DNA of 64,000 bases, from NCBI RefSeq assembly GCF_900411375.1, contig NZ_LS422984.1, forward strand, positions 715,350 through 779,349, written 5' to 3'. Source of the DNA: Lentilactobacillus raoultii (GTDB lineage: Bacteria > Bacillota > Bacilli > Lactobacillales > Lactobacillaceae). This document shows positions 1-64,000 of the stretch, piece after piece; within the stretch, counting starts at the first letter, position 1; the number at the start of each line of letters is the position of its first letter. The notes beneath the pieces are model-generated. The model had not been told where the DNA came from, ran no database searches, and saw only the letters and a list, made by a program, of their open reading frames with translations. A program made the translations under genes and the position numbers.

Positions 1-8
1 AGATGTGG

Positions 9-1197
9 GTATTCCCCACGTATGTAGGGGTGATCCCTGTTAAATATGACCACCAATAGTCAGCTCTTCGTATTCCCCACGTATGTAGGGGTGATCCCAT
101 TCTCCGCATCAAATCGCCATCAAAGGTCATGTATTCCCCACGTATGTAGGGGTGATCCCACGCAACGGAAAAGAACAAATACCAAGCAAAAGTATTCCCC
201 ACGTATGTAGGGGTGATCCTGATAACGGGGAAGTCAGTTGATTGGCTAATCAGTATTCCCCACGTATGTAGGGGTGATCCCCGCTTTTCTCTTGCCTAGT
301 TGTGGTGAACGTAGTATTCCCCACGTATGTAGGGGTGATCCTTGATTATATGATATTACGACTTCGCTAAGCCAGTATTCCCCACGTATGTAGGGGTGAT
401 CCTGTCCAAACGGCTAAAAAGTTGGCGGCCAGTGTGTATTCCCCACGTATGTAGGGGTGATCCCAATGCTGCACTTATGTGCAAAGACATCGTAGTGTAT
501 TCCCCACGTATGTAGGGGTGATCCTTTGCTCTTAAAGGCGAGGGCTCAGATAGTAGTGTATTCCCCACGTATGTAGGGGTGATCCTACTCATTCTTAAGC
601 CCCCTTTACCGAACTGGCGTATTCCCCACGTATGTAGGGGTGATCCTAATGGTTACCGGTTGCCCGGCGAACTCGGGTAGTATTCCCCACGTATGTAGGG
701 GTGATCCTCAGTTAATCAGCGTTGGGGTTGGTTATTTAAAGTATTCCCCACGTATGTAGGGGTGATCCTGTTCCAGACCCTTCTGATGGCGGAGCACAAG
801 CGTATTCCCCACGTATGTAGGGGTGATCCTGGTTACTAATTTCCCATCAGTTTTTGAAAATAGTATTCCCCACGTATGTAGGGGTGATCCTTTTTTGCAA
901 GAGTCGCCGCCAAGTTATCGATGGGTATTCCCCACGTATGTAGGGGTGATCCCGATTAACCCGTTTAGCAACTTGATTAATCGTCGTATTCCCCACGTAT
1001 GTAGGGGTGATCCCGGGTAATGCCAATTTTATCAGCATCCCGTCAAGTATTCCCCACGTATGTAGGGGTGATCCTTGTTGTGGCAAAGAACTTAAGTAAG
1101 CTTTTGTGTATTCCCCACGTATGTAGGGGTGATCCCCGGATGTAAATTTTACTTCGTGGACCTTTAAAGTATTTCCCACGGACGTGGGCACAATCTA
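9..1197 (+). CRISPR. CRISPR array 1 (type I-E-like), trailer end
   Basis: Twenty 28-bp repeats begin at 9, 70, 131 and so on at a 61-bp period (one gap is 62) up to 1169, with 33-34 bp spacers. Each intact repeat opens GTATTCCCCACGTATG and closes GGGGTGATCC, with a short inverted repeat (CCCC/GGGG) typical of type I-E arrays of lactobacilli. The last repeat, at 1169, is heavily degenerate, which marks the trailer end, so the leader and any cas genes would lie left of position 1. The window opens inside a spacer, so the true repeat number is unknown. No cas gene is present in the window. Confidence 0.97.
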
Positions 1198-1202
1198 CCA
1201 AA

Positions 1203-1247
1203 AAATAAGCCAAGAGTTGTCCTAAACAGACATCCCTTGGCTTATTT
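1203..1247. terminator. Bidirectional hairpin terminator
   Basis: A 12-bp perfect inverted repeat (AAATAAGCCAAG at 1203-1214 and its complement at 1236-1247) separates the array from the convergent enolase-family gene. A/T flanks on both sides suit termination in both directions. Confidence 0.7.
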
Positions 1248-1261
1248 CATACATAAAATTC

Positions 1262-2437
1262 TCACTCAATTCTTGTCTGAACTGCCTCATCCATCGCACT
1301 TTCGCTCAACTCTTGACCGATCCCAGGTCGATCGGGAACTTGAAAATAGCCATTAACTGGCTGATCGTCATATTTAGCACTTGACCGAACTTGAGATTTC
1401 AAGCTAATTTCATGATGCTCATGAATAAGTGCATTGGGAATAACGGCTTCCAGTTGCAGGGCAACTGCCGTGACAATCGGACTACCACAAACATGAAATT
1501 GAACGTCAATGTCATTTGTATCGGCCATATCGCAGATCTTTTTGGCTTCAGTAATACCGCCGCAAATTCCGATATCCGGCTGGACCACGCTGAGTGCCCG
1601 ATCCTTGATAAAAGGCTCAAACCGAAATCGGGTGGAGATCCGTTCACCGCTAGCAAGGGGCTCACCAGTGGCGTCTTTAATGGCTGTCATGGTATCAGGA
1701 TTCATTGGTGCGCATGGTTCTTCAACGTAATAAAAGTTCAACTCATGATATTTTTTAATAAACTGACTGGCTGAATTAGCAGTTAACTTTGCGTGACATT
1801 CTAAGATCAACTCTCGATCAGGTCCAATCGTCTGGCGAATCGCTCTTAAACGATCCGCATACTTCTCCATGGCTTGACTAGTCAGCAAACCATGCTTAAC
1901 CTGTCTCAATTGATGATTGTTAATTACCATAAACGGATCCACTTTCACTGCCGAATAGCCTTGGTTAACTGCTCTTTCAGCTGCTTTGGCATAATCTTTT
2001 GGATCTGTCAGGAAATGAACCTTATCGTTCCAATCAAACTGTAGCTGGCTGGCATAGGCCCGGATTTGATTGCGGAGCTTGCCACCCAACAGTTGATAAA
2101 CTGGTGTATTGAAGAATTTACCTTTAATATCCCACAAGGCGGTATCCAGGGCACTGACAGCTGCGTAAAAGATGGTGCCGCCGCCCTTGGCCCAAAAGGT
2201 TTGTTGATAAAATTGCTGCCAAATCTTTTCGGTTTGCAAGGGATCGGCGTCAATAATCATTTTTGCTAAATTGGTTATCATTCCAATCGTTCCGTCAGTA
2301 CCAACGCCGTACGCTATGCCAGCTTCACCGAAGCCACTAATACCGGTATCAGTATTGATCCGAACTACAATCGGGTGCCAAGCCGGCATTAATCCGAACC
2401 ACCTCAGTTGAAAAACATCAACACTGGTAATTTTCAT
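1262..2437 (-). CDS. Mandelate racemase/enolase-superfamily dehydratase
   Basis: 391 aa, cytoplasmic. The N-terminal capping domain (about 1-125) carries the usual GxGE-type motif (SGFGEAG). The barrel shows the metal-ligand series of the superfamily: an ECHAK strand, VEEP, GERIS, QPDIGICGG and FHVCGSP followed by IHEHH. An acid and a His on the ECH strand resemble the mannonate/galactonate dehydratase branch rather than the KxK dipeptide epimerases, so a sugar-acid dehydratase is the best guess; the substrate cannot be read from sequence. The ATG at 2437 is preferred over an upstream TTG because GGAGG lies 7 nt before it. It is the last gene of a four-gene operon, and its start codon abuts the end of the lipoate ligase gene. 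Confidence 0.85.
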   Translation of the reverse strand: MKITSVDVFQLRWFGLMPAWHPIVVRINTDTGISGFGEAGIAYGVGTDGTIGMITNLAKMIIDADPLQTEKIWQQFYQQTFWAKGGGTIFYAAVSALDTALWDIKGKFFNTPVYQLLGGKLRNQIRAYASQLQFDWNDKVHFLTDPKDYAKAAERAVNQGYSAVKVDPFMVINNHQLRQVKHGLLTSQAMEKYADRLRAIRQTIGPDRELILECHAKLTANSASQFIKKYHELNFYYVEEPCAPMNPDTMTAIKDATGEPLASGERISTRFRFEPFIKDRALSVVQPDIGICGGITEAKKICDMADTNDIDVQFHVCGSPIVTAVALQLEAVIPNALIHEHHEISLKSQVRSSAKYDDQPVNGYFQVPDRPGIGQELSESAMDEAVQTRIE

Positions 2438-2439
2438 TT

Positions 2440-3492
2440 TCAAGCCTCCATTTTTGACGATGCTGTCAACATCATATCAGCTAAAGATTCAGCTGAAATG
2501 TTGCCAATAATTTTTTGAAGAGACACATGCCTGAACGCTTGGGCCAATGCTTCTCTGGAGTAATTACAGCCCTGCAGCTGGCGTTCAAGCTGTGTCAGTC
2601 CACCGCCAGTCTGGAGAAAATCACCGTAAATTTTCAGTTTAGTGATTTGATCATCAGAGACGGAAAAGTCAACGCTAACGGTGCCAACTCCCTTGAAATA
2701 ATGCTCGCAGTGGTATTGAAACGTTGATTCATCACCGTATATCCACTTCTTGGTCCCATATTTTTGATCGGCTAATTTAGCGACTGCTTGCCAATCGGCA
2801 GTTGTTAAGCGATAGGTTTGAATTTGGTCAAGCCGTTCTTTTTGAAAAATTGCTAGCAAAATCATTTTTTTAAGTTGCTCAAAGGACAAATCAGCCATCG
2901 ATGCTTTGAAATAAGGTCGCAGATTTGTTACCCGACTGTGAACGGATTTGACACTCTTGGCAGTTAACTTAGCCTTGGATGGGGTTAAAGCCCGCGTCGC
3001 ATTCTCCAAATTGACGTCAATCATCAAAGTACCACCGTAAGAAACCCGATGGCCCATTTTAGAAGCTGACATGCCGGAAAATTTCTTGCCATCTACAGTC
3101 AAGTCATTTCGCCCACTCATGACGGCGTTGACTCCCAAATGACGTAGCACTTGAATGATCGGCTGTGCGTATTGAGCAAAATGAGGTCGTTGAATGGTTG
3201 CTTCAGTATCAATATAGCAATAGGTCAAATTACCCGAATCAACATAAACAGCGCTACCGCCCGAGTTTCGGCGAACCAAATCAATTTGGTGGGCTTTTAA
3301 AAAGGGAAGGTTGACTTCGGCATACACGTTTTGATGAACGCCACAGATCACAATCGGCTTTTGAGGACGGTAAAAATAGAAGCATTTTCCGGATAGCTTC
3401 GGATTGGTTTCCAAGAACTCTGGAAAGGCTTGTTCAATTGATGAACGCTTTAAATAATCTTCTCCTGAAGATGTATCAATATATAAAATAAT
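2440..3492 (-). CDS. lplA: Lipoate-protein ligase A family protein (copy 1)
   Basis: About 350 aa. LplA ligases activate lipoate with ATP and attach it to lysines of E2 and GcvH proteins. The signature RRNSGGSAVYVDSGNLTY is present, followed by a GRNDLTVDGKKFSG motif and an LplA C-terminal domain. The only standard in-frame start, TTG at 3414, lacks a good ribosome site and would remove the first helix. Upstream codons align with the second copy (a TSSG motif), and AAGGAG at 3499-3504 sits 6 nt before an ATT codon at 3492, which I take as the start; CTG at 3495 is the alternative. The ORF overlaps nothing and lies 41 nt after the OppA gene. A lost start (pseudogene) cannot be excluded. Confidence 0.85.
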   Translation of the reverse strand: MILYIDTSSGEDYLKRSSIEQAFPEFLETNPKLSGKCFYFYRPQKPIVICGVHQNVYAEVNLPFLKAHQIDLVRRNSGGSAVYVDSGNLTYCYIDTEATIQRPHFAQYAQPIIQVLRHLGVNAVMSGRNDLTVDGKKFSGMSASKMGHRVSYGGTLMIDVNLENATRALTPSKAKLTAKSVKSVHSRVTNLRPYFKASMADLSFEQLKKMILLAIFQKERLDQIQTYRLTTADWQAVAKLADQKYGTKKWIYGDESTFQYHCEHYFKGVGTVSVDFSVSDDQITKLKIYGDFLQTGGGLTQLERQLQGCNYSREALAQAFRHVSLQKIIGNISAESLADMMLTASSKMEA

Positions 3493-3533
3493 CAGGCACT
3501 CCTTTTAGATGACGAGTAATGACGAACGACTTG

Positions 3534-5201
3534 CTAATCATTTTTAACATACAAATACTTATAATTCCACTGCGAGCCGGTTGTATTGTGGGTGATCCCG
3601 TGAAGTGATGGGCGTTTTAAATAAACGTTATAGTCTTGGTAAAGCGGGGTAACTGCTTGTTGGTCCATCAAAATCTTTTCAGCTTTTAACATCTTATTCC
3701 AGCGAATTGATCGGTTTTGATTATTAGTGTAGCTGGCATCGTTAATTAACTGATCAAAGCGTTTATTGGACCACTGACCAGTGTTTAATGCATTGTTACT
3801 CATCATTGGTTGTAAGAATGCGGTTGGATCAGCAATATCAGCGCCACGACCAGTTAACTCGGCTTCGAAATTATGTGACACACTGCGTTGGTATGAAATA
3901 CTGCTTGGAACATTTTGTAAGTTAATGGTCAGACCTGACAATTGCTTTTCAGCCGCCGAATTGATGTATTCACTGGTTTTCTTTGTATTGTCATCGTTGG
4001 CAGTTAGAAGGGTAAAAGTTAATCCCTTGATGCCGAGTTGTTTCAAACCACGCTGCCAGTATTGCTTAGCCAACTTAGGATTATAAGCCACTCCCTGCCG
4101 ACCGGTTTGTTCGTTTGCAAAATCTTCATTAGTTTTGGGATTGTAAGCTAAATATTTGGTAACCAGACCAGTTGGCTTCAAAGCTTCACCCTTCAACAAG
4201 TTATCTGCAATCTGTTTGCGATCGATCGTTAGTGAAATGGCTTTGCGAATGTTAACGTTGTTAAAAGCTCTCTTTAATTTAGCGTTTTTGATCTTTTGGT
4301 TATAGACCAGGTAGTTCATGTAGGAGTACGGTCCGTGATAGAGATTCTTACTGTTTTGGTAATTCTGGACCTGATCGCCTTTGATAATTGTGAAATCAAG
4401 CTTCTTTGCCTGATACAGAGATAGGCTGGTTTGCGGGTCAACTTCGTAGTTCATATGAATCGTGTTCATCTTGACCGCGGATTTGTCCCAGTAATTGGGA
4501 TTCTTTTTGAAGGTCCAGGTACTACTCTGTGGATGCCACTTGGTCATTACGTAAGGGCCGGAATAAACGGTAGCTTTGGCCGATTGACCGTATTGACTGC
4601 CATATTTATCGACAATTTTCTTGTCTTGTGGTGAAAAGGCCTGATAAGTCATTAGTTTGGTAAAGTAAGCGATCGGATGATCCAGTTTGACTACCAAAGT
4701 TCGCGAATTCTTCGCTTTGGCGCCAAGTTGACTGACTGGTTGTTTACCAAAGTTAATCTGCTTAGCATTTTTAATACCATAGAAAAGATAGGCGTGCGTT
4801 GATTTGGTTTTTGGATTTAGTGTTCGCTGCCAGGAGTAAACAAAACTCTGGGCAGTAATTGGATCACCGTTACTGAATTTAGCATTTTTACGGATCGTAA
4901 AGGTATAGGTCTTGCCGTCTTTAGATGTTTTAACTTTGCTGGCCAAGGCTGGTACCGGCTGGTGATGCTTATTCATGTAAAGCAGGCTGTCGTAGAGATT
5001 GCCCGCCTGATCAAATCCCTGCGCTTTGGAAATGTCCAGCGTGATAATTGAGTAATTGGCTGAAAGATTGGCAGTCCGAACTAGTTTGGGCTTATTGGAC
5101 TTTGATTGACTCGAACAACCAACCAGACCAATGGTAATTACTAAATCGGTTAGTAATAGTGAAGCTGATTTTAAAAGTTGCTTTTTCTTGAAAAGTTGCA
5201 T
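3534..5201 (-). CDS. Peptide ABC transporter substrate-binding lipoprotein (OppA family)
   Basis: 555 aa, SBP_bac_5 family. A basic start, a hydrophobic stretch and a lipobox (GLVGC, Cys near residue 29) predict a lipoprotein on the outer face of the membrane. The body has typical OppA features: PALASKVKTSKDGKTYTF, NGDPITAQSFVYSWQRTL, and NPNYWDKSAVKMNTI, ending in a conserved domain around residues 480-550. No permease or ATPase genes accompany it, so it must use a remote Opp system. It sits between two lipoate ligase genes (23 nt after one, about 41 nt before the other), suggesting capture of lipoylated peptides; that link is inference. Confidence 0.92.
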   Translation of the reverse strand: MQLFKKKQLLKSASLLLTDLVITIGLVGCSSQSKSNKPKLVRTANLSANYSIITLDISKAQGFDQAGNLYDSLLYMNKHHQPVPALASKVKTSKDGKTYTFTIRKNAKFSNGDPITAQSFVYSWQRTLNPKTKSTHAYLFYGIKNAKQINFGKQPVSQLGAKAKNSRTLVVKLDHPIAYFTKLMTYQAFSPQDKKIVDKYGSQYGQSAKATVYSGPYVMTKWHPQSSTWTFKKNPNYWDKSAVKMNTIHMNYEVDPQTSLSLYQAKKLDFTIIKGDQVQNYQNSKNLYHGPYSYMNYLVYNQKIKNAKLKRAFNNVNIRKAISLTIDRKQIADNLLKGEALKPTGLVTKYLAYNPKTNEDFANEQTGRQGVAYNPKLAKQYWQRGLKQLGIKGLTFTLLTANDDNTKKTSEYINSAAEKQLSGLTINLQNVPSSISYQRSVSHNFEAELTGRGADIADPTAFLQPMMSNNALNTGQWSNKRFDQLINDASYTNNQNRSIRWNKMLKAEKILMDQQAVTPLYQDYNVYLKRPSLHGITHNTTGSQWNYKYLYVKND

Positions 5202-5224
5202 TGATAAATCCCCCAGAATATTGA

Positions 5225-6274
5225 TTAATGTGTCAGTTGATTGTGATGATTTAAGACTAAATCGGTGAGTTCTTCAGGTGTCACTGCGCCAATGTTTTGA
5301 GAAAGGTGGCTGATCCTGAAGGCCTCCATTAAACTGTCACGAGTCAGCGGCGTGCCGATTAATTGGTGTTCAATTTCGGCCAAATTGCCGTTAGCCTGAT
5401 TAAAGTCACCAAAGACTTTGGCGTGTGTAATGATACCGTTTGTAACCGAAAAGCTGATTTCGACTGTGCCAACACCGGCATAGTGCTTGGAGTGAAAGTA
5501 GTCGTCCGTAATTCGTTTACCCATGACCCAGTCCTTGGTTTTGAAGGAGGCTTGGGCGATCTTTTGGACTTGCTGCCAGTCGGCTTCGGTCATTTTATAA
5601 GTCGGAATGTCGGCCAATTTTTCAATTTGAAAGACCTCCTTCAAAATCAAAGATTTCAAATGGTTCACCGGAATCAGCTGGTAGGCCGGTTTAAAGAACT
5701 GTCGGATATTAGTGACCCGACTATGAACTGACCGAATACCCTTGGAGGCAAGCTTAGTTTTCGGTGGCGTCAATGCCTGACTAGCCGCGTCTAAATCGAC
5801 GTCCAACATAATCGTGCCGCCACATGAGAATCGGTTGCCAATTTTTAGGGACGACATCCCCGAAAACTTCATGCCATGAACTGTTAGGTCATTACGACCT
5901 GTCATTTTTACATCGGCTCCTAATCTCCTTAAAACACGGATAACCGGGGCGGCGTATTTTCTGAAGTTTAAATAGTTGGTTCCGTTATCGTTATCGACAA
6001 ACGCGTAGGTTAGATTACCGGGATCAACGTAAACGGCGCCACCACCGGCTGCCCGTCTAGAAAGTACAATATGATGAACTCGGATGTAATCTAAATTAAC
6101 TTCGGAGTAAACATCTTGATTCACACCGACAACCACTGATGCTCGCAATGGTTGTGAAAAATGAAAAACGGTATCTTGAAACTTTTCGTTTGTGATGAAG
6201 TAAGTGGACAAACTTTGAGAAATTGCCGGATCACGTAAATATGCGTTACCACTAGATAAATCGACGAAAATAAT
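5225..6274 (-). CDS. lplA: Lipoate-protein ligase A family protein (copy 2)
   Basis: About 349 aa and clearly paralogous to the gene at 2440-3492. It has the RRAAGGGAVYVDPGNLTYAF signature, GRNDLTVHGMKFSG and the C-terminal accessory domain. It is the first gene of the operon. A GTG at 6283 is the only standard start, but it lies inside the ribosome-site-like GAAGTGAT. ATT at 6274 gives a protein beginning MIFVD, which matches how this family usually starts, with 8 nt from the GAAG core. The equivalent ATT-ATT-TT string occurs at the start of copy 1. Two ligases in one operon may divide lipoate and octanoate, or free and peptide-derived substrate; this is not shown by sequence. Confidence 0.88.
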   Translation of the reverse strand: MIFVDLSSGNAYLRDPAISQSLSTYFITNEKFQDTVFHFSQPLRASVVVGVNQDVYSEVNLDYIRVHHIVLSRRAAGGGAVYVDPGNLTYAFVDNDNGTNYLNFRKYAAPVIRVLRRLGADVKMTGRNDLTVHGMKFSGMSSLKIGNRFSCGGTIMLDVDLDAASQALTPPKTKLASKGIRSVHSRVTNIRQFFKPAYQLIPVNHLKSLILKEVFQIEKLADIPTYKMTEADWQQVQKIAQASFKTKDWVMGKRITDDYFHSKHYAGVGTVEISFSVTNGIITHAKVFGDFNQANGNLAEIEHQLIGTPLTRDSLMEAFRISHLSQNIGAVTPEELTDLVLNHHNQLTH

Positions 6275-6300
6275 GAAAATCACTTCTTTCTACATAATTA

Positions 6301-6326
6301 ATTAAGCGTTTCCAAAAACAAGTATA
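6301..6326 (-). promoter_or_regulatory. Promoter -10 and cre-like site of the lplA-oppA operon
   Basis: On the minus strand TATACT (6321-6326) is followed at once by TTGGAAACGCTTAAT (6301-6315), which matches the CcpA cre consensus at all but one position. No good -35 is visible. A cre just downstream of the -10 would block transcription when preferred sugars are present. Confidence 0.4.
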
Positions 6327-6626
6327 ACATTGTGAAATTAAAAAGTTTATTTTGAATTTTTATGTCATAAATATATTAAATCCGTTATAAAACAGAGATC
6401 AGTATCTTTTTGTAATAAAAATTGATTACATCATTACTTTTAGACATATAAATACTCTTTTTTTGAATTTGATATACTATTTTCTAACTAGTTGTTATAT
6501 GATGATCATGTAGTAGTTAAGAGATGATTACGTTATGCTTAACGTGATGCCTTTGGGGAACCATATGTTAGAAAGCATATTTCTGTAAAACGTTTGTTGG
6601 ATTAATTATCTGGGGATGAATTGAAT
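6327..6626. other. AT-rich divergent intergenic region
   Basis: About 300 bp between the minus-strand lplA operon and the plus-strand DUF4352 gene. TATACT at about 6473 may serve the plus-strand gene, with only a weak -35. I see no other conserved structure or ORF. Confidence 0.5.
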
Positions 6627-7181
6627 ATGAATGAAGATCAAAAGAAACAGCCGAAGCCTTGGTATAAAGTTTGGTGGTTTTGGGTTCTGGTTGTTGTCGT
6701 GCTGTTTATATTAGGGGGTATGTTTGGTGATGATTCAGGATCATCTGAATCAAATAGTAAGCCAAGGACTCGCAAAATTTCGCCATTCAAAAGAACTTAT
6801 CAAGTTGGCCAAGTAGTCAATTACAAAGGTTATAAATTTAAAGTTAATCAAGTAAAGTACTTTGCAGGTAACAGTTGGGATACGCCAAAGAGTGGCAACC
6901 AATATGTAATTTGCAATGTGACAATCAAAAATGATAGTCATAAAAAGCAAGATTATAATGAAATGGATTTCCAATTAAGTGCTAACGGTAATGTGACTGA
7001 TTTTGATGAAATCTTAACTTCAGGAAATTATGACAGCAATACGTTGGATAGTGGAACGCTTGATAAGGGTGCCTCAGTTTCTGGTAATTTAATTGGCCAG
7101 GCAAAGAAAAATGCCAAACTAAAGCTTGAATACCAACCATCATTTTTGGACGATAAAACGATTAAAGTCGATTTGAATTAG
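6627..7181 (+). CDS. Membrane-anchored DUF4352-like protein
   Basis: 184 aa. A Lys-rich start and one hydrophobic segment (about residues 15-33, WWFWVLVVVVLFILGG) anchor the protein. A Ser-rich linker follows, then an exported Ig-like beta domain resembling DUF4352 (YQVGQVVNYKGYKFKV, QYVICNVTIKND, a Gly-Asn loop and a final beta strand). This domain usually occurs in surface proteins of unknown role. ATG at 6627 is chosen; TTG at 6621 sits only 4 nt after GGGGA and is less likely. It heads a run of small exported or membrane genes. Confidence 0.75.
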   Translation: MNEDQKKQPKPWYKVWWFWVLVVVVLFILGGMFGDDSGSSESNSKPRTRKISPFKRTYQVGQVVNYKGYKFKVNQVKYFAGNSWDTPKSGNQYVICNVTIKNDSHKKQDYNEMDFQLSANGNVTDFDEILTSGNYDSNTLDSGTLDKGASVSGNLIGQAKKNAKLKLEYQPSFLDDKTIKVDLN

Positions 7182-7236
7182 TTTTACGTCCAAATACTGA
7201 AGACGTTAAAAGCTGAAATTATCTGGGGGTTTTATC

Positions 7237-7626
7237 ATGAAGCGTCTTAAGCTTAATACTTGGACTGGAATTTTTGATATTGTTAACTGTGTGTTATTTG
7301 TACTTTCCTGGTTTGTCATTTTTGGGACAGCATTCAGTGATGCGACAACCGGTGGGAACGCAACAGATTCTGCTGCGACATTCTTTTATGCAATGGCTTG
7401 GATCGGGGTAATCTTAAATGTCATTGCTTTATTGCAGTCACGACGTCATGGAATTTCGTTAGTTGGACCAGTTCTTGGAATTATTGGAAGCCTGCTATTT
7501 GGAATCACGGCTGCGATGGCCTTTCCAGCACTCGTTGTATTAATTGTTGCAACCGTGTTTACGATGTTACAGCGTCCCGCAAAGAACTATTCAAACCATA
7601 GCCATTCTGCTACGCCAAGTAATTAA
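7237..7626 (+). CDS. Four-helix membrane protein (DUF4064-like)
   Basis: 129 aa. Hydrophobic segments lie near residues 9-32, 48-70, 76-95 and 97-115, with a short polar tail rich in Asn, Ser and His. The pattern and size resemble the DUF4064 family, which has no known function. CTGGGGG lies 8 nt before the ATG. It lies 55 nt after the DUF4352 gene and 14 nt before the next secreted protein, so co-transcription is likely. Confidence 0.65.
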   Translation: MKRLKLNTWTGIFDIVNCVLFVLSWFVIFGTAFSDATTGGNATDSAATFFYAMAWIGVILNVIALLQSRRHGISLVGPVLGIIGSLLFGITAAMAFPALVVLIVATVFTMLQRPAKNYSNHSHSATPSN

Positions 7627-7640
7627 ATTAGGGGGATAAT

Positions 7641-7916
7641 TTGAAGAAGCATTTAATTTTATTGTTGTCTGTTATTGCTTTGGTGGCCGGCTTTGCATTT
7701 GCCACTACTCAAACGAATGCACGGGCTGCTTCCGCAATTCCCATTTCATTTCGAGGACATTGGCATAACTATGATAATGGTGCTCATATAACCATTACAG
7801 CACATTATGTAAAAATGTTTAAACATTTCAAACACGTTAGATATGTAAGTCGTTCTGGATCATGGTATATGGTTCACTTTTTACATTCCTATCCAATTTA
7901 TTTGCATTATGGTTGA
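7641..7916 (+). CDS. Small secreted protein, possibly truncated by a frameshift
   Basis: 91 aa from a TTG start 5 nt after AGGGGGAT. A signal peptide (about 1-30, ending in a run of Ala) precedes a His- and aromatic-rich mature part with a PxxFRGHW motif. That motif resembles the WHxGTPxxxRGxW motif of three other small secreted proteins in this window (34275, 35033, 46438). The frame ends early at TGA, while a shifted frame continues with TRRPSLGIWYEYSRNLSSK to 7985. A one-base error or a real truncation is possible. Function unknown. Confidence 0.55.
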   Translation: MKKHLILLLSVIALVAGFAFATTQTNARAASAIPISFRGHWHNYDNGAHITITAHYVKMFKHFKHVRYVSRSGSWYMVHFLHSYPIYLHYG

Positions 7917-8134
7917 CCAGGCGTCCTTCACTTGGAATATGGTATGAGTATTCGAGAAACCTATCATCAAAAATGACGCATCGGTGATCGAACTTTGACA
8001 AACTATAAAGCAGTTTTTTATCTAGGCGCTAAGGGAGATTTTACAATGCTTCTACTAGCACTAATTATCATAGTCTGTTACCTTACCTAACCTATAAGTT
8101 CTTTATCCAATGGGTTAGGTGGCTACTGTTACTA

Positions 8135-8284
8135 ATGGCTTTATTTGATGTTTGGGATCTATTTAAGTGGACCATTGGCACAGTTGTTTTCGAACTTGCA
8201 GTCAGTATTTTTGTGATTCTGATGATCTCCGGCTTATTTCTTGAATGGAAAGACAATTATCAAAAAAAGCATCAAAAATTTTAA
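8135..8284 (+). CDS. Small membrane protein, probable remnant
   Basis: 49 aa, with one hydrophobic segment (VVFELAVSIFVILMISGLFL) and a Lys-rich tail. The open frame extends upstream of the ATG through a hydrophobic run to a stop at about 8028, without a good start. Another frame contains a 14-codon hydrophobic start at 8046 that ends in TAA. The pattern suggests a small membrane-protein gene broken by a frameshift. A terminator follows directly. Confidence 0.3.
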   Translation: MALFDVWDLFKWTIGTVVFELAVSIFVILMISGLFLEWKDNYQKKHQKF

Positions 8285-8286
8285 TC

Positions 8287-8316
8287 AAAAAGTCCTCAGT
8301 CGGGCTTTTTATTTTT
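8287..8316 (+). terminator. Rho-independent terminator
   Basis: AAAAAGTCC (8287-8295) pairs with GGGCTTTTT (8302-8310) through one G-T pair and is followed by more T residues. It closes the 6627-8284 gene group. Confidence 0.7.
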
Positions 8317-8378
8317 CAATTATGACTGGGTGACCAGACCACGAACACTAATTATTTAAATGCTAGAAGGTGACCAAA

Positions 8379-9329
8379 TTGCTAATATTCATGACCATCT
8401 CCTTGGTCGCAGGGTTTCTCTTATCAAATCAAAGCCCAGTCAACGCCGATTTGAGCCACATTGTCAAATCGCCGTTCATTGCTGGCACAATTTCTTTCAT
8501 TGTGGGAACGTTGTTTCTGGCGATTTTATCATTGGCAATGAGTGGACGACTTTTTCCTAGTACCACTTTCATCGCTTCTCAGCCAATGTGGATCTGGCTG
8601 GGCGGCCTTCTAGGTGCAATTTATCTGACTTCAAATATTCTGTTATTTCAGAAAATTGGTGCAATTCAGACGACAATTTTACCAATTCTGGGACAAATCA
8701 CGATGGGTTCAGTGATTGATCAATTTGGATGGCTTGGCGCTGAAACGATTGCGATGACCCCGTGGCGATTCACTGGGATTATCGTTTTGGTTATCGGTGT
8801 GATGATTGCGATCGCGTTACCCAGTCTGACTAATCGAGATATTCGGCAATTTGATATAGCGAAGACGCATCGTAAGCGGAAATCGCTGGTCATTGGCTGG
8901 CAGATTTGGGGTGTTGTCGTCGGCGTATTGGCAGCTATGCAGCAGGCGATTAATGGTCATTTGGGGACGCTGCTTCACTCAACCGGACAGGCATCGTTTA
9001 TCTCTTTTTTTATTGGTACCATTTTAATTGCCATTGTAACGTTGCTGATTAATAAACGTCTGCCAACGATCGTCCAGCTCAAAGCCACTCGACCATGGAA
9101 TTGGTTTGGTGGCTTTCTTGGCGGCACATTTCTATTTGTGACAGTCATCGCAGTTCCTCAAATTGGCGCGGGCTTAACCATTATGATGGGCTTAATCGGC
9201 CAGGTAATTGGGTCGATTCTGGTTCAGCAATTTGGCTGGTGGCACTCGATTAAACAACGAATGGTTCCAGCTCAAGCACTGGGGATTGGTTTAATGTTGG
9301 TCGGCGTCGGGTTGATTAAGATGCTGTAA
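8379..9329 (+). CDS. DMT-family transporter with two DUF606 (YdcZ) halves
   Basis: 316 aa with about ten transmembrane segments. Two homologous halves are visible, each with a LAGFLL or GVLAAMQ-type first helix, a PWxWxGGxLG motif (WIWLGGLLGA, WNWFGGFLGG) and a closing IGQxxGSxxxxQFGW motif (QITMGSVIDQFGW, QVIGSILVQQFGW). This is the duplicated form of the DUF606 small-metabolite transporter family; the substrate is unknown. TTG at 8379 is chosen because AGAAGGTGA ends 5 nt before it; the GTG at 8370 is inside that ribosome site. Confidence 0.85.
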   Translation: MLIFMTISLVAGFLLSNQSPVNADLSHIVKSPFIAGTISFIVGTLFLAILSLAMSGRLFPSTTFIASQPMWIWLGGLLGAIYLTSNILLFQKIGAIQTTILPILGQITMGSVIDQFGWLGAETIAMTPWRFTGIIVLVIGVMIAIALPSLTNRDIRQFDIAKTHRKRKSLVIGWQIWGVVVGVLAAMQQAINGHLGTLLHSTGQASFISFFIGTILIAIVTLLINKRLPTIVQLKATRPWNWFGGFLGGTFLFVTVIAVPQIGAGLTIMMGLIGQVIGSILVQQFGWWHSIKQRMVPAQALGIGLMLVGVGLIKML

Positions 9330-9337
9330 TGACGTCA

Positions 9338-9487
9338 TTTTTTGCAACAAATCGGTAAAAACTTGCAAAATTGGTCTCTCAAAAAAGACAAATTTCATAG
9401 TGGTACGGTTGAAACTATCTGAGGTGTCCTTTCTGCAATAAACTAAAATCTTTTTGCAAAGAAACCGTAGAAGAGATTGCTTACAAT
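9338..9487 (+). promoter_or_regulatory. AraC-type four-half-site promoter, copy A
   Basis: TTGCAA half-sites lie at 9342 and 9363 (21 bp apart). A second pair, CTGCAA at 9433 and TTGCAA at 9454, is also 21 bp apart. TACAAT (9482-9487) follows, 22 bp after the last half-site, and there is no normal -35. The same layout occurs before 12423 and 14959. It is predicted to serve the SASA esterase gene at 9618 and to be bound by the AraC protein encoded at 11194-12051. Confidence 0.6.
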
Positions 9488-9617
9488 AGCTAATGGATCA
9501 CATACTTATATTGGTCAGTCAACCTGATCAGCTGGCTAAGTCAAGGATCAGCCTGCAAAAAGTCAATAACCTATCATATTACAGACCATATCGAATTCTT
9601 AAAAAGGAGCAACAACA

Positions 9618-10427
9618 TTGGCAACGAATGCAAAAAAGTTAACAATTATTTCGGCAGGCCAATCCAACATTGACGGTCGAGTACCGAGTTCAAAATTACC
9701 AGCCTACTTGTCATTGCCATTAGCGGGCTGCCACTATTGCAGTGACAAGACGCCGCAGCACGAACAAGGGATCTTTCAAGATGAATTAAAAGAAAGTGAT
9801 CTCTCAGATCATCGATGGGGCTTTGATTTAATCACTTACTATTACTTGCTTCATCAAAGTGATTGCCAAGACCTACACGTCATTAAATGGACGGAGGGTG
9901 GTACCTCAATTGATCCGACCGGTGATGGCGATAACCACTGGACAACTCATTTTGATGAATTAGCTGATCGAAGCCACTCGTTGTTACTAGGATTCACCAA
10001 TTTAATCAAAACCTGCCAACAAACCCAGCATAATCATTTGGATATTAAGGCAATGTTGTGGCATCAGGGTGAAGCAGACCGGGCTTCCTACTCGAAAGTA
10101 GCGGCTGAAAACTATTATCAAAATCTAAAGGACGTTTTTGCATACTGCCGCCAAGTGGTTGGGAATCCTGAACTGCCAATCATTTGTGGCACGGTGAGTC
10201 ATAATTCCAAACAATATGATGCCCAGGTTGAAAAAGCGACGATCCAGGTGGCCTCTGAAGATCCGAATATTCACTTAATTGATATGCAAAATGGGCAGTT
10301 GCTTGATGATTTTCACTTTAACGCAGCCAGCAGTGAACTGTTTGGTAAACGGGTGTACAATACGCTGATTGATGAACAAATTGTGACTGGCAAGCGGTTG
10401 GCTGACATAACCGCCCATGTTTATTAA
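9618..10427 (+). CDS. SASA/CE6-type carbohydrate acetylesterase
   Basis: 269 aa, cytoplasmic (no signal peptide). The sialate O-acetylesterase/CE6 signature is complete: the nucleophile block SAGQSNIDG near residue 15, the oxyanion block WHQGEADR near 150 and an acid-base block DDFHFN near 235. CE6 members remove acetyl groups from xylan or sialic acids. Placement beside GH115 and GPH symporters favours deacetylation of imported plant oligosaccharides. The TTG start has AAGGAG 8 nt upstream. It is transcribed alone from the AraC-type promoter and ends at a strong terminator. Confidence 0.85.
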   Translation: MATNAKKLTIISAGQSNIDGRVPSSKLPAYLSLPLAGCHYCSDKTPQHEQGIFQDELKESDLSDHRWGFDLITYYYLLHQSDCQDLHVIKWTEGGTSIDPTGDGDNHWTTHFDELADRSHSLLLGFTNLIKTCQQTQHNHLDIKAMLWHQGEADRASYSKVAAENYYQNLKDVFAYCRQVVGNPELPIICGTVSHNSKQYDAQVEKATIQVASEDPNIHLIDMQNGQLLDDFHFNAASSELFGKRVYNTLIDEQIVTGKRLADITAHVY

Positions 10428-10467
10428 AAAAGATCCCGCAGGTGTCAAAGCCCACGGGATTTTTTTA
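10425..10467. terminator. Bidirectional terminator
   Basis: ATCCCG and CGGGAT arms flanked by A and T tracts (10425-10467) sit between the convergent esterase gene and the 10465 membrane protein gene. Confidence 0.8.
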
Positions 10468-11091
10468 TTTAACGAAATTAGTGATTACTTGACCATCTCT
10501 AATCCGTAAAAGTGTTTCGGTTTTCGGAATTGCCGCTTGAATTTGAAGCGTATACCCCTTGCCAAGACTCTTCTTAATAGATTGGCTGGTCACTTTAAAA
10601 TTATTAACGGTTCGCGGCCACTTCAGCTGATTAGCTTGGGATGGGGACTGCTTTAAATACGTCATCGCTTTAATGAAGTTTCGGTCGGTAATTGTCAGCG
10701 AGTACGTTTTGGTTCGGCGATTAAACGTTAAGTTTCCCGTCTGACGATACTCACTTTTTAACTGTTTTTCGACATTTCGTTCATGCAATTTTTGAGCAGC
10801 AGCCTGTTTTTTAGCTGTGCCATCATCAAAAACGGTATTTTGTGCATGGCTGGACAAATGAGCGGCTTTCTCAGATTCTTTTTGGGAAAGCTTCTTTTTT
10901 GTCTCAGTTTGGATCCGGGCATATTTGGGCGTGGTCACACTCCCGTAAACGAAAAAGGCCACGCCAATTAATCCCAGAACGACGAATAACACACGACTCT
11001 CGTTTTTATAGGTGGCGGTTCGAAACGAAAAAATACTTAGAAAAATCATGATAATACCAGCAATAATTAGAAAGACAGATATCTGAAGAAT
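10465..11091 (-). CDS. Membrane-anchored protein of unknown function
   Basis: About 208 aa. Two N-terminal transmembrane segments precede a Lys/Gln/Glu-rich stretch likely to be coiled coil (about residues 60-110) and a C-terminal folded region with no motif I recognise. The first ATG (11049) has no ribosome site and cuts into the first helix. The frame stays open upstream to a stop at 11094. An ATT at 11091 has AAAGGGG 9 nt before it and gives a complete helix, so a non-standard start is proposed. No neighbour suggests a role. Confidence 0.6.
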   Translation of the reverse strand: MLQISVFLIIAGIIMIFLSIFSFRTATYKNESRVLFVVLGLIGVAFFVYGSVTTPKYARIQTETKKKLSQKESEKAAHLSSHAQNTVFDDGTAKKQAAAQKLHERNVEKQLKSEYRQTGNLTFNRRTKTYSLTITDRNFIKAMTYLKQSPSQANQLKWPRTVNNFKVTSQSIKKSLGKGYTLQIQAAIPKTETLLRIRDGQVITNFVK

Positions 11092-11193
11092 CTAACTCAA
11101 CCCCTTTAACACGCTTGTTTACTTATTTAAATATAAAGTGTCAGAGTTGAATTGTAAACTTTTAACACTGCCATAGGATGTCAATGGCCGGTA

Positions 11194-12051
11194 TCAATGC
11201 TTGGCAAGACTGCTTTTCTTATATTTTCCGGGTGAAATACCGGTATACTTCGTAAATGCTCGGATGAAATTGCTGTAGTTACCGAATCCGGCCTGGTTGC
11301 AGGCATCGGTTACTGAGTTGCCGGCTTTCAACAAGATTTTGGCTTCGTCAAGGCGTCTTTCGGTGATGTATTTATGAATCGATAGCCCCATGTATCGTTT
11401 GAAATAACGATTCAGATAGCTTTGATTCAAATAAAAATGTTGGCTGATCGTTGAGAGACTGAGGTCACCGGTGAGATGGTCATCCACAAATTGAATCATT
11501 TTTTGTAATAGTGGTGGGATAATATTCTGCAGCTGATTTTTGACATGAGCCACCTGATTGATTAATAACAGAATTTCAGATAAAAGGACCTCTTCGCGAA
11601 TATCGTTGCCAAAAGTATCATCTTGATGATTTAAAACGTCGGCTAATTTATCTGAAAGTGAGACAAAGTAGGACAGTTGATCTTCATTTAGCTTTAGAAG
11701 ATTGACTTCCGATGAAGCATCTGGCTGAAAACACTTTGAGAGATCAGTCTTAAAGGTCGAGAGTTGTTTAACAAGATCCACACGAATATTAATGAAAATT
11801 CGTTCATATAGACTATCATCGTTAGTGACGGCCCGGTGCCAGTGGCCATTGGGAATTGCGACTAGATAGCCCCGCACCATCGGATAAGCTGACGAACGCG
11901 TCCAAAAAGTCACGTTGCCGGCCAGAAAAGCATAGAGTTCATAGTGATTACTGTGTTGATGAAACGGTGAGTCGTGAAATCGATTGCTATTATGGGAACA
12001 AACAACATCCTCAATAATGGTTCCGTCCGCCGGCATATCAACAATGTTCAT
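11194..12051 (-). CDS. AraC-family transcriptional regulator
   Basis: 285 aa. The N-terminal half is a cupin sensor domain (FHQHSNHYELYAFLAGNV), and the C-terminal about 100 residues form two helix-turn-helix motifs: LSTISQHFYLNQSYLNRYFK and ACNQAGFGNYSNFIRAFTK, followed by GISPGKYK. This family usually activates sugar-use genes on binding a ligand. ATG at 12051 has AAAGGAGG 9 nt upstream; an earlier TTG is not supported. One putative operator half-site overlaps its own ribosome site at 12070, so autoregulation is likely. Shared operators before 9618, 12423 and 14959 make it the probable local activator. Confidence 0.92.
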   Translation of the reverse strand: MNIVDMPADGTIIEDVVCSHNSNRFHDSPFHQHSNHYELYAFLAGNVTFWTRSSAYPMVRGYLVAIPNGHWHRAVTNDDSLYERIFINIRVDLVKQLSTFKTDLSKCFQPDASSEVNLLKLNEDQLSYFVSLSDKLADVLNHQDDTFGNDIREEVLLSEILLLINQVAHVKNQLQNIIPPLLQKMIQFVDDHLTGDLSLSTISQHFYLNQSYLNRYFKRYMGLSIHKYITERRLDEAKILLKAGNSVTDACNQAGFGNYSNFIRAFTKYTGISPGKYKKSSLAKH

Positions 12052-12069
12052 TGTAAGAAACCTCCTTTT

Positions 12070-12210
12070 TTGCAAATAATTTGGCTTAAACTTGCAAAAT
12101 TGACACGAAATTTAACGATTTTCCGACTTACTAAATTTTTGAAAGCGGTTAGAAGTCACTTTTTACGATAAATCAAGGTAATTTTGCAAAGAACATGCTA
12201 AATAAATCGC
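12070..12210 (+). promoter_or_regulatory. AraC-type four-half-site promoter, copy B
   Basis: Half-sites TTGCAA lie at 12070 and 12092 (22 bp apart), and TTACGA at 12163 and TTGCAA at 12184 (21 bp apart). The element TTACAAT follows 21 bp after the last half-site, giving a -10 of TACAAT near 12212. The distal pair overlaps the ribosome site of the divergent araC gene, so one control region could govern both directions. Confidence 0.6.
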
Positions 12211-12380
12211 TTACAATTATCAGTGTACAAGAGATTAACCGTTAAGTAAACAAGTTCTCCTATTATGCCATTATTATTTTACACGTTAAGCGTCATTAGA
12301 AATTGCTTGTTTATTGATTCTTATAGCGGTTGGAAAGGATGGGTCAAGTTGGTTAGGTAGCCCAAATTTTCTGAATAAAA

Positions 12381-12395
12381 ATGTAAGCGGATTCT
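12381..12395 (+). promoter_or_regulatory. CcpA cre site upstream of GPH symporter 1
   Basis: ATGTAAGCGGATTCT matches the cre consensus WTGNAANCGNWNNCW at every position. It lies in the leader, downstream of the AraC promoter, where CcpA would act as a roadblock. The identical 15-mer occurs at 14920. Confidence 0.65.
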
Positions 12396-12422
12396 TATTA
12401 GCCATAGAAGGAGTTTTAAACA

Positions 12423-14019
12423 ATGGATGTCAATCATAAGCAACCAGTCGTTCACGACGGTTGGAATGAATACGCCCATAAGCGAGTCTACCAAAGTCGT
12501 GGCAAAGTCGGCATTTGGCGATCGCTCGGGTTTGGGGTTTTCTCATTCTTCAGTATTTCGATGCAGGGGTTAGTTGGTGCCTGGTTAATGTTTTTCTACA
12601 CCACCTTTGCCGGGTTGTCAGCTGGACAAGGCGCCACCATTTCCCTGATTGGCCGGGTAGCCGATGCAATTGTGTCACTGATCATGGGGAACATTTCCGA
12701 TAATGTTTATAAGTATAAAATTGGGCGTAAGTATGGGCGTCGGCACCTCTTCATTTTAGTTGCGGCGCTATCAGTGTTAGTGGCGATTACGATGTGGGTG
12801 GCCGGCATGAATTTCTGGTACTACCTGATTACGTATCTGATTGTGACTATTCTAATGTCAACCTTGCAGATTCCTTGGGAAACCTTACCTATATGAAATG
12901 ACCAAGGATTTCAATGCCCGAACCAAGATGTCGACAACTCGAATGGTCTTGGCTGGTTTAGGTGGGATGTTGACCCAATTTGTGCCGGCCCAACTATTCA
13001 AGTATTTCCCGAAGTCCTCTCCAGAACCATACATTTTAATGCAGGTCATTTTCTCAGTGGCCACGTTCTTCTTGATTTTAATCACGTACCACACCACTTG
13101 GGAACACTTTGTCACTAAGGATGAAGCTAAAAAACTTGAAGCTGAAGCCCTCGCTGAAAACAATGGTCAGAAACCGAATTTGAAATCTGAGTTAAAGAAC
13201 TATTTTTCAACCTTCAAAATTAAAACGTTCCGGCTTCACATGGAGATTTATTTAAGTTCTTATTTTGCGACCATCCTATTTTCAACAGTGTTTGTCTACT
13301 ACATCGTTTATGTACTGAAGATGTCAACCAGTGTTTCCGGATTCTTACAATCGTTAAGTATTGTTTCAATTCCGGTCACCATCTTAGCGGGCTTTGCGGT
13401 AACTAAATTCACTTACCGATCGCTTTACATTTTCGGTTACTCATTGATTTTAATCCGTGCGGTTAACTGGGCCTTCGTTGCCTTCACACGTCCGGCCCAC
13501 ATGATGATTTGGTTGATTGTTGGTATGTCGTTTTATGAAGTTGGCTTATACATTCTTTACTTTGCACCATGGAACGTCTTTCCATTTATTCCTGATTTGG
13601 ATACGTTGGTGACTGGTAAAAATCGAGCTGGTTTGTTTGCTTCGGTGATGACCTTTATCAACCAGATCAGTCAGGGATTGGCTTCAGTGGTTGCTGGTTA
13701 TTTACTGGACTTTGCCCACTTCCGTCAGTCTGCCGGGGCGGTTTCTCAACCTCAAAGCGCAACCGATATGATTATCTTTATCGTTTCTGGCGGGGTTGGG
13801 TTTATGATTCTGTTAGCCATGTTCTTCGCAGCCCGTTTCCACTTAAGCAAGAAAACCTTTAAGATTCTGGCTCAGGAACTGGGGCGTCTACAAAAGGGTG
13901 GCAGTATGAAGGACGTTGATCCGCACACTAAAGCCGTTTGTGAAGATTTAACCGGTGTGAAGTATGACACCATTGATTTCTGGAAAAAGAATGATCAGCA
14001 AACGTCTCAAAATAAGTAA
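12423..14019 (+). pseudogene. GPH-family sugar:cation symporter, split by a frameshift
   Basis: Two reading frames, 12423-12896 (157 aa) and 12898-14019 (373 aa), together match the intact 533-aa symporter at 14959 almost end to end. The break is at 12889-12896: CCTATATGAAATG here against CCAAACGAAATG in the intact copy, a one-base insertion that creates a TGA. The second half reopens at an ATG 1 nt after that stop, so re-initiation is conceivable. Each half has 5-7 transmembrane segments. Sequencing error is the simplest alternative. The gene has its own AraC-type promoter and cre site. Confidence 0.85.
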
Positions 14020-14049
14020 GGAATTGAAATTAGAAAGGATGATTGAGTT

Positions 14050-14418
14050 ATGGCAAAAGATCAAGCAGGTTGGAAAGCAGCACTTAAGTCACCAGAGGCA
14101 TTTAAAGCTTTTATTACCGATTATTTTAAAGATCATGAAGAACTGAGCGGTTCTTACGACATTCCATCGTATTATGAGCACTACACCGTTCGCCTGGACA
14201 GTCATGACGGGTTAGTAATCACATTAATTACCGGTGTTAACCAAACCGGCGAAAACGCGGCAACGGCTTTACCATTTAAGCAAACCGAAACGATGTCGAT
14301 TGAGGATTTTCGCAAGTTGATCCTGCATAAAAAGTTTGCGGATCAAAATATGTCACTGGCCGATGTGTTTCAAGTAGTGGCTGGTGTTCCGGATGATGAC
14401 GATCAAAAAGATGAGTGA
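14050..14418 (+). CDS. Small cytoplasmic protein of unknown function
   Basis: 122 aa, acidic, with no signal peptide or membrane segment; it ends in an Asp-rich tail. I recognise no family. It lies 30 nt after the split symporter gene and before a terminator, so it is probably co-transcribed with it under AraC and CcpA control. A GAAAGGA lies about 10 nt before the ATG. It may be an enzyme accessory or a sugar-binding protein, but nothing in the sequence tells. Confidence 0.7.
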   Translation: MAKDQAGWKAALKSPEAFKAFITDYFKDHEELSGSYDIPSYYEHYTVRLDSHDGLVITLITGVNQTGENAATALPFKQTETMSIEDFRKLILHKKFADQNMSLADVFQVVAGVPDDDDQKDE

Positions 14419-14471
14419 CTACACCATAAATAAACAATTCGTGGAAGTCTCTCGATAGAAAATAGGTATTT

Positions 14472-14525
14472 AAAAGGGATATTGGATGGTTGCTACGCGT
14501 CAACAACCATCTGGTATCCTTTTTA
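14472..14525 (+). terminator. Rho-independent terminator
   Basis: A long hairpin pairs GATGGTTG with CAACCATC, extended by AAAAGG/CCTTTT arms and ending in a T tract. It closes the first symporter transcript. Confidence 0.7.
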
Positions 14526-14610
14526 GTATGGGTTATCAAAAGACTGGCTAAAGATAATTTTTAAGCAATCCGGTGATGCCAAGTCATCAGCGCATTAAAT
14601 AGGTCGCTTT

Positions 14611-14755
14611 TTACAACTTATGTTGGCAAAAATTGCAAATTCAACACTTTTTGCCATCATTTTTTGATTTAAGTAAGAAATGAAACCGATTAAATGTCAA
14701 TTTTTACAATAAAACAAGCAAATTTTGCAAAGAAAATATGAAATAAATCGCTTAC
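14611..14755 (+). promoter_or_regulatory. AraC-type four-half-site promoter, copy C
   Basis: TTACAA at 14611 and TTGCAA at 14633 (22 bp), then TTACAA at 14704 and TTGCAA at 14725 (21 bp), with a TTACAAT element 21 bp after the last. The second half-site of the distal pair lies 71 bp before the proximal pair, as in copy B (71) and copy A (70). It should drive the 14959-22146 operon. Confidence 0.6.
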
Positions 14756-14919
14756 AATAATGATTGCATTAAAGATCGACGCACTCGTCTGATAGGGGTA
14801 TTTGAATGATACTATTATTTATCAAAATTCATTCCGTTAACAGAAACGGTTGTCCTTAGACTGGTGTGATCGGTTACCGGCTATTAATCACTTAATCTGT
14901 GAGTGATGAATAGCGATAA

Positions 14920-14934
14920 ATGTAAGCGGATTCT
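14920..14934 (+). promoter_or_regulatory. CcpA cre site upstream of GPH symporter 2
   Basis: ATGTAAGCGGATTCT, a full match to the cre consensus and identical to the site at 12381. It lies 25 bp before the symporter start codon. Confidence 0.65.
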
Positions 14935-14958
14935 AATACTTTAGGAGGGTTTAGGAAA

Positions 14959-16560
14959 ATGGAAACAGACAGTAAAAATCAACAGCCAGTTGTCCACGAT
15001 GGCTGGAATGAATACGCGCATAAGCGGATTTATCAAAGTCGTGGCAAGATCGGCATTGGTCGTTCAGTTGGATTTGGGGTCTTCTCGTTTTTTAGTATCT
15101 CAATGCAAGGGCTGGTCGGTGCCTGGTTAATGTATTTCTACACGACATTTTGCGGATTAACCGCTGGCCAGGGTGCGACGATCTTCCTGATTGGTCGGGT
15201 GGCCGATGCCATTGTGTCACTGGTTATGGGAAATGTTTCGGATAACGTTTATAAGTATAAATTGGGCCGAATGTTTGGCCGACGACATTTGTTTATTTTA
15301 ATTGCCGCTCCATCGGTTTTAATTGCCATTACGATGTGGGTTGCCGGCATGAATTTTTGGTATTACCTGATTACTTATCTGATTGTCACAATTCTAATGT
15401 CGACCTTGCAGATTCCTTGGGAAACGTTGCCAAACGAAATGACCAAGAACTTCAATGAGCGAACAAAGATGTCAACCAGTCGAATGGTAATCGCTGGTTT
15501 GGGGAACATGTTAACTCAGTTCGTGCCGGCCCAACTTTTCAAGTACTTCCCGAAAACATCACCGACACCTTACATTTTAATGCAGGTCATCTTTTCCGTC
15601 TTAACGTTCTTCTTGATCATTATTACCTATCGAACAACTTGGGAACACTTTGTTACCAAAGATGGAGCCAAACGTCTTGACGCTGAAGCTCTAAAAGAAA
15701 ACAATGGCCAAAAGGCTAATCTTAAGTCGGAACTTAAAAATTACTTCTCGACCTTTAAAATTAAAACATTCCGCCTTCACATGGGAATTTACCTCAGTTC
15801 TTATTTTGCAACGATCCTATTCTCGACAGTCTTTGTTTACTACGTGGTTTATGTTTTAGGTAAATCTACCAGTACCTCAGGCTTCTTGCAGTCGTTGAGT
15901 ATTGTTTCTATTCCAGTTACCATCTTAGCTGGTTTTGCGATTACTAAATTTACCTATCGGGCACTTTACCTATTTGGCTACTCACTAATTCTAATTAGTG
16001 CTGCTGACTGGGCTTATGTGGCAATGGCTAAACCGGCTGGCATGATGATTTGGTTGATTGTCGGGATGACGTTCTACGAAATTGGATTGTACATTCTCTA
16101 CTTTGCCCCATGGAACGCCTTTCCGTTTATCCCGGATTTGGATACCTTGGTAACTGGGAAGAACCGTTCCGGGTTGTTTGCTTCCGTGATGACCTTTGTT
16201 AACCAAATCAGTGTCGGACTTGCCGGGGTGGTTGCCGGTTATCTATTGGATTTTGCTCACTTCCGTCAATCAGCCAGTGGCGCAGTTACACAACCTCAAA
16301 GTGCCATTAACATGATTACTTTTATCGTCTCCGGTGGTGTCGGCATTATGATTTTGTTGGCCATGTTCTTTGCCAGTCGTTTCCACTTGAGCAAGAAGAC
16401 ATTTAAAGTCTTGGCAACTGAACTGGTTCGCCTGCAAAAGGGTGGCAGTATGAAGGACGTTGATCCACACACTAAAGCCGTTTGCGAAGATTTAACCGGT
16501 GTGAAGTACGATTCAATTGACTTTTGGAAGAAGAACGACCAACCAACGAATCAAAAATAA
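14959..16560 (+). CDS. GPH-family sugar:cation symporter (intact copy)
   Basis: 533 aa with about 12 transmembrane segments. The GPH-family N-terminus is clear (IGRVADAIVSLVMGNVSDNV, then KLGRMFGRRH). GPH carriers import glycosides, pentosides and hexuronides with H+ or Na+. Nearby GH115 and acetylesterases suggest glucuronylated xylo-oligosaccharides as substrate, but this is inference. A strong GGAGGG precedes the ATG. It is the first gene of an operon running to 22146. A frameshifted close paralogue lies at 12423, so this copy may carry the function alone. Confidence 0.92.
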   Translation: METDSKNQQPVVHDGWNEYAHKRIYQSRGKIGIGRSVGFGVFSFFSISMQGLVGAWLMYFYTTFCGLTAGQGATIFLIGRVADAIVSLVMGNVSDNVYKYKLGRMFGRRHLFILIAAPSVLIAITMWVAGMNFWYYLITYLIVTILMSTLQIPWETLPNEMTKNFNERTKMSTSRMVIAGLGNMLTQFVPAQLFKYFPKTSPTPYILMQVIFSVLTFFLIIITYRTTWEHFVTKDGAKRLDAEALKENNGQKANLKSELKNYFSTFKIKTFRLHMGIYLSSYFATILFSTVFVYYVVYVLGKSTSTSGFLQSLSIVSIPVTILAGFAITKFTYRALYLFGYSLILISAADWAYVAMAKPAGMMIWLIVGMTFYEIGLYILYFAPWNAFPFIPDLDTLVTGKNRSGLFASVMTFVNQISVGLAGVVAGYLLDFAHFRQSASGAVTQPQSAINMITFIVSGGVGIMILLAMFFASRFHLSKKTFKVLATELVRLQKGGSMKDVDPHTKAVCEDLTGVKYDSIDFWKKNDQPTNQK

Positions 16561-16604
16561 ATTGTTAGTAACGAATTGTTAACGAGAAAAGGAGTGCTAA
16601 AAAA

Positions 16605-17294
16605 TTGGGTGAAGCAAATCCAAAGTTAAAGGGTAAATTATTATACGCATTTGGGACGAGTATTGTTAATGGTCACTTAGCCAATACGAGCTTTGTTGAC
16701 GACATTTGTCAGGAAAATCAGATGACTTATAAGAAATTTTGCATCAACGGCGCAGCTTCGAGAAGCACTGATCCGAATAATATCATTGATCAAATTAAGA
16801 ACGCGCCCAGTGAAGTACCGGACCTGATTGTGTTTGATTCGATTGCCAACGATGCTTATGCAACGGTGACGGATGATCCGGATACCATGGGGAAGATCAC
16901 GTACGGATTTAACAATCAACTCGATCCGAAAACCTATTGCGGGGCCTTGGAAACCATTTGTAAATTGCTGGAGACCAAGTACCAGGGCGCCAAGATTTTG
17001 TATGTGGCAACCCACAAGACGCCGGCACGGGATTTGCGGGTTCAAACGATCATGCACGATGTGTCAGTCAAAATTGTTCATAAGTGGTCGATCAAAGTCG
17101 CTGACTTGTACACGGATGGTAATTTTAACGGCTTTTTGGAAAGCTATCAGCACGATTACTCTTATGATAAGGTTGACGCTAATGGCAGCAATCATTCAGT
17201 TGGTGGCACTGGGACGCATCCCAATGCGGACGGCTATCGTTTGTTCTATGATCCGATCATTACACAGAGTTTGGTGTCACTGACTTCAAACTAG
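16605..17294 (+). CDS. SGNH/GDSL-type esterase
   Basis: 229 aa, cytoplasmic. The hydrolase blocks can be placed: a nucleophile near residue 18 (FGTSIVNG), a Gly/Ala block (NGAASRS), an Asn block (DSIANDA) and the Asp/His block near the C-terminus (GTGTHPNADGY). This fold covers carbohydrate esterases that remove acetyl or other acyl groups. Its place 44 nt after the symporter gene and before GH115 supports action on imported decorated oligosaccharides. The TTG start lies about 10 nt after AAGGAG. Confidence 0.8.
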   Translation: MGEANPKLKGKLLYAFGTSIVNGHLANTSFVDDICQENQMTYKKFCINGAASRSTDPNNIIDQIKNAPSEVPDLIVFDSIANDAYATVTDDPDTMGKITYGFNNQLDPKTYCGALETICKLLETKYQGAKILYVATHKTPARDLRVQTIMHDVSVKIVHKWSIKVADLYTDGNFNGFLESYQHDYSYDKVDANGSNHSVGGTGTHPNADGYRLFYDPIITQSLVSLTSN

Positions 17295-17365
17295 TAATTC
17301 AAACATCATTTCAAACCGAAATTTAAGCGAGTCACCTTAAGAACTAACGCAAATTGGAGGGCGAC

Positions 17366-19816
17366 ATGACGAAAATCAAGACAATGACAAAAACGATCGG
17401 CCAAAGTGTTTTAACGGTGATTGCAGTGGCAATGACAGTTTGGTTGTTAATACCTGGATCAATTAAGGCAGATACCACGCGAACGCGACCCGAAACGTTT
17501 TACGTCAGCAGTCAACACGGCAGTGACCAAGCGAGTGGAACCAGTGCCCAAACGCCTTGGCAAAGCATTCATCGGGTTAACCAAGGCCAATTCATTGCCG
17601 GCGATAAGATCTTATTTGAACGCGGCAGTACATGGAAAGATGTGACACTTCAACCAAAAGGAAGTGGTAATGACCACGCTGACATTACGATTTCTGATTA
17701 CGGCAGTCAAGGGGAATTACCCAAGCTAGCCGGTGAAGGTAAGGTTTCTGACGTGGTTCGGCTTACCAATCAAGACCACTGGACAATCAGTCACTTAGAT
17801 ATTTCAAATCAAACAACTGGGTTTGATAACAACAAGGAAAGTGACGAAAACGGGGCCAAGTTAAATGATCTTCGTGGCATTCATATCACTGGGCAAAACG
17901 TTTCCGAGCTTGACGGTTTTAATCTGACTGATTTAAATGTGCACGATGTTTCTGGTCGGGTTGAATGGGCTTCAGATGTTGGACTTGATGGCAGTACTTT
18001 GAAAGAAAGGCAGCCAGGTGTTTATACCAATGCCGGCTGGGATCGTTCAAAACGCACCGGTGGCATTTTGATTGAGTCGTTAAAGCCGACTAATAATCAA
18101 CCAACCATTTTCAAAAATGTTTCACTGACGAATAGCACCTTGGAACGTGATAGCTACGGTGGCTTTACCATCAAACAGTGGAGTGGCGGTAAAAATGGTC
18201 CTCAATGGGCATTTCCAGCAGCCGATGCTAAAGCGCCAAACTATGAGAGCCCACAGTTTAAGCCCCATGAAAATATTACGGTGAAAAATAATTATATTGA
18301 TCAACAGGGTGTTTATAATTGTAACGGGATTTACGTTACCAGCAGTAAACATGTCATGGTAGAAGATAACGTTGTTAAGAATAGTGGTACTTGTGGCATT
18401 GAAATTAACTTGGTTAATCAATGTGTGGTTCAAAATAACGACGTGTCAGGGTCCAAGCCAAAAGTTGGCGGTGCCGATTCAAACGGGATTGATGCTGACC
18501 GCCGGGTGTCAAATACCATCTTTCAGTATAATTATCTCCATGACAATGGTGATGGCTTTCTGATTTGTGGTTTTGGTTATAATGGGTTAATCATTCGTTA
18601 TAACTTTCTAAAAGACAATACCGGGATTGATTTTCGGGACAGCGTTGATGGTGGCTTTGTTTCAATTGACAACAATTTGATTTACAATACATTGTCACGC
18701 CTTAAACTAAACTTTTCAAATGCTAGTCCTAGAAATGAAACTTGGCAGTTTGAAAATAACGTGATGTACAATGTTAACTCCGCACTTCAGAGTGTTTCGT
18801 ATGGTAGTTCAAATAATAAAGTTCAGTATAGTCACAATGCCTATTATGGTTCAGGAGTTTCTAAAAACGCCTTGGATAAAAGTGCCATTACTGCTGATCC
18901 CAAGTTTGTCAGTGCAAAGCCGGAAATTCCACAAACCGGGGATACGGTTGCCGGTCGCGTCAGTGATTTTAGTGGGTTTAAACTTCAAAGTGATTCGCCG
19001 CTAATTAATGCCGGGACGCCTTACGTGAAAAATTCAGCCCAGGTCTCAATTGACGTGAATGGCAAGGACTATGCCGGCCAAGCTATTTCCGGTAATCCGG
19101 AAGTTGGCCTATATGAATTCGCTAAGACCGAAACGCCGACTAATTCGACTAGCAGTGTTTCGAGTTCTGCCAGTTCTGCTAGTGTGACGTCAAGTAATCA
19201 GTCAAGTGTTTCGAGTTCATCGGCTCCATCACAAACTTCGTCGGCTTCATCAGCGACTGGCTCAACTACCGGTACTAGTTCAACGAGCAGTTCTGTCACC
19301 CCTGAGAAGCCCGCAAAAAAGATTCAACGCCCCACATATAAAAAGGGAACAACCGTTTACGCGATTCGCGGGTTGTGGTTATACAAGACACCAACTTTTA
19401 CTAGAGCTAATCGAGTGACGCATTATCCAAAAAAGTCACGGATGAATCGGCCTGCCTTTAAAATTATGGGTAACAGTCAGTCTGCAACCGGAAAACTGCG
19501 GTATAAGGTCCGAGTTGTCAATCATTCAAATCAGGCGACTAATAAGATCGGCTATATTACTACTAAAAAGGGATTCCTTGAACCGGCTTTTTACCAGCAC
19601 GACTACCAAACTGTGACGGTTTTAAATTCGACTGGCATTAATGCTTATTTAACTAAGAAGCTCACTCACCGAGTCAAGCATTATCGAAGCGGCAAGGTTT
19701 TACGCGTTAAGAAAATTGTCCGTCAAGGATCGACAACCCGCTTTGAATTGAAGAACGGTCAATTTATTACGGCTAATCGTCAATTGGTGCTTGCTGGCAC
19801 CCATCACATCAGATGA
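17366..19816 (+). CDS. Secreted parallel beta-helix protein with C-terminal DUF5776-like wall domain
   Basis: 816 aa. A signal peptide (about 1-36, ending SIKA) leads to a right-handed parallel beta-helix fold (about 50-590) of the pectate-lyase/polysaccharide-lyase type: YVSSQHGSDQASGTSAQTPW at the start and many N-rich turns such as NNYIDQQG and NDVSGSKP. A Ser/Thr linker (about 590-650) precedes a C-terminal region (IRGLWLYKTPTFT, NRPAFKIMG, TGKLRYKVR) resembling the DUF5776 domains of lactobacillus surface proteins. It probably acts outside the cell on a plant or microbial polysaccharide; the reaction cannot be named. ATG at 17366 has GGAGGG 5 nt upstream; an earlier in-frame TTG is rejected. 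Confidence 0.85.
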   Translation: MTKIKTMTKTIGQSVLTVIAVAMTVWLLIPGSIKADTTRTRPETFYVSSQHGSDQASGTSAQTPWQSIHRVNQGQFIAGDKILFERGSTWKDVTLQPKGSGNDHADITISDYGSQGELPKLAGEGKVSDVVRLTNQDHWTISHLDISNQTTGFDNNKESDENGAKLNDLRGIHITGQNVSELDGFNLTDLNVHDVSGRVEWASDVGLDGSTLKERQPGVYTNAGWDRSKRTGGILIESLKPTNNQPTIFKNVSLTNSTLERDSYGGFTIKQWSGGKNGPQWAFPAADAKAPNYESPQFKPHENITVKNNYIDQQGVYNCNGIYVTSSKHVMVEDNVVKNSGTCGIEINLVNQCVVQNNDVSGSKPKVGGADSNGIDADRRVSNTIFQYNYLHDNGDGFLICGFGYNGLIIRYNFLKDNTGIDFRDSVDGGFVSIDNNLIYNTLSRLKLNFSNASPRNETWQFENNVMYNVNSALQSVSYGSSNNKVQYSHNAYYGSGVSKNALDKSAITADPKFVSAKPEIPQTGDTVAGRVSDFSGFKLQSDSPLINAGTPYVKNSAQVSIDVNGKDYAGQAISGNPEVGLYEFAKTETPTNSTSSVSSSASSASVTSSNQSSVSSSSAPSQTSSASSATGSTTGTSSTSSSVTPEKPAKKIQRPTYKKGTTVYAIRGLWLYKTPTFTRANRVTHYPKKSRMNRPAFKIMGNSQSATGKLRYKVRVVNHSNQATNKIGYITTKKGFLEPAFYQHDYQTVTVLNSTGINAYLTKKLTHRVKHYRSGKVLRVKKIVRQGSTTRFELKNGQFITANRQLVLAGTHHIR

Positions 19817-19858
19817 CCGGCCAGCCAAACAGAGCCAATCTGGAAAGGAAGATAACTA

Positions 19859-21910
19859 TTGTCAGATAAAGAAACATTTACAATTTCCCGAGGGACGGTG
19901 GTCAAGGCAGCCGATTATCGAAATCCGGTGCTTAAAAATGCCCGCCTGATTCTTCAGCGGGATATTGAAGCAGCAACTAAGAAAAATGACGTGAAAAATC
20001 AAATCTATTTGAAACTTGATCCTGAAACTGCTGTTGAGGGGGATGACTATCAAATTCGGTTGACAGATGCCAAGTCGGTCACCATTTCCGCTAAAACAGC
20101 ATTAGGGGTGATGTACGGCACACTGGCCGTTTCAAGAAATGTCTTAAAGGTGGATGATTTCTGGTATTGGTTGGATCGACTGCCTCAAGTCCGCGATGTG
20201 GTTGTTTGGCACAACTTTGATCTTCACTTACCGCATTATCAAACTAAATACAGGGGTTGGTTTGTTAACGATGAACTGTTGATTTCGGGTTGGGAGGATC
20301 ATTCTTCCAACCGCTATGTTTGGCAGCGAATCTTTGAAACAGCACTTCGGGTTGGCTGTAACGTGATTATTCCCGGCACCGACGTTAATTCACAAGTTAA
20401 TCGCCGACCCGCCAAAGAATTTGGCTTAATGATTGCCCAACACCACGCGGAACCATTGGGAGCTAAGATGTTTGCCCGTGAATACCCGAATTTAACGGCT
20501 TCGTTTGTTAAATACCCGGATTTGTTCAGAAAACTTTGGCGCGATGCCATCATGGATCAAAAGGGCACGCCAACCATTTACAGTCTCGGCTTTCGTGGTC
20601 AGGGTGACAAGCCGTTCTGGGAAGACGATGACAGTCGGGAATGGGATGAACAGGCAATTGCCGACGTGATCAATGGCATTATTGAGGAACAGTACGAGAT
20701 GGTGAAACAACTCGACCCAGGGGCACCGATGGCTTTGAATGTCTACGGCGAACTGACCGGTTTGTATAATAAAGGGTTGGTTAAGATTCCAGACGACGTC
20801 ATTGAAATTTGGGCTGATAGTGGTTACGGTAAGATGGTTTCCAGACGACAGGGATTGGATAATCCTCGTTCACCGATTCTAGAGGCCCCAAACCCTCATA
20901 ATCGTCAACGGGGCATTTACTATCACGTAGCTTTCCATGATCTCCAAGCTTCAAATTTCTTGGGCTTACTATCCAATAGTCCAGCCTTTGTTTCATCAGA
21001 GCTTTCAAAGGTTCGTGAACACCATTTTGATACATTGGAGCTGATCAACACCGGAAGTATCAAGCCACACATTCTTTATTTGAGAGAAGTTGCCAAATCT
21101 TGGTTGGCAGATTATTCGGCGCGGGATAACGAGATAATTTTAAAGGACTATGTGTCGACTTATTATGATGAAAAGCAGCCTGAATTAGTTGAATTATACA
21201 GTAACTATTGGCAGGCAGTCGTCCAATACGGGCCACATTCGGATGAAACGGCCGGCGATGAATTTGCGCCTTACTTGATTAGACGCTTGATCAAGGCGTG
21301 GGTCGGTCATCATGATAAGCTGAGTGACGCTGGTTGGGTGGTTGATGCTAAACTACCGGAAGCGTTGAAGAAGTTAGATGAGATGATCACACCAAAACTA
21401 CCAGATTGGGAAGCGCTGCGGTTGCAAACGAAGCAATTACTGTTGACTTTAAAACCTGCTGATGCGACCCGGCTATACGGCGATTTTTATTTGAGTGTGA
21501 TTAATCAGGCTCAAGGATTAAAAGCGTTGCATTTGGCGATTCGGGCCTATCAAGAGGCAACTGGGGCAACTAAAGGTGAGGATTACCTCAAACCATTCTT
21601 AACTGCTGATGAGGCTTACCAGGCCATGAAAGAAATCGTGATTGCTGAAACGACTAATCCTTCAGGAAAATGGGCGGACTTCTATCAAAATGACGGCTAT
21701 AATAATGTGCCGTTAGCGGTTGCCCAGTTGAAGTTTTTGCGGCATTATCTAAGAGTCCTGGGCGATAGCGATGATGAAGATGGCTGGGAACACCACTTCG
21801 TTAAAGCAACGGCTGAGGCTCGGGTAATGACACTGTCAAACACTCGACCGGCAATGGGAGACGACCAACTGGCCAAAAAACTGCGTGAGCGTTTGATCCA
21901 TCATCTATAA
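19859..21910 (+). CDS. GH115-family alpha-glucuronidase
   Basis: 683 aa, no signal peptide, so cytoplasmic. It matches the glycoside hydrolase family 115 pattern: YRGWFVNDE near residue 120, GCNVIIPG, YSLGFRGQGDKPFW, VYGELTGLYNKGL and ADSGYGKM, then GIYYHVAFHDLQ and INTGSIKPHILYL. GH115 enzymes release (4-O-methyl)glucuronic acid from xylan or arabinogalactan. It is shorter than many family members, so accessory domains may be missing. The TTG start has a GGAAAGGAAG site 7 nt before. With the esterases it implies stripping of acetyl and glucuronyl groups after import. Confidence 0.85.
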   Translation: MSDKETFTISRGTVVKAADYRNPVLKNARLILQRDIEAATKKNDVKNQIYLKLDPETAVEGDDYQIRLTDAKSVTISAKTALGVMYGTLAVSRNVLKVDDFWYWLDRLPQVRDVVVWHNFDLHLPHYQTKYRGWFVNDELLISGWEDHSSNRYVWQRIFETALRVGCNVIIPGTDVNSQVNRRPAKEFGLMIAQHHAEPLGAKMFAREYPNLTASFVKYPDLFRKLWRDAIMDQKGTPTIYSLGFRGQGDKPFWEDDDSREWDEQAIADVINGIIEEQYEMVKQLDPGAPMALNVYGELTGLYNKGLVKIPDDVIEIWADSGYGKMVSRRQGLDNPRSPILEAPNPHNRQRGIYYHVAFHDLQASNFLGLLSNSPAFVSSELSKVREHHFDTLELINTGSIKPHILYLREVAKSWLADYSARDNEIILKDYVSTYYDEKQPELVELYSNYWQAVVQYGPHSDETAGDEFAPYLIRRLIKAWVGHHDKLSDAGWVVDAKLPEALKKLDEMITPKLPDWEALRLQTKQLLLTLKPADATRLYGDFYLSVINQAQGLKALHLAIRAYQEATGATKGEDYLKPFLTADEAYQAMKEIVIAETTNPSGKWADFYQNDGYNNVPLAVAQLKFLRHYLRVLGDSDDEDGWEHHFVKATAEARVMTLSNTRPAMGDDQLAKKLRERLIHHL

Positions 21911-21933
21911 TAGAAGTTAATTTGAAGGGGAAA

Positions 21934-22146
21934 ATGATTGAAATGAACAATAAAAAAATTAAACTCGATCCGGATAAGTTTGCCAGAGCCGTTGTCAGTG
22001 GGTCGACAATTGATGAAACAGATGATGTTAAGGCCAGTAAGTTTGCACTGAAACGCTATTTGTCAGCATACCTGCTCGCTGAAGACTTTAACAATTTGGA
22101 AAAGAAAGATGCCAGCATTTTGAACAGTAAGAACATTTCGGAATGA
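21934..22146 (+). CDS. Small cytoplasmic protein of unknown function
   Basis: 70 aa, charged, mostly helical, with no recognised family. It is 23 nt after the GH115 gene and ends the operon before a hairpin. AAGGGG precedes an ATG at 21934; ATG at 21943 is another possibility. Its position suggests a role tied to this sugar locus. Confidence 0.55.
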   Translation: MIEMNNKKIKLDPDKFARAVVSGSTIDETDDVKASKFALKRYLSAYLLAEDFNNLEKKDASILNSKNISE

Positions 22147-22212
22147 TGGAATCAATGAATAAGGCAATGAAATCTCGGCTTTGAGTTGATTAACCAGATT
22201 CGATATTAAAGT

Positions 22213-22253
22213 AAAAAGTGGGTCACAGTGTAGTTAGCGCTGGGCCCATTTTT
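22213..22253 (+). terminator. Imperfect hairpin terminator
   Basis: AAAAAGTGGGTC pairs with GGGCCCATTTTT with one bulge. It ends the sugar operon before CRISPR array 2. Confidence 0.55.
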
Positions 22254-22478
22254 GTGTTGCTAAGAAACGATTACAATTACTTACATATTTAATATCTCAA
22301 AAAATTCGAAATTGTTCTGGATTATGAGTGTTTCGTCTGTAATAATGGAATTAAGATCATGAAATGATTGGGCTAGGTTTAAAATTCAAATGGTTAAATC
22401 GGGCACACCGTGAAGCAAAGTGATGGAAAATGGTGGTTTGCCAATTTGAAAATGGCGGTATATCAAGGATCGTTTAGT
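22254..22478 (+). promoter_or_regulatory. Probable leader of CRISPR array 2
   Basis: About 225 AT-rich non-coding bp directly before the first repeat. The opposite end of the array carries the broken repeat, so this side should be the leader with the promoter and adaptation site. I see no clear -35/-10 pair and no cas gene. Confidence 0.5.
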
Positions 22479-24279
22479 GTATTCCCCACGGATGTAGGGG
22501 TGATCCCACATTTACAGCTGCACAGACATTCAGTATTGCGGTATTCCCCACGGATGTAGGGGTGATCCTATCATGTCGTGGTCTCACGCTGATCTTAGAT
22601 TGTATTCCCCACGGATGTAGGGGTGATCCCAAAGCTATTCAAGCCATTCCTCAACCGGACACGTATTCCCCACGGATGTAGGGGTGATCCTACTTCACTT
22701 GGCGGCCGGTGTGGATGTACGCTGTATTCCCCACGGATGTAGGGGTGATCCTGAATTCCGGATCCTTACCAATTGGGCTGTTAGGTATTCCCCACGGATG
22801 TAGGGGTGATCCTGTGGTCGCACTATTAACTTTAATAATAATGTTGTATTCCCCACGGATGTAGGGGTGATCCAAATCTTCAAAAAGTTGGCAAACTAGC
22901 AAAAAAGTATTCCCCACGGATGTAGGGGTGATCCTTTCAACAACAGGAAATGTAAATTCCGCGCTTGGTATTCCCCACGGATGTAGGGGTGATCCTACCC
23001 GATCATCGGCCAATAATGCTTCATCTAAGTATTCCCCACGGATGTAGGGGTGATCCCAATTAGCGCTCCCAACTCCCCGTACGGACTTCGTATTCCCCAC
23101 GGATGTAGGGGTGATCCTTATACGAGAGTCCGTTTGAGTCGATGCTCACGGTATTCCCCACGGATGTAGGGGTGATCCTTTCATCAATATTAGCGATTCG
23201 TATTTTGGTTTGTATTCCCCACGGATGTAGGGGTGATCCTCATCAATTATGTGCATCATGATCACCTCTCTTCGTATTCCCCACGGATGTAGGGGTGATC
23301 CTCCGGTCATTGAATTGGTCGCATGCAAATTAGCGTATTCCCCACGGATGTAGGGGTGATCCCCTGACCAGTGCCGCTTCCCTGAGAGTCTAAAGGTATT
23401 CCCCACGGATGTAGGGGTGATCCTCTGTGTTTGGTTAATGCGGTTTTTACCGTTAAGTATTCCCCACGGATGTAGGGGTGATCCTATAACTACGGTTTGC
23501 AAATGGCGGCCTATAAGGTATTCCCCACGGATGTAGGGGTGATCCCTTTTTCGGACCAAATCGGTAAAAATCGGACCAGTATTCCCCACGGATGTAGGGG
23601 TGATCCTGTACTCATCGGCGGTGTCAAAGTCCTTTTTGCGTATTCTTCACGGATGTAGGGGTGATCCTTGCAAAAGTTCGGATTGCGGAATCGTGACATT
23701 AGTATTCCCCACGGATGTAGGGGTGATCCTTACAAGCCGGCTTATGACTCAGGATATCTGCTGTATTCCCCACGGATGTAGGGGTGATCCTTCGTCGGGC
23801 CAGTCCTTTGGCACCTTCCAAAAGTATTCCCCACGGATGTAGGGGTGATCCTCTGTAAGGTGGCCGTTGACGGCTGCCAATTGCGTATACCCCACGGATG
23901 TAGGGGTGATCCTATCAACGATTCTGAGCAACAACCGCCACTAAAGTATTCCCCACGGATGTAGGGGTGATCCTTAATTACTCGCTGGCGATTGCAGTAG
24001 GCGCGGGTATTCCCCACGGATGTAGGGGTGATCCTCGCACTGCACTTTGAATTCGAGTAAACGCGTGGGTATTCCCCACGGATGTAGGGGTGATCCCTAA
24101 TAGTCAGCGAAGTAAACCTGTGGTCCAATGTATTCCCCACGGATGTAGGGGTGATCCCTTTGATGCGGTGTGTAACTATCCGGCTCAAAAGTATTCCCCA
24201 CGGATGTAGGGGTGATCCCACTGCTTCTGAAAAGGGATCGGCTCCAGAATGGTATTCCCCACGGATGTAGGGGTGAATT
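22479..24279 (+). CRISPR. CRISPR array 2 (type I-E-like), complete
   Basis: Thirty repeats begin at 22479, 22541, 22602 and so on to 24252, giving 29 spacers of 33-34 bp. The repeat differs from array 1 at one position: CACGGATG here against CACGTATG. Variant repeats occur at 23640 (TTCTTCAC) and 23885 (TATACCCC). The last repeat at 24252 loses its final TCC, marking the trailer. No cas genes are nearby, so it must use remote effector proteins, perhaps the same as array 1. Confidence 0.98.
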
Positions 24280-24297
24280 TTTGGAGGGAGGGATGAT

Positions 24298-24741
24298 ATG
24301 GACATTAAAGTTTTAAATCAAGCCACTATAGAAGAACCGGCGTGGTTGGCAATTCAACATCAAATTGAGTCGTTCGATTGGGGAGGCGCTAAGTTTATTG
24401 CTAAAAAGATGCTAGGGCCAATGACACCTCAGGAACGTCTGATTGTTGCTGTTGAAAAAAAGCGAATTATCGGTGTCTGTGCAATAGTAGAGAAAGATAT
24501 TGCCGACATTCCTGAAACGCCGTTTATCAGTACTGTTTATGTCATGCCTGACTATCGAAATATGCATGTTGGTACACAAATGGTTAACCGGGCATTAGAA
24601 GTTGCAAGAGGACTTCAATTCGGGGAAGTTTATATTATTTCTCGGTTGAGTGATTATTACGAACAGATTGGATTCGAATTGGTTAGGATGATCAAGGACT
24701 TTATGGGCAGAGAGATGAAGCTTTATCGCAAGCAAATTTAG
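24298..24741 (+). CDS. GNAT-family N-acetyltransferase
   Basis: 147 aa. It shows the GNAT fold: a first strand and helix (WLAIQHQIESFDW), then STVYVMPDYRNMHVGTQMVNRAL, which contains the acetyl-CoA-binding motif A (R/Q-x-x-G-x-G/A type: YRNMHVGTQ), and a YYEQIGF motif near the end. The substrate is unknown. Its ribosome site GGAGGGAGG begins a few bases after the last CRISPR repeat, and there is no room for a promoter, so it is probably read through from the array transcript. Confidence 0.85.
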   Translation: MDIKVLNQATIEEPAWLAIQHQIESFDWGGAKFIAKKMLGPMTPQERLIVAVEKKRIIGVCAIVEKDIADIPETPFISTVYVMPDYRNMHVGTQMVNRALEVARGLQFGEVYIISRLSDYYEQIGFELVRMIKDFMGREMKLYRKQI

Positions 24742-24842
24742 CTAATTAAGAGGTTCTTATTGAACTTTGACGCTACATACTTTGTAGCATTAAGGATTAG
24801 TGCAGAGTTGACCTATTTGTATCAAATAACTAAAACAAATTA

Positions 24843-24917
24843 AAAAACGCCAATCCCAATTTGGAAGTCAGCAGTGGCAAAAGTCACTTTAAGACTGTCA
24901 TTGAGATTGACGTTTTT
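24843..24917. terminator. Bidirectional terminator
   Basis: Arms AAAAACGCCAATC and GATTGACGTTTTT enclose a second smaller hairpin. It separates the GNAT gene from the convergent stress operon. Confidence 0.6.
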
Positions 24918-24952
24918 AATTATTGGAGAGTACCTAAAAAGTCAGACCTAGA

Positions 24953-25147
24953 TTAGGTGTCGGATTTGCGTGGATCGTTAAATTCTGTATCAGGTGATTC
25001 ATCGTTCCAAGCGGGCGCACCGGCTTTATCTTTATCGGTGGCTTCTTGATTAGGCACGTCGACCTTGCCTTTGCTTTCCTGTTTTTCACTGGTATCTTCA
25101 AGAGATTGCTTCAGCTCTTTTTCAGCTTTTGAATGATCTGATGTCAT
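24953..25147 (-). CDS. Small hydrophilic protein, stress-operon member
   Basis: 64 aa, very rich in Asp, Glu, Lys and Ser, probably unstructured. It has no recognised family. A good AAGGAGGA lies before the ATG. It ends a three-gene minus-strand group (SDR, YdaT-like, this one) spaced by 14-25 nt. Confidence 0.65.
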   Translation of the reverse strand: MTSDHSKAEKELKQSLEDTSEKQESKGKVDVPNQEATDKDKAGAPAWNDESPDTEFNDPRKSDT

Positions 25148-25170
25148 ACTAAGTCCTCCTTGTAGTTACG

Positions 25171-25392
25171 TCATTTGCGCGTTTTTTGACGACTCTTTTT
25201 AAAAGGATCATTTTTATCCGGGGCATGGTGGTCCTGATACCATTGCTCAGCCTTATCGGTTGCAATTGCAATTGCTTTTTGATCATCATATCCTTTATCT
25301 TTTAGGGCGTTCGCAATATCAATGGCTTTGTCCCGGACCACTTTTTTAAGATTCTTCATTGAAGCTGGATAATTTTCATTATTCCAGGGCAT
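25171..25392 (-). CDS. YdaT-like small stress protein
   Basis: 73 aa. The N-terminus MPWNNENYPASMKNL, the helix VRDKAIDIANAL, and DQKAIAIATDKAEQW match the Bacillus YdaT-type family of general-stress proteins that start MPWN. Biochemical role unknown. It is 14 nt after the SDR gene. Confidence 0.75.
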   Translation of the reverse strand: MPWNNENYPASMKNLKKVVRDKAIDIANALKDKGYDDQKAIAIATDKAEQWYQDHHAPDKNDPFKKSRQKTRK

Positions 25393-25406
25393 TGGCAGTC
25401 CTCCAG

Positions 25407-26291
25407 TTAGTTAGTAAAATCACCGCCAGTAACGCCATAGCTTTGGCCAGTGACGTAGCTGGCACGATCAGAAGCCAAGAAAACGTAAACGGGTGCTAAT
25501 TCTACTGGTTGACCAGCACGCTGAAGCGGTTTGCTTTGACCAAACTTGGGGATGTTTTCCTGCGGTTGGCCACCAACAACTTGAAGCGGTGTCCAGATTG
25601 GGCCTGGCGCCACGGTATTGACTCGAATGCCTCGTTTAGCTAACTGAGCGGAAAGTGCTTGGGTTAGCGTATGAATGGCGCCCTTGGTTGCCGCGTAGTC
25701 CAAGAGAAACGGTGATGGCTGATAAGCTTGGATTGAAGTCGTGGTAATAATGGATGCGCCTGGCTTCAAGTATTTCATAGCAGCTTTAACAGTCCATAAA
25801 ATGGGGTAAACATTGGTTTCAAAGGTTTCTTTGATATTTTGTGTCGACAAGTTGGTAATATCGGGTTCAGCCTGCTGCTTACCGGCGATCAGCGCCAAAA
25901 TGTCCAAACCATGGAGCTTTTGATAAGCGGTTTCGATTAATTCTTTATTGAAATCCTCGGATTTAAGATCTCCCGGAATTAAAACCGCAGTTTGACCAGC
26001 TTCTTCAATCCAGTGCTTAACCTCTTGCGCATCAGTCTGCTCTTCCGGTAGATAATTGATAGCGACATCGGCGCCTTCGCGAGCAAAGGCAATGGCAGTT
26101 GCTCGACCAATACCGGAATCGCCACCGGTTACCAATGCCTTTTTTCCCTTAAGCTGTCCAGATCCGTGATAAGAAGTTTCACCGGCATCTGGAATGGGGT
26201 CCAAGTTGGCCTGTAATCCTGGCTCGGTTTGCGATTGAATTGGGTAGTCTTGGTGATAATATTTGGTGAGTGGATTTAACGAATTCTCCAT
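25407..26291 (-). CDS. Short-chain dehydrogenase/reductase (YdaD/GSP39-like)
   Basis: 294 aa. A 45-residue N-terminal extension (PDAGETSYHGSGQLKGK) typical of general stress protein 39-type SDRs precedes the Rossmann fold: GGDSGIGRA at the nucleotide site, the catalytic Ser (TTTSIQAYQPSP), Tyr/Lys (YAATKGA) and a VAPGPIWTP loop. The substrate is unknown; it acts as an NAD(P)-dependent oxidoreductase in the cytoplasm. It heads the three-gene operon with the YdaT-like gene, which supports a stress role. Confidence 0.9.
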   Translation of the reverse strand: MENSLNPLTKYYHQDYPIQSQTEPGLQANLDPIPDAGETSYHGSGQLKGKKALVTGGDSGIGRATAIAFAREGADVAINYLPEEQTDAQEVKHWIEEAGQTAVLIPGDLKSEDFNKELIETAYQKLHGLDILALIAGKQQAEPDITNLSTQNIKETFETNVYPILWTVKAAMKYLKPGASIITTTSIQAYQPSPFLLDYAATKGAIHTLTQALSAQLAKRGIRVNTVAPGPIWTPLQVVGGQPQENIPKFGQSKPLQRAGQPVELAPVYVFLASDRASYVTGQSYGVTGGDFTN

Positions 26292-26583
26292 AAATCAGCC
26301 TCCTTTAAAATCTCAGCAAGGTAGTTGCAATGCGGGAGCTTGATAGTTAATTTAAATCATCTCAAATCAACCTGATTCATTAAGATGATTTTCAAACAGT
26401 ATATGACAATTCAAGATAGCTGGTCAAATTTCATGATTGCTAATTTGTAATTATTTCGATCGCCAGGTTAACAATTATTTAGTTTATTTTCTGATCTAAT
26501 CGCTTTTGTAAATAATTTTTGATAGAATTTAGCGTATATAATTAATAAGAAACGAATCTTGATTAAGAAAGGTTAAGCTACAA

Positions 26584-28347
26584 ATGACACCTCAAGAATT
26601 ACTTAAAATCAAATTTGGTTACGACAGTTTCCGACCAGGACAGGCGACGGCAATTAATGACATTTTAGCCCACAAAAATGTGCTTACCATTATGCCGACA
26701 GGCGGTGGAAAATCATTATGTTACCAAATTCCGGCACTGTTACTTGATGGCGTGACACTAGTAGTTTCGCCTTTAATCGCGCTGATGAAGGATCAGGTGG
26801 ATGCGTTGAATGAAAACGGCATTCCGGCGACCTTTATTAATAGCACGTTAAGCTTTGACGAAATTGATAACCGCTTTAAGCAGGCTAAAAATAGTGAGGT
26901 GAAATTACTGTATGTCTCACCGGAGCGGCTGGATTCTGGGGCTTTTTCTCAATTGGCGGCTTTGCCGATTGATTTGGTGGCCGTAGATGAAGCTCACTGC
27001 ATTTCTCAGTGGGGTCATGATTTTCGGCCCAGCTATTTAGCGTTAACCAATCATTTGCATCAATTGCCAAGTCACCCAGCCATTATTGCTTTAACGGCCA
27101 CTGCAACCCCAAGAGTGGCTGAAGACATCAAAGCTCGTTTAGGACTTAGTGAAGAAGTTAAGACTGGTTTCGAACGTGACAATTTAGCCTTTAAAGTGGT
27201 GAAAAATCAGGATAGTGACCGGTATTTATTGGACTATCTAAAATTAAATTCAGATCAGTCAGGGATTATTTATGCCAGTACGCGAAAAGAAGTTGAACGA
27301 CTGACACGGTTACTTCAAAAGTATCATTTTTCAGTGACAATGTATCACGGTGGTCTTAGTCGTGACGAGCGGCGGCAAAATCAAGATGACTTTCTTTACG
27401 ACCGAGCGTTAGTGATGGTGGCAACCAATGCTTTTGGCATGGGCATTGACAAGAGTAATGTCCGCTTTGTGATTCATGACTCGATTCCCGGCAGCTTGGA
27501 GGCTTATTATCAGGAAGCTGGTCGAGCGGGCCGAGATGGGCTGCCAAGCGAAGCCATTTTATTGTTTAAAATGGCTGATGTTCAGACGCAACACTTCTTC
27601 ATTGAGCAGTCTGATCGCAATGAGCAGGTTAAGGAACGGGAATTTCAAAAACTACAGACAATGGTTCAGTACGCCAATACGGAAGAATGTCTCCAGCAGT
27701 TTATCTTGCACTACTTTGGTGAGGAAGGGCCGACTTGCGGTCGCTGCAGTAATTGTCTTGATACCCGTGAATCCCAAGATATTACGGTTGAGACGCAGAA
27801 AGTTCTGTCATGTGTTCGTCGAATGAATGAGCACTTTGGCAAAACATTAGTGGCACAAGTATTAGCAGGTTCCAAGGACCAAAAGGTGATGAAATTTCAC
27901 TTTAATACGTTGTCAACTTATGGCATCATGCAGGATCAATCTAAGCGCCAAATTACGGAGTTAATCGATTATTTAACCGCTGCCGGCTATTTAACGGCAG
28001 AAGGCGGTCAGTTTCCGGTGTTAAAAGTCACACCACTGGGGTTGACCGTTTTAACGGGGCAGCAAAAAGTTTCTCGTAAGGTGGCTGTTCAAGCTACTAA
28101 GGCATTGCCGGAAAATGATGAGCTATTTGAACAGTTGCGGTATTTACGACGTCAATTGGCCGAAGAGCAGCACGTGCCACCGTTCGTGATCTTTTCGGAT
28201 AAGGCATTGCATGAAATGAGCGCTCAACTACCAACGACAGCTAGTGAATTTTTGGACGTTAAGGGCGTCGGTGAAAGTAAATTAGCCAAGTATGGGGATC
28301 AGTTTCTGAAAGTCATTGCTGAGTATCGTGCGGAGATTGAAGCGTGA
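26584..28347 (+). CDS. recQ: ATP-dependent DNA helicase RecQ
   Basis: 587 aa. All RecQ parts are visible: Walker A (MPTGGGKSLC), DEAH box (VDEAHCISQWGHDFRPSY), helicase motif VI (QEAGRAGRDG), the zinc-binding Cys cluster (CGRCSNC near residue 385) and an HRDC domain at the C-terminus (LRRQLAEEQHVPPFVIFSD). It unwinds 3'-tailed and forked DNA in recombination repair. The length is normal. It is transcribed alone. Confidence 0.95.
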   Translation: MTPQELLKIKFGYDSFRPGQATAINDILAHKNVLTIMPTGGGKSLCYQIPALLLDGVTLVVSPLIALMKDQVDALNENGIPATFINSTLSFDEIDNRFKQAKNSEVKLLYVSPERLDSGAFSQLAALPIDLVAVDEAHCISQWGHDFRPSYLALTNHLHQLPSHPAIIALTATATPRVAEDIKARLGLSEEVKTGFERDNLAFKVVKNQDSDRYLLDYLKLNSDQSGIIYASTRKEVERLTRLLQKYHFSVTMYHGGLSRDERRQNQDDFLYDRALVMVATNAFGMGIDKSNVRFVIHDSIPGSLEAYYQEAGRAGRDGLPSEAILLFKMADVQTQHFFIEQSDRNEQVKEREFQKLQTMVQYANTEECLQQFILHYFGEEGPTCGRCSNCLDTRESQDITVETQKVLSCVRRMNEHFGKTLVAQVLAGSKDQKVMKFHFNTLSTYGIMQDQSKRQITELIDYLTAAGYLTAEGGQFPVLKVTPLGLTVLTGQQKVSRKVAVQATKALPENDELFEQLRYLRRQLAEEQHVPPFVIFSDKALHEMSAQLPTTASEFLDVKGVGESKLAKYGDQFLKVIAEYRAEIEA

Positions 28348-28466
28348 GAATAATGCTCACCATTGTCGTCGCCTTTTTATCGATTATTTTAAGAATTTTG
28401 TGCCACTTTTTACTAAATTGGTTATAATAGAATTGTATACAAGCTAATCTTAAAGGAGTGGTCAGA

Positions 28467-29027
28467 ATGGTTGAAAGGTATCGGGCTGAAATTAAGGCAT
28501 TGAATGGTGACAAACTGGGTAGTCATCCAAGTGGTGAGGCAGATTTTACGGTTGATGGTGATACTTTAACAGTCGAAATTACGATGGATCAGACGTCGCC
28601 GAACACGCAACATTGGATGCATTTTCATGGTTTTCCAGATGGGCGGGATGCTCAGCCGGCAACTGCCGCTCAGGATATCAATCACGATGGTTACGTTGAT
28701 CTGCCGGAAACTGAACCGGTTTCGGGAACCACAATGGTACCATTCAATGATCAACCGGAAAAAATGGCAATTCCGACTGATACTTATCCGGTTTCGGACG
28801 ATCATGGGCATTTTCATTATAAAAAAGAGGTGCCGTTGGCTGATATCAAAGCCAAGTTCAAAGAAACCTTCAACGATGATGATCTGCAATTGGAAAAACG
28901 TGTCATCTATGTTCATGGAATTCCTAATGATGTTGACTTACCAGAAACGGTTAAGGGAACCGTGATGGATTACGATCCGCATACAACTTTGCCGATCGCA
29001 ACTGGAAAAATCGAAAAGCTGAACTAA
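28467..29027 (+). CDS. Conserved cytoplasmic protein with an EF-hand-type calcium loop
   Basis: 186 aa without signal peptide or membrane segment. Residues 70-81 (DINHDGYVDLPE) fit the EF-hand/dockerin loop with Asp/Asn at 1, 3, 5, 9 and Glu at 12. A His-rich segment (HWMHFHGFPDG, 49-59) and another (DDHGHFHYKK) could bind metal. I recognise no family. Start: the ATG at 28467 is 8 nt after GGAG; an upstream GTG at 28458 overlaps that site. It is followed by a strong terminator and is monocistronic. Confidence 0.75.
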   Translation: MVERYRAEIKALNGDKLGSHPSGEADFTVDGDTLTVEITMDQTSPNTQHWMHFHGFPDGRDAQPATAAQDINHDGYVDLPETEPVSGTTMVPFNDQPEKMAIPTDTYPVSDDHGHFHYKKEVPLADIKAKFKETFNDDDLQLEKRVIYVHGIPNDVDLPETVKGTVMDYDPHTTLPIATGKIEKLN

Positions 29028-29050
29028 AAATTAATTAGAAATGTTAAAAC

Positions 29051-29087
29051 CGGGATTGAAAGCTACTTGGCCTTCAATCCCGATTTT
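29051..29087 (+). terminator. Rho-independent terminator
   Basis: A 12-bp perfect stem (CGGGATTGAAAG with its complement) and an 8-nt loop, followed by a T run. Confidence 0.9.
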
Positions 29088-29152
29088 TCAAAAGAAAAAG
29101 CCATCCCGACGACTGTCGAAGATGACTAAAATTAATTGGTTAATGAGTTAGT

Positions 29153-29785
29153 TTAGCCTAATGACCAAGCACTCATACCTTGTTGATTGTAAAGACTTAC
29201 GGCTGCGTTCACTTGATCCTGAACTGAACCGCCATTAATGTGCATGTTTTGGAATAAACCGTAGGCACCACTTGAACTGTTTCGAACAGATGGTTGCCAG
29301 TTGGATTCACGTGAGATGATTGCATCCCAAGTTGATGCTGAAACACCGGTTCTAGAAGCCATTTGGCTCAGAACGTAGCTCTTAGTGCTGTTACCGTATG
29401 AAGCAGTGCTGTTTTGACTTGAAGTTGAAGTCGTGTTAGCAGTGTTGTTGCTAGTAGCAGCTGGTTGACTGTAGCTGGTCTTTTGCTGAGCAGTGGTAGT
29501 TGTCTGAGGAGCTGCTGAAGTAGTGGTGGTAGTAGCAGCGTTTGAAGTTCCATCAGGAATTACCAACTGTTGACCAGGAACGATCATGTGGTTTGAAATG
29601 TTGTTTGCATTTTCGATTGCATTGATTGATGAACCGAATTGTTGCGAGATTGCCCAAACGGAATCGCCGGACTTAACGGTGTAGGTCGAAGATGCACTGG
29701 CACCTGCTGCGCCTGCAAAGAACAAGCCAACGGCAGCTGCTGATGTTGCGAGAATGGTGGTAATAAATTTTTTCAAAATAGACAC
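29153..29785 (-). CDS. Apf-like LysM protein with C-terminal transglycosylase-like domain
   Basis: 210 aa, secreted: a signal peptide (about 1-32, ending SASA) is followed by a LysM domain ([18 protein letters not shown] to [10 protein letters not shown]), a Thr/Ser/Gln linker and a C-terminal domain ([34 protein letters not shown]) of the aggregation-promoting factor/lytic transglycosylase type. It binds peptidoglycan and probably helps cell-wall turnover. The catalytic Glu would be that of ISRESNW. It is preceded by a long non-coding region, as is common for these highly expressed genes. Confidence 0.88.
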
Positions 29786-30389
29786 TCCTATAAGATAGAT
29801 TCGAGAAATTTCTGCTTCTTGCGATTGTTAACCAACAACGATTAACTCCTAAGAGTATAGCCGGTTATTGTTACGAGACAATATCGAGAAGTGTACGAGT
29901 TTGTTTCGGTGAAGTGACTTATCTTACAGCCAAGTAATATATGTAATGTCGATTGCGGCCTAATTCTTTTTTGAAAATGATTGTTGAGACAGAGATGAAA
30001 ACGATCACAGATCGAAATTAAATGTTACAGGAATATTTCAAAAGGGCTGTTTTTTAGCAGCTCGTAATATAAAAATTGCTTTTTTGGCGTCACTTTTGAC
30101 AGGATTTTAGTTAAAAAAACTGGTTTTTAATGATTTTAATTTCGAATTTGCTTTTTTAAAATAGTCGTTGATGATCATTTTGTTGTCGAATCACAATATC
30201 AATAAAATATATCGTTATTTTGAAGAAGACTTATCCATGAATTAATGGATAATGGGAATTCGTTTGACTTGTCAATAGTTGCTTATTGACTTGTACCGCG
30301 CCATGTGATGCAGATTGTTAGTGTAACAAGGTTCTCCAAAATCTCTTGAAGAAAATTATGGTGACAATCCAAAGTTAATTAACCAAAAA
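29786..30389. other. Long AT-rich region without genes
   Basis: About 600 bp upstream of the Apf-like gene and downstream of the YfhO gene. I find no ORF, no tRNA and no strong hairpin. It should hold the promoter of the Apf-like gene and perhaps a long 5' leader. A weak direct-repeat box near 29935-29955 (GTAAT twice) could be a WalR-like site, but its spacing is wrong. Confidence 0.5.
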
Positions 30390-30433
30390 ACGACGCTCCC
30401 TTCAGCAAAATCACTTACTTTGGGAGCGTCGTC
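30390..30433 (-). terminator. Terminator of the YfhO gene
   Basis: CGACGCTCCC (30391-30400) pairs with GGGAGCGTCG (30422-30431). The minus strand runs into a T tract. Confidence 0.85.
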
Positions 30434-30445
30434 TATAACGAAGGA

Positions 30446-33106
30446 TTATTTAGTTGTTGACTGATTGATACCGGTTACTCGGCGGCGTCTGTAATGTTTG
30501 TAGCCAAGAAATCCAAGTGAGCCAATTAGCGTGACTAATGAGAGGGTTAAGCCGTAGTTGAAGCCAACTGGTGTGTACGTGAATTTAACGGTGTGTTTTC
30601 CTTTATTGACCGTAATATACATAAACATGTTGGCCCACCTCTTTGGTGTAACGCGTTTACCATCGACGGTTGCCGACCAGCCCTTGGAATAAGGAATCGT
30701 CGTAGTCATCGTTCGATCATCGCTTGGGGAAGTGATAGTCCCGGTAATGGTTCGATTGTTGAACTTGGTTACCTTATAAGGATTCTTCTTGAGGTCATTG
30801 GTCAGCTGCTTGACTTTATTATTATCAAGCGCGTACAAGTAGACATTTTCCATTGGCGCATGGTTGACGTTGGCGAGAATCTGCAGATGAACGGTTCGGT
30901 TGCGATTGGTCCCCGTTGTAAAGTTCAAGAGGGTCTCCTTTGCTGAAGTCCGATATTGCTGCAGTGGCTTATTATCTACCAGATAGCTGAGTGTATCTTG
31001 CGCCATTCGAGGCCCAAGTGACATGTAATAAGAAGTATGTTTTTTGATTGGGACCGTTAGTGTTAATCCAGCCGGCTCAGTTTTATCCTTCTTGCGAATT
31101 TGGGAATTGGAAAAATCAGCAGCCGGATAGGCATTATCGTACGTTACTTTGGTGGGCCGGACAGTTGAAAACAAATTGCCGACCTTGGGATCCAGTTGAG
31201 AAGCAATTTGATTTTGATAAGCGGCCGTTTCATCCATATCGTTGATCGGGAACATGAATTGACGTCTGGATAAGAAACCAAGGGGAAGCGCATATGGATT
31301 TTGATAGACGTTGATCAAATCGGTGTGGGTTTTCTTTGTATAATCGGCTAAATCAGGTCTGGATGTTAGCGGTGTTAAATAATTTAAGGATCGCCGCGAC
31401 TCAGCTTTGTTTTTAACGTGTCTCGGAGTAAAGTAGTATTTCATCGATAATAAAGAATCCGTAAACATCGTCCCGTTTGAGTAAACCGCATAGTACGTGC
31501 CACTAGGATTACCGATATTGTTATAGAATCGAGTAGTGGCGGTCTCCAGAGTAGAGGAGAAGACCGAACCACCATAGAAATTACCGGTCATTGCGTCATT
31601 TCTGGTCCGGCTAAATGTTGCGGCAGTTCGATAAAAGTTGGGGTCCAGCTTTTTGGTTTTAGCACTGGCCGCTCTCATTAAGGTTGAAAACTCAGTGTAA
31701 TTGGCAGCGTCCAAGTAGGTTAAAGTAGCGAGCGACACACTCAGGTTGGTCGCCATTTCCGCGCCGACCACTAAGAATAGCAGGATTGGGAACAGGGCTT
31801 TGTGGGCAGATCGACGCCAGAAAAATAGGAGTAAAGCTGACAATAGCAGAAAAATAATGGCGGTGATCAATTTACCAATTGTTAAAAATTCGAACTTCTT
31901 GATCGCAATCAGGATGTAAGTAAATCCAAGGACAATGATCCCGGTTGAAATCCCAAAAGCTAAGCGGGATAAGCCGTGTGCCAATATTTCCTGGAGAGTT
32001 GAAAAGGCAATTAGGATCATTAAGAAAGAAAAGACAAATGAAAACCGGTATGGATACCAAACGGGAAGTGCCAAGCCATGCCACAAGACATCCAGTGGTT
32101 CAAAGCACATTGATAAGATCAAAAAGGCCAGCATTAGGCCATTCGCAACTTTTAAGCGGCGTTTAATTGTGGGCGCAAAGAAGTAGTAAAGACACATCAT
32201 CAAGGCCAGACTGCCGATAAAAATATTGGGTGTCCCCTTTGGGAGCTGAGTGAAGTCAAACCCACCATTGACAAATTTAGCAATCATTCGGAATGGGTTG
32301 TATTCTAATTCAAAGAAAAAGGGCGACTGTGAGAAGTCCGATTTGCTTTTGAGCAACGCATAAAAAGTCGGGATGAGGATCCATGCTGAAAGGGCGCCAC
32401 TGATTAGGGATGCTCCCAGCCATTTGAGCAGAACTTTTATATAGGAAGAAGTTGTCTGATAAGCTTTGCAAAGGGTAAAAATAATTGCGTAGGCGGAAAC
32501 AAAAATTGCGATCATCCAGCCAATATAATAGTTAATCATTAAAATGGCGGCCAGTGAGATGATGTAAAGTTTACTGGAACCACCCTTTAACAAGGTGATT
32601 AAGCCGAGATAGATTAATGGCAGTAAGATCACACCGTCCACCCACAGCGTATTTAATTGGTTGGCAACCATCCAACCCATTAAGGCGTAGGTGGTTGAAA
32701 GAGCCCCAATTAACCAGCCGTTAGTTTGATGAAGTTTAGTTAACAGGTAGCCGAAAGTTAAACCAGATAGTGCGTATTTTAGAATGGTAATCACGCCCAC
32801 CACGGCTGGTAATTTACTGAGCGGGAATAATAGGATCAGCAGATTCAAAGGACTCATCAAATAATAGCTCCAAGTACCGAGCATATCGCCACCAAGGGCT
32901 TTGTTGAATGAGTAAAAAATGCCGCTTGGATTATGTAGGAGCGTTGTCCTAAAATAAGTAAAAAAGTCGATATATTGTTGGCCCATGTCGACCGTCATAA
33001 CTGAAGAATTGCCGAATGGTGCAAAATGTCGATAAATAAAATAGCCCGTAACGATTATTAATGGGGTAAAAAAGCTAAGAAGTAGCGCGGACCGCTTCGA
33101 TTTCAT
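30446..33106 (-). CDS. YfhO-family polytopic membrane protein
   Basis: 886 aa with about 12-13 N-terminal transmembrane helices, a large extracellular part (about 480-860) and a final helix near the C-terminus followed by RRRR-type residues. The N-terminal block (TVDMGQQYIDFFTYFR and GGDMLGTWSYYLMSP) is diagnostic of the YfhO family, whose members are GT-C-like and implicated in glycosylation of lipoteichoic acid. The ATG at 33106 is favoured; an ATG at 33127 lacks a ribosome site and its codons form that site. It is monocistronic. Confidence 0.88.
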   Translation of the reverse strand: MKSKRSALLLSFFTPLIIVTGYFIYRHFAPFGNSSVMTVDMGQQYIDFFTYFRTTLLHNPSGIFYSFNKALGGDMLGTWSYYLMSPLNLLILLFPLSKLPAVVGVITILKYALSGLTFGYLLTKLHQTNGWLIGALSTTYALMGWMVANQLNTLWVDGVILLPLIYLGLITLLKGGSSKLYIISLAAILMINYYIGWMIAIFVSAYAIIFTLCKAYQTTSSYIKVLLKWLGASLISGALSAWILIPTFYALLKSKSDFSQSPFFFELEYNPFRMIAKFVNGGFDFTQLPKGTPNIFIGSLALMMCLYYFFAPTIKRRLKVANGLMLAFLILSMCFEPLDVLWHGLALPVWYPYRFSFVFSFLMILIAFSTLQEILAHGLSRLAFGISTGIIVLGFTYILIAIKKFEFLTIGKLITAIIFLLLSALLLFFWRRSAHKALFPILLFLVVGAEMATNLSVSLATLTYLDAANYTEFSTLMRAASAKTKKLDPNFYRTAATFSRTRNDAMTGNFYGGSVFSSTLETATTRFYNNIGNPSGTYYAVYSNGTMFTDSLLSMKYYFTPRHVKNKAESRRSLNYLTPLTSRPDLADYTKKTHTDLINVYQNPYALPLGFLSRRQFMFPINDMDETAAYQNQIASQLDPKVGNLFSTVRPTKVTYDNAYPAADFSNSQIRKKDKTEPAGLTLTVPIKKHTSYYMSLGPRMAQDTLSYLVDNKPLQQYRTSAKETLLNFTTGTNRNRTVHLQILANVNHAPMENVYLYALDNNKVKQLTNDLKKNPYKVTKFNNRTITGTITSPSDDRTMTTTIPYSKGWSATVDGKRVTPKRWANMFMYITVNKGKHTVKFTYTPVGFNYGLTLSLVTLIGSLGFLGYKHYRRRRVTGINQSTTK

Positions 33107-33202
33107 TTGAATATTCCATCCTCTCATAAATATTGATACTTATAATATCATACCATTTTGAACGATTAGGTTGGGACAAACTTTTAATTTATTAGAATTT
33201 AA

Positions 33203-33253
33203 AACAGCCTCGGAAGCCAAAATCGGGTTCTTGACTTCTGAGACTGTTTTGAT
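33203..33253 (-). terminator. Terminator of the lipoprotein gene
   Basis: An imperfect 18-bp stem (AAAACAGCCTCGGAAG and its partner ACTTCTGAGACTGTTTT) with G-T pairs. It lies downstream of the 33344 gene. Confidence 0.65.
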
Positions 33254-33306
33254 GATTGAGTTAGCTTGTGCTTAAATCTGTTTAGTGTTATTCCCGTAAG
33301 CAGGTC

Positions 33307-33343
33307 TTTACACTCCGGAGTTTAACCGCTTGAATCCACTCAC
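33307..33343 (-). repeat. Structured repeat family, partial unit
   Basis: About 37 bp, nearly identical to the start of the unit at 35700-35834. On the minus strand it reads GTGAGTGGATTCAAGCGG and begins directly after the TAA stop codon of the lipoprotein gene. Confidence 0.75.
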
Positions 33344-34096
33344 TTATTTAAACATATACTTAGCCAAGCCCGCTGGGAATTTCTTTGACGAAGTAATGAT
33401 GTTCTGTGGGATGTCGACCTTCTTAACTTTGTTGATATCCGCATAACTGCCGTCAACTGTACTGGTTGAAGATTCACCCTTACTTGTGTACTGGATCTTA
33501 ATATGAGACTTGGTTGGCAGGTAAGATTTCTTGTTAACAGTATATTTGAACGTTAGATGAGAAACTTTGATTTTATCGGCATTTTGTTTACCAGCTTTCC
33601 CAGACTGCTCAACCAAAATATTTTTGGCTGTATTGGTAGCCTTTTTACTATCCCCGTCATATGACAACGTGTAGGTCTTGTCGTTGGTCTTTAGCTTCAA
33701 GTCTTTCTTAATGCCTTTTAAGATTTGAGAAGCCGACTTGGCAGACATTTGGTTACGGGTGTTTGAAAGGATTTGACTGTTTTTGTCAACCTTTTGCTTA
33801 TACCAAATTTTATTCATTTGAATATAGAGCATATTCTTATTGATGTAATAATGGCTGGTTGGTTGACTTTGATTTGATTGGTTCAAAGCAACTACAAATG
33901 GTTTTAATGTAAAGGTCCCGCCGTCGATGGTTTGTTGAGTACCGGTGCTGTTAGTTGTTTTCAACGTAATAATGGCTTGGCCACTCTTGATGGAATCAGC
34001 TGCATCAGCGGACTTTGAAACGACCTTTGATGTATTGGCACAGCCCCCCAAGGCTAACAAGCAGACCCCCAAGACGAACAGCATTGCTTTCTTCAT
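33344..34096 (-). CDS. Secreted lipoprotein (DUF6612-like)
   Basis: 250 aa. Signal peptide with lipobox LGGC and acylated Cys near residue 18, then a beta-rich domain (KSGQAIITLKTT, MLYIQMNKIWYKQKV, YLPTKSHIKIQYT) resembling the LppX/DUF6612 family of lipid- or wall-associated lipoproteins. Function unknown. ATG at 34096 has GGAGG upstream; an earlier in-frame TTG lies in that site. A repeat unit starts at its stop codon. Confidence 0.78.
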   Translation of the reverse strand: MKKAMLFVLGVCLLALGGCANTSKVVSKSADAADSIKSGQAIITLKTTNSTGTQQTIDGGTFTLKPFVVALNQSNQSQPTSHYYINKNMLYIQMNKIWYKQKVDKNSQILSNTRNQMSAKSASQILKGIKKDLKLKTNDKTYTLSYDGDSKKATNTAKNILVEQSGKAGKQNADKIKVSHLTFKYTVNKKSYLPTKSHIKIQYTSKGESSTSTVDGSYADINKVKKVDIPQNIITSSKKFPAGLAKYMFK

Positions 34097-34274
34097 AAAA
34101 AATTCCTCCAAATTAATTCAAAATATTGTTTTCACTGCCAATTAAATTGCATGACAAATGAACAAGTACAATAATCATTCTAACACGCGGGCCCGCTTGA
34201 TGAAATTAAGAATTTACCGCGTTTTTAAAGTAGAACTGTTTAGTAATGATTAAAAATGACCACTGAATTTGTTA

Positions 34275-34709
34275 TTAATGACCAATCTTGTAATAAGATT
34301 GACGATTTGTATTTTTAGCCCCATTACCAACAATGATTTTGTTTTTGCTGGTTTTCTTAACGGTGATCACAGATGCCGGTTGATTCGATAACTGGGTTTG
34401 AATTAAATAAGTGCCCTTTCTGATCTTTTGATAATCTACCTGGTGGATTTTAAAACGCAGGGTTTTGTTGTTGATGGTTGCTGAATTAGCAAGGGATGTT
34501 TTGCTAAAAGACAATGTGTAATAGATAGTTGCCGTGCCTTTAGCGGTGGCTTCTTTTCTGGCGTTGGATTTCCAATTGCCGCGAAGGACTGTTGGTGTGC
34601 CACGATGCCAAGCGGCGGCATGAGTCGCAACTGGTACCAAAGCCATTGTTAAGATCAGGACAACGGTTAATGCTGTCAGCTTTTTTTCAATTGACCAAAT
34701 TTGTTTAAT
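34275..34709 (-). CDS. Small secreted protein, WHxGTP family
   Basis: About 144 aa. A hydrophobic signal peptide ends at THAAA; the mature protein begins with WHRGTPTVLRGNW and continues as a basic beta-rich domain. It is related to the proteins at 35033 and 46438. There is no ATG, GTG or TTG in a usable place: GGAGGTGA (34718-34725) is followed by ATC at 34712 (8 nt after GGAGG) and ATT at 34709 (11 nt), which are the likeliest starts. Function unknown, perhaps a cell-wall or bacteriocin-like factor. Confidence 0.6.
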   Translation of the reverse strand: MKQIWSIEKKLTALTVVLILTMALVPVATHAAAWHRGTPTVLRGNWKSNARKEATAKGTATIYYTLSFSKTSLANSATINNKTLRFKIHQVDYQKIRKGTYLIQTQLSNQPASVITVKKTSKNKIIVGNGAKNTNRQSYYKIGH

Positions 34710-34794
34710 GATAAGCTTCACCTCCACTCAAATATTAGCATTAGTCGGCTTAGCTGCCAAGGAGGAGAATATTTAGCTGCCAAATTAAAAACGG

Positions 34795-34824
34795 GGTCAA
34801 AACAAATTAGGACTTGTTTTGGCC
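34795..34824 (-). terminator. Hairpin terminator, minus strand
   Basis: An 11-bp stem (GGTCAAAACAA and its complement), with a T run on the minus strand. No clear gene feeds into it. Confidence 0.55.
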
Positions 34825-34980
34825 TCGCTTAGACATTAGTGCCCCTGCCAAGGACCTTTATTATACATCTGATTAAAGTTGATGACTGATTAATCTCAAC
34901 AATATTTTCTGAAGACCAGTTATCCCTGTCACAATGGTAAAAGTTGAAATTAAGAATTGGTTTCAAAATTGTCGTACCCG

Positions 34981-35009
34981 TTGGCAAAAGATTCACCTCG
35001 TGATATATT
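34981..35009 (+). promoter_or_regulatory. Promoter of the 35033 gene
   Basis: TTGGCA (34981-34986), a 17-bp spacer, TATATT (35004-35009) with a TG one base before it. Transcription should start about 16 nt before the ATG, leaving a very short leader. Confidence 0.7.
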
Positions 35010-35032
35010 AGGGACATTGGAGGATGATTTAT

Positions 35033-35458
35033 ATGAATATGACTAAATTCGCAACAAAAGCATCGATTACTTTGGGGCTGACTTTAGGTTTGGGGTTATT
35101 CGCCACACAACAACCAGCTCAAGCTGCTAAGTGGCACAAGGGCACTCCTTCTGCTGTTCGGGGGACTTGGAAGACCAAATCAACCAATATCTCCTTGGGG
35201 TCAAAGAAAACAAGCTCTTATGAAAAACTGACGATTGGCAAGACGGCCATTTCCGATTACATTTACACAGGTAAAAACAAGTTGGGAATGAAGGGGACGT
35301 CGGCAAAGTACGCAGCAACCGGGAAACATACCTACATAATTAAGGCAAAAGTTTCCAAGAAGACGACCACACTTCATGTCAAAAAGTTAAGTAACAAAGT
35401 GATTGAAGTGGGAACCGGCACGAAGAATCTTAATCCTGCCAAGTATTACAAAGCTTAA
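35033..35458 (+). CDS. Small secreted protein, WHxGTP family
   Basis: 141 aa. A signal peptide (about 1-31, ending AQAA) is followed by KWHKGTPSAVRGTWKTK and a Lys-rich domain that ends KNLNPAKYYKA. The motif and layout match the proteins at 34275 and 46438. ATG at 35033 is 9 nt after GGAGG; the ATG at 35024 is too close. The strong promoter and a good terminator suggest substantial expression. Function unknown. Confidence 0.72.
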   Translation: MNMTKFATKASITLGLTLGLGLFATQQPAQAAKWHKGTPSAVRGTWKTKSTNISLGSKKTSSYEKLTIGKTAISDYIYTGKNKLGMKGTSAKYAATGKHTYIIKAKVSKKTTTLHVKKLSNKVIEVGTGTKNLNPAKYYKA

Positions 35459-35477
35459 ACTTGAAACTTCTTAAATA

Positions 35478-35524
35478 AAGTTAGTTAAAGACTGGCAGAA
35501 CGCCATTTTTAACTAACTTTTTTT
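35478..35524 (+). terminator. Rho-independent terminator
   Basis: AAGTTAGTTAAA with a perfect partner TTTAACTAACTT and a long T run. Confidence 0.85.
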
Positions 35525-35574
35525 GATGCCGCTGTTCAGCAGTTCACTCGAATTTTAGTGACAAATTACGGTTT

Positions 35575-35690
35575 TGTTTCTAAGAATAGATCGAGGTATG
35601 ATAGAAAGTGCCTTGGGAGGACGTTTTAACAGCAAAAAAGCGTTAAACTTCGAATTTGATTTCGATAGGTTTAACGCTTTTTTGCTGTTG
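35575..35690 (+). ncRNA. Candidate small RNA between promoter and terminator
   Basis: TTGTTT (35575-35580), 17 bp, TATGAT (35598-35603) forms a plausible promoter with no start codon behind it. About 25 nt downstream begins a 21-bp perfect inverted repeat (35629-35649 with 35670-35690) whose 3' arm contains T6, a strong terminator. The product would be a short RNA of about 75 nt with a GGGAGGA segment that could touch ribosome sites or 16S-like targets. No homologue is known to me. Confidence 0.35.
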
Positions 35691-35699
35691 AGTGTTTTT

Positions 35700-35834
35700 T
35701 CCCCACTCACTTAGGACAGTTACCCAAAGCAACACCACTCCGTATAAGGGATGATTGATTCAAAAAATCCAAAGCCCGGATTTCCCGAATCAACGCCTTA
35801 CATTCCGGAGTTTAACCGCTTGAATCCACTCACT
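35700..35834 (-). repeat. Structured repeat family, full unit
   Basis: About 135 bp read on the minus strand from the stop codon of the permease gene. The unit folds into a long imperfect hairpin: inner arms TTGATTC and GAATCAA, outer arms CCTTAnnn and TATAAGG-like. It ends in CTGTCCTAAGTGAG, where the next unit would begin. Related units lie at 33307, 42288 and 55548-55825. Confidence 0.75.
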
Positions 35835-37432
35835 TATTCTTTAACCGAATCATTCAATTCCTTGGCCTGATAGTAATCCGGGAAGATGTACGCACTCTTA
35901 ACTCCCCAAATGTAAAAGCCAAGAGAGGCAATAATGATCACCACGAAGTCCCAAGGATAAGGGATCCAATTAACACCGTTAAATTGGTGACTACCGGCAT
36001 ATGACATAATCGAAATGAAGATCAGATAAATGATCATCCACATACTTGACCAGAAAGCCTTTCTGGTATTGACGTAACCGGCACGATATTCGTAATAGAA
36101 ATAAAACGGCAAGCCTAATAGAATGACCAAGATCACTTCAACGGTGGTTGGCCACATTGCCCAATAGACCGCTAATGATGCTAAGACGAAGGAAAGCGGC
36201 GCCATCCATTTTAGGTTTTTTAGTTTAACCGGCCGTTTAAAGTCCGGGGCAATTTTTCGAAATGCCACCGCTGTGACTGGCCCGGTTAGATAGGCAATTA
36301 AGGTTGACGTACAGATCACGGTTGCCAAAGTGGCCCATGATCTGAAAATTGAGACCATCAGCATACTTAAAATTAAGTTTACCAGCATCGCTACTCGAGG
36401 GATGCCGTACTTTTGATTGATTTTACCCAAAAAACTGGGGATATGCTGATTACTTTCCATTGCATAGAGGGCTCGCCCCGTAGATGCCGCAAATGAAACG
36501 CCGGTACCAACTGGGGAGACAAAGGCATCCATGTATAGCAGAACAGATAACCAACGAACACCCAGCATAATGGCCAAGTCAGCGAAGGGTGAATTAAAGT
36601 TAATCCCACTCCATCCGTGAGCAGCCACGGCTGAAGGTTTGATTGCCGTGATAAAAACACTTTGAAGGACGACATAAATAATCCCACTGATTAGCAGCGA
36701 GATAAAAATTCCCCGCCCAATATTCTTTTTAGGATTTTCAATTTCGCTTCCCATGTTAATAACCGTTTGAAAGGCATTAAATGAAAAGATAATTCCGGCT
36801 GATGACGTTGCCGCAAAGATCGGAGCCGACCCGTATGGCATAAACGCGTGTAGCGAGTGGCCGTAGTTTTCGGGATGAAAACTAGCGATTGTCAGCATAA
36901 TGATTGTCAGCGTTGGAACGCCGATTTTAAAAACCGAAATTAAACTGGTAAAACTGGTTAAAATTTTGACCGACCAAAAATTAAGAAGGGTAAATACCAA
37001 CATGAAGAGGAAAACAACCATCAGGCCAGCTGTGGTGATGGTGCCATTCTTTAGGAACTGGTGCGTCCAATTAGCCCATGACCACGGCCAAGAGCTCATG
37101 TATTGGACGGCAGCAACCGCCTCGATCGGAATCAGTGTGATGAGTGAGATCCAGTTGGCCCAGGATGAAATAAATCCTAAGAGTGGTCCGTGTGAGTATT
37201 GAGCATACTTGCTCATCCCACCAGCCTCCGGGAACATAGCCCCCAGCTCGACGTAATCATACGCAATCGCGGCAATGACGGCACCTCCGATTACCCACGA
37301 AATAATGGCGGAAGGACCGGCTACTTTTGAAGCCTCCCAAGACCCGAATAGCCAGCCGGATCCGATTAAAGAACCCAGCGTTAACATGACAAGTTGAAAC
37401 AATCCAATTTTAGTCGTTTTGTCAGAATCCAT
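35834..37432 (-). CDS. APC-superfamily amino acid permease
   Basis: 532 aa with about 12-14 transmembrane segments. The first helix carries the APC signature GSLIGSGWLFG, and FPEAGGMSKYAQYSHGP follows. It imports or exchanges an amino acid, driven by the ion gradient; the substrate is not evident. ATG at 37432 has AGGAGG upstream; the open frame runs 34 codons further without a ribosome site. The stop codon lies inside a structured repeat. Confidence 0.9.
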   Translation of the reverse strand: MDSDKTTKIGLFQLVMLTLGSLIGSGWLFGSWEASKVAGPSAIISWVIGGAVIAAIAYDYVELGAMFPEAGGMSKYAQYSHGPLLGFISSWANWISLITLIPIEAVAAVQYMSSWPWSWANWTHQFLKNGTITTAGLMVVFLFMLVFTLLNFWSVKILTSFTSLISVFKIGVPTLTIIMLTIASFHPENYGHSLHAFMPYGSAPIFAATSSAGIIFSFNAFQTVINMGSEIENPKKNIGRGIFISLLISGIIYVVLQSVFITAIKPSAVAAHGWSGINFNSPFADLAIMLGVRWLSVLLYMDAFVSPVGTGVSFAASTGRALYAMESNQHIPSFLGKINQKYGIPRVAMLVNLILSMLMVSIFRSWATLATVICTSTLIAYLTGPVTAVAFRKIAPDFKRPVKLKNLKWMAPLSFVLASLAVYWAMWPTTVEVILVILLGLPFYFYYEYRAGYVNTRKAFWSSMWMIIYLIFISIMSYAGSHQFNGVNWIPYPWDFVVIIIASLGFYIWGVKSAYIFPDYYQAKELNDSVKE

Positions 37433-37599
37433 ATATACCTCCTGTTTGCAATGCTTAATAGTGTAACAAATGAGAGGATTATTGCAAATGAAGGAAAAAT
37501 GAAAATCCCAATCTAAGGCTATTATGACAGTCACGGGGAAGAATTATACTTTTTTAGGAATGATGAATTTAGCGAGTCTTGCCAAGCTTAATAAAGTCA

Positions 37600-37641
37600 A
37601 AAGCACCGCCTCCTAAATTAATACATAGAGGCAGGTGCTTT
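37600..37641 (-). terminator. Terminator of guanine deaminase gene
   Basis: AAAGCACCGCCTC pairs with GAGGCAGGTGCTTT with one mismatch; it follows the guanine deaminase stop codon. Confidence 0.7.
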
Positions 37642-37644
37642 CAC

Positions 37645-38130
37645 TTAGTACATTGTTTTAGTCTGTTGTTTCTCAAATTTATCAAATGCCTTAATCGTTT
37701 GGCTTCGATTACTTGGCTTTAAATCCAAAACCTCTTTATCATGTCCGTCACCTTTGATGAAATCATAGATATAATCATCCCGAAAGCCAATCTTGGCAGC
37801 ATCTTTGGCCATGTTACCATAGTAAACTATTTTAATGTTTGACCAAATAATGGCTCCCAGACACATCGGGCATGGATAACAGGAAGTATAGAGTGTGTAC
37901 CCGCTTAAATCATAGCTGCCTAGCTTTTGGGTTGCTTTTCGAATGGCCGTAATTTCGGCGTGAGCAGTCGGGTCTTGATTTTTGAGGACTTGGTTATGAG
38001 CCTTTACCAAGATCCCCTGGTCATTGGCGATGACGGCGCCAAATGGGCCACCATCCCCAGTTTTAAGATTATCCTCAGCTTCTTTTGCGGCAAGTGACAT
38101 CAGTTGATCAATTCGATTAATCGTTTCCAT
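37645..38130 (-). CDS. guaD: Guanine deaminase
   Basis: 161 aa. The cytidine-deaminase-like zinc site is present as PTAHAEITAIRKA and CYPCPMCLGAI. The GGPFGAVIAND start and the FRDDYIYDFI tail match the Bacillus GuaD enzyme, which converts guanine to xanthine. The neighbouring NCS2 permease gene lies 18 nt away on the same strand (likely one transcript), supporting purine salvage. Confidence 0.88.
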   Translation of the reverse strand: METINRIDQLMSLAAKEAEDNLKTGDGGPFGAVIANDQGILVKAHNQVLKNQDPTAHAEITAIRKATQKLGSYDLSGYTLYTSCYPCPMCLGAIIWSNIKIVYYGNMAKDAAKIGFRDDYIYDFIKGDGHDKEVLDLKPSNRSQTIKAFDKFEKQQTKTMY

Positions 38131-38148
38131 AGTGATTGATTCTTCCTC

Positions 38149-39561
38149 TCACTTAGTAGTTTTAATCGTCCTTTTTAGGACTGATTGGGAATTTTCGGGC
38201 AGCAGCTGATTTAAAATAATGGCTGTGATTGCTGCTGTGGCAATGGGTGAGTCGAGTAAATATTGGCAGAAGGTTGGCACTTCATTTTTTAAACCGCTTG
38301 GCATTAGAACCAGCGCCAGCGTCAAAATAATCGGCATCCCTAAAATGTAAAGATCACGTTCAGCAAAGTGACTTTGACTAACCACGCGTAACCCATTGAG
38401 CATAATGGTGGAGCAGATAATCGCAAAGACGCCACCAATGACGGCTGAAGGAATGGCTGCCAAGAGGGCTGATAATTTACCCACAAAACTGAAAAGAATA
38501 AACCAGACACCGGCACTGATAAAGGCTTTTTTACTGGCGACACCGGTGATTGAAATGATGCCGGCATTTGTTGAATAGCCGGTTACCGGAGTGGCCCCAA
38601 ATAAGGCTGACAGTAAACAGGAAATACCTTCACCAAAGACGCCCCGATTAATTCTTTTTGGCGTTAACTTAGTTCCAGTGACAGCTGATACCGCAAACCA
38701 AGTGCCAGTGGTTTCAGTCATCAATACCATGTAGATGATTAACATCGTTAAAATAGGTGACAGGGAAAAGCGCAGCCCGTAGCTGGTCATGGCGAACTTG
38801 GGAAGGCTGAACCATGGCGCACTTAAGACGGATTGAAATGAAAACTGTCCCATGATGGCAGCCACAATGGTTCCCACAGTTAGGGCAATCAAGATGGAAC
38901 CTAAGCGGAAAATCCGATTGTATTGGGGGAAGTGAAGACTAATGATCACGCAAACCACCAATGCGCCGGCCGTAATGAGCCCCAATAAAACGTTGGTGTT
39001 CAACCGGCCGGAAGCTTGAAAGATATTGTCATTAAGTGCTGAAGGAATTAGTGAGAGACCAACGTTGGTAATAATGGTGCCACCTACCAGAGACGGGACA
39101 AATTTGTGAATTAATTTTGGCACCACATTTGTAAATCCCAGGATTAATACGAACAGTGCTCCGATAATCAAGGAGCCGAAAATGGTGGCCATGCCAGTCG
39201 TTCCGCCACCAGTGGCTGCGTAAATGCCGGCAAGAGCGCCCAGCGGGACAAAGGAAGCCCCTTGAGTAACCGGCATTTTCATGAAGACGCCGGTTTGGAG
39301 AATCGTTCCGATACCGGCTGCTAAAAATGTAGCTTGAATGAGTCCCATCTTGTTATCAAGGGGTAAGCTTAACATCCCAGCCACAATAATCGGGACAACG
39401 TACACGTCCATGGCCAATAAATGCTGGAGCCCCAGCAAAACCGTTTGGCCAGTTGAAATATCTGCATCAGGCGTTACCATTAGCTGATCAGCAGACTTGT
39501 CAATATTGAATGATTTGGATGATTCTTGAGTGACTTTTTTTGCAAGAATTTTCATCATCAT
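38149..39561 (-). CDS. NCS2-family purine permease (xanthine/uric acid type)
   Basis: 470 aa, about 12-14 transmembrane segments. NAT/NCS2 signs are a QHLLAMDV block in helix 1, the QGASFVPLGA loop, and a conserved GEGISCLLSALFGATPVTGYSTNAG helix region of which the core is ATPVTGYSTN. Such carriers import xanthine, guanine or uric acid with H+. It precedes guaD in the same transcript. Of several clustered ATGs, 39561 is 5 nt after AGAAGG. A CAAGC/GCTTG hairpin lies in the leader, but no purine riboswitch core was recognised. Confidence 0.88.
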   Translation of the reverse strand: MMMKILAKKVTQESSKSFNIDKSADQLMVTPDADISTGQTVLLGLQHLLAMDVYVVPIIVAGMLSLPLDNKMGLIQATFLAAGIGTILQTGVFMKMPVTQGASFVPLGALAGIYAATGGGTTGMATIFGSLIIGALFVLILGFTNVVPKLIHKFVPSLVGGTIITNVGLSLIPSALNDNIFQASGRLNTNVLLGLITAGALVVCVIISLHFPQYNRIFRLGSILIALTVGTIVAAIMGQFSFQSVLSAPWFSLPKFAMTSYGLRFSLSPILTMLIIYMVLMTETTGTWFAVSAVTGTKLTPKRINRGVFGEGISCLLSALFGATPVTGYSTNAGIISITGVASKKAFISAGVWFILFSFVGKLSALLAAIPSAVIGGVFAIICSTIMLNGLRVVSQSHFAERDLYILGMPIILTLALVLMPSGLKNEVPTFCQYLLDSPIATAAITAIILNQLLPENSQSVLKRTIKTTK

Positions 39562-39915
39562 TAACACCTTCTCTATTCAATTTGACAAGCCTGCCACCTG
39601 CTTGCATCTTTAATGTAATTATTTTTAACATCGAAGATCTTCTTTATAGCCACCTGATCCATGAATGAATTCGTAGATCTTTAAAAACGATCATACGCGA
39701 TTAAGACTCCATTTTCAACGCTTTTCAAGCAAAAACGGGATGGTGTCAGCGGGCATTTTGTGTGTTTTGAGATGGTCATCTTACAGACACATCAGATTAG
39801 TTGAGCTAAAAAATTTAGCTAAATGGCAATTCTCATGTTATATCATATAACATAAAATTGGGGATTTGCCTTAAAACCAGTTAGACAGGGGTGGAACTGA
39901 TTCGATTACTGACGG

Positions 39916-41529
39916 TCATTCTTCGATCATGATGGCGTTAATGCCCTTGCCAGCAAGAATCCTCGAGGCATTGTACGGACCCAGCCCCTTTCTGAAAGTA
40001 ATGTAGACTTTTCGGTCGGTCGGCACCTCTGAAATCCGATCTCGAAGTTCGGAGAGAGGAATGTTCAAGGTTGGGGTGACAGAGCCGGCTTGTGGCTTAC
40101 CTGGTTCGCGAATATCCAAGAAGAAAGCTGTTTTGAAATCTGCTTCAGGAATGTTAGCCAGCTTAATGGTGGCGCTTCGATGAGTTAGTTGGTTGATGGC
40201 AACGTATCCGGCAATGTTTAAAACATCTCTGGTGGAAGAATACGGTGGCGAATAGGGAATTTCAAGGGCCGGTAAATCGGCTACGTTCAGGTTACCCGTG
40301 ATAGCGACCGATAATTGTGAAATTCGTTTATCAATGCCGGTCTTACCAACGGCTTGGCCACCTAGAATCTTGCCGGTTTTATCTTGATACAGAAGTTTGA
40401 AATTGACTCGATCGGCGTTTGGAAAGAAATAGGCGTGATCGAATGGGGTGATAAAGACGGACCGGTAATCGTTAATGCCGGCTTGTTGTAAGGCTTGTTC
40501 AGTATAGCCGACATAACTAACGGTCAGGTCAAAGAATTTTGCGACGCCAGCCCCAATAAACCCTTTGTAGGTTAGGGGGGCACCGTTGAGAATATCTGCC
40601 AATAAATGGCCTTGACGATTAGCCGCGCTTGACAATAAGCTCGGAGTCGGCTGCCCGGTAATCAGGCTGGTTGTTTCAATGACGTCACCAATTGCGTAAA
40701 TGTCGGGCAGATTTGTTTGAAGTTGATGATTCACAATAATGTGCCCATCGTCTGATAACTGAATGCCAGCGGTTTTTGCCAACTGACTATTGGGTTGAAC
40801 GCCGGTGCCAAGAAACAGCATATCTGTCTGGTGAGTTGACCCATCGTCAAAAATTAAGGTTCGGCCATGATCGGTAATCTCTTTAATGGTGTGGTGAAGA
40901 AGAACCTGAACACCTTTTGCTTTTAACTCTTCTGCCACAATATCGGCAATTTCCGAATCAAATGGCGCAGCCACCTGGTCAGACTGTTCAACAATTGTGA
41001 CGGCCATTCCGTTATGAACAAAACTTTCAGCCACCTCAATGCCAATGGTACCAGCGCCAAGAATGGTGACTCGTTTGGGATGGGCCGTCTCTAAAAAGGC
41101 TTTGATCTTATCAGCATCGGTAAGTGCCCGTAATACAAACGCGTTGTCGGCTTTTTCAATTCCTTTAATAGCTGGTGTTGAGGGACTGGCTCCCGTAGCG
41201 ATGACTAATTTATCATAACTTTCAGTGCTGCTTTGACCAGTTTGAAGATTGGTAACGTGAACTAATTTTTGACTTGGGTCAATTGAGGTGACCTCGTGGT
41301 AAAGTCGAACGTCGATATTATTTTTCTGCTTGAGAATTGCCGGGGTTCGTTCAATGACCGCTGAACGATCGGTAATGAGACCGCCTAAATAATAGGGCAG
41401 CGCACAACTGGCCACAGAAATAGCTGATCCACGCTCAAATAGGATAATTTCGGCGTTTTCATTGATTCTGCGTAACCGGGTTGCAAAGGACGGACCACCC
41501 GCAATACCGCCAATAACTAGAACTTTCAT
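39916..41529 (-). CDS. CoA-disulfide reductase-like flavoenzyme with C-terminal rhodanese-like domain
   Basis: 537 aa. An FAD/NAD(P)-binding core (GGIAGGPSFATRLRR at the N-terminus; GAGTIGIEVAE at the second Rossmann motif; AIGDVIE) has the catalytic Cys in SVASCALPYY (residue 42), as in CoA-disulfide reductases. A C-terminal rhodanese fold (about 455-537: FFLDIREPG, VYITFRKGLGPYN) lacks the usual active-site Cys. Cys42 is the only Cys in the protein. It may reduce CoA or polysulfide disulfides or act as NADH oxidase. ATG at 41529 follows GGAGG. Confidence 0.88.
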   Translation of the reverse strand: MKVLVIGGIAGGPSFATRLRRINENAEIILFERGSAISVASCALPYYLGGLITDRSAVIERTPAILKQKNNIDVRLYHEVTSIDPSQKLVHVTNLQTGQSSTESYDKLVIATGASPSTPAIKGIEKADNAFVLRALTDADKIKAFLETAHPKRVTILGAGTIGIEVAESFVHNGMAVTIVEQSDQVAAPFDSEIADIVAEELKAKGVQVLLHHTIKEITDHGRTLIFDDGSTHQTDMLFLGTGVQPNSQLAKTAGIQLSDDGHIIVNHQLQTNLPDIYAIGDVIETTSLITGQPTPSLLSSAANRQGHLLADILNGAPLTYKGFIGAGVAKFFDLTVSYVGYTEQALQQAGINDYRSVFITPFDHAYFFPNADRVNFKLLYQDKTGKILGGQAVGKTGIDKRISQLSVAITGNLNVADLPALEIPYSPPYSSTRDVLNIAGYVAINQLTHRSATIKLANIPEADFKTAFFLDIREPGKPQAGSVTPTLNIPLSELRDRISEVPTDRKVYITFRKGLGPYNASRILAGKGINAIMIEE

Positions 41530-41622
41530 AAAAAAACCTCCATTTAACATATAGCGCTTACATTCACAAATTCATCATAACTGATTGACTGCGAAGGATA
41601 AAGAAAAGACACTCTTGACAGC

Positions 41623-41666
41623 AAAAAGGATCGAAACAAAGTTTAGCCTTTGCCTCGATCCTTTTT
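41623..41666. terminator. Bidirectional terminator
   Basis: AAAAAGGATCGA pairs with TCGATCCTTTTT; it lies downstream of the usp gene. Confidence 0.85.
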
Positions 41667-41705
41667 AAGCTGTTTATTTTGTATATTAACCTGATGATTA
41701 ACGGA

Positions 41706-42188
41706 TTACTTTTTTTCCGGTACAAACGGTTCATTCTTTTGGTTGGTCCGAGCCACCATGACATCGCAATGGGCGTTTCGGTTAACGAAGGATGAAACGG
41801 AACCTTCAAGAACTCGTTGCAGTCGGCTCATCCCAGTTGCCCCGATGACAATTAAGTCAGACTGGTGATCTCTAGGGAATTCGAATGCAATGACGGTTTT
41901 GGGATTCCCAAACCGAATGTGAATACTGACATCATTAATATCGGCGTCTTTTTTAATTCGGTCAATTAGTTTGTTAAGGTAATCGGTTGTATCTTCAACT
42001 AAATTATTGATGACGTCGCCATCCACCATGCCACCGTAATTGTAGCCGTACTGTGTGGTACTAAGCACGTGAAGGACGTCCAGATGGGCATTGTTATTTT
42101 TAGCAATTAGTGCCCCTTTGGCCAAAGCGTCTTCAGCTTGTTTGGATCCATCAACCGGCACTAAAATGGTCTTATAATTGGCTTCCAT
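41706..42188 (-). CDS. Universal stress protein UspA family
   Basis: 160 aa, single Usp domain. ILVPVDGSKQAEDA opens the fold, and GATGMSRLQRVLEGSVSSFV near residue 116 fits the ATP-binding G-x2-G-x9-G-S motif. Usp proteins help survival under stress; the target is unknown. A GGGGG site precedes the ATG. A promoter with a palindrome lies about 85 bp upstream, giving a leader with a small GC-rich hairpin (42230-42250). Confidence 0.9.
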   Translation of the reverse strand: MEANYKTILVPVDGSKQAEDALAKGALIAKNNNAHLDVLHVLSTTQYGYNYGGMVDGDVINNLVEDTTDYLNKLIDRIKKDADINDVSIHIRFGNPKTVIAFEFPRDHQSDLIVIGATGMSRLQRVLEGSVSSFVNRNAHCDVMVARTNQKNEPFVPEKK

Positions 42189-42270
42189 GAGAAGTAGCCC
42201 CCTTGCGGTAAATTAATATGTTTATGATAAAACTAGGCAGAACCCCCTGGCTTTAATCAGTGTATAGTTA

Positions 42271-42292
42271 ATTATATCACTAAAGATAGTGA
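42271..42292 (-). promoter_or_regulatory. usp promoter -10 with adjoining palindrome
   Basis: On the minus strand TATAAT (42271-42276) directly follows the palindrome TCACTA-AAGA-TAGTGA (42277-42292), which occupies the spacer between -35 and -10. The position suits a repressor or MerR-like activator site. The palindrome also forms part of a structured-repeat fragment. Confidence 0.45.
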
Positions 42293-42311
42293 GCAAACAA
42301 AAGCGATTAAC
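42288..42311 (+). repeat. Structured repeat family, 24-bp fragment
   Basis: AGTGAGCAAACAAAAGCG and the next bases match the start of the fragment at 55799-55825 with one difference. Confidence 0.6.
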
Positions 42312-42326
42312 ACCCCAATGGCCAAC

Positions 42327-42836
42327 TTAATTTTGACTTGGCAGTATAATTTCCGCTGTGTCCAAAATATGTCCGCGCATGGCATTTTGTAACTCATTAA
42401 GCCAAAAACCGTCTTTTAAGGGCAACTTAGTATCCAGTGCAAACATTGAAAGATGGTAGTTATGGACTTTGTCAGGCGGCACTGGACCATTGTATCGCCA
42501 AGCCGTCTTTGGATCTTGGTTACCGACCAGACCGCCGGCGGTGCTGTTTCGTCCTTGAATCATCGGTACCTTTAAGCTGCGACTATTATCTTCCGGGATT
42601 TCCAGGACATCTGGTGAAATATTGGCCGCAATCCAGTGAATCCACGGGAAACCGCTCACTGGAACGGCATCCCAATCAATCAATGTCAATGCTAATGATT
42701 TGGCGTCTTTTGGAACACCAGTTACTTGAATTGGAAACGAGACAACCGGCTTACCGTCAACTGTATCAGTGGGTCTCGCATACTTTGCGTATTTATCTGG
42801 TAAAAGTCCTTTTGTCAGTGGCACTTTAATCTCCAT
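42327..42836 (-). CDS. YbhB/YbcL-family PEBP protein
   Basis: 169 aa. The phosphatidylethanolamine-binding fold shows its ligand-site motifs LTLIDWDAVP, FPWIHWI and GPVPPDKVHNY. These small soluble proteins are common in bacteria and mostly of unknown role. The length is normal and the gene is probably monocistronic. Confidence 0.9.
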   Translation of the reverse strand: MEIKVPLTKGLLPDKYAKYARPTDTVDGKPVVSFPIQVTGVPKDAKSLALTLIDWDAVPVSGFPWIHWIAANISPDVLEIPEDNSRSLKVPMIQGRNSTAGGLVGNQDPKTAWRYNGPVPPDKVHNYHLSMFALDTKLPLKDGFWLNELQNAMRGHILDTAEIILPSQN

Positions 42837-42928
42837 TCTTTATCACCTTCCAATATCATCATAAGGCTTTCGGCGAAAGATTAAAATAAATTGTTTTGAT
42901 TAAAGTTGATTAAGTAACTTGGAAACGC

Positions 42929-43555
42929 TTATTTAACGAACTTGAGGGTATAATACCCTTGGCCATTAGAGGTGATGGTATAGTTGACGTAACCGGCTTT
43001 CAGCCACTCAGACTTGGTAGCATTCGCCCAGTTCTTAGCGTCTTGAATTGACGAAAAGGTGTGACTGGTAGCGAATGGATCAGTTTGCTTCGGCTTCTTC
43101 GGTGGCTGATTGGTTCTGGTCCCAGTTTGATTGAGCAAACTTTGTTCCTTGTCCTTAACCGACTGATTGGATTCTTGATTAATCGATTCTTGGAGTCGAG
43201 CGCGTTGCTGCTTAGTAATGCCGTTTTGATCGGCTTGGTTCAATTTCTTTTTAAACGTGGCAATCCGATTATTTTCTAATTGCCGGGTTAACGGCCCCTT
43301 CTTTTTTCGGTTAATCAAAGTACTTTCCGATTTTTTGATGGTTCGGCTGATCCGGTTATTGGAAGAATGGCCTGACGATTTGTGGTTGTCCTTTGTTAAC
43401 AGCCAGTTGAGTGAAAAGGCGATTAAAAGTGCAACAACTAGAATGAGTAGTGCAAACCACCAGCCACTATATTGTTTTTTGCGGCGACTGCGCCGGGTCT
43501 CCTCCGAATTGAAATCATATTTTTTATATTGTGGTTCATTATCATGCTTGTTCAC
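42929..43555 (-). CDS. Single-span membrane protein of unknown function
   Basis: 208 aa. A basic cytoplasmic N-terminus (RRSRRKKQ), one hydrophobic helix (about 33-53, WFALLILVVALLIAFSLNWLL), a long Lys/Gln/Asn-rich helical region outside the membrane and a compact C-terminal part (about 160-208: SSIQDAKNWANATKSEWL, YYTLKFVK). The end recalls SPOR-like or LysM-associated modules, but I cannot assign it. No neighbour suggests a role. Confidence 0.65.
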   Translation of the reverse strand: MNKHDNEPQYKKYDFNSEETRRSRRKKQYSGWWFALLILVVALLIAFSLNWLLTKDNHKSSGHSSNNRISRTIKKSESTLINRKKKGPLTRQLENNRIATFKKKLNQADQNGITKQQRARLQESINQESNQSVKDKEQSLLNQTGTRTNQPPKKPKQTDPFATSHTFSSIQDAKNWANATKSEWLKAGYVNYTITSNGQGYYTLKFVK

Positions 43556-43713
43556 ATCGATACCTCATTCTTACAGTTATCTTGCAAGTTAATCTAGTCT
43601 AATATATTATAACAGAAAGAGAAAGGCCGCGCATAGAAGTGCGTTTTAGCGCCAGCTTGTTCTTTTGAGTATAATCGCAAGTCAAATTTTTGCAAAGGGA
43701 AAGGATTAATTTA

Positions 43714-44175
43714 ATGACGACCATCAAGACTAAATCGTTTAGCGAGTTAACAACTAAGGAATTATTTGAAATTTATAAATTAAGGGTGGCCGTGTTTGTT
43801 GTCGAACAAAAATGTCCGTATCAAGAAGTCGATGACGATGATTTAACAGCTTATCATTTGACGTTTAAAAATGACGCTGGTGAGTTAATGGCCTATTTAC
43901 GACTGATTCCCGAAGAAAATCAAACCATTGTCAGAATTGGCCGGGTAATCGTTGCTCAGGCCTTTCGTAAACGGGGATTGGCTAAGCAATTGCTTCAAAC
44001 CGGCCTTGATGAATCAATCCGCTTAATGCCAAATGTTAACAAGTTTGTGCTGGCAGGGCAAGCCTATTTGAAAGATTTTTATCATTCATTTGGCTTTCAC
44101 GATGTCAGTGACGTTTATCTCGAAGACGATATTCCACATATTGATATGGAAAAAGAGGTTTCATTACATGGTTGA
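43714..44175 (+). CDS. ElaA-family GNAT acetyltransferase
   Basis: 153 aa. The ElaA signature is present: LYEIYKLR-like first helix (LFEIYKLRVAVFVVEQKCPYQEVD), RIGRVIVAQAFRKRGLAKQL for acetyl-CoA binding, and FYHSFGF. Substrate unknown. ATG at 43714 is 8 nt after AAAGGA; an earlier in-frame TTG is rejected. Confidence 0.88.
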   Translation: MTTIKTKSFSELTTKELFEIYKLRVAVFVVEQKCPYQEVDDDDLTAYHLTFKNDAGELMAYLRLIPEENQTIVRIGRVIVAQAFRKRGLAKQLLQTGLDESIRLMPNVNKFVLAGQAYLKDFYHSFGFHDVSDVYLEDDIPHIDMEKEVSLHG

Positions 44176-44225
44176 CAATTAATCGAAATCTTTCAGGGTG
44201 AACGTAGCTGCCGGTTGACTATCGG

Positions 44226-44254
44226 TTGCTGTTCCAATTTATGTATACTATAAT
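44226..44254 (+). promoter_or_regulatory. Promoter of the uracil permease gene
   Basis: TTGCTG (44226-44231), a 17-bp spacer and TATAAT (44249-44254). Confidence 0.8.
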
Positions 44255-44274
44255 TTAAACAAGTAACATGATCT

Positions 44275-44383
44275 TTAACTCTGGTCCCGTGAGGCCGGCA
44301 AGAGGACGATTTTTAAAACGGATAAACTAATCCGAATAAAAGCCATCATCTTTGCTAACAAGCGGGGATGATGGCTTTTTTGT
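44275..44383 (+). promoter_or_regulatory. PyrR-binding attenuator
   Basis: The leader contains TCCCGTGAGG in a CTGG...CCGG hairpin, matching the PyrR anti-antiterminator core. A strong terminator (AAGCCATCATC with GATGATGGCTT at 44338-44376 and a T6 run) follows. UMP-bound PyrR would stabilise the upstream hairpin and let the terminator form, so expression falls when pyrimidines are plentiful. Confidence 0.88.
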
Positions 44384-44425
44384 CGAACAGAGTTTCAAAA
44401 CTAAAGATAGAGGTGTCTGATAATA

Positions 44426-45781
44426 ATGGCTGATAAAAATGAATTTCATGATGATCGTGCGATTTTGGACGTTCACGATATGCCGCCGTTTTGGCCATGG
44501 GTTGGCCTTTCGTTGCAGCATATGTTTTCAATGTTTGGGTCAACGGTTATTGTGCCGTTACTAGTAGGGTTAAGTCCAAGTATTGCATTGTTTGCGTCTG
44601 GTGTTGGGACACTGTTACATATTATGATTACCCAACGAAAAATCCCAGCATATATGGGATCCAGTTTTGCGTTTATTACACCAATGTACGCGTTAATGCA
44701 CACGGCCGGGTATCCAGCGGTCGGCCAAGGAATCGTTGGTGTCGGCATTGTATACATGATTGTGGCTGGAATTATTTGGGCAATCGGTTCGGATTGGGTG
44801 GATAAAATTTTACCGCCGATTGTGGTTGGCCCAATCGTCATGGTAATTGGGCTGTCATTGGCCGGCAGCGCGGCTAAGGATGCCATGATGAAAAACAACC
44901 ATTATAATCTGACATACTTCCTCATTGCGCTGGTGACTTTGTTCTTGGCGATTGGTTTTAATATGCTGTTCAAAGGCTTTATTGGTTTGATTCCGGTCCT
45001 ACTGGCGATTGTTTGTGGTTACATTATTTCGGCGTTCTTTGGCCTGGTTGATTTACATGCCATTGCGGTGGCACCCTGGTTTAAATTTCCGGCATTTGAA
45101 ATTCCGGGATTATCCTACCATTTTCAAATCAATTGGGCGGCAATTCTTTCGATTACCCCGATTGCGTTTGTGACAATGACCGAACACATGGGACACATTA
45201 TGGTTTTGGATGAGTTAACCCACCGGGACTTCTTTAAGGATCCCGGCTTAAACCGAACGTTGGCTGGTGATGGGGCGGCTTCACTATTTGCCGGTCTGGT
45301 TGGCGCCCCGGCGATGACCAGTTATGGTGAAAATATCGGTGTCATGGCGATTACAAAGATTCACAGTGTCTACGTATTGATGGGTGCGGCCGGTTTTGCC
45401 ATTTTGTTTGCCTTTGTTAATAAACTAAATGTGCTCATTATGCAGATGCCCTTACCGGTGATTGGTGGGATTAGTTTCCTACTGTTTGGGACAATTGCCA
45501 CTGCCGGTATTCAAGTCATGGTCGAAAATAAAATCGACATGGGCTTGAAGCGTAATTTAATGATTGCGTCAACAATTATGGTCATTGGCGTCGGCAATGC
45601 TTACCTTCAATTAGGTGACTTTCAATTTACCGGTTTAGCCTTTGCGACGGTGATCGGAATTATCCTGAATTTAATTTTGCCACAAAAAGCGGCCAGTGAA
45701 AAAGAACACGAAGCTAAATTAGCACTTGAGAAAAAGCTGCACCAAGTTTCCGAAGATGTGACGAAAAAGCACCAAAATTAG
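44426..45781 (+). CDS. pyrP: Uracil permease (NCS2 family)
   Basis: 451 aa with about 12-14 transmembrane segments. LSLQHMFSMFGSTVIVPLL begins the first helix, and a TMTEHMGHI motif and GDGAASLFAGLVGAPAMTSYGEN are typical of UraA/PyrP. It imports uracil with H+. The PyrR attenuator upstream confirms the pyrimidine link. A polar C-terminal tail is rich in Lys and Glu. Confidence 0.95.
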   Translation: MADKNEFHDDRAILDVHDMPPFWPWVGLSLQHMFSMFGSTVIVPLLVGLSPSIALFASGVGTLLHIMITQRKIPAYMGSSFAFITPMYALMHTAGYPAVGQGIVGVGIVYMIVAGIIWAIGSDWVDKILPPIVVGPIVMVIGLSLAGSAAKDAMMKNNHYNLTYFLIALVTLFLAIGFNMLFKGFIGLIPVLLAIVCGYIISAFFGLVDLHAIAVAPWFKFPAFEIPGLSYHFQINWAAILSITPIAFVTMTEHMGHIMVLDELTHRDFFKDPGLNRTLAGDGAASLFAGLVGAPAMTSYGENIGVMAITKIHSVYVLMGAAGFAILFAFVNKLNVLIMQMPLPVIGGISFLLFGTIATAGIQVMVENKIDMGLKRNLMIASTIMVIGVGNAYLQLGDFQFTGLAFATVIGIILNLILPQKAASEKEHEAKLALEKKLHQVSEDVTKKHQN

Positions 45782-45875
45782 GAAGGCTATCGTTAGTTAA
45801 GCCGTGTTAACCAGTTTTGCGCTGGTTGGTGATTTGTTGTAAAATGCTCTTAATATTCAGATTAGGAGGGATTTC

Positions 45876-46367
45876 ATGGAACAACCGAGCGATCAGAAGG
45901 TTACTTATCGGCATGCCAAAACCAGACGTGATTTTGAAGTGGCAAAAGACTTGTTCATCGAATACGAAAAGGTAATGCAGCTGGATTTAAGTTTTCAAAA
46001 TTTTGATGACGAATTAAAGGAACTCCCCAAGCGTTATGGTCAACCAACCGGCGATTTGATTTTGGCTTCCGTGGGTCATCAGTTGGCCGGGGGCATTGCA
46101 GTTCACCAGTTTGAACCCGGCATTGCGGAAATGAAACGCCTCTATGTTAAAAATCAATTTCGAAGTTTGGGGATTGGCCATGAATTGGTTGCCCGAATTT
46201 TAGCCAGTGCGCAAAGATTAGGCTATCGGGCGATTCGCTTGGACACAATTCCCAGAATGAAAGCCGCTCAAAAAATTTACCGCGAAGCCGGCTTTAAGGA
46301 TATCCCACCTTATCGATATAATCCGGTGCCGGATGCCCTCTTTTTGGAGTGTCAATTGACTCATTAA
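45876..46367 (+). CDS. GNAT-family N-acetyltransferase
   Basis: 163 aa. MKRLYVKNQFRSLGIGHELV is the acetyl-CoA-binding motif; IRLDTIPRMKAAQKIYREAGF completes the fold. Substrate unknown. A strong AGGAGGG lies before the ATG. Monocistronic. Confidence 0.9.
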   Translation: MEQPSDQKVTYRHAKTRRDFEVAKDLFIEYEKVMQLDLSFQNFDDELKELPKRYGQPTGDLILASVGHQLAGGIAVHQFEPGIAEMKRLYVKNQFRSLGIGHELVARILASAQRLGYRAIRLDTIPRMKAAQKIYREAGFKDIPPYRYNPVPDALFLECQLTH

Positions 46368-46437
46368 TTCTCAATCAGAAGCATTTGCCGTCTCTGTATG
46401 TCAAACATGGTATGATTGGCTTAGAGGGGTGATTTAA

Positions 46438-46866
46438 ATGAAAAATCGGCAATTAGTTTCTGGGATGGTTGTGATGACGTTCATGTTGGGTGGCTTATCG
46501 GTGTCGCCAATATCGACTGTGGCCGCAAAATGGCAGACTGGCATGCCCAGGATTTTACGGGGAAACTTCACATCCCGATACTTAAAAAGTGGGGGCTTTC
46601 GGCCAACTTTAGCGGTGGGCACTAAAAAAATTGTGATTCAAACCTCGGCTAAGTCAAAAACAACCGTTGATCGAGTTTCGTCACGCCGCAGTACGCCGGT
46701 TTCTTATTTAATTAAGGGGACCTATCGAAATGGTGGTCGAACTTATTTGCGGATGATGTTTAACCGCTATCAAGGGAAAATTCGGGTTTCCTATAAGAAC
46801 AGTCATCTGGTTAATGGCCAATTAAAATGGACGAAGCATTATGCCGGCTGGTTTTATCAGAAATAA
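46438..46866 (+). CDS. Small secreted protein, WHxGTP family
   Basis: 142 aa. A signal peptide (about 1-29, ending TVAA) precedes KWQTGMPRILRGNFTS, the motif shared with the proteins at 34275 and 35033. The rest is basic and beta-rich with a YRNGGRTYLRMMF segment and ends GWFYQK. Function unknown. A TATGAT -10 with a TG extension lies just upstream. Confidence 0.7.
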   Translation: MKNRQLVSGMVVMTFMLGGLSVSPISTVAAKWQTGMPRILRGNFTSRYLKSGGFRPTLAVGTKKIVIQTSAKSKTTVDRVSSRRSTPVSYLIKGTYRNGGRTYLRMMFNRYQGKIRVSYKNSHLVNGQLKWTKHYAGWFYQK

Positions 46867-46879
46867 TTCAGACTATTGT

Positions 46880-46924
46880 AAAAGGCATCCTTTTGATCAA
46901 ATGAGATCGCGGGGATGCCTTTTT
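46880..46924. terminator. Bidirectional terminator
   Basis: AAAAGGCATCC pairs with GGATGCCTTTT, between two convergent genes. Confidence 0.85.
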
Positions 46925-46938
46925 AACTTAAATTAAAC

Positions 46939-47484
46939 CTAAAATCTTGGCCGATTGAAGCCGTGAGGGCCACCATGCGGTCCGCCAAACCCAGGTCCAC
47001 CAAAACCGTGGTGATGATGGTGATGACCATGGAAGCCGTTTGGCTGGTCATCACGACTCGGCAACTTCTCTTTAAGCGATCCGTTCAGTTTATCGAACAA
47101 AGTGTTTAATTGCTCAAGTTCTTCATCTGAAAGGCCATCAAAGATTGAATCGATTAATTCGTCGGAAGCACCGGTCTCATTTTCAATGGCGCTTTTACCG
47201 GCATCGGTCAGCGAAACGTTGATCACCCGCTTGTCGGTTTTATCAGGTGTTCGGCTGATGAAACCGCGATCTGCCAATTTAGACAGTAGTTCTGTTAGAG
47301 ATGATGGGCGAATGTCTAAAATTTCAGCAAGTTGTGATTGCATCAAAGTTCCTTCTTTGGCTAAAACGTGGAGTACTCGGTGCTGGCCTCTTAATTGATA
47401 GGGACGGGCAGAATGCCGAGCAAGGCGTTGAGAGCCGTGGAGGAAGCCAAAAATTTTTCGTAATAGGTCATTTTTATCGGTCAT
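46939..47484 (-). CDS. MarR-family regulator with His/Gly-rich tail
   Basis: 181 aa. A winged helix-turn-helix core (about 25-130: QSQLAEILDIRPSSLTELLSKL, TPDKTDKRVINVSLTDAG wing) is followed by a C-terminal tail of about 30 residues that contains six consecutive His and several GFGGP/GGPHG repeats. The tail could bind nickel, zinc or copper. Two palindromes flank its promoter, so it probably represses itself. No target transporter is adjacent. Confidence 0.9.
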   Translation of the reverse strand: MTDKNDLLRKIFGFLHGSQRLARHSARPYQLRGQHRVLHVLAKEGTLMQSQLAEILDIRPSSLTELLSKLADRGFISRTPDKTDKRVINVSLTDAGKSAIENETGASDELIDSIFDGLSDEELEQLNTLFDKLNGSLKEKLPSRDDQPNGFHGHHHHHHGFGGPGFGGPHGGPHGFNRPRF

Positions 47485-47508
47485 TAAAATTTCTCCTTTG
47501 TTATTTAT

Positions 47509-47578
47509 TTAGGTACCTAACATTGAGCAGTATAAACGAGATTGAGTGACAGGTCAATTATTTTGTTTGGGTACCTAA
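47509..47578 (-). promoter_or_regulatory. MarR gene promoter between two operator palindromes
   Basis: Minus strand: TTGACC (47552-47557), 17 bp, TATACT (47529-47534). Perfect palindrome TTAGGTACCTAA (47509-47520) lies downstream of the start and near-identical TTGGGTACCTAA (47567-47578) upstream of the -35. Centres are 58 bp apart. This looks like an autoregulatory pair. Confidence 0.8.
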
Positions 47579-47597
47579 TTGATTTTACGGACGTAAA

Positions 47598-47629
47598 AAA
47601 ACCAGACGAAGAATTGATCGTCTGGTTTT
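47598..47629. terminator. Rho-independent terminator
   Basis: AAAACCAGACG pairs with CGTCTGGTTTT; it ends the pepV transcript on the minus strand. Confidence 0.85.
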
Positions 47630-47655
47630 GGTTGTTATTTAATTTTAGTAGTCAA

Positions 47656-49008
47656 TTATTTGTCATCCACACAAAGTCGTTTGATCGCTTCAGCATAAAT
47701 GGCCATTGCTTTGAACATTGACTTGAGTTCCCAATTTTCATTAACTTGGTGCATGAAGTCCGGCGTTCCCGGCAGCATTGCGCCGTAAGCTACGCAGTTG
47801 TGCATCGTTCGGGCATAGGTGGCACCACCGGAAATTTGCGGCTTGGTTTTATCACCAGTGAGATCCTGATAAGTGGCCATTAATGTCTTTACCAAGTGGC
47901 TGTCAGTTGGGACGTAGAGTGGGGCTAAATAATCAAAGGCTTCGTAGTGCAGCTCATAAGGAGCCACGGCGGTTTTTAGTTTATCAATCAGGTCATCGCG
48001 ATTAACAGTCACCGGAATTCGCATGTCCAACTGCATCCGGGTTTCCTGTGGGGTGATTTTTAAACTTGAAATATTAACCGTCAAATGACCGGATTGTTGA
48101 TCTTCAATGTTTCCTAAAAGGTTCGTCCCTGTGGCGTCTTCCTTGAACAACTTTCCAAGAAAATCCAAAGTTGGGCTTGGAAAGAGTTCATCCAGAGCAA
48201 TTGCCAATCGGAGAACGGCGTTAGTACCTTCCGGGGCATTCATTGCATGAACCGATTTACCGAGAACGGTGATGCCGTTTGCGCCATCATTTTCGTAATC
48301 AAAGTGATGATTCGATAATGCTTGTTTGACTTCGGCCAGCTTTGGGCCATTATAGTGAGCCTTAGCGGGAACGGCATTGAACGCGCCGGTTAGATCGATA
48401 GCGAGATTGTCCTGACCAGGACCGACCAGATAAGCCTGTTCCAACCCCTTTTCAGCGTAAATCAATGGGAATTCGGCATCCGGGGCAATGCCCATGTCAA
48501 TTGGTTTTTCGTTGGCGTTATAAACCTTCATGTCCCGCCAGAGAGTCTCTTCATCGGTCCCAAAAATAAAGCGGATCTTCTTGTTGAAATGATACCCCTG
48601 ATCGACCAGGGCCTTAACGGCAAACAGTGTGGCCATTGAGGGGCCCTTGTCATCCTGAGTGCCTCGGCCGTAGATATGACCATCATCGATGGTTGCATCA
48701 AAAGGATCATGCTTCCAGTCATTCGGGTCACCGGTCGGGACAACATCGACGTGGCCAATGATGCCAAAGGTTTCGTTTCCGGAACCAATTTCAGCGTAGC
48801 CGTAGTTACCCTTAGGATCTTTATAGGTGTGGAAGCCAATCTCATCAGCAATTTTTAACACTTCGGATAAGGCATCGTCAATCCCTTGACCAAAAGGGGT
48901 GGTTTCGGTGACGGTTTTGCCATCGTAAACGGAAGGTTTACTGACAAGGCGTTTTAAGGCCTCAACTGCTTGATTTTGTTGGGCTTCTGTGACAATTTCT
49001 TGAGTCAT
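47656..49008 (-). CDS. pepV: Dipeptidase PepV (M20 family)
   Basis: 450 aa. Metal-binding motifs of the M20/Sapep group are present: GHVDVVPTGD, YGRGTQDDKG, FGTDEETLWRD, and a C-terminal ISGGATYARTMHN. PepV releases amino acids from dipeptides in the cytoplasm of lactic acid bacteria. It lies 85 nt after the YfcC gene on the same strand and is probably co-transcribed with it, which suggests joint use of peptides or amino acids. Confidence 0.93.
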   Translation of the reverse strand: MTQEIVTEAQQNQAVEALKRLVSKPSVYDGKTVTETTPFGQGIDDALSEVLKIADEIGFHTYKDPKGNYGYAEIGSGNETFGIIGHVDVVPTGDPNDWKHDPFDATIDDGHIYGRGTQDDKGPSMATLFAVKALVDQGYHFNKKIRFIFGTDEETLWRDMKVYNANEKPIDMGIAPDAEFPLIYAEKGLEQAYLVGPGQDNLAIDLTGAFNAVPAKAHYNGPKLAEVKQALSNHHFDYENDGANGITVLGKSVHAMNAPEGTNAVLRLAIALDELFPSPTLDFLGKLFKEDATGTNLLGNIEDQQSGHLTVNISSLKITPQETRMQLDMRIPVTVNRDDLIDKLKTAVAPYELHYEAFDYLAPLYVPTDSHLVKTLMATYQDLTGDKTKPQISGGATYARTMHNCVAYGAMLPGTPDFMHQVNENWELKSMFKAMAIYAEAIKRLCVDDK

Positions 49009-49093
49009 TTTAAAATCTCCTTATTAAGTTTAATTTTTGGGTAGACACTACAAAATTCATTGATCTAGATGACCAATGAATTTTGGGATTGCG

Positions 49094-50614
49094 TTACAAC
49101 AGGGCCATGACGCCCAAGAAGATCGCAGTGGTAACAAACAGGTAAATCATTAGCTTGAACATAAATTTCCACCAAACCGTAATGTTCACGTTGGCGATTG
49201 CCAAGGCGCCCATGACAACACCGGAAGTTGGTGTGATCAAGTTTACCCAACCGGAAGCACTTTGATAAGCAGTTACGACCAGACTTGGGTCAACGCCGGC
49301 AAACTTGCCCATTGGTCCGATAATCCCCATCGTTGCAGCAGCTAAACCGGAAGTCGATGGAATTAAGAAGGACATTGGGATATAGAAGATATAAGCCAAA
49401 ATGATGAAGACGACGGACCCAAGATTAGACAGGCCCATTTCGCCCCAGTGAAGGACGGTGGCGGTAATGTTCCCATCGTTCATAATCACTTGGATGCCCC
49501 GGGCAACGGCCACGATAATGGCAACACCCAGGAATTCACCCATCCCGTTTAAGAAGGCATTCACAAAAGTACTTTCCTTCATCTTGAAGACAAACATGAT
49601 GATAACGGCCATCAAGAAGAAGAGGGTCGTAATTTCAGTGAAGTACCAGGAACCAAATGGCACCAGATTGGAACCGATTAATTGGCCCAGAACGGGGATG
49701 TTTTGCAGCCATTTGGTGAAACTGGTGAAGAATGTCCATTTACTATTGATTTGATCCCATGGAATTAAGCCGACAATCATTAGTAAGAAAGTCAGACCGA
49801 ATAACCACAGAACGGCTTTTTGACGACCAGTCATTTTAGTACCGGCCTGATCCTTATGATCCAAAGCAAAGCGTTTCAGATCATCCTCATGCTGATTGAA
49901 AACAATTGATTTGGCAGGATCTTTCTCGATTTTTGAGGCATAACTGTAAACATAGAAGATACTGATGGCAACGGTGATAACTAACAGCACAATCCGTGAA
50001 AGAATTCCGTCCCCTGGTGAAATGTTAAGGGTTTGTGAAGCAACACCGGTTGCAAATGGGTTAACCGTGGAAGCTAAACAGCCAACCTGAGACCCTACCA
50101 GGACAATTGCGACGGCCACCATTTTATCAAAGCCAACGCCAATCATTACAGGAATTAGTAATGGGTAAAAAGCGATGGTTTCTTCGGCCATCCCATAAGT
50201 TGATCCGCCAAGAGCAAATAGAATCATTAACAATGGAATTAAAATCTTTTCTTTACCTTTGTATTTGGAAACAACGGAAGAAATCCCGTCATCTAATGCT
50301 TTCGTTTGGTTGACAACTCCCAGGAAGCCACCGATGACTAAAATAAATAGCGAAATTGAGATAGCACCTTCGGTATGGTCATTACCGATCATGCCGTAAA
50401 TCGGTGCCGTGAAGACATCCCAGATTCCCTGAGGATTTGAGGCGACCGCTTTATAGGTATGTGCAATAATATTGCCTGCTTTATCGGTGGAATATTGGCC
50501 GGCAGGAATCAGCCAGGTCAAAATAGCAACGAAAATAATAATCAGAAATAAAATTGTATAGGCGGAAGGCATTTTAAACTTTTTCCTTGGCCTTGCTTGT
50601 GGTTTGTTTTCCAT
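49094..50614 (-). CDS. YfcC-family membrane transporter
   Basis: 506 aa with about 12 transmembrane segments. The start KKFKMPSAYTILFLIIIFVAI, WLIPAGQY, and the GGSTYGMAEETIAFYPLLIP and TVNPFATGVASQ motifs are those of the YfcC family (related to DcuC and basic amino acid antiporters). The substrate is likely an amino or dicarboxylic acid. ATG at 50614 has GGAAG 8 nt before; an earlier in-frame GTG lies in that site. Confidence 0.9.
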   Translation of the reverse strand: MENKPQARPRKKFKMPSAYTILFLIIIFVAILTWLIPAGQYSTDKAGNIIAHTYKAVASNPQGIWDVFTAPIYGMIGNDHTEGAISISLFILVIGGFLGVVNQTKALDDGISSVVSKYKGKEKILIPLLMILFALGGSTYGMAEETIAFYPLLIPVMIGVGFDKMVAVAIVLVGSQVGCLASTVNPFATGVASQTLNISPGDGILSRIVLLVITVAISIFYVYSYASKIEKDPAKSIVFNQHEDDLKRFALDHKDQAGTKMTGRQKAVLWLFGLTFLLMIVGLIPWDQINSKWTFFTSFTKWLQNIPVLGQLIGSNLVPFGSWYFTEITTLFFLMAVIIMFVFKMKESTFVNAFLNGMGEFLGVAIIVAVARGIQVIMNDGNITATVLHWGEMGLSNLGSVVFIILAYIFYIPMSFLIPSTSGLAAATMGIIGPMGKFAGVDPSLVVTAYQSASGWVNLITPTSGVVMGALAIANVNITVWWKFMFKLMIYLFVTTAIFLGVMALL

Positions 50615-50911
50615 TTGAGTCACTTCCTTTTCTTTACTACACTCATTTTACAAAACACCTATTAATTTTCCGTGAATAAATAAAGAAGAATTTATGACTT
50701 ATTTCACAAATAGTTCCCATTTAACACTTACCTTTTGCACGTCTTTAGTGTATTTCAAACGTTTACAAATGTGAATTGATTAGCCTATTGAGTTTAGTTG
50801 ATGGTGAAAGATCTGCGAATAATTAATGAGTTAAAAGAATTACTGATTGGCCGCACAATGGCTGCTTTTGAGGTAAACTATCAGTAACCAACTATACGAG
50901 GTGATTGAAAA

Positions 50912-51874
50912 ATGAAAATTGTTGATTTAGACGGCTACGCGCTGAATCCTGGTGACCTTAGCTGGGATGGCTTTAAACAGTTTGGCGATTTTACCAATTA
51001 TGATCGGACAGCCGAAAATGATCAGGAGATTCTTAACCGAATTGGCGAGGCTGAAGTCGTGTTGACCAATAAGACGCCACTTGATCAAACGGTGATTGAA
51101 CAAGCACCTCAGTTAAAGTACATCGGGGTCTTGGCAACCGGCTACAATGTGGTTGATACGGCTGCTGCCAAAGCGCATCACGTGGTGGTGACCAACATTC
51201 CAAGTTATGGAACGGATGCGGTGGCCCAACATACCATTGCGCTGCTTTTGGAAATTACCAACCAAGTCGGCTTACATAGCGAGGCGGTCCGTCAGGGGGA
51301 ATGGGGTTCGGCAACCGATTTCACTTTCTGGAAAACACCACTAATTTCATTGACCAATAAGACGCTGGGGATTATCGGCTTGGGCCATATTGGCCGGGCA
51401 ACGGCTCAGATTGCTCATGCCCTTGGGATGAATGTGATCTTTTATAATCATCATCCAAAAGAGGTCGATCAGGATTGGCTCAAACAGGTGAGTTTGGAGG
51501 AAATTTGGCAAGCCGCCGATGTGATTAGTTTGCATACCCCACAAACACCCCAAACAACGGAAATGATTAACCAGCAGGTCATTGCGAAAATGAAGCCGGG
51601 AGTGATTCTCTTAAATACGGCTCGAGGTGGGTTGATTAATGAGTCAGACGTTGCGGCCGCCTTAGCCAGTGATCAAATTTTGGCTTACGGTGCGGATGTG
51701 GCCACTCAGGAACCGTTAAACGCGGATAGCCCGCTGTTAAAAGCGCCGCACGTTTTTTTAACGCCGCACATTGCCTGGGCGGCCACTGAAATTCGGGAAC
51801 GGTTAATGGGGATTGCCGTGGAAAATTTAAAGGCCTATCTGGCTGGCCACCCACAAAATGTGGTCAATCAGTAA
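50912..51874 (+). CDS. D-isomer-specific 2-hydroxyacid dehydrogenase
   Basis: 320 aa. LGIIGLGHIGRATAQIA is the NAD-binding loop; catalytic Arg (NTARGG), Glu (ATQEPLN) and His (TPHIAW) are in place. It resembles glycerate/hydroxypyruvate reductases. Substrate unknown. A CGAGGTGA ribosome site precedes the ATG; a strong terminator follows. Confidence 0.9.
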   Translation: MKIVDLDGYALNPGDLSWDGFKQFGDFTNYDRTAENDQEILNRIGEAEVVLTNKTPLDQTVIEQAPQLKYIGVLATGYNVVDTAAAKAHHVVVTNIPSYGTDAVAQHTIALLLEITNQVGLHSEAVRQGEWGSATDFTFWKTPLISLTNKTLGIIGLGHIGRATAQIAHALGMNVIFYNHHPKEVDQDWLKQVSLEEIWQAADVISLHTPQTPQTTEMINQQVIAKMKPGVILLNTARGGLINESDVAAALASDQILAYGADVATQEPLNADSPLLKAPHVFLTPHIAWAATEIRERLMGIAVENLKAYLAGHPQNVVNQ

Positions 51875-51900
51875 ATCGCTAACAAAATGATTGAATGCTA

Positions 51901-51966
51901 AAAACCGGATCGACTGATAATGAGCGGTGTGAGTGCTTAAGCCCCTTATCAAATCGATCCGGTTTT
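51901..51966. terminator. Bidirectional terminator
   Basis: AAAACCGGATCGA pairs perfectly with TCGATCCGGTTTT across a 40-nt loop. Confidence 0.8.
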
Positions 51967-51969
51967 AAA

Positions 51970-52482
51970 TTAATTGAGTAAGTGACGACGATGACGGGCG
52001 ATTTTTTGAATTGCCCATTCGTAGTGAGTCGTGGTCACGATTTTCAAATAGTGACTGATTGACTGATTTTCAGCTCCATTATCATACCGTCTGTTTATTA
52101 AGGCTTGATGACTCAATTCACTGGCGACGGCCATGATAGTGGTATGACTCTCATGAACCATTGCCTTGGCTTCGTTGAGGGTCGTTTGCTGATGGCGATT
52201 TCGAATTTGAGTGTTCATATCAGCACGGGTTTTTGGCGTATATGGAATTGGCAGAAAATCGGTCGGTCGTTGATGGACATGAGTGTCTTCAAACCAATTT
52301 AAGAATAATCGGTGCCATTCATGCAGATGAACCAGAACATCCCGAATATTTCGATCGCGGCCCTCAAAAGCAAAGGGTTGCTGTTCTTGCTCGGGAGTTA
52401 GCTGATCAATCATTGCCGATAATTTTGAAAAGCTGGTTTCAGCTGGAAAAAGTCCAGTTTGGTTGTTTGCTTGAAAGGTCAT
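51970..52482 (-). CDS. ClbS/DfsB-family four-helix protein
   Basis: 170 aa. GRDRNIRDVLVHLHEWHRLFLNW and PKTRADMNTQI match the ClbS/DfsB family, a DinB-like four-helix fold. ClbS protects against colibactin by hydrolysing its cyclopropane; most relatives have no known substrate. It is monocistronic with a GAGGTGAT ribosome site. Confidence 0.85.
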   Translation of the reverse strand: MTFQANNQTGLFPAETSFSKLSAMIDQLTPEQEQQPFAFEGRDRNIRDVLVHLHEWHRLFLNWFEDTHVHQRPTDFLPIPYTPKTRADMNTQIRNRHQQTTLNEAKAMVHESHTTIMAVASELSHQALINRRYDNGAENQSISHYLKIVTTTHYEWAIQKIARHRRHLLN

Positions 52483-52571
52483 TTCTCGATCACCTCGATT
52501 ACTGAATGATGAGTGGCTTTGCTAACCATTAGTATATCGAAAGGTAGTCGAGTGGCGCTAATTTAAAGATT

Positions 52572-53345
52572 CTAGCCGTCAATTTCGTTAAAGAAGCTAA
52601 GCAGTTCCTCTTTGGTTAGATTGTCTTTTTCGTCACCAGAAATATCATAGGTGATTTTACCATGATCCAAGACAATTAAGCGGTTGCCGTATTTTAAAGC
52701 ATCGTCCAAGTGATGGGTAATCATCAGGCAGGTCAGATGATTGGTAGTGATTTGATGGTTGGTTGCCGTCATCAGCTCCTGAGAAGTTTGGGGATCCAGT
52801 GCGGCAGTATGTTCATCCAGTAACAGGATTTCCGGTCGCTTGATAGTGGCCATTAGAAAACTGAGTGCCTGACGCTGGCCGCCGGATAACTTGCCGGTGG
52901 CGGTATTTAAACGATTTTCCAACCCATTGTTCATGGTAGACGTAATGGCTTTAAAGTGAGCCATTTGCTGCTTTAATTTTCGCGGTCCCAGTCCCCTGTG
53001 CTGACCGCGTTTCATTGATAATAACAGGTTTTCTGAAACCGTCATTCGAGGGGCTGTTCCCATCTTTGGATCCTGGAAAACCCGACTGAGGAAGCGGGTT
53101 CGTCGTTCAACTGACATGTTGGTGATGTCGCGGCCGTGTAATAAAATCTGGCCGCCAGTGACGTGAAGATCACCCCCGATGACATTGAATAGGGTTGATT
53201 TGCCAGCACCGTTTGAGCCCAGAATGGTAATAAAATCACCGGGGTAAATAGCCAAATTAACGTGATCCATAATGTTGATTTGTTCTGGCGTCCCGGAATT
53301 GACGGTCACCACAATATCTTTTAATTCAAAAATCGGTTCAGTCAT
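52572..53345 (-). CDS. ABC transporter ATP-binding protein (TrpY/Z-like system)
   Basis: 257 aa. Walker A GSNGAGKST, signature KLSGGQRQALSF and Walker B ILLLDEHTAALD are intact. It energises the permease at 53338, overlapping it by 8 nt. The three-gene set (binding protein, permease, ATPase) matches the TrpXYZ group proposed to import tryptophan or related aromatics. Confidence 0.92.
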   Translation of the reverse strand: MTEPIFELKDIVVTVNSGTPEQINIMDHVNLAIYPGDFITILGSNGAGKSTLFNVIGGDLHVTGGQILLHGRDITNMSVERRTRFLSRVFQDPKMGTAPRMTVSENLLLSMKRGQHRGLGPRKLKQQMAHFKAITSTMNNGLENRLNTATGKLSGGQRQALSFLMATIKRPEILLLDEHTAALDPQTSQELMTATNHQITTNHLTCLMITHHLDDALKYGNRLIVLDHGKITYDISGDEKDNLTKEELLSFFNEIDG

Positions 53346-54237
53346 GACGAGTTAACCCCCTTGTGAATGTATGACGAATTCGGAAACGTTTCTCGAAGAC
53401 TGGAAACATCATAAAGAGTGCCAAGACGATTGCGGAAATTAAATTCAGGTCGTTGGCATTAAAACCGAGTTTCAGGACAATTAAGATGACAAATCGATAA
53501 AGAATACTCCCAATGGTGACGGCAATTAACCGTTCATTCATCGTTAAATCACCAAAGATCACTTCACCGATAATGATGGAGGCCAGCGCAACCACGATGA
53601 CACCGATCCCACTATTGACATCCGCAAAGCCGTTATTTTGAGCGACCAGGGCACCACCCAACGCGATTAACCCGTTGGAAACACTGAGCCCCATGATTTG
53701 CATGGTGTCGGTACTAATGCCAAGTGATCGGGCCATCGTTGGGTTATCACCTGTGGCAATGAATGCTTGGCCCAAGTTGGTTTGCAGGAAATAGATGATT
53801 AAGACGGTTACCACAATCACAAACAACAGCCCCAACGTTACCGTATCGAAATAGGGTGGTAACGATGCCAGAAAGTGATTTTTTAAAAGGGAAGGCTTGC
53901 CATAGAGGGTCAGATTAGCCCGGTTCATAATCCGGAAGTTAACCGAGTAGGCAGCGGTCATCACCAAAATGCCGGCTAATAATACCGGGATCTTACCTTT
54001 GGTGTATAACAGTCCGGTAACCAGCCCGGCCAGCATCCCAGCCGCAAACGCAATTAAAGTGGCGGCCAATGGGGAGTACCCGTGATAAATTGCCGCAACA
54101 CAAGCGGCTGCGCCCATTGGAAAGGTGCCTTCAACGGTCATATCGGGAAAGTCGAGGATTCTAAACGTTAAGAATAGGCCAATGCCAACGATTCCCCATT
54201 CCAATCCCTGGCCAATTGCAGAAACAATAATGCTCAT
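53338..54237 (-). CDS. ABC transporter permease (TrpXYZ-like)
   Basis: 299 aa with 8-9 transmembrane segments of the branched-chain amino acid/sugar permease fold: FRILDFPDMTVEGTFPMGAA near residue 30 and ATGDNPTMARSLGISTDTM. It forms the channel of the 52572-55235 system and overlaps both neighbours by 4-8 nt. Confidence 0.92.
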   Translation of the reverse strand: MSIIVSAIGQGLEWGIVGIGLFLTFRILDFPDMTVEGTFPMGAAACVAAIYHGYSPLAATLIAFAAGMLAGLVTGLLYTKGKIPVLLAGILVMTAAYSVNFRIMNRANLTLYGKPSLLKNHFLASLPPYFDTVTLGLLFVIVVTVLIIYFLQTNLGQAFIATGDNPTMARSLGISTDTMQIMGLSVSNGLIALGGALVAQNNGFADVNSGIGVIVVALASIIIGEVIFGDLTMNERLIAVTIGSILYRFVILIVLKLGFNANDLNLISAIVLALFMMFPVFEKRFRIRHTFTRGLTRHD

Positions 54238-55235
54238 TTGATTAACTCCCCTTTCTGTTGGGCTTCTTTGAGTAAGCTTTCCGGAATGTTGATGCCAAGC
54301 TTGCGGGTTTGCTTCTCGTTAATAATTAATTTACCATGACGGAAGAATTTAATCGGGGTGGTGGCCGGTTTACGGTTACCCTTTAAAATTTCAGCGGATA
54401 GTTTTCCGGTTGCCACACCCAGTTGGTATTGATCAATCCCATAAGTGGCCACACCACCGGATTTAACCATGGTATCCACTGCTGGGAAAACTGGTACTTT
54501 GGCTTTATTGGCAGCTCCAACCAGTGTCTGCATGGCGCCAGCGATCGTATTATCGGTTGGGACGTAAATCGCATCAACTGAAGAGGCGGCTTGCTCAGCT
54601 ACCTGGTTTAAATCATTGGTGTTGGCGATAGAATAAGCCTTCAGTGGCACATGGGCCTGCTTGCAGATTTTGGCAAACTTCTTATATTGGGCAACGGCGG
54701 AATCATCACTGGAGGTGTAGATAATGCCCAGTTTTTTCATTTTAGGCATGAATTTCTGAATCAAGCCCAGTTGTTCTTTTAAGGGAGCCTGATCCGAAAC
54801 ACCGGTAATGTCGCCGCCCGGGCGCTGATTATCCTTTACCAGGCCGGCACCCTTGGGATCGGTAATGGCGCCTAAAATGATTGGTTTGTCGTTAATGGTA
54901 TTAGCCAGTGCCTGAGCGGAAGGGGTTGCAATTCCGATTGACAGGTCAGCATTTTCATTGGCAAATTTGGTGCTCATGGTTTTCAAATTACTCTGATCGT
55001 TTTGGGCATTTTGAAAATCGATTTTAATATTCTTGCCAGGGTGGTAGCCCTCCTCTTCCAAGCCATGGATAATGCCGTGATGAATGGCATCCAAAGCCGG
55101 ATGGGACATTAATTGTAAAATGCCGACGGTTGGAACTTTAGTTGCGCGTTGCTTAGAACTTTCTGCAAAAAAGGCATAACCGAGAAAGATAAATAAAATG
55201 GCAATGACACTAAGCAACTTAACTCTGTTTTTCAC
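54234..55235 (-). CDS. ABC transporter substrate-binding protein (TrpX-like)
   Basis: 333 aa. An N-terminal hydrophobic segment (about 7-24) exports it; no lipobox Cys is seen, so it is membrane-anchored. The ABC_sub_bind fold is clear: VGILQLMSHPALDAI, NAQNDQSNLKTM, GAITDPKGAGLV and YVPTDNTIAGAM. These proteins group with TrpX of streptococci. GTG start with AAAGGAG 8 nt upstream. A structured leader with a terminator precedes it. Confidence 0.9.
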   Translation of the reverse strand: MKNRVKLLSVIAILFIFLGYAFFAESSKQRATKVPTVGILQLMSHPALDAIHHGIIHGLEEEGYHPGKNIKIDFQNAQNDQSNLKTMSTKFANENADLSIGIATPSAQALANTINDKPIILGAITDPKGAGLVKDNQRPGGDITGVSDQAPLKEQLGLIQKFMPKMKKLGIIYTSSDDSAVAQYKKFAKICKQAHVPLKAYSIANTNDLNQVAEQAASSVDAIYVPTDNTIAGAMQTLVGAANKAKVPVFPAVDTMVKSGGVATYGIDQYQLGVATGKLSAEILKGNRKPATTPIKFFRHGKLIINEKQTRKLGINIPESLLKEAQQKGELIK

Positions 55236-55283
55236 GTTGACTACTCCTTTCGAATTTAGAATAAAAGGTGATTAATTGCGAAC

Positions 55284-55322
55284 AAAAAGAGCACTCCGGT
55301 CATCGACCAAAGTGCTCTTTTG
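55284..55322 (-). terminator. Attenuator terminator in the trpX-type leader
   Basis: AAAAGAGCACT pairs with AGTGCTCTTTT around a GGTC/GACC inner stem. On the minus strand it is followed by a T run and lies about 50 bp before the trpX-like start, so it must be bypassed for expression. Confidence 0.85.
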
Positions 55323-55500
55323 ACTCGGCCTGTCCGGAATTATCTGTCCAGACCGTTTCTTTTCGGAAAGGTTGCCGGTACAGATGCGTTAATGATCGCA
55401 TACTAAAGATCAAGTCGCACCTAAATGGGGGACTTGTTTACCGGCTTTGCCAAGTTTGATTAAGGGTTAATCGCGTCATGGGGATCCTTTCCTTTCGCAT
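55323..55500 (-). promoter_or_regulatory. Structured 5' leader of the trpXYZ-like operon
   Basis: Minus-strand RNA of about 180 nt before the terminator. Stems visible include GCCGGTA (55439-55445) with TACCGGC (55374-55380), CAAGTC with GACTTG, ATGCG with CGCAT, and CGGTCTG with CAGGCCG. GGAAAGG near the 5' end can pair with CCTTTCC (55366-55372 region). The T-box consensus (GGTGGNACC) is absent, so it is not an ordinary T-box. Confidence 0.6.
55438..55479 (-). CDS. Candidate leader peptide with a Trp codon
   Basis: 13 codons, MTRLTLNQTWQSR, starting 4 nt after GGAAAGGAT. The TGG codon is four codons before the stop, and the stop codon lies inside the GCCGGTA arm of the leader stem. A ribosome stalled at TGG would cover that arm and change the fold. 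With only one Trp codon, this is suggestive only. Confidence 0.35.
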   Translation of the reverse strand: MTRLTLNQTWQSR

Positions 55501-55511
55501 AGAATACATTA

Positions 55512-55541
55512 ATTCTAGCGGAAGGAGAGGGGGCGTGTCAA
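55512..55541 (-). promoter_or_regulatory. Promoter of the trpXYZ-like operon
   Basis: Minus strand TTGACA (55536-55541), an 18-bp spacer and TAGAAT (55512-55517). Confidence 0.75.
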
Positions 55542-55547
55542 GAGAAG

Positions 55548-55825
55548 AGTGAGCGGATCCAAGCGGTTAGATTCCGGAGTATAAGGCGTTGATTCGGAAA
55601 ATTTGGGTCTTGGATTTTTTGAATCAATCCCTTATACGGAGCGATGTTGCTTGGAGGGGCTGTCCTAAAAGTAGTGAGCGAACACAGGCGGTTAATTTAC
55701 GGAGACTAAGGCGTCGAATGTTGAAAAGCCTGGTTTTGGCTTTTTAGCATTCGATCCCTTAGGTGCAGTAAATTGCCTGTGGTAGCTGTCCTAATAATAG
55801 TGAGCGAACAAAAGCGATTAACATC
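55548..55825 (+). repeat. Tandem structured repeat, two full units and a fragment
   Basis: Units at 55548-55672 (125 bp), 55673-55798 (126 bp) and a fragment at 55799-55825 all begin AGTGAGCG and end near CTGTCCTAA. Each folds as a long hairpin: in unit 1 GATTC and GAATC arms lie inside TATAAGG/CCTTATA arms and CCAAGC/GCTTGG; in unit 2 TCGAATG/CATTCGA lie inside CTAAGG/CCTTAG and TTTAC/GTAAA. Loops differ while stems persist. No ORF of note. Confidence 0.8.
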
Positions 55826-55887
55826 ATTAAATAACCGGAGACAACCAGCTTGTTTAAGACCACCCCAAAATTTAAGTATCTTTATCT

Positions 55888-55915
55888 TTGAAAGCGTTTT
55901 CCATAGTGATAAAAT
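55888..55915 (+). promoter_or_regulatory. fdh promoter overlapped by a cre-like site
   Basis: TTGAAA (55888-55893), 16 bp, TAAAAT (55910-55915). The string TTGAAAGCGTTTTCC (55888-55902) matches the cre consensus except its last base, so CcpA would compete with polymerase. Confidence 0.65.
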
Positions 55916-55962
55916 AAATTTGATTGGGAGTAGATGATTGTCCATAGAAAGGATTGAGTTTT

Positions 55963-57159
55963 ATGGCTAAAGTACTAGCAGTTTTATATCCGGATCCCGT
56001 TAATGGGTATCCACCAAAATATGCCCGTGATGGTATTCCAAAGATCACACACTATCCAGACGGTTCAACGGTTCCCAGCCCAGAAGGCATTGACTTTAAA
56101 CCCGGTGAATTATTGGGAAGTGTGTCTGGAGAATTAGGACTGCGAAAATATCTGGAATCCCATGGCCACCAACTAGTTGTCACTTCTGATAAGGAAGGCC
56201 CTGACTCGGTATTTGAGAAGGAACTGCCAACTGCAGATGTGGTAATTTCTCAGCCGTTTTGGCCAGCCTATCTAACAGCAGAACGAATTGAAAAAGCTAA
56301 AAATTTGAAACTGGCTATTACAGCCGGCATTGGTTCGGATCATGTTGATCTAAACGCCGCTAATGCACATCACGTAACGGTTGCTGAAGTAACTTATAGT
56401 AATAGTATCAGTGTGGCAGAATCTGATGTGATGCAGGTCTTGGCACTGGTTCGAAACTTTATTCCGGCTCATGAAATTATTACTCAGGGCGGTTGGAACA
56501 TTGCAGATGCTGTTTCACGTTCCTACGACCTCGAAGGCATGACGGTCGGAGTGGTTGCTGCCGGTCGAATCGGTCGAGCAGTTTTAAAGCGGCTGAAACC
56601 ATTTGACGTTAAATTACTTTATACGCAGCGTCATCAGCTTCCTGCCGACGTGGAAAAGGAACTGGGTGCTACTTTTGTCCCAGATGTGAAAGATTTGGCC
56701 AAGGTTGTTGATGTGGCTGTCTTGTGCCCACCACTTCACGCACAAACGTATCACATGTTCGACGACCAACTGATTTCAACCATGAAGCGTGGCGCTTATA
56801 TCGTTAATGACAGTCGAGGGGAATTAGTTGACCGGGATGCGATCGTTCGGGCACTTGAGTCTGGACAATTAGCCGGCTATTCCGGGGATGTTTGGTACCC
56901 ACAACCGGCACCGGCTGATCATCCATGGCGAACAATGCCACACCAAGCCATGATTCCGCATATGTCAGGAAGTTCATTGTCGGCTCAGGCACGGTATGCG
57001 GCAGGAACCAGAGAAATTTTGGAAGACTTCTTTGAAAATAAACCAATTCGGCCGGAATATTTGATTGCTCAAGGTGGCCAACTGGCTGGTGTCGGTGCAA
57101 AGTCCTATACGGTTAAGAAGGGTGAAGAAACCCCTGGTAGTGGCGAAAAAGAGTCGTAG
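55963..57159 (+). CDS. fdh: NAD(P)-dependent formate dehydrogenase
   Basis: 398 aa. It matches the Pseudomonas-type FDH along its length: LLGSVSGELGLRKYLES, SQPFWPAYLT, TAGIGSDHVDL, SNSISVAES, QPAPADHPW and IPHMSGSS. The catalytic Ile, Asn, Arg (NDSRGEL), Gln and His are kept. At the coenzyme-specificity site, where NAD enzymes have Asp (YTDRH), this one has Gln (YTQRHQLP), as reported for NADP-accepting FDHs. It oxidises formate to CO2. ATG at 55963 is 9 nt after AAAGGA. Confidence 0.94.
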   Translation: MAKVLAVLYPDPVNGYPPKYARDGIPKITHYPDGSTVPSPEGIDFKPGELLGSVSGELGLRKYLESHGHQLVVTSDKEGPDSVFEKELPTADVVISQPFWPAYLTAERIEKAKNLKLAITAGIGSDHVDLNAANAHHVTVAEVTYSNSISVAESDVMQVLALVRNFIPAHEIITQGGWNIADAVSRSYDLEGMTVGVVAAGRIGRAVLKRLKPFDVKLLYTQRHQLPADVEKELGATFVPDVKDLAKVVDVAVLCPPLHAQTYHMFDDQLISTMKRGAYIVNDSRGELVDRDAIVRALESGQLAGYSGDVWYPQPAPADHPWRTMPHQAMIPHMSGSSLSAQARYAAGTREILEDFFENKPIRPEYLIAQGGQLAGVGAKSYTVKKGEETPGSGEKES

Positions 57160-57415
57160 AGACGGATTTTATTAATTGGCAATAATTGAATGATTTATGA
57201 GGTGCCTTATTGCTTAATCAGTGTGATAAGACACTTTTCTTGTGGTTGTAATCAAGATGAAAAATGCTGAATTTTTTGAGTTAAGTAAATTTTAAAAGAA
57301 TGTTCGTTTGCCTTCGTGATATAATTGTTTTGTAATTCAGGATAATTAGTAAGAAAACTTTTGAGAAAATTAATTTTAAGTGTTGACCAATAAAGATTTG
57401 GAAAGGGATTTAGTG

Positions 57416-57883
57416 ATGAAAGAGGTTATGCAATTTGTGAATTGGTTCAGGGTCCACAATAACGCTGATTTAAAGCGGTATGATTTTGCTGAACCTCTTA
57501 CACAAATGAAAGTTATGAAATTGCTTTATTATGTTCAGGGGGTTAATTTGGCGGTTAATGGTGAAAAGGCGTTTCCAGAAAAAATAGTAGCTTGGAAATA
57601 TGGTCCTGCGGTTGAAGCGGTTCATCAAAAATATAGTGGCTGTCGAGCAATTACCGGAACAATTAGTCAATCTGATTTGGATGATTACCATGAGATAGAA
57701 GATGACCCAGAATTGGGGACAGTTGTGAATGCGGTTCAAGATGCATTTGGTGATGAATCAGCAGTTGAACTCATGCGCCAAACGCATCATGAAATGCCTT
57801 GGCAGAAGGCACCGCAGAGTACCGTGATTTCACCTGAGCTTATGAAGACTTTCTTTTTAAAAGAAGTTGTTGAAATTCTATGA
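57416..57883 (+). CDS. Panacea-domain antitoxin
   Basis: 155 aa. The Panacea (SocA/DUF4065-like) pattern is present: PLTQMKVMKLLYYVQGVNLAVNG, AWKYGPAVEAVHQKY, and HHEMPWQKAP. The domain neutralises many unrelated toxins. The downstream ORF begins inside its stop codon (ATGA overlap), which is typical of toxin-antitoxin pairs. ATG at 57416 has GGAAAGGG 8 nt before; the open frame begins 12 codons earlier. Confidence 0.85.
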   Translation: MKEVMQFVNWFRVHNNADLKRYDFAEPLTQMKVMKLLYYVQGVNLAVNGEKAFPEKIVAWKYGPAVEAVHQKYSGCRAITGTISQSDLDDYHEIEDDPELGTVVNAVQDAFGDESAVELMRQTHHEMPWQKAPQSTVISPELMKTFFLKEVVEIL

Positions 57884-58329
57884 CAAGAAATTTTTCAATA
57901 AAGAGCCAATTAAAAAAATCAGCGGAAACCAGATCCAGAATAAGGGTCCCGAGACACTTCGCGCCTACAAGATTAACATTTAATTTTTCTTTTTTGACTG
58001 CTGACAAAAAGTACAATTTTAATAACTCAGGTTCCAATAAAAATGTTAAATCTACTTTTCTAAATACAATTTTACGGCTCTCTTCCGATGATCTGGTTGC
58101 TGTTTTAGGTTATCCAAGAGAAACTGGACTAGAGAAAATTCGGGAATCTTCAATGCATTTTTCTTTGAATAGAGAATTTGTAAAGTCTGACAGGAGCAAG
58201 GATTGCCTGGATGGACTGTGGGTATTTCGAATAAATAATAAGGGTCGTGTCATTGGAAAAATTCAAAATACCACTTTCTATATTATGGGAATCGATACAT
58301 CATTTGATGTTTACCGCCATGGAAATTGA
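57880..58329 (+). CDS. Candidate toxin paired with the Panacea antitoxin
   Basis: 149 aa, basic and cytoplasmic. It overlaps the antitoxin by 4 nt, so it is probably translated by coupling. Segments FNFSFLTADKKYNF, SSDDLVAVLGYPRETGLEKI and VIGKIQNTTFYIMGIDTSFD suggest a compact alpha/beta fold, but I recognise no family. Partner toxins of Panacea proteins are very diverse. The pair is flanked by non-coding DNA and has lower G+C than its neighbours. Confidence 0.6.
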   Translation: MTRNFSIKSQLKKSAETRSRIRVPRHFAPTRLTFNFSFLTADKKYNFNNSGSNKNVKSTFLNTILRLSSDDLVAVLGYPRETGLEKIRESSMHFSLNREFVKSDRSKDCLDGLWVFRINNKGRVIGKIQNTTFYIMGIDTSFDVYRHGN

Positions 58330-58469
58330 AATTAATTTGATATCAAACGACAGACTAATCATAAGATTGAGGAGTTTCATTTTGGGGACTGTCTTTTTTT
58401 AATCGACTGGTTGTAGCACGACAAGCTAAATGTTTGTTTGTCCATGAAGGATGCGGTAATCTGGAGGCG

Positions 58470-58484
58470 TTGAAAGGGTTTACA
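58470..58484 (+). promoter_or_regulatory. cre-like site upstream of alcohol dehydrogenase
   Basis: TTGAAAGGGTTTACA matches the cre consensus except one base in the central CG. It lies 36 bp before the start codon. Confidence 0.35.
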
Positions 58485-58519
58485 AAAGTACAGGTGATTT
58501 TTTTGAGAGGAATCTTATT

Positions 58520-59653
58520 ATGTCAAAACAAATTACAGGTGCAGTGATCGAAAAGCAAAATGCAGATTTTAAATTAGAAAACTTAGAGGTTGACGATCAA
58601 CCGAAAGCTAATGAGGTGTTGGTTCACATGGTAGCCAGCGGCATTTGCCACACTGACGAAGCGGTTCGTGACGGATCTGCCGGTGACTATCCTTATCCTG
58701 GAATTGTTGGTCATGAAGGCGCCGGAATTGTTGAAAAAATTGGTTCGCAAGTCAGCACGGTTAAAGTAGGCGATCATGTCATTTTATCGTATGATTATGA
58801 CGGCGTTTGTCATAATTGTTTAACCGGTCACCCAGCATCATGTGTTAATTGGGCAAAGTTGAACACAGCTGGTTTTCGACCGGATGGTTCAGTTGCTTTT
58901 ACCAGAGAAAACGGCGAACCAATTCATAATTTCTTCAATCAATCATCATTCACCACTGAAACGCTGGTGCAAGAACGAAATGTGACGGTGATTGATAAGA
59001 ACATTGACTTGCGAAAGGTTGGGCCACTTGGCTGTGGCTTTGTGACAGGTTCCGGTACCGTCTTTAATGGCTTAAATCCTAAAGAAGGTGACAGCATCGT
59101 AATTGTTGGTACCGGGGCTGTTAGTTCGGGATCGCTGATGGCCGCTAAAATCAAGGGCTGTTCAAAGATTATTTGCGTTGATATCCATGATAATCGTTTG
59201 GAAATGGCTAAAGAACTCGGTGCAACTGATACGATTAACAGTTCAAAAGAAGACTGGGTTAAGAGAGTTAAGGAATTAACAAATGGTGAAGGTGCTAACT
59301 TTATCATTGATACCACTGGAGTTGCTGAAGTCATGCATCAATCAGTGACGGCATTAGCTTCTGGTGGCCATTTAGCTCCGGTTGCGGTAACGGCCAAAAC
59401 CTTGTCATTCATGCCATGGAATGAGTTGACAGCATTTCAAAAGCACGTTGATGGTGTCCTGATGGGTGACGCGATTCCACAATTGGCTTTGCAGAAATTG
59501 ATTACATTCTGGCAAGCAGGCCAATTCCCGTTTGATAAATTGGAGAAATTCTACACATTTGATCAAATTAATGAAGCTAATCGGGCTTCAAACGACGGGT
59601 CCGTTATTAAACCGGTTATGATCATTGATAAGGACTACCAACCAGGTGACTAA
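58520..59653 (+). CDS. Zinc-dependent medium-chain alcohol dehydrogenase
   Basis: 377 aa. The catalytic zinc site is complete (SGICHTDE, GHEGAG, LGCGFVTG). The lobe for structural zinc reads DGVCHNCLTGHPASC: one of the four usual Cys is Asp. The NAD site is GTGAVSSGSLMAA, with an Asp after the second strand (CVDIHDNR), so NAD is the likely coenzyme. It resembles aryl-alcohol/class-III-like dehydrogenases and could reduce acetaldehyde or aryl aldehydes. Confidence 0.92.
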   Translation: MSKQITGAVIEKQNADFKLENLEVDDQPKANEVLVHMVASGICHTDEAVRDGSAGDYPYPGIVGHEGAGIVEKIGSQVSTVKVGDHVILSYDYDGVCHNCLTGHPASCVNWAKLNTAGFRPDGSVAFTRENGEPIHNFFNQSSFTTETLVQERNVTVIDKNIDLRKVGPLGCGFVTGSGTVFNGLNPKEGDSIVIVGTGAVSSGSLMAAKIKGCSKIICVDIHDNRLEMAKELGATDTINSSKEDWVKRVKELTNGEGANFIIDTTGVAEVMHQSVTALASGGHLAPVAVTAKTLSFMPWNELTAFQKHVDGVLMGDAIPQLALQKLITFWQAGQFPFDKLEKFYTFDQINEANRASNDGSVIKPVMIIDKDYQPGD

Positions 59654-59696
59654 AACAAAAAGCCGGTTATTGTTAATTGTAATTTGATTATAATTT

Positions 59697-59740
59697 AAAG
59701 ACGTTCTATTACGATTTTTCATTCGCGATAGAACGCCTTT
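59697..59740 (+). terminator. Hairpin terminator
   Basis: ACGTTCTAT pairs with ATAGAACG, with flanking A and T tracts. Confidence 0.6.
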
Positions 59741-59924
59741 TCACGATGGAATCCCTAGTTTAAGGGGCTGACACATGGATACTTTGAAAGAAAGACGAGT
59801 AAAATAGTGAGACCTTAAAAAGCTTTTGGTAAAAAAATATATGGACATTTTCTAGATTATCAAGTAATGTTATATTACCGATAAATAGTAATGGTTACTA
59901 TTTATTATCTGGGAGGTTTTCATA

Positions 59925-61163
59925 TTGAATCGTAAACGAGTTAAATTATCAATCGCAATGATTGGGGTTGGTTCTGGATTGTTATTTGGTGGCTTAGTGA
60001 CTGCTTTACCGAACAGTTCTCAATTTGCTCAAGCAACTGCAGTGACGCCGAATAAGGTTAGTTCTCAGCAAGTTCAAGAACAGTTGCAATTTGCTTTAAC
60101 CAATGGTGCACCGGCAAATTATGGAAAAGCATTAACCATTAAAGTGCTCGATCATGGAAAAGTGATCGTAGCCAAAACGCTTCCGGCAACCAAAGCAGAG
60201 GAACCAAGTCAAGATACGTCTGGGGTAACCTTGATAAGTAATGATCAATTAGTTAAAGGTCATACCTATGATTTGCAGGTTTGTGCCAATAATCAGCAGG
60301 AAAAGCCTGACCCAACACAGTTTAAATTCGGGGATCAGGCTTCTTTGGATGTGACCGTTGATGCTCAGGCATATCAGAATGGGACTCGGCGCTTTCAATT
60401 AATTGATAGTCAAACAAAGAGGCCGGTCCAAACAAAGGCAGTTGCCGTCCCAAACTTATCATCAAAGGAAGGTGCAGTGACTAAAGAAACTGACCAAAAC
60501 GGTTTGGTCACTTTTTCAACTCAGGATCCAAATTTCTTACGAGGGACCCTATATCATGTTGAAGCACCCGGTTATCAAGTGGTCGGCGGTGTTCTCAATT
60601 GGAATTTGATCGGCGGTGAAGCTAATCAAACACCTACTAAAATTGAATTAAAGAAACCGGTTGATGATAATAATAGTCACCAAGGAACAACTGTTCCAAC
60701 GCCCACCCCAAATACCAACTCGTCGGCCAGCACTTCAACTGATTCAGCATCTTCAACCAGTTCGGCGGTTGTTTCGAGCGCAACCAACAGCTCTGCGGTA
60801 AGTGATTCGAGTCAATCGGTTAGTTCTGCTTCAAGTTCAGTGGCAACTCAAAGTGCCTCGTCACAGGCAGCATCAACCAGCCACCCAACGGTCAAGCACA
60901 CTGAACAACCCGTTAGAGTGAAGTCTCGAAAAGTCATTCATTCAAAAACGACTTTTAAAATTAAGCACTTTGTTAACGTGTATCGGGATGGTAAGCTCAA
61001 ACAGGTAGCTAAGAAAACTTCCAAGACGTCATTAAAGGGTTGGAAAGTTGTTAAACGGGAAGTTATTTTGAAAAATGGTCACCAATTTAAGTATTATCAA
61101 TTAAAAAATCAACAAGGCCAAAAAGTTTGGGCAAGTAGGCATAATTTAAAAGCTCAAAAGTAA
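59925..61163 (+). CDS. Secreted surface protein with Ser-rich linker and C-terminal wall-type domain
   Basis: 412 aa. A signal peptide (about 1-39, ending AQAT) is followed by a beta-rich region (about 50-245) with a collagen-binding/CnaB-like look (TKETDQNGLVTF, YHVEAPGYQVVGG), a Ser/Thr-rich linker (about 255-325) and a C-terminal basic domain (FVNVYRDGKLKQVAKKTSK, KYYQLKNQQGQKVWA) resembling S-layer-associated or SH3-like wall modules. No LPxTG motif. TTG start with GGGAGG 8 nt upstream. Likely non-covalently attached to the wall. Confidence 0.7.
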   Translation: MNRKRVKLSIAMIGVGSGLLFGGLVTALPNSSQFAQATAVTPNKVSSQQVQEQLQFALTNGAPANYGKALTIKVLDHGKVIVAKTLPATKAEEPSQDTSGVTLISNDQLVKGHTYDLQVCANNQQEKPDPTQFKFGDQASLDVTVDAQAYQNGTRRFQLIDSQTKRPVQTKAVAVPNLSSKEGAVTKETDQNGLVTFSTQDPNFLRGTLYHVEAPGYQVVGGVLNWNLIGGEANQTPTKIELKKPVDDNNSHQGTTVPTPTPNTNSSASTSTDSASSTSSAVVSSATNSSAVSDSSQSVSSASSSVATQSASSQAASTSHPTVKHTEQPVRVKSRKVIHSKTTFKIKHFVNVYRDGKLKQVAKKTSKTSLKGWKVVKREVILKNGHQFKYYQLKNQQGQKVWASRHNLKAQK

Positions 61164-61233
61164 TTAGAAAACAAACAATTGAATATAATGGAAGCGGGTG
61201 TTTTTCGACACAATCCCAAATCCAGATTAAGAT

Positions 61234-61289
61234 AGCTGCCAGAATGAGTATGAAAGCCTAGGTTTCTTACTTTTTATGACAGCTTTTTT
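61234..61289 (+). terminator. Rho-independent terminator
   Basis: AGCTGCCA pairs with TGACAGCT, with an inner hairpin (GTA-GAAA-CCTAGG type) and a T6 run. Confidence 0.65.
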
Positions 61290-61661
61290 GCTTTGAATTC
61301 CGGTAATTAATAAGCTTATGGATTATAGTTAATTATGACAAGCAGCACAACTTAATATTACTTTATTATTTATAAATAATATTATTGATTGTAAAAGTTG
61401 TCATGGAAATGAAACGATTGACATCTATTTGTTTTTTGCTTGGATAGAATTATCAAAACTAAATACGAATTCAATAGAATTGCGGGCTACACAGATTACA
61501 TGTACGTCATTAAGAAAAATTAGAATTTAATTTATGACTTTTTATTGAACATAATTCGAAACTTCCTTGAAGCTTTGTCAAAATGCGATTTTATGGGCGT
61601 TAGCGTGCTTATAATGGATTAACAGCATTTAGCATATATTGCGCATATTGGGGAAATTGAG
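61290..61661. other. AT-rich intergenic region
   Basis: About 370 bp without a credible ORF. A TATAAT at 61610-61615 could be the -10 of the following gene, but its -35 is weak. No hairpin of note. Confidence 0.5.
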
Positions 61662-62204
61662 ATGGAGAATAATGAGTTGATGTTGTATCTGGAGTTGGCA
61701 TTTGTTAATTATAACGAGTTTGCTATCAAGCATTGCCAACCTTCTTTTTTTACACAGGAAGTTAATTCAAAAGTAATCGTTTATACTGTTCCAGAGTCGA
61801 AACATTTATCTATGCCTGAGGATTTGTCGAAACTCATTCGTTACATCGATTTGCACGAAAATAGCAATATTCATGCACTCGATGTCTTAGATGATTTGAA
61901 AATTTTAGCGCATAAAATTCAACGGCAAGGGGGTGTAAAAGCATCCCATAAGTCACTTCACTCGATTAACCTTGCCGTTGATAGCATTTTGTGCACTAAT
62001 TTAAACGCCAGCAAAACCACTCGATATTTTCGAGTAACTGATACTGGGCCTAAGGAAGTTACTCTAGTTGAAATTGCCAATCACCAGGGTAAGCCGATTT
62101 TTTCTGCGATTCGCGGGCAACCATTTAAAGTCAGCATTGATCATAATGCTATTATTTTAAACGGTCAAATGCTGGTGAGATACGTGCACCGGCCGTCGTT
62201 TTAA
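61662..62204 (+). CDS. Protein of unknown function
   Basis: 180 aa, cytoplasmic, mixed helix and strand, without recognised motifs. The N-terminal half is acidic and helical (SMPEDLSKLIRYIDLHEN); a central LAHKIQRQGGVKASHKSLHS region and a C-terminal beta part (VEIANHQGKPIFSAIRG) follow. GGGGA lies 7 nt before the ATG. Its A+T content is above that of neighbouring housekeeping genes, so a recent arrival is possible. Confidence 0.6.
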   Translation: MENNELMLYLELAFVNYNEFAIKHCQPSFFTQEVNSKVIVYTVPESKHLSMPEDLSKLIRYIDLHENSNIHALDVLDDLKILAHKIQRQGGVKASHKSLHSINLAVDSILCTNLNASKTTRYFRVTDTGPKEVTLVEIANHQGKPIFSAIRGQPFKVSIDHNAIILNGQMLVRYVHRPSF

Positions 62205-62247
62205 AAAACACTTTTAATTGAACTAATGTTTGTTATATAATTAACCC

Positions 62248-62292
62248 ATCACTAATTCTTGAAATTCTAAGTTGGTGACGGGGCTTTTTTGA
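62248..62292 (+). terminator. Imperfect hairpin terminator
   Basis: CCCATCAC pairs with GTGACGGG with one mismatch, followed by T6. Confidence 0.6.
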
Positions 62293-62402
62293 TTATGAAG
62301 GATTATTTTTGAAAATGAATTCATCAAAGTTTTCGTATTTAAAAATTATAGGGAATTAAACCAGATCATCATTGGAGTAGCAAACAGAAAGGATCAATTA
62401 AA

Positions 62403-63539
62403 ATGCGTTTTTTACATACTGCTGATTGGCATATTGGCCGTCGATTGCATGGCTATGACTTGACCGATGAGCAACAGGCGGCTTTTCAACAGATTGAACA
62501 GCTCGCCTTAACCGAAAAAGTTGACGGTGTTATTATCGCGGGAGATTTGTATGATCGAAGTATGCCGGCGGAGTCGTCGGTTGCTCAATTAAATCAAATG
62601 CTTCAGCAATTGAATTTAGTCGATAAACTGCCGATTTACGCCATTTCAGGTAACCACGACAGCGCGATTCGATTAGCAACGGGAACCCCGTGGTTTAAGA
62701 GTACCCGGTTTTACATGCATACCAAATTAGCCCAGGCTTTTCAGCCGATTGAATTGCCGGACACGCAGGTATTTTTGCTGCCCTATTTTGAGCCGTTTGA
62801 TGCACAACAGTATTTTAATGATGACCAGCTGCAGCACCTTGATCAGGCATTTGTGCCGATTGTTAAAAAGATGGTCTCGTTATTTGATCCTGCCAAAAAG
62901 CACCTGCTGGTTTCCCATTTCTTTGTGGATGGTAGTTCAACTACCGACTCTGAAACTCAACTAAAAGTGGGTGGACTTGCGGCAGTACCGGTTGGCTTGT
63001 TAGAGTCGTTTGATTACGTTGCACTGGGGCACTTGCACGGAAAGGATGCCCTTCATGCACCCAATGCCCGTTACAGTGGTTCACCGGTTAAGTTTTCGCT
63101 GTCCGAAGCTAACCAGAAAAAAGGCGTCTTCATTGTCGATACTGATCCGTTTAATTTAACCTTTAGGCCGCTCACCCCAATTAGGGATGTTCAACAGCTG
63201 ACTGAAGATTTTGCGACCCTGATCGATCCGCACTTTTACAAAGCCCTGAATTTGGACAACTATTTTGGGATTACCTTGAATGATCGGCAGCCGATTCCCA
63301 ATGCGATGCCGCGGCTGCGTGATATTTACCCACATATTATTTCTCTTGATCGGGCGAATGGATACGACACAGAGATAGAAGATTCAGGTGAAAGTGGTGA
63401 TCAGATTCGGCAAAAGGATCCAATGGATTTACTGGGAGACTTTTATCGACAGGTTGCTAAAGATGACCTATCACCACAGCAGATTAAGTGGGCTAAGGAA
63501 GCATTAAAAATAGCAAATGACGGGGGTAAGCGATCATGA
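62403..63539 (+). CDS. sbcD: Exonuclease SbcCD, nuclease subunit
   Basis: 378 aa. The Mre11-type metallophosphoesterase motifs are complete: HTADWHIGRRLHG, IIAGDLYDR, ISGNHDS, LVSHFF and LGHLHG. SbcD with SbcC cleaves hairpins and blocked DNA ends. Its TGA overlaps the sbcC ATG by 4 nt. GAAAGGA precedes the ATG. Confidence 0.95.
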   Translation: MRFLHTADWHIGRRLHGYDLTDEQQAAFQQIEQLALTEKVDGVIIAGDLYDRSMPAESSVAQLNQMLQQLNLVDKLPIYAISGNHDSAIRLATGTPWFKSTRFYMHTKLAQAFQPIELPDTQVFLLPYFEPFDAQQYFNDDQLQHLDQAFVPIVKKMVSLFDPAKKHLLVSHFFVDGSSTTDSETQLKVGGLAAVPVGLLESFDYVALGHLHGKDALHAPNARYSGSPVKFSLSEANQKKGVFIVDTDPFNLTFRPLTPIRDVQQLTEDFATLIDPHFYKALNLDNYFGITLNDRQPIPNAMPRLRDIYPHIISLDRANGYDTEIEDSGESGDQIRQKDPMDLLGDFYRQVAKDDLSPQQIKWAKEALKIANDGGKRS

Positions 63540-64000
63540 AACCGTTAAAATTAACACTCAAGAATTTTGGACCGTACGAAAATGAAACGATTGACTTTAC
63601 AAAGCTTGATGAGGCATCGGTATTTCTGATTTCCGGTAAAACTGGGAGTGGCAAAACCACCATTTTTGATGCCATTACGTTTGCGTTGTATGGTGATAGT
63701 GCCAGTGATGACCGGTCTCCTCAAAGCATGCGTTCGGATTTTGCGGATACTAAAACCCCAACTGAAGTCACACTTTTGTTTGAACATCAGGGACAACTTT
63801 ATCGGGTGAATCGCTTACCCAAACAGGAACTGGACAAGAAGCGCGGAACCGGGACCAAGATTTTTGAGAGTCAAGGACGACTTGAGATCTTTAAAGATGA
63901 TCAAAAAGTTGCTGAAATCACTAAAATGCGGGACATCAATCTAAAGCTGATCGAGATCCTTCAAATCAGTCGTGAACAGTTTGTCCAGATTGTGTTGCTA
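63536..64000 (+). CDS. sbcC: Exonuclease SbcCD, ATPase subunit, N-terminal part
   Basis: First 155 codons only; the gene runs off the window. MKPLKLTLKNFGPYENETIDF and Walker A GKTGSGKTTIFDAI, then LISREQFVQIV-type Q-loop (QISREQFVQIVLL), identify the SMC/Rad50-like ATPase. It overlaps sbcD and forms its complex. Confidence 0.95.
   Translation, partial: MKPLKLTLKNFGPYENETIDFTKLDEASVFLISGKTGSGKTTIFDAITFALYGDSASDDRSPQSMRSDFADTKTPTEVTLLFEHQGQLYRVNRLPKQELDKKRGTGTKIFESQGRLEIFKDDQKVAEITKMRDINLKLIEILQISREQFVQIVLL

Follow-up and report, generated by a model that had tools for sequence, protein, structure and literature searches.

Three promoters in the window (the whole 64-kb stretch of DNA analysed here) each carry two pairs of TTGCAA-type half-sites. 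The reading which we favour, as reasonably probable, is a sugar-responsive class II AraC regulon in which a second regulator dimer, bound to a lineage-specific distal pair, cooperates with the dimer on the proximal pair. The proximal dimer, with its downstream half-site in the place of the -35 element, would recruit RNA polymerase in the class II manner, as at araBAD. The second dimer, about 92 bp upstream, would most likely cooperate with it, probably across bent DNA, and this might result in stronger occupancy or in a tighter off state; at P2 the distal dimer would also occupy the regulator's own leader. The sites, their geometry, their conservation and the absence of the distal pair in the relatives examined were read directly in the DNA; binding, activation, cooperation and the inducer at P1–P3 are inferred.

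The promoters, all on the forward strand, lie before positions 9618 (P1), 12423 (P2) and 14959 (P3). At P1, the distal pair (9338–9368, TTGCAA at 9342 and 9363) is followed by the proximal pair (9433–9459, CTGCAA at 9433 and TTGCAA at 9454), which is the best-scoring pair of the window, and by a TACAAT -10 element at 9482–9487. The P2 promoter has its distal pair inside the 5' leader of the regulator gene (12070–12097, TTGCAA at 12070 and 12092), the proximal pair at 12163–12189 (TTACGA at 12163, TTGCAA at 12184) and TACAAT at 12212–12217. The corresponding elements of P3 are found at 14611–14638 (TTACAA at 14611, TTGCAA at 14633), 14704–14730 (TTACAA at 14704, TTGCAA at 14725) and 14753–14758. 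Distances within pairs (distal/proximal) are 21/21 bp at P1 and 22/21 bp at both P2 and P3, the second distal half-site precedes the first proximal one by 70, 71 and 71 bp, and TACAAT starts 28 bp from the start of the last half-site at all three promoters (22 bp between). These coordinates confirmed the distances given by an earlier, sequence-only reading; however, the spacer of P2 is homologous to that of P3, and the series 70/71/71, which that reading took for a fixed spacing, therefore amounts to one independent comparison and not three. The TTRCAA consensus which it had assigned to the half-sites holds for 10 of the 12, but the first proximal half-sites of P1 (CTGCAA) and P2 (TTACGA) deviate from it. 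Its remark that a consensus -35 element is missing was borne out, as the hexamers 17 bp before the -10 are AAGAAA, AAGAAC and AAGAAA at P1, P2 and P3, respectively. Direct repeats at the -35 place, a constant distance to the -10 and no consensus -35 are thus found at 3/3 window promoters, which is what a class II AraC-type arrangement would look like.

The candidate regulator is encoded on the minus strand at 11194–12051. Its C-terminal part contains the double helix-turn-helix of the AraC/XylS family (HTH_18, 5.8e-22; HTH_AraC, 4.9e-18, in two stretches), and the DNA-binding domains of AraC, MarA and RamA are among its 16 PDB matches. The N-terminal part is a cupin-type candidate ligand domain (Cupin_2, 28.5 bits with a cut-off of 27.2; AraC_binding, 25.7 with a cut-off of 21.1). 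P1 stands ahead of a SASA-family carbohydrate esterase (PF03629, 9618–10427), probably a xylan acetylesterase. P2 precedes a GPH-family sugar transporter gene (transporter gene 1, 12423–14019) split into two frames (12423–12896 and 12898–14019), which is followed by a small protein (14050–14418) with no Pfam match at E 0.001 that is present in 9/12 of the relatives' loci. The target of P3 is a second GPH-family transporter (14959–16560), and the gene run downstream of it includes a GH115-family, alpha-glucuronidase-like protein (19859–21910); all these genes are on the plus strand. Transporter and GH115 genes accompanied the regulator in all 12 fetched loci, and the SASA esterase did so in 7 of them. 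Such gene content points to a regulon that is probably for use of xylan side-chain sugars, through uptake and trimming of glucuronoxylan-type oligosaccharides, and the earlier proposal that the three promoters share their regulation is supported.

In order to score the pairs, we used a model trained solely on relatives. When every position of the 64 kb was scored on either strand, the proximal pairs of P1–P3 took ranks 1–3, with scores of 21.0–29.0, and the distal pairs were well below them (13.8, 13.5 and 12.1 in forward orientation; 14.5, 18.7 and 10.5 in reverse, for P1, P2 and P3). In 3000 trials with random 200-bp stretches of like composition, a score of 12 was reached on either strand in 2.9% and a score of 14.5 in 0.9%, thus each distal pair taken alone is just moderately unlikely. 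TTGCAA is palindromic, and at P1 and P2 the reverse score of the distal pair equals or exceeds the forward one, therefore its orientation is ambiguous. It could be argued that the distal pairs arose by chance or serve another regulator: TTGCAA pairs 21–22 bp apart occur at 5 places genome-wide, 2 of which are in the window, while the reversed control gave 2, and comparison of the regulator with this genome returned 12 other matches with E of 0.001 or below. We regard this as highly improbable, since the pairs stand at 3/3 promoters at nearly equal distance and their half-site is identical in kind to that of the proximal pair. Moreover, a motif-blind scan that covered 160 bp ahead of each proximal pair returned the distal half-sites as the most conserved 10-mers among P1, P2 and P3 (0/1000 shuffles); for P1 and P2 alone this conservation was matched by 1/1000 shuffles. 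As the P1 spacer has drifted to background, aligning to those of P2 and P3 no better than shuffles do, and the distal half-sites are nevertheless the best-conserved stretch, they look selected at the three promoters. A genome search with the pattern TGCAAA-N74..94-TTTTGCAAAG matched only P1, P2 and P3 in 3.07 Mb, with no match for the reversed pattern; the other 23 genus genomes gave four single matches, none of them at regulator loci.

A different picture emerged for the relatives, where the sequence-only reading had counted on conservation of all four sites. In a pattern-free view, an intact single pair of the proximal type was present in 11/12 regulator-adjacent regions (in the twelfth, L042, the pair is cut), and the layout of pair and -10 was likewise seen in 11/12 regions with no fixed pattern imposed. 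A stricter pattern, with TTTT[GA]CAA as second half-site, matched the three window promoters but none of the 12 loci of relatives, most of which have a second half-site beginning with NNGCAAAG. The loosened pattern yielded 17 modules from 13 loci; as it has the distances of 21 bp and 28 bp built in, modules with other distances would have been missed and the 17 are no test of the 28-bp distance. Two loci that share their contigs with L041 and L037 were counted once, and the protein alignment covered 11/12 relatives, the split regulator of G021 (L047) being excluded and its promoters retained. The single-pair pattern GCAAAG-N17-GNTTACAAT occurred in 9/24 genus genomes, the same nine that possess the regulator (one of them broken), and in 0/24 when reversed; 15 of its 17 matches are modules of the same kind, the exceptions being on contig 8 of G013 and contig 9 of G021. 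This co-location of module and regulator makes the protein at 11194–12051 a likely binder of the proximal pair, as had been proposed for all four sites. An order-wide search of 395 genomes at E 1e-50 revealed no new orthologue of the regulator, and no plasmid relatives of the regulator (E 1e-30) or of the P1 region were found.

The distal pair itself was absent within 200 bp upstream of 17/17 relative modules, including positions inside the regulator gene (best scores 4.8 forward and 6.3 reverse), and among the genomes examined only one carries it. Conservation of the proximal pair was thus upheld and that of the distal pair was not (0/17). The second operator pair would therefore be a lineage-specific addition to a class II-like AraC regulon, and we infer a gain in this lineage and not a loss in the others. 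As its source we considered, and rejected, a tandem duplication of an ancestral unit of operator and promoter, as no residual similarity was left downstream of the distal and proximal pairs: the lowest p value in nine comparisons of post-distal with post-proximal stretches was 0.338, and of 51 comparisons with the 17 relative modules three reached p 0.03–0.06, all at P1, which is about chance. An old duplication is possible.

These results also bear on an araBAD-like repression loop, in which one dimer would bridge a distal and a proximal half-site without inducer, keeping the promoter off, and shift to the proximal pair with inducer to activate it. The shared geometry at three promoters, the conservation of the distal half-sites above all other upstream stretches and the araBAD precedent (PMC7408454, in part) would fit such a loop. 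Yet the pair-to-pair centre distance of 91–92.5 bp corresponds to 8.67 (P1), 8.81 (P2) and 8.81 (P3) turns at 10.5 bp, so helical phase gives a loop no clear support; the spacing is a single independent comparison, about 92 bp makes a short loop, one bridging half-site would suffice where a full second pair is kept, and in none of the 17 modules, over 200 bp upstream, is a distal site conserved alongside the proximal one, as it would be in an operator of the araBAD kind. Looping between the pairs is possible, but we consider repression by such a loop rather unlikely. Some of these points weigh against the favoured cooperation of two dimers as well: the distance between the pairs is no whole number of turns, the distal pairs score low and are ambiguous in orientation, relatives have this layout with a single pair, and no similarity betrays the origin of the second one.

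The P2 distal pair lies 4 bp from the minus-strand GGAGG (12061–12065) that forms the ribosome-binding site of the regulator gene, i.e., beside it and not overlapping it as had been stated. In relatives the single pair adjoins this site, so the proximity does not depend on having four half-sites. The promoter predicted for the regulator itself, TTTACT-17-TACACT, is on the other side, back to back with P2 (12250–12222, minus strand), and elements of this type accompany 8/11 regulator-adjacent relative modules versus 0/6 others. Feedback on the regulator, as had been supposed, is plausible. One might go further and assume that this pair serves the regulator gene only, and that its copies at P1 and P3 are relics of promoter copying; promoter copies also stand ahead of other genes in relatives, and the homologous P2 and P3 spacers agree with copying. 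Nonetheless, P1 has kept both distal half-sites exactly despite its spacer aligning at shuffle level, and P3 retains 11/12 positions of the pair, which makes this explanation unlikely.

Boxes resembling the consensus of the CcpA operator (cre) surround two of the promoters. Those at 12139–12153 and 14680–14694, between the two pairs of P2 and P3, respectively, have one mismatch; two on the plus strand have none (12381–12395, near the ribosome site of transporter gene 1, and 14920–14934), and no cre-like box was found between the pairs at P1. This suggests shut-off by preferred sugars. A bolder scenario, which we hold to be doubtful, is that a one-dimer activator became a two-dimer short-loop switch: the second pair was gained and spread to all three promoters, the old proximal half-site weakened (TTACGA and TTACAA at P2 and P3), and the CcpA box in the bent stretch of two promoters would let catabolite control act on the loop. 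If true, the one-pair relatives would be its natural before-state. Whether or not this holds, those relatives have an orthologous regulator and the same core genes with one pair instead of two, hence they offer a before-and-after comparison and a way to ask how cooperation or looping comes to be added to the control by a simple bacterial activator.

Our literature searches found no paper on the lactobacillus xylan-sugar regulon of P1–P3, for which the 17 modules now provide a defined motif; PMC7603016, in part, does not mention the regulator. E. coli MelR, at melR-melAB, uses two site pairs upstream of a transporter operon; a site for a global carbon regulator lies between them, and the pairs are closer together than those in the window. 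The likeness comprises two pairs, an AraC-family activator, a transporter operon and a carbon-regulator box between the pairs; unlike at MelR, this box is cre-like rather than a CRP site and was not found at P1, and the parallel of one regulator on both pairs would here be a matter of half-site identity. The spacing of AraC half-sites in E. coli is also 21 bp, and the regulator gene is divergent there too. Rhamnose regulators of the AraC family predicted in Bacillales, Bacteroides and Enterococcus have 21-bp direct repeats as well (PMC3870299, in part), but sugar and regulator are different and a second pair is not mentioned in that part; AraC-type tandem-repeat sites upstream of promoters have been interpreted as activator sites (PMC8579813, in part). 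As at E. coli araBAD (I1-I2 plus O2), where the -35 region has a pair of half-sites in direct repeat and a further site lies upstream (PMC7408454, in part), P1–P3 combine an AraC-family regulator, a direct-repeat pair at the -35 region and a site further upstream. With the start of TACAAT set at -12, the proximal pair is centred near -48, versus -52.5 for the AraC pair in the same partial source. The CcpA-like boxes are found where araBAD has a CAP site. DNA looping occurs at araBAD and is a possibility at P1–P3, where the upstream element is not one half-site 211 bp away but, at each of the three promoters, a complete pair at a distance of about 92 bp.

The window (G000:C5:715350-779349, in a 3.07-Mb genome) carries three promoters, before 9618 (P1), 12423 (P2) and 14959 (P3), each with a distal and a proximal pair of TTGCAA-type half-sites. 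The genes behind them encode a SASA esterase (9618-10427) and GPH-family transporters 1 (12423-14019, two frames) and 2 (14959-16560), while the AraC-family regulator, the candidate binder of both pairs, is encoded at 11194-12051 on the minus strand. GDSL-like, beta-helix and GH115-like proteins are also encoded near the operators, and from the protein families of these neighbours we infer that the regulon acts on glucuronoxylan-type oligosaccharides. The split of transporter gene 1, whose adjacent paralogue (14959-16560) is a single open frame, may reflect decay or a sequencing error. A small protein without a Pfam match (14050-14418) recurs in 9 of 12 relatives' loci, in 2-3 copies in four of those. 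The window also holds a CRISPR array (22479-24281; 30 copies of a repeat of ~28 bp, period 61-62 bp), and the ORF listed at 23146-23589 is this array translated.

The positions and distances that the sequence-only reading assigned to the half-sites were recovered at all three promoters, which also lack a consensus -35 and place TACAAT at an identical distance, base for base, behind the last half-site. Its description of the half-sites as TTRCAA-type holds for ten of the twelve, the exceptions being CTGCAA (P1) and TTACGA (P2).

In relatives, the proximal pair is a conserved putative operator. Not counting the window's genome, regulator orthologues (42-58% identity; E 1e-50 or better among 350 family genomes) turned up in 10 genomes, and a further one, in G021, is split. 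All 12 fetched loci contain relatives of the transporter and of GH115, and seven a SASA esterase. In 11 of them one intact pair adjoins the regulator: a TTTTGCAA-like half-site, GCAAAG or GCGAAG 21 bp later, then a TTACAAT-type -10. In the twelfth (L042:10240-10480, G022) a sequence that on visual inspection resembles a remnant of an SGNH-type gene present in L039 cuts this pair behind its first half-site, and an intact module stands further downstream. Including copies ahead of other genes, 17 such modules were gathered from 13 loci, with both distances preset by the search pattern. One single-pair module (L052:1218-1299) lies on contig C90 of G015, apart from that genome's regulator copies (C157, C194). 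Nine of the 24 genus genomes contain exact matches to the pattern GCAAAG-N17-GNTTACAAT (none for the control), and single-pair modules account for 15 of these 17 matches. Among 397 family genomes the pattern matches in 19, of which 11 carry the regulator; the other 8 have no listed regulator match and their matches are unlike the module, and the reversed control gave 6 matches in 5 genomes. Therefore, the pattern is at background outside regulator-bearing genomes.

The predicted distal pair, on the other hand, is peculiar to the window's genome among the genomes examined. Relatives share only part of the four-site operator proposed earlier, since no distal-like pair was found when the 200 bp ahead of each of the 17 modules were scored: under a model trained solely on relatives, the best extra pairs there reached -5.2 to 4.8 forward and -8.8 to 6.3 reverse. 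The distal pairs of P1, P2 and P3 score 13.8, 13.5 and 12.1 forward and 14.5, 18.7 and 10.5 reverse, and 2.9% of random 200-bp stretches (3000 trials) reach 12 on either strand. By eye, the relatives' single pair abuts the regulator's ribosome site; in the window the distal pair occupies that place and the proximal pair lies 92-93 bp beyond. The pattern TGCAAA-N74..94-TTTTGCAAAG matches all three promoters in the window's genome (control 0), and elsewhere once each in G003, G017, G020 and G022, never at the regulator locus. A stretch with two TTGCAA flanking GTGTAACAAAC recurs in six genus genomes (near position 1500 in L085, L087, L092 and L094); it may be coding, because one frame stays open throughout in all four loci read.

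Within the window, the distal pair looks to be under selection. When the 160 bp preceding the first proximal half-site of each promoter were scanned motif-blind, the top conserved 10-mers of P2 against P1/P3 were the distal half-sites (0/1000 shuffles; 1/1000 with P1 alone). The spacers of P2 and P3 are similar (0/1000 shuffles), but that of P1 resembles neither (p 0.34 and 0.75); thus the distal half-sites of P1 were apparently kept while the intervening DNA drifted. Since the divergent regulator gene is missing at P1 and P3, autoregulation alone is insufficient to explain their distal pairs.

Feedback on the regulator is plausible, as its predicted promoter (TTTACT-17-TACACT, 12250-12222, minus strand, 4 bp from the P2 -10) overlaps P2 back to back and all four P2 half-sites fall within its leader. 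Owing to this overlap, the two promoters are probably not filled at once. Of the relatives' modules, 8 of the 11 adjoining the regulator have this element with its 17-bp spacing, and none of the 6 located elsewhere; in the window it is present at P2, not at P1 or P3. Such feedback would predate the second pair.

We also scanned for WTGNAANCGNWNNCW, which we take to be the CcpA box consensus. Perfect boxes at P2 (12381) and P3 (14920) are two of the three perfect matches within the 64 kb, and a perfect box also follows 11 of the 17 relative modules. One-mismatch boxes, of which the window has 47 (~0.9 expected within the 1.2 kb scanned), cover the -10 at P2 and P3, with others between the pairs (12139, 14680); P1 has a single one, over its -10.

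The DNA loop proposed for each promoter is weakened by three points. P2 and P3 share ancestry, so the conserved spacing amounts to one independent comparison; the pairs are separated, centre to centre, by 91, 92.5 and 92.5 bp (P1, P2, P3), that is 8.67-8.81 turns; and the orientation of the distal pair is ambiguous because TTGCAA is identical on both strands. No publication on this regulon was found in searches of an openly licensed collection. As to known systems, the presence of a second pair, upstream of the first, is reminiscent of MelR.
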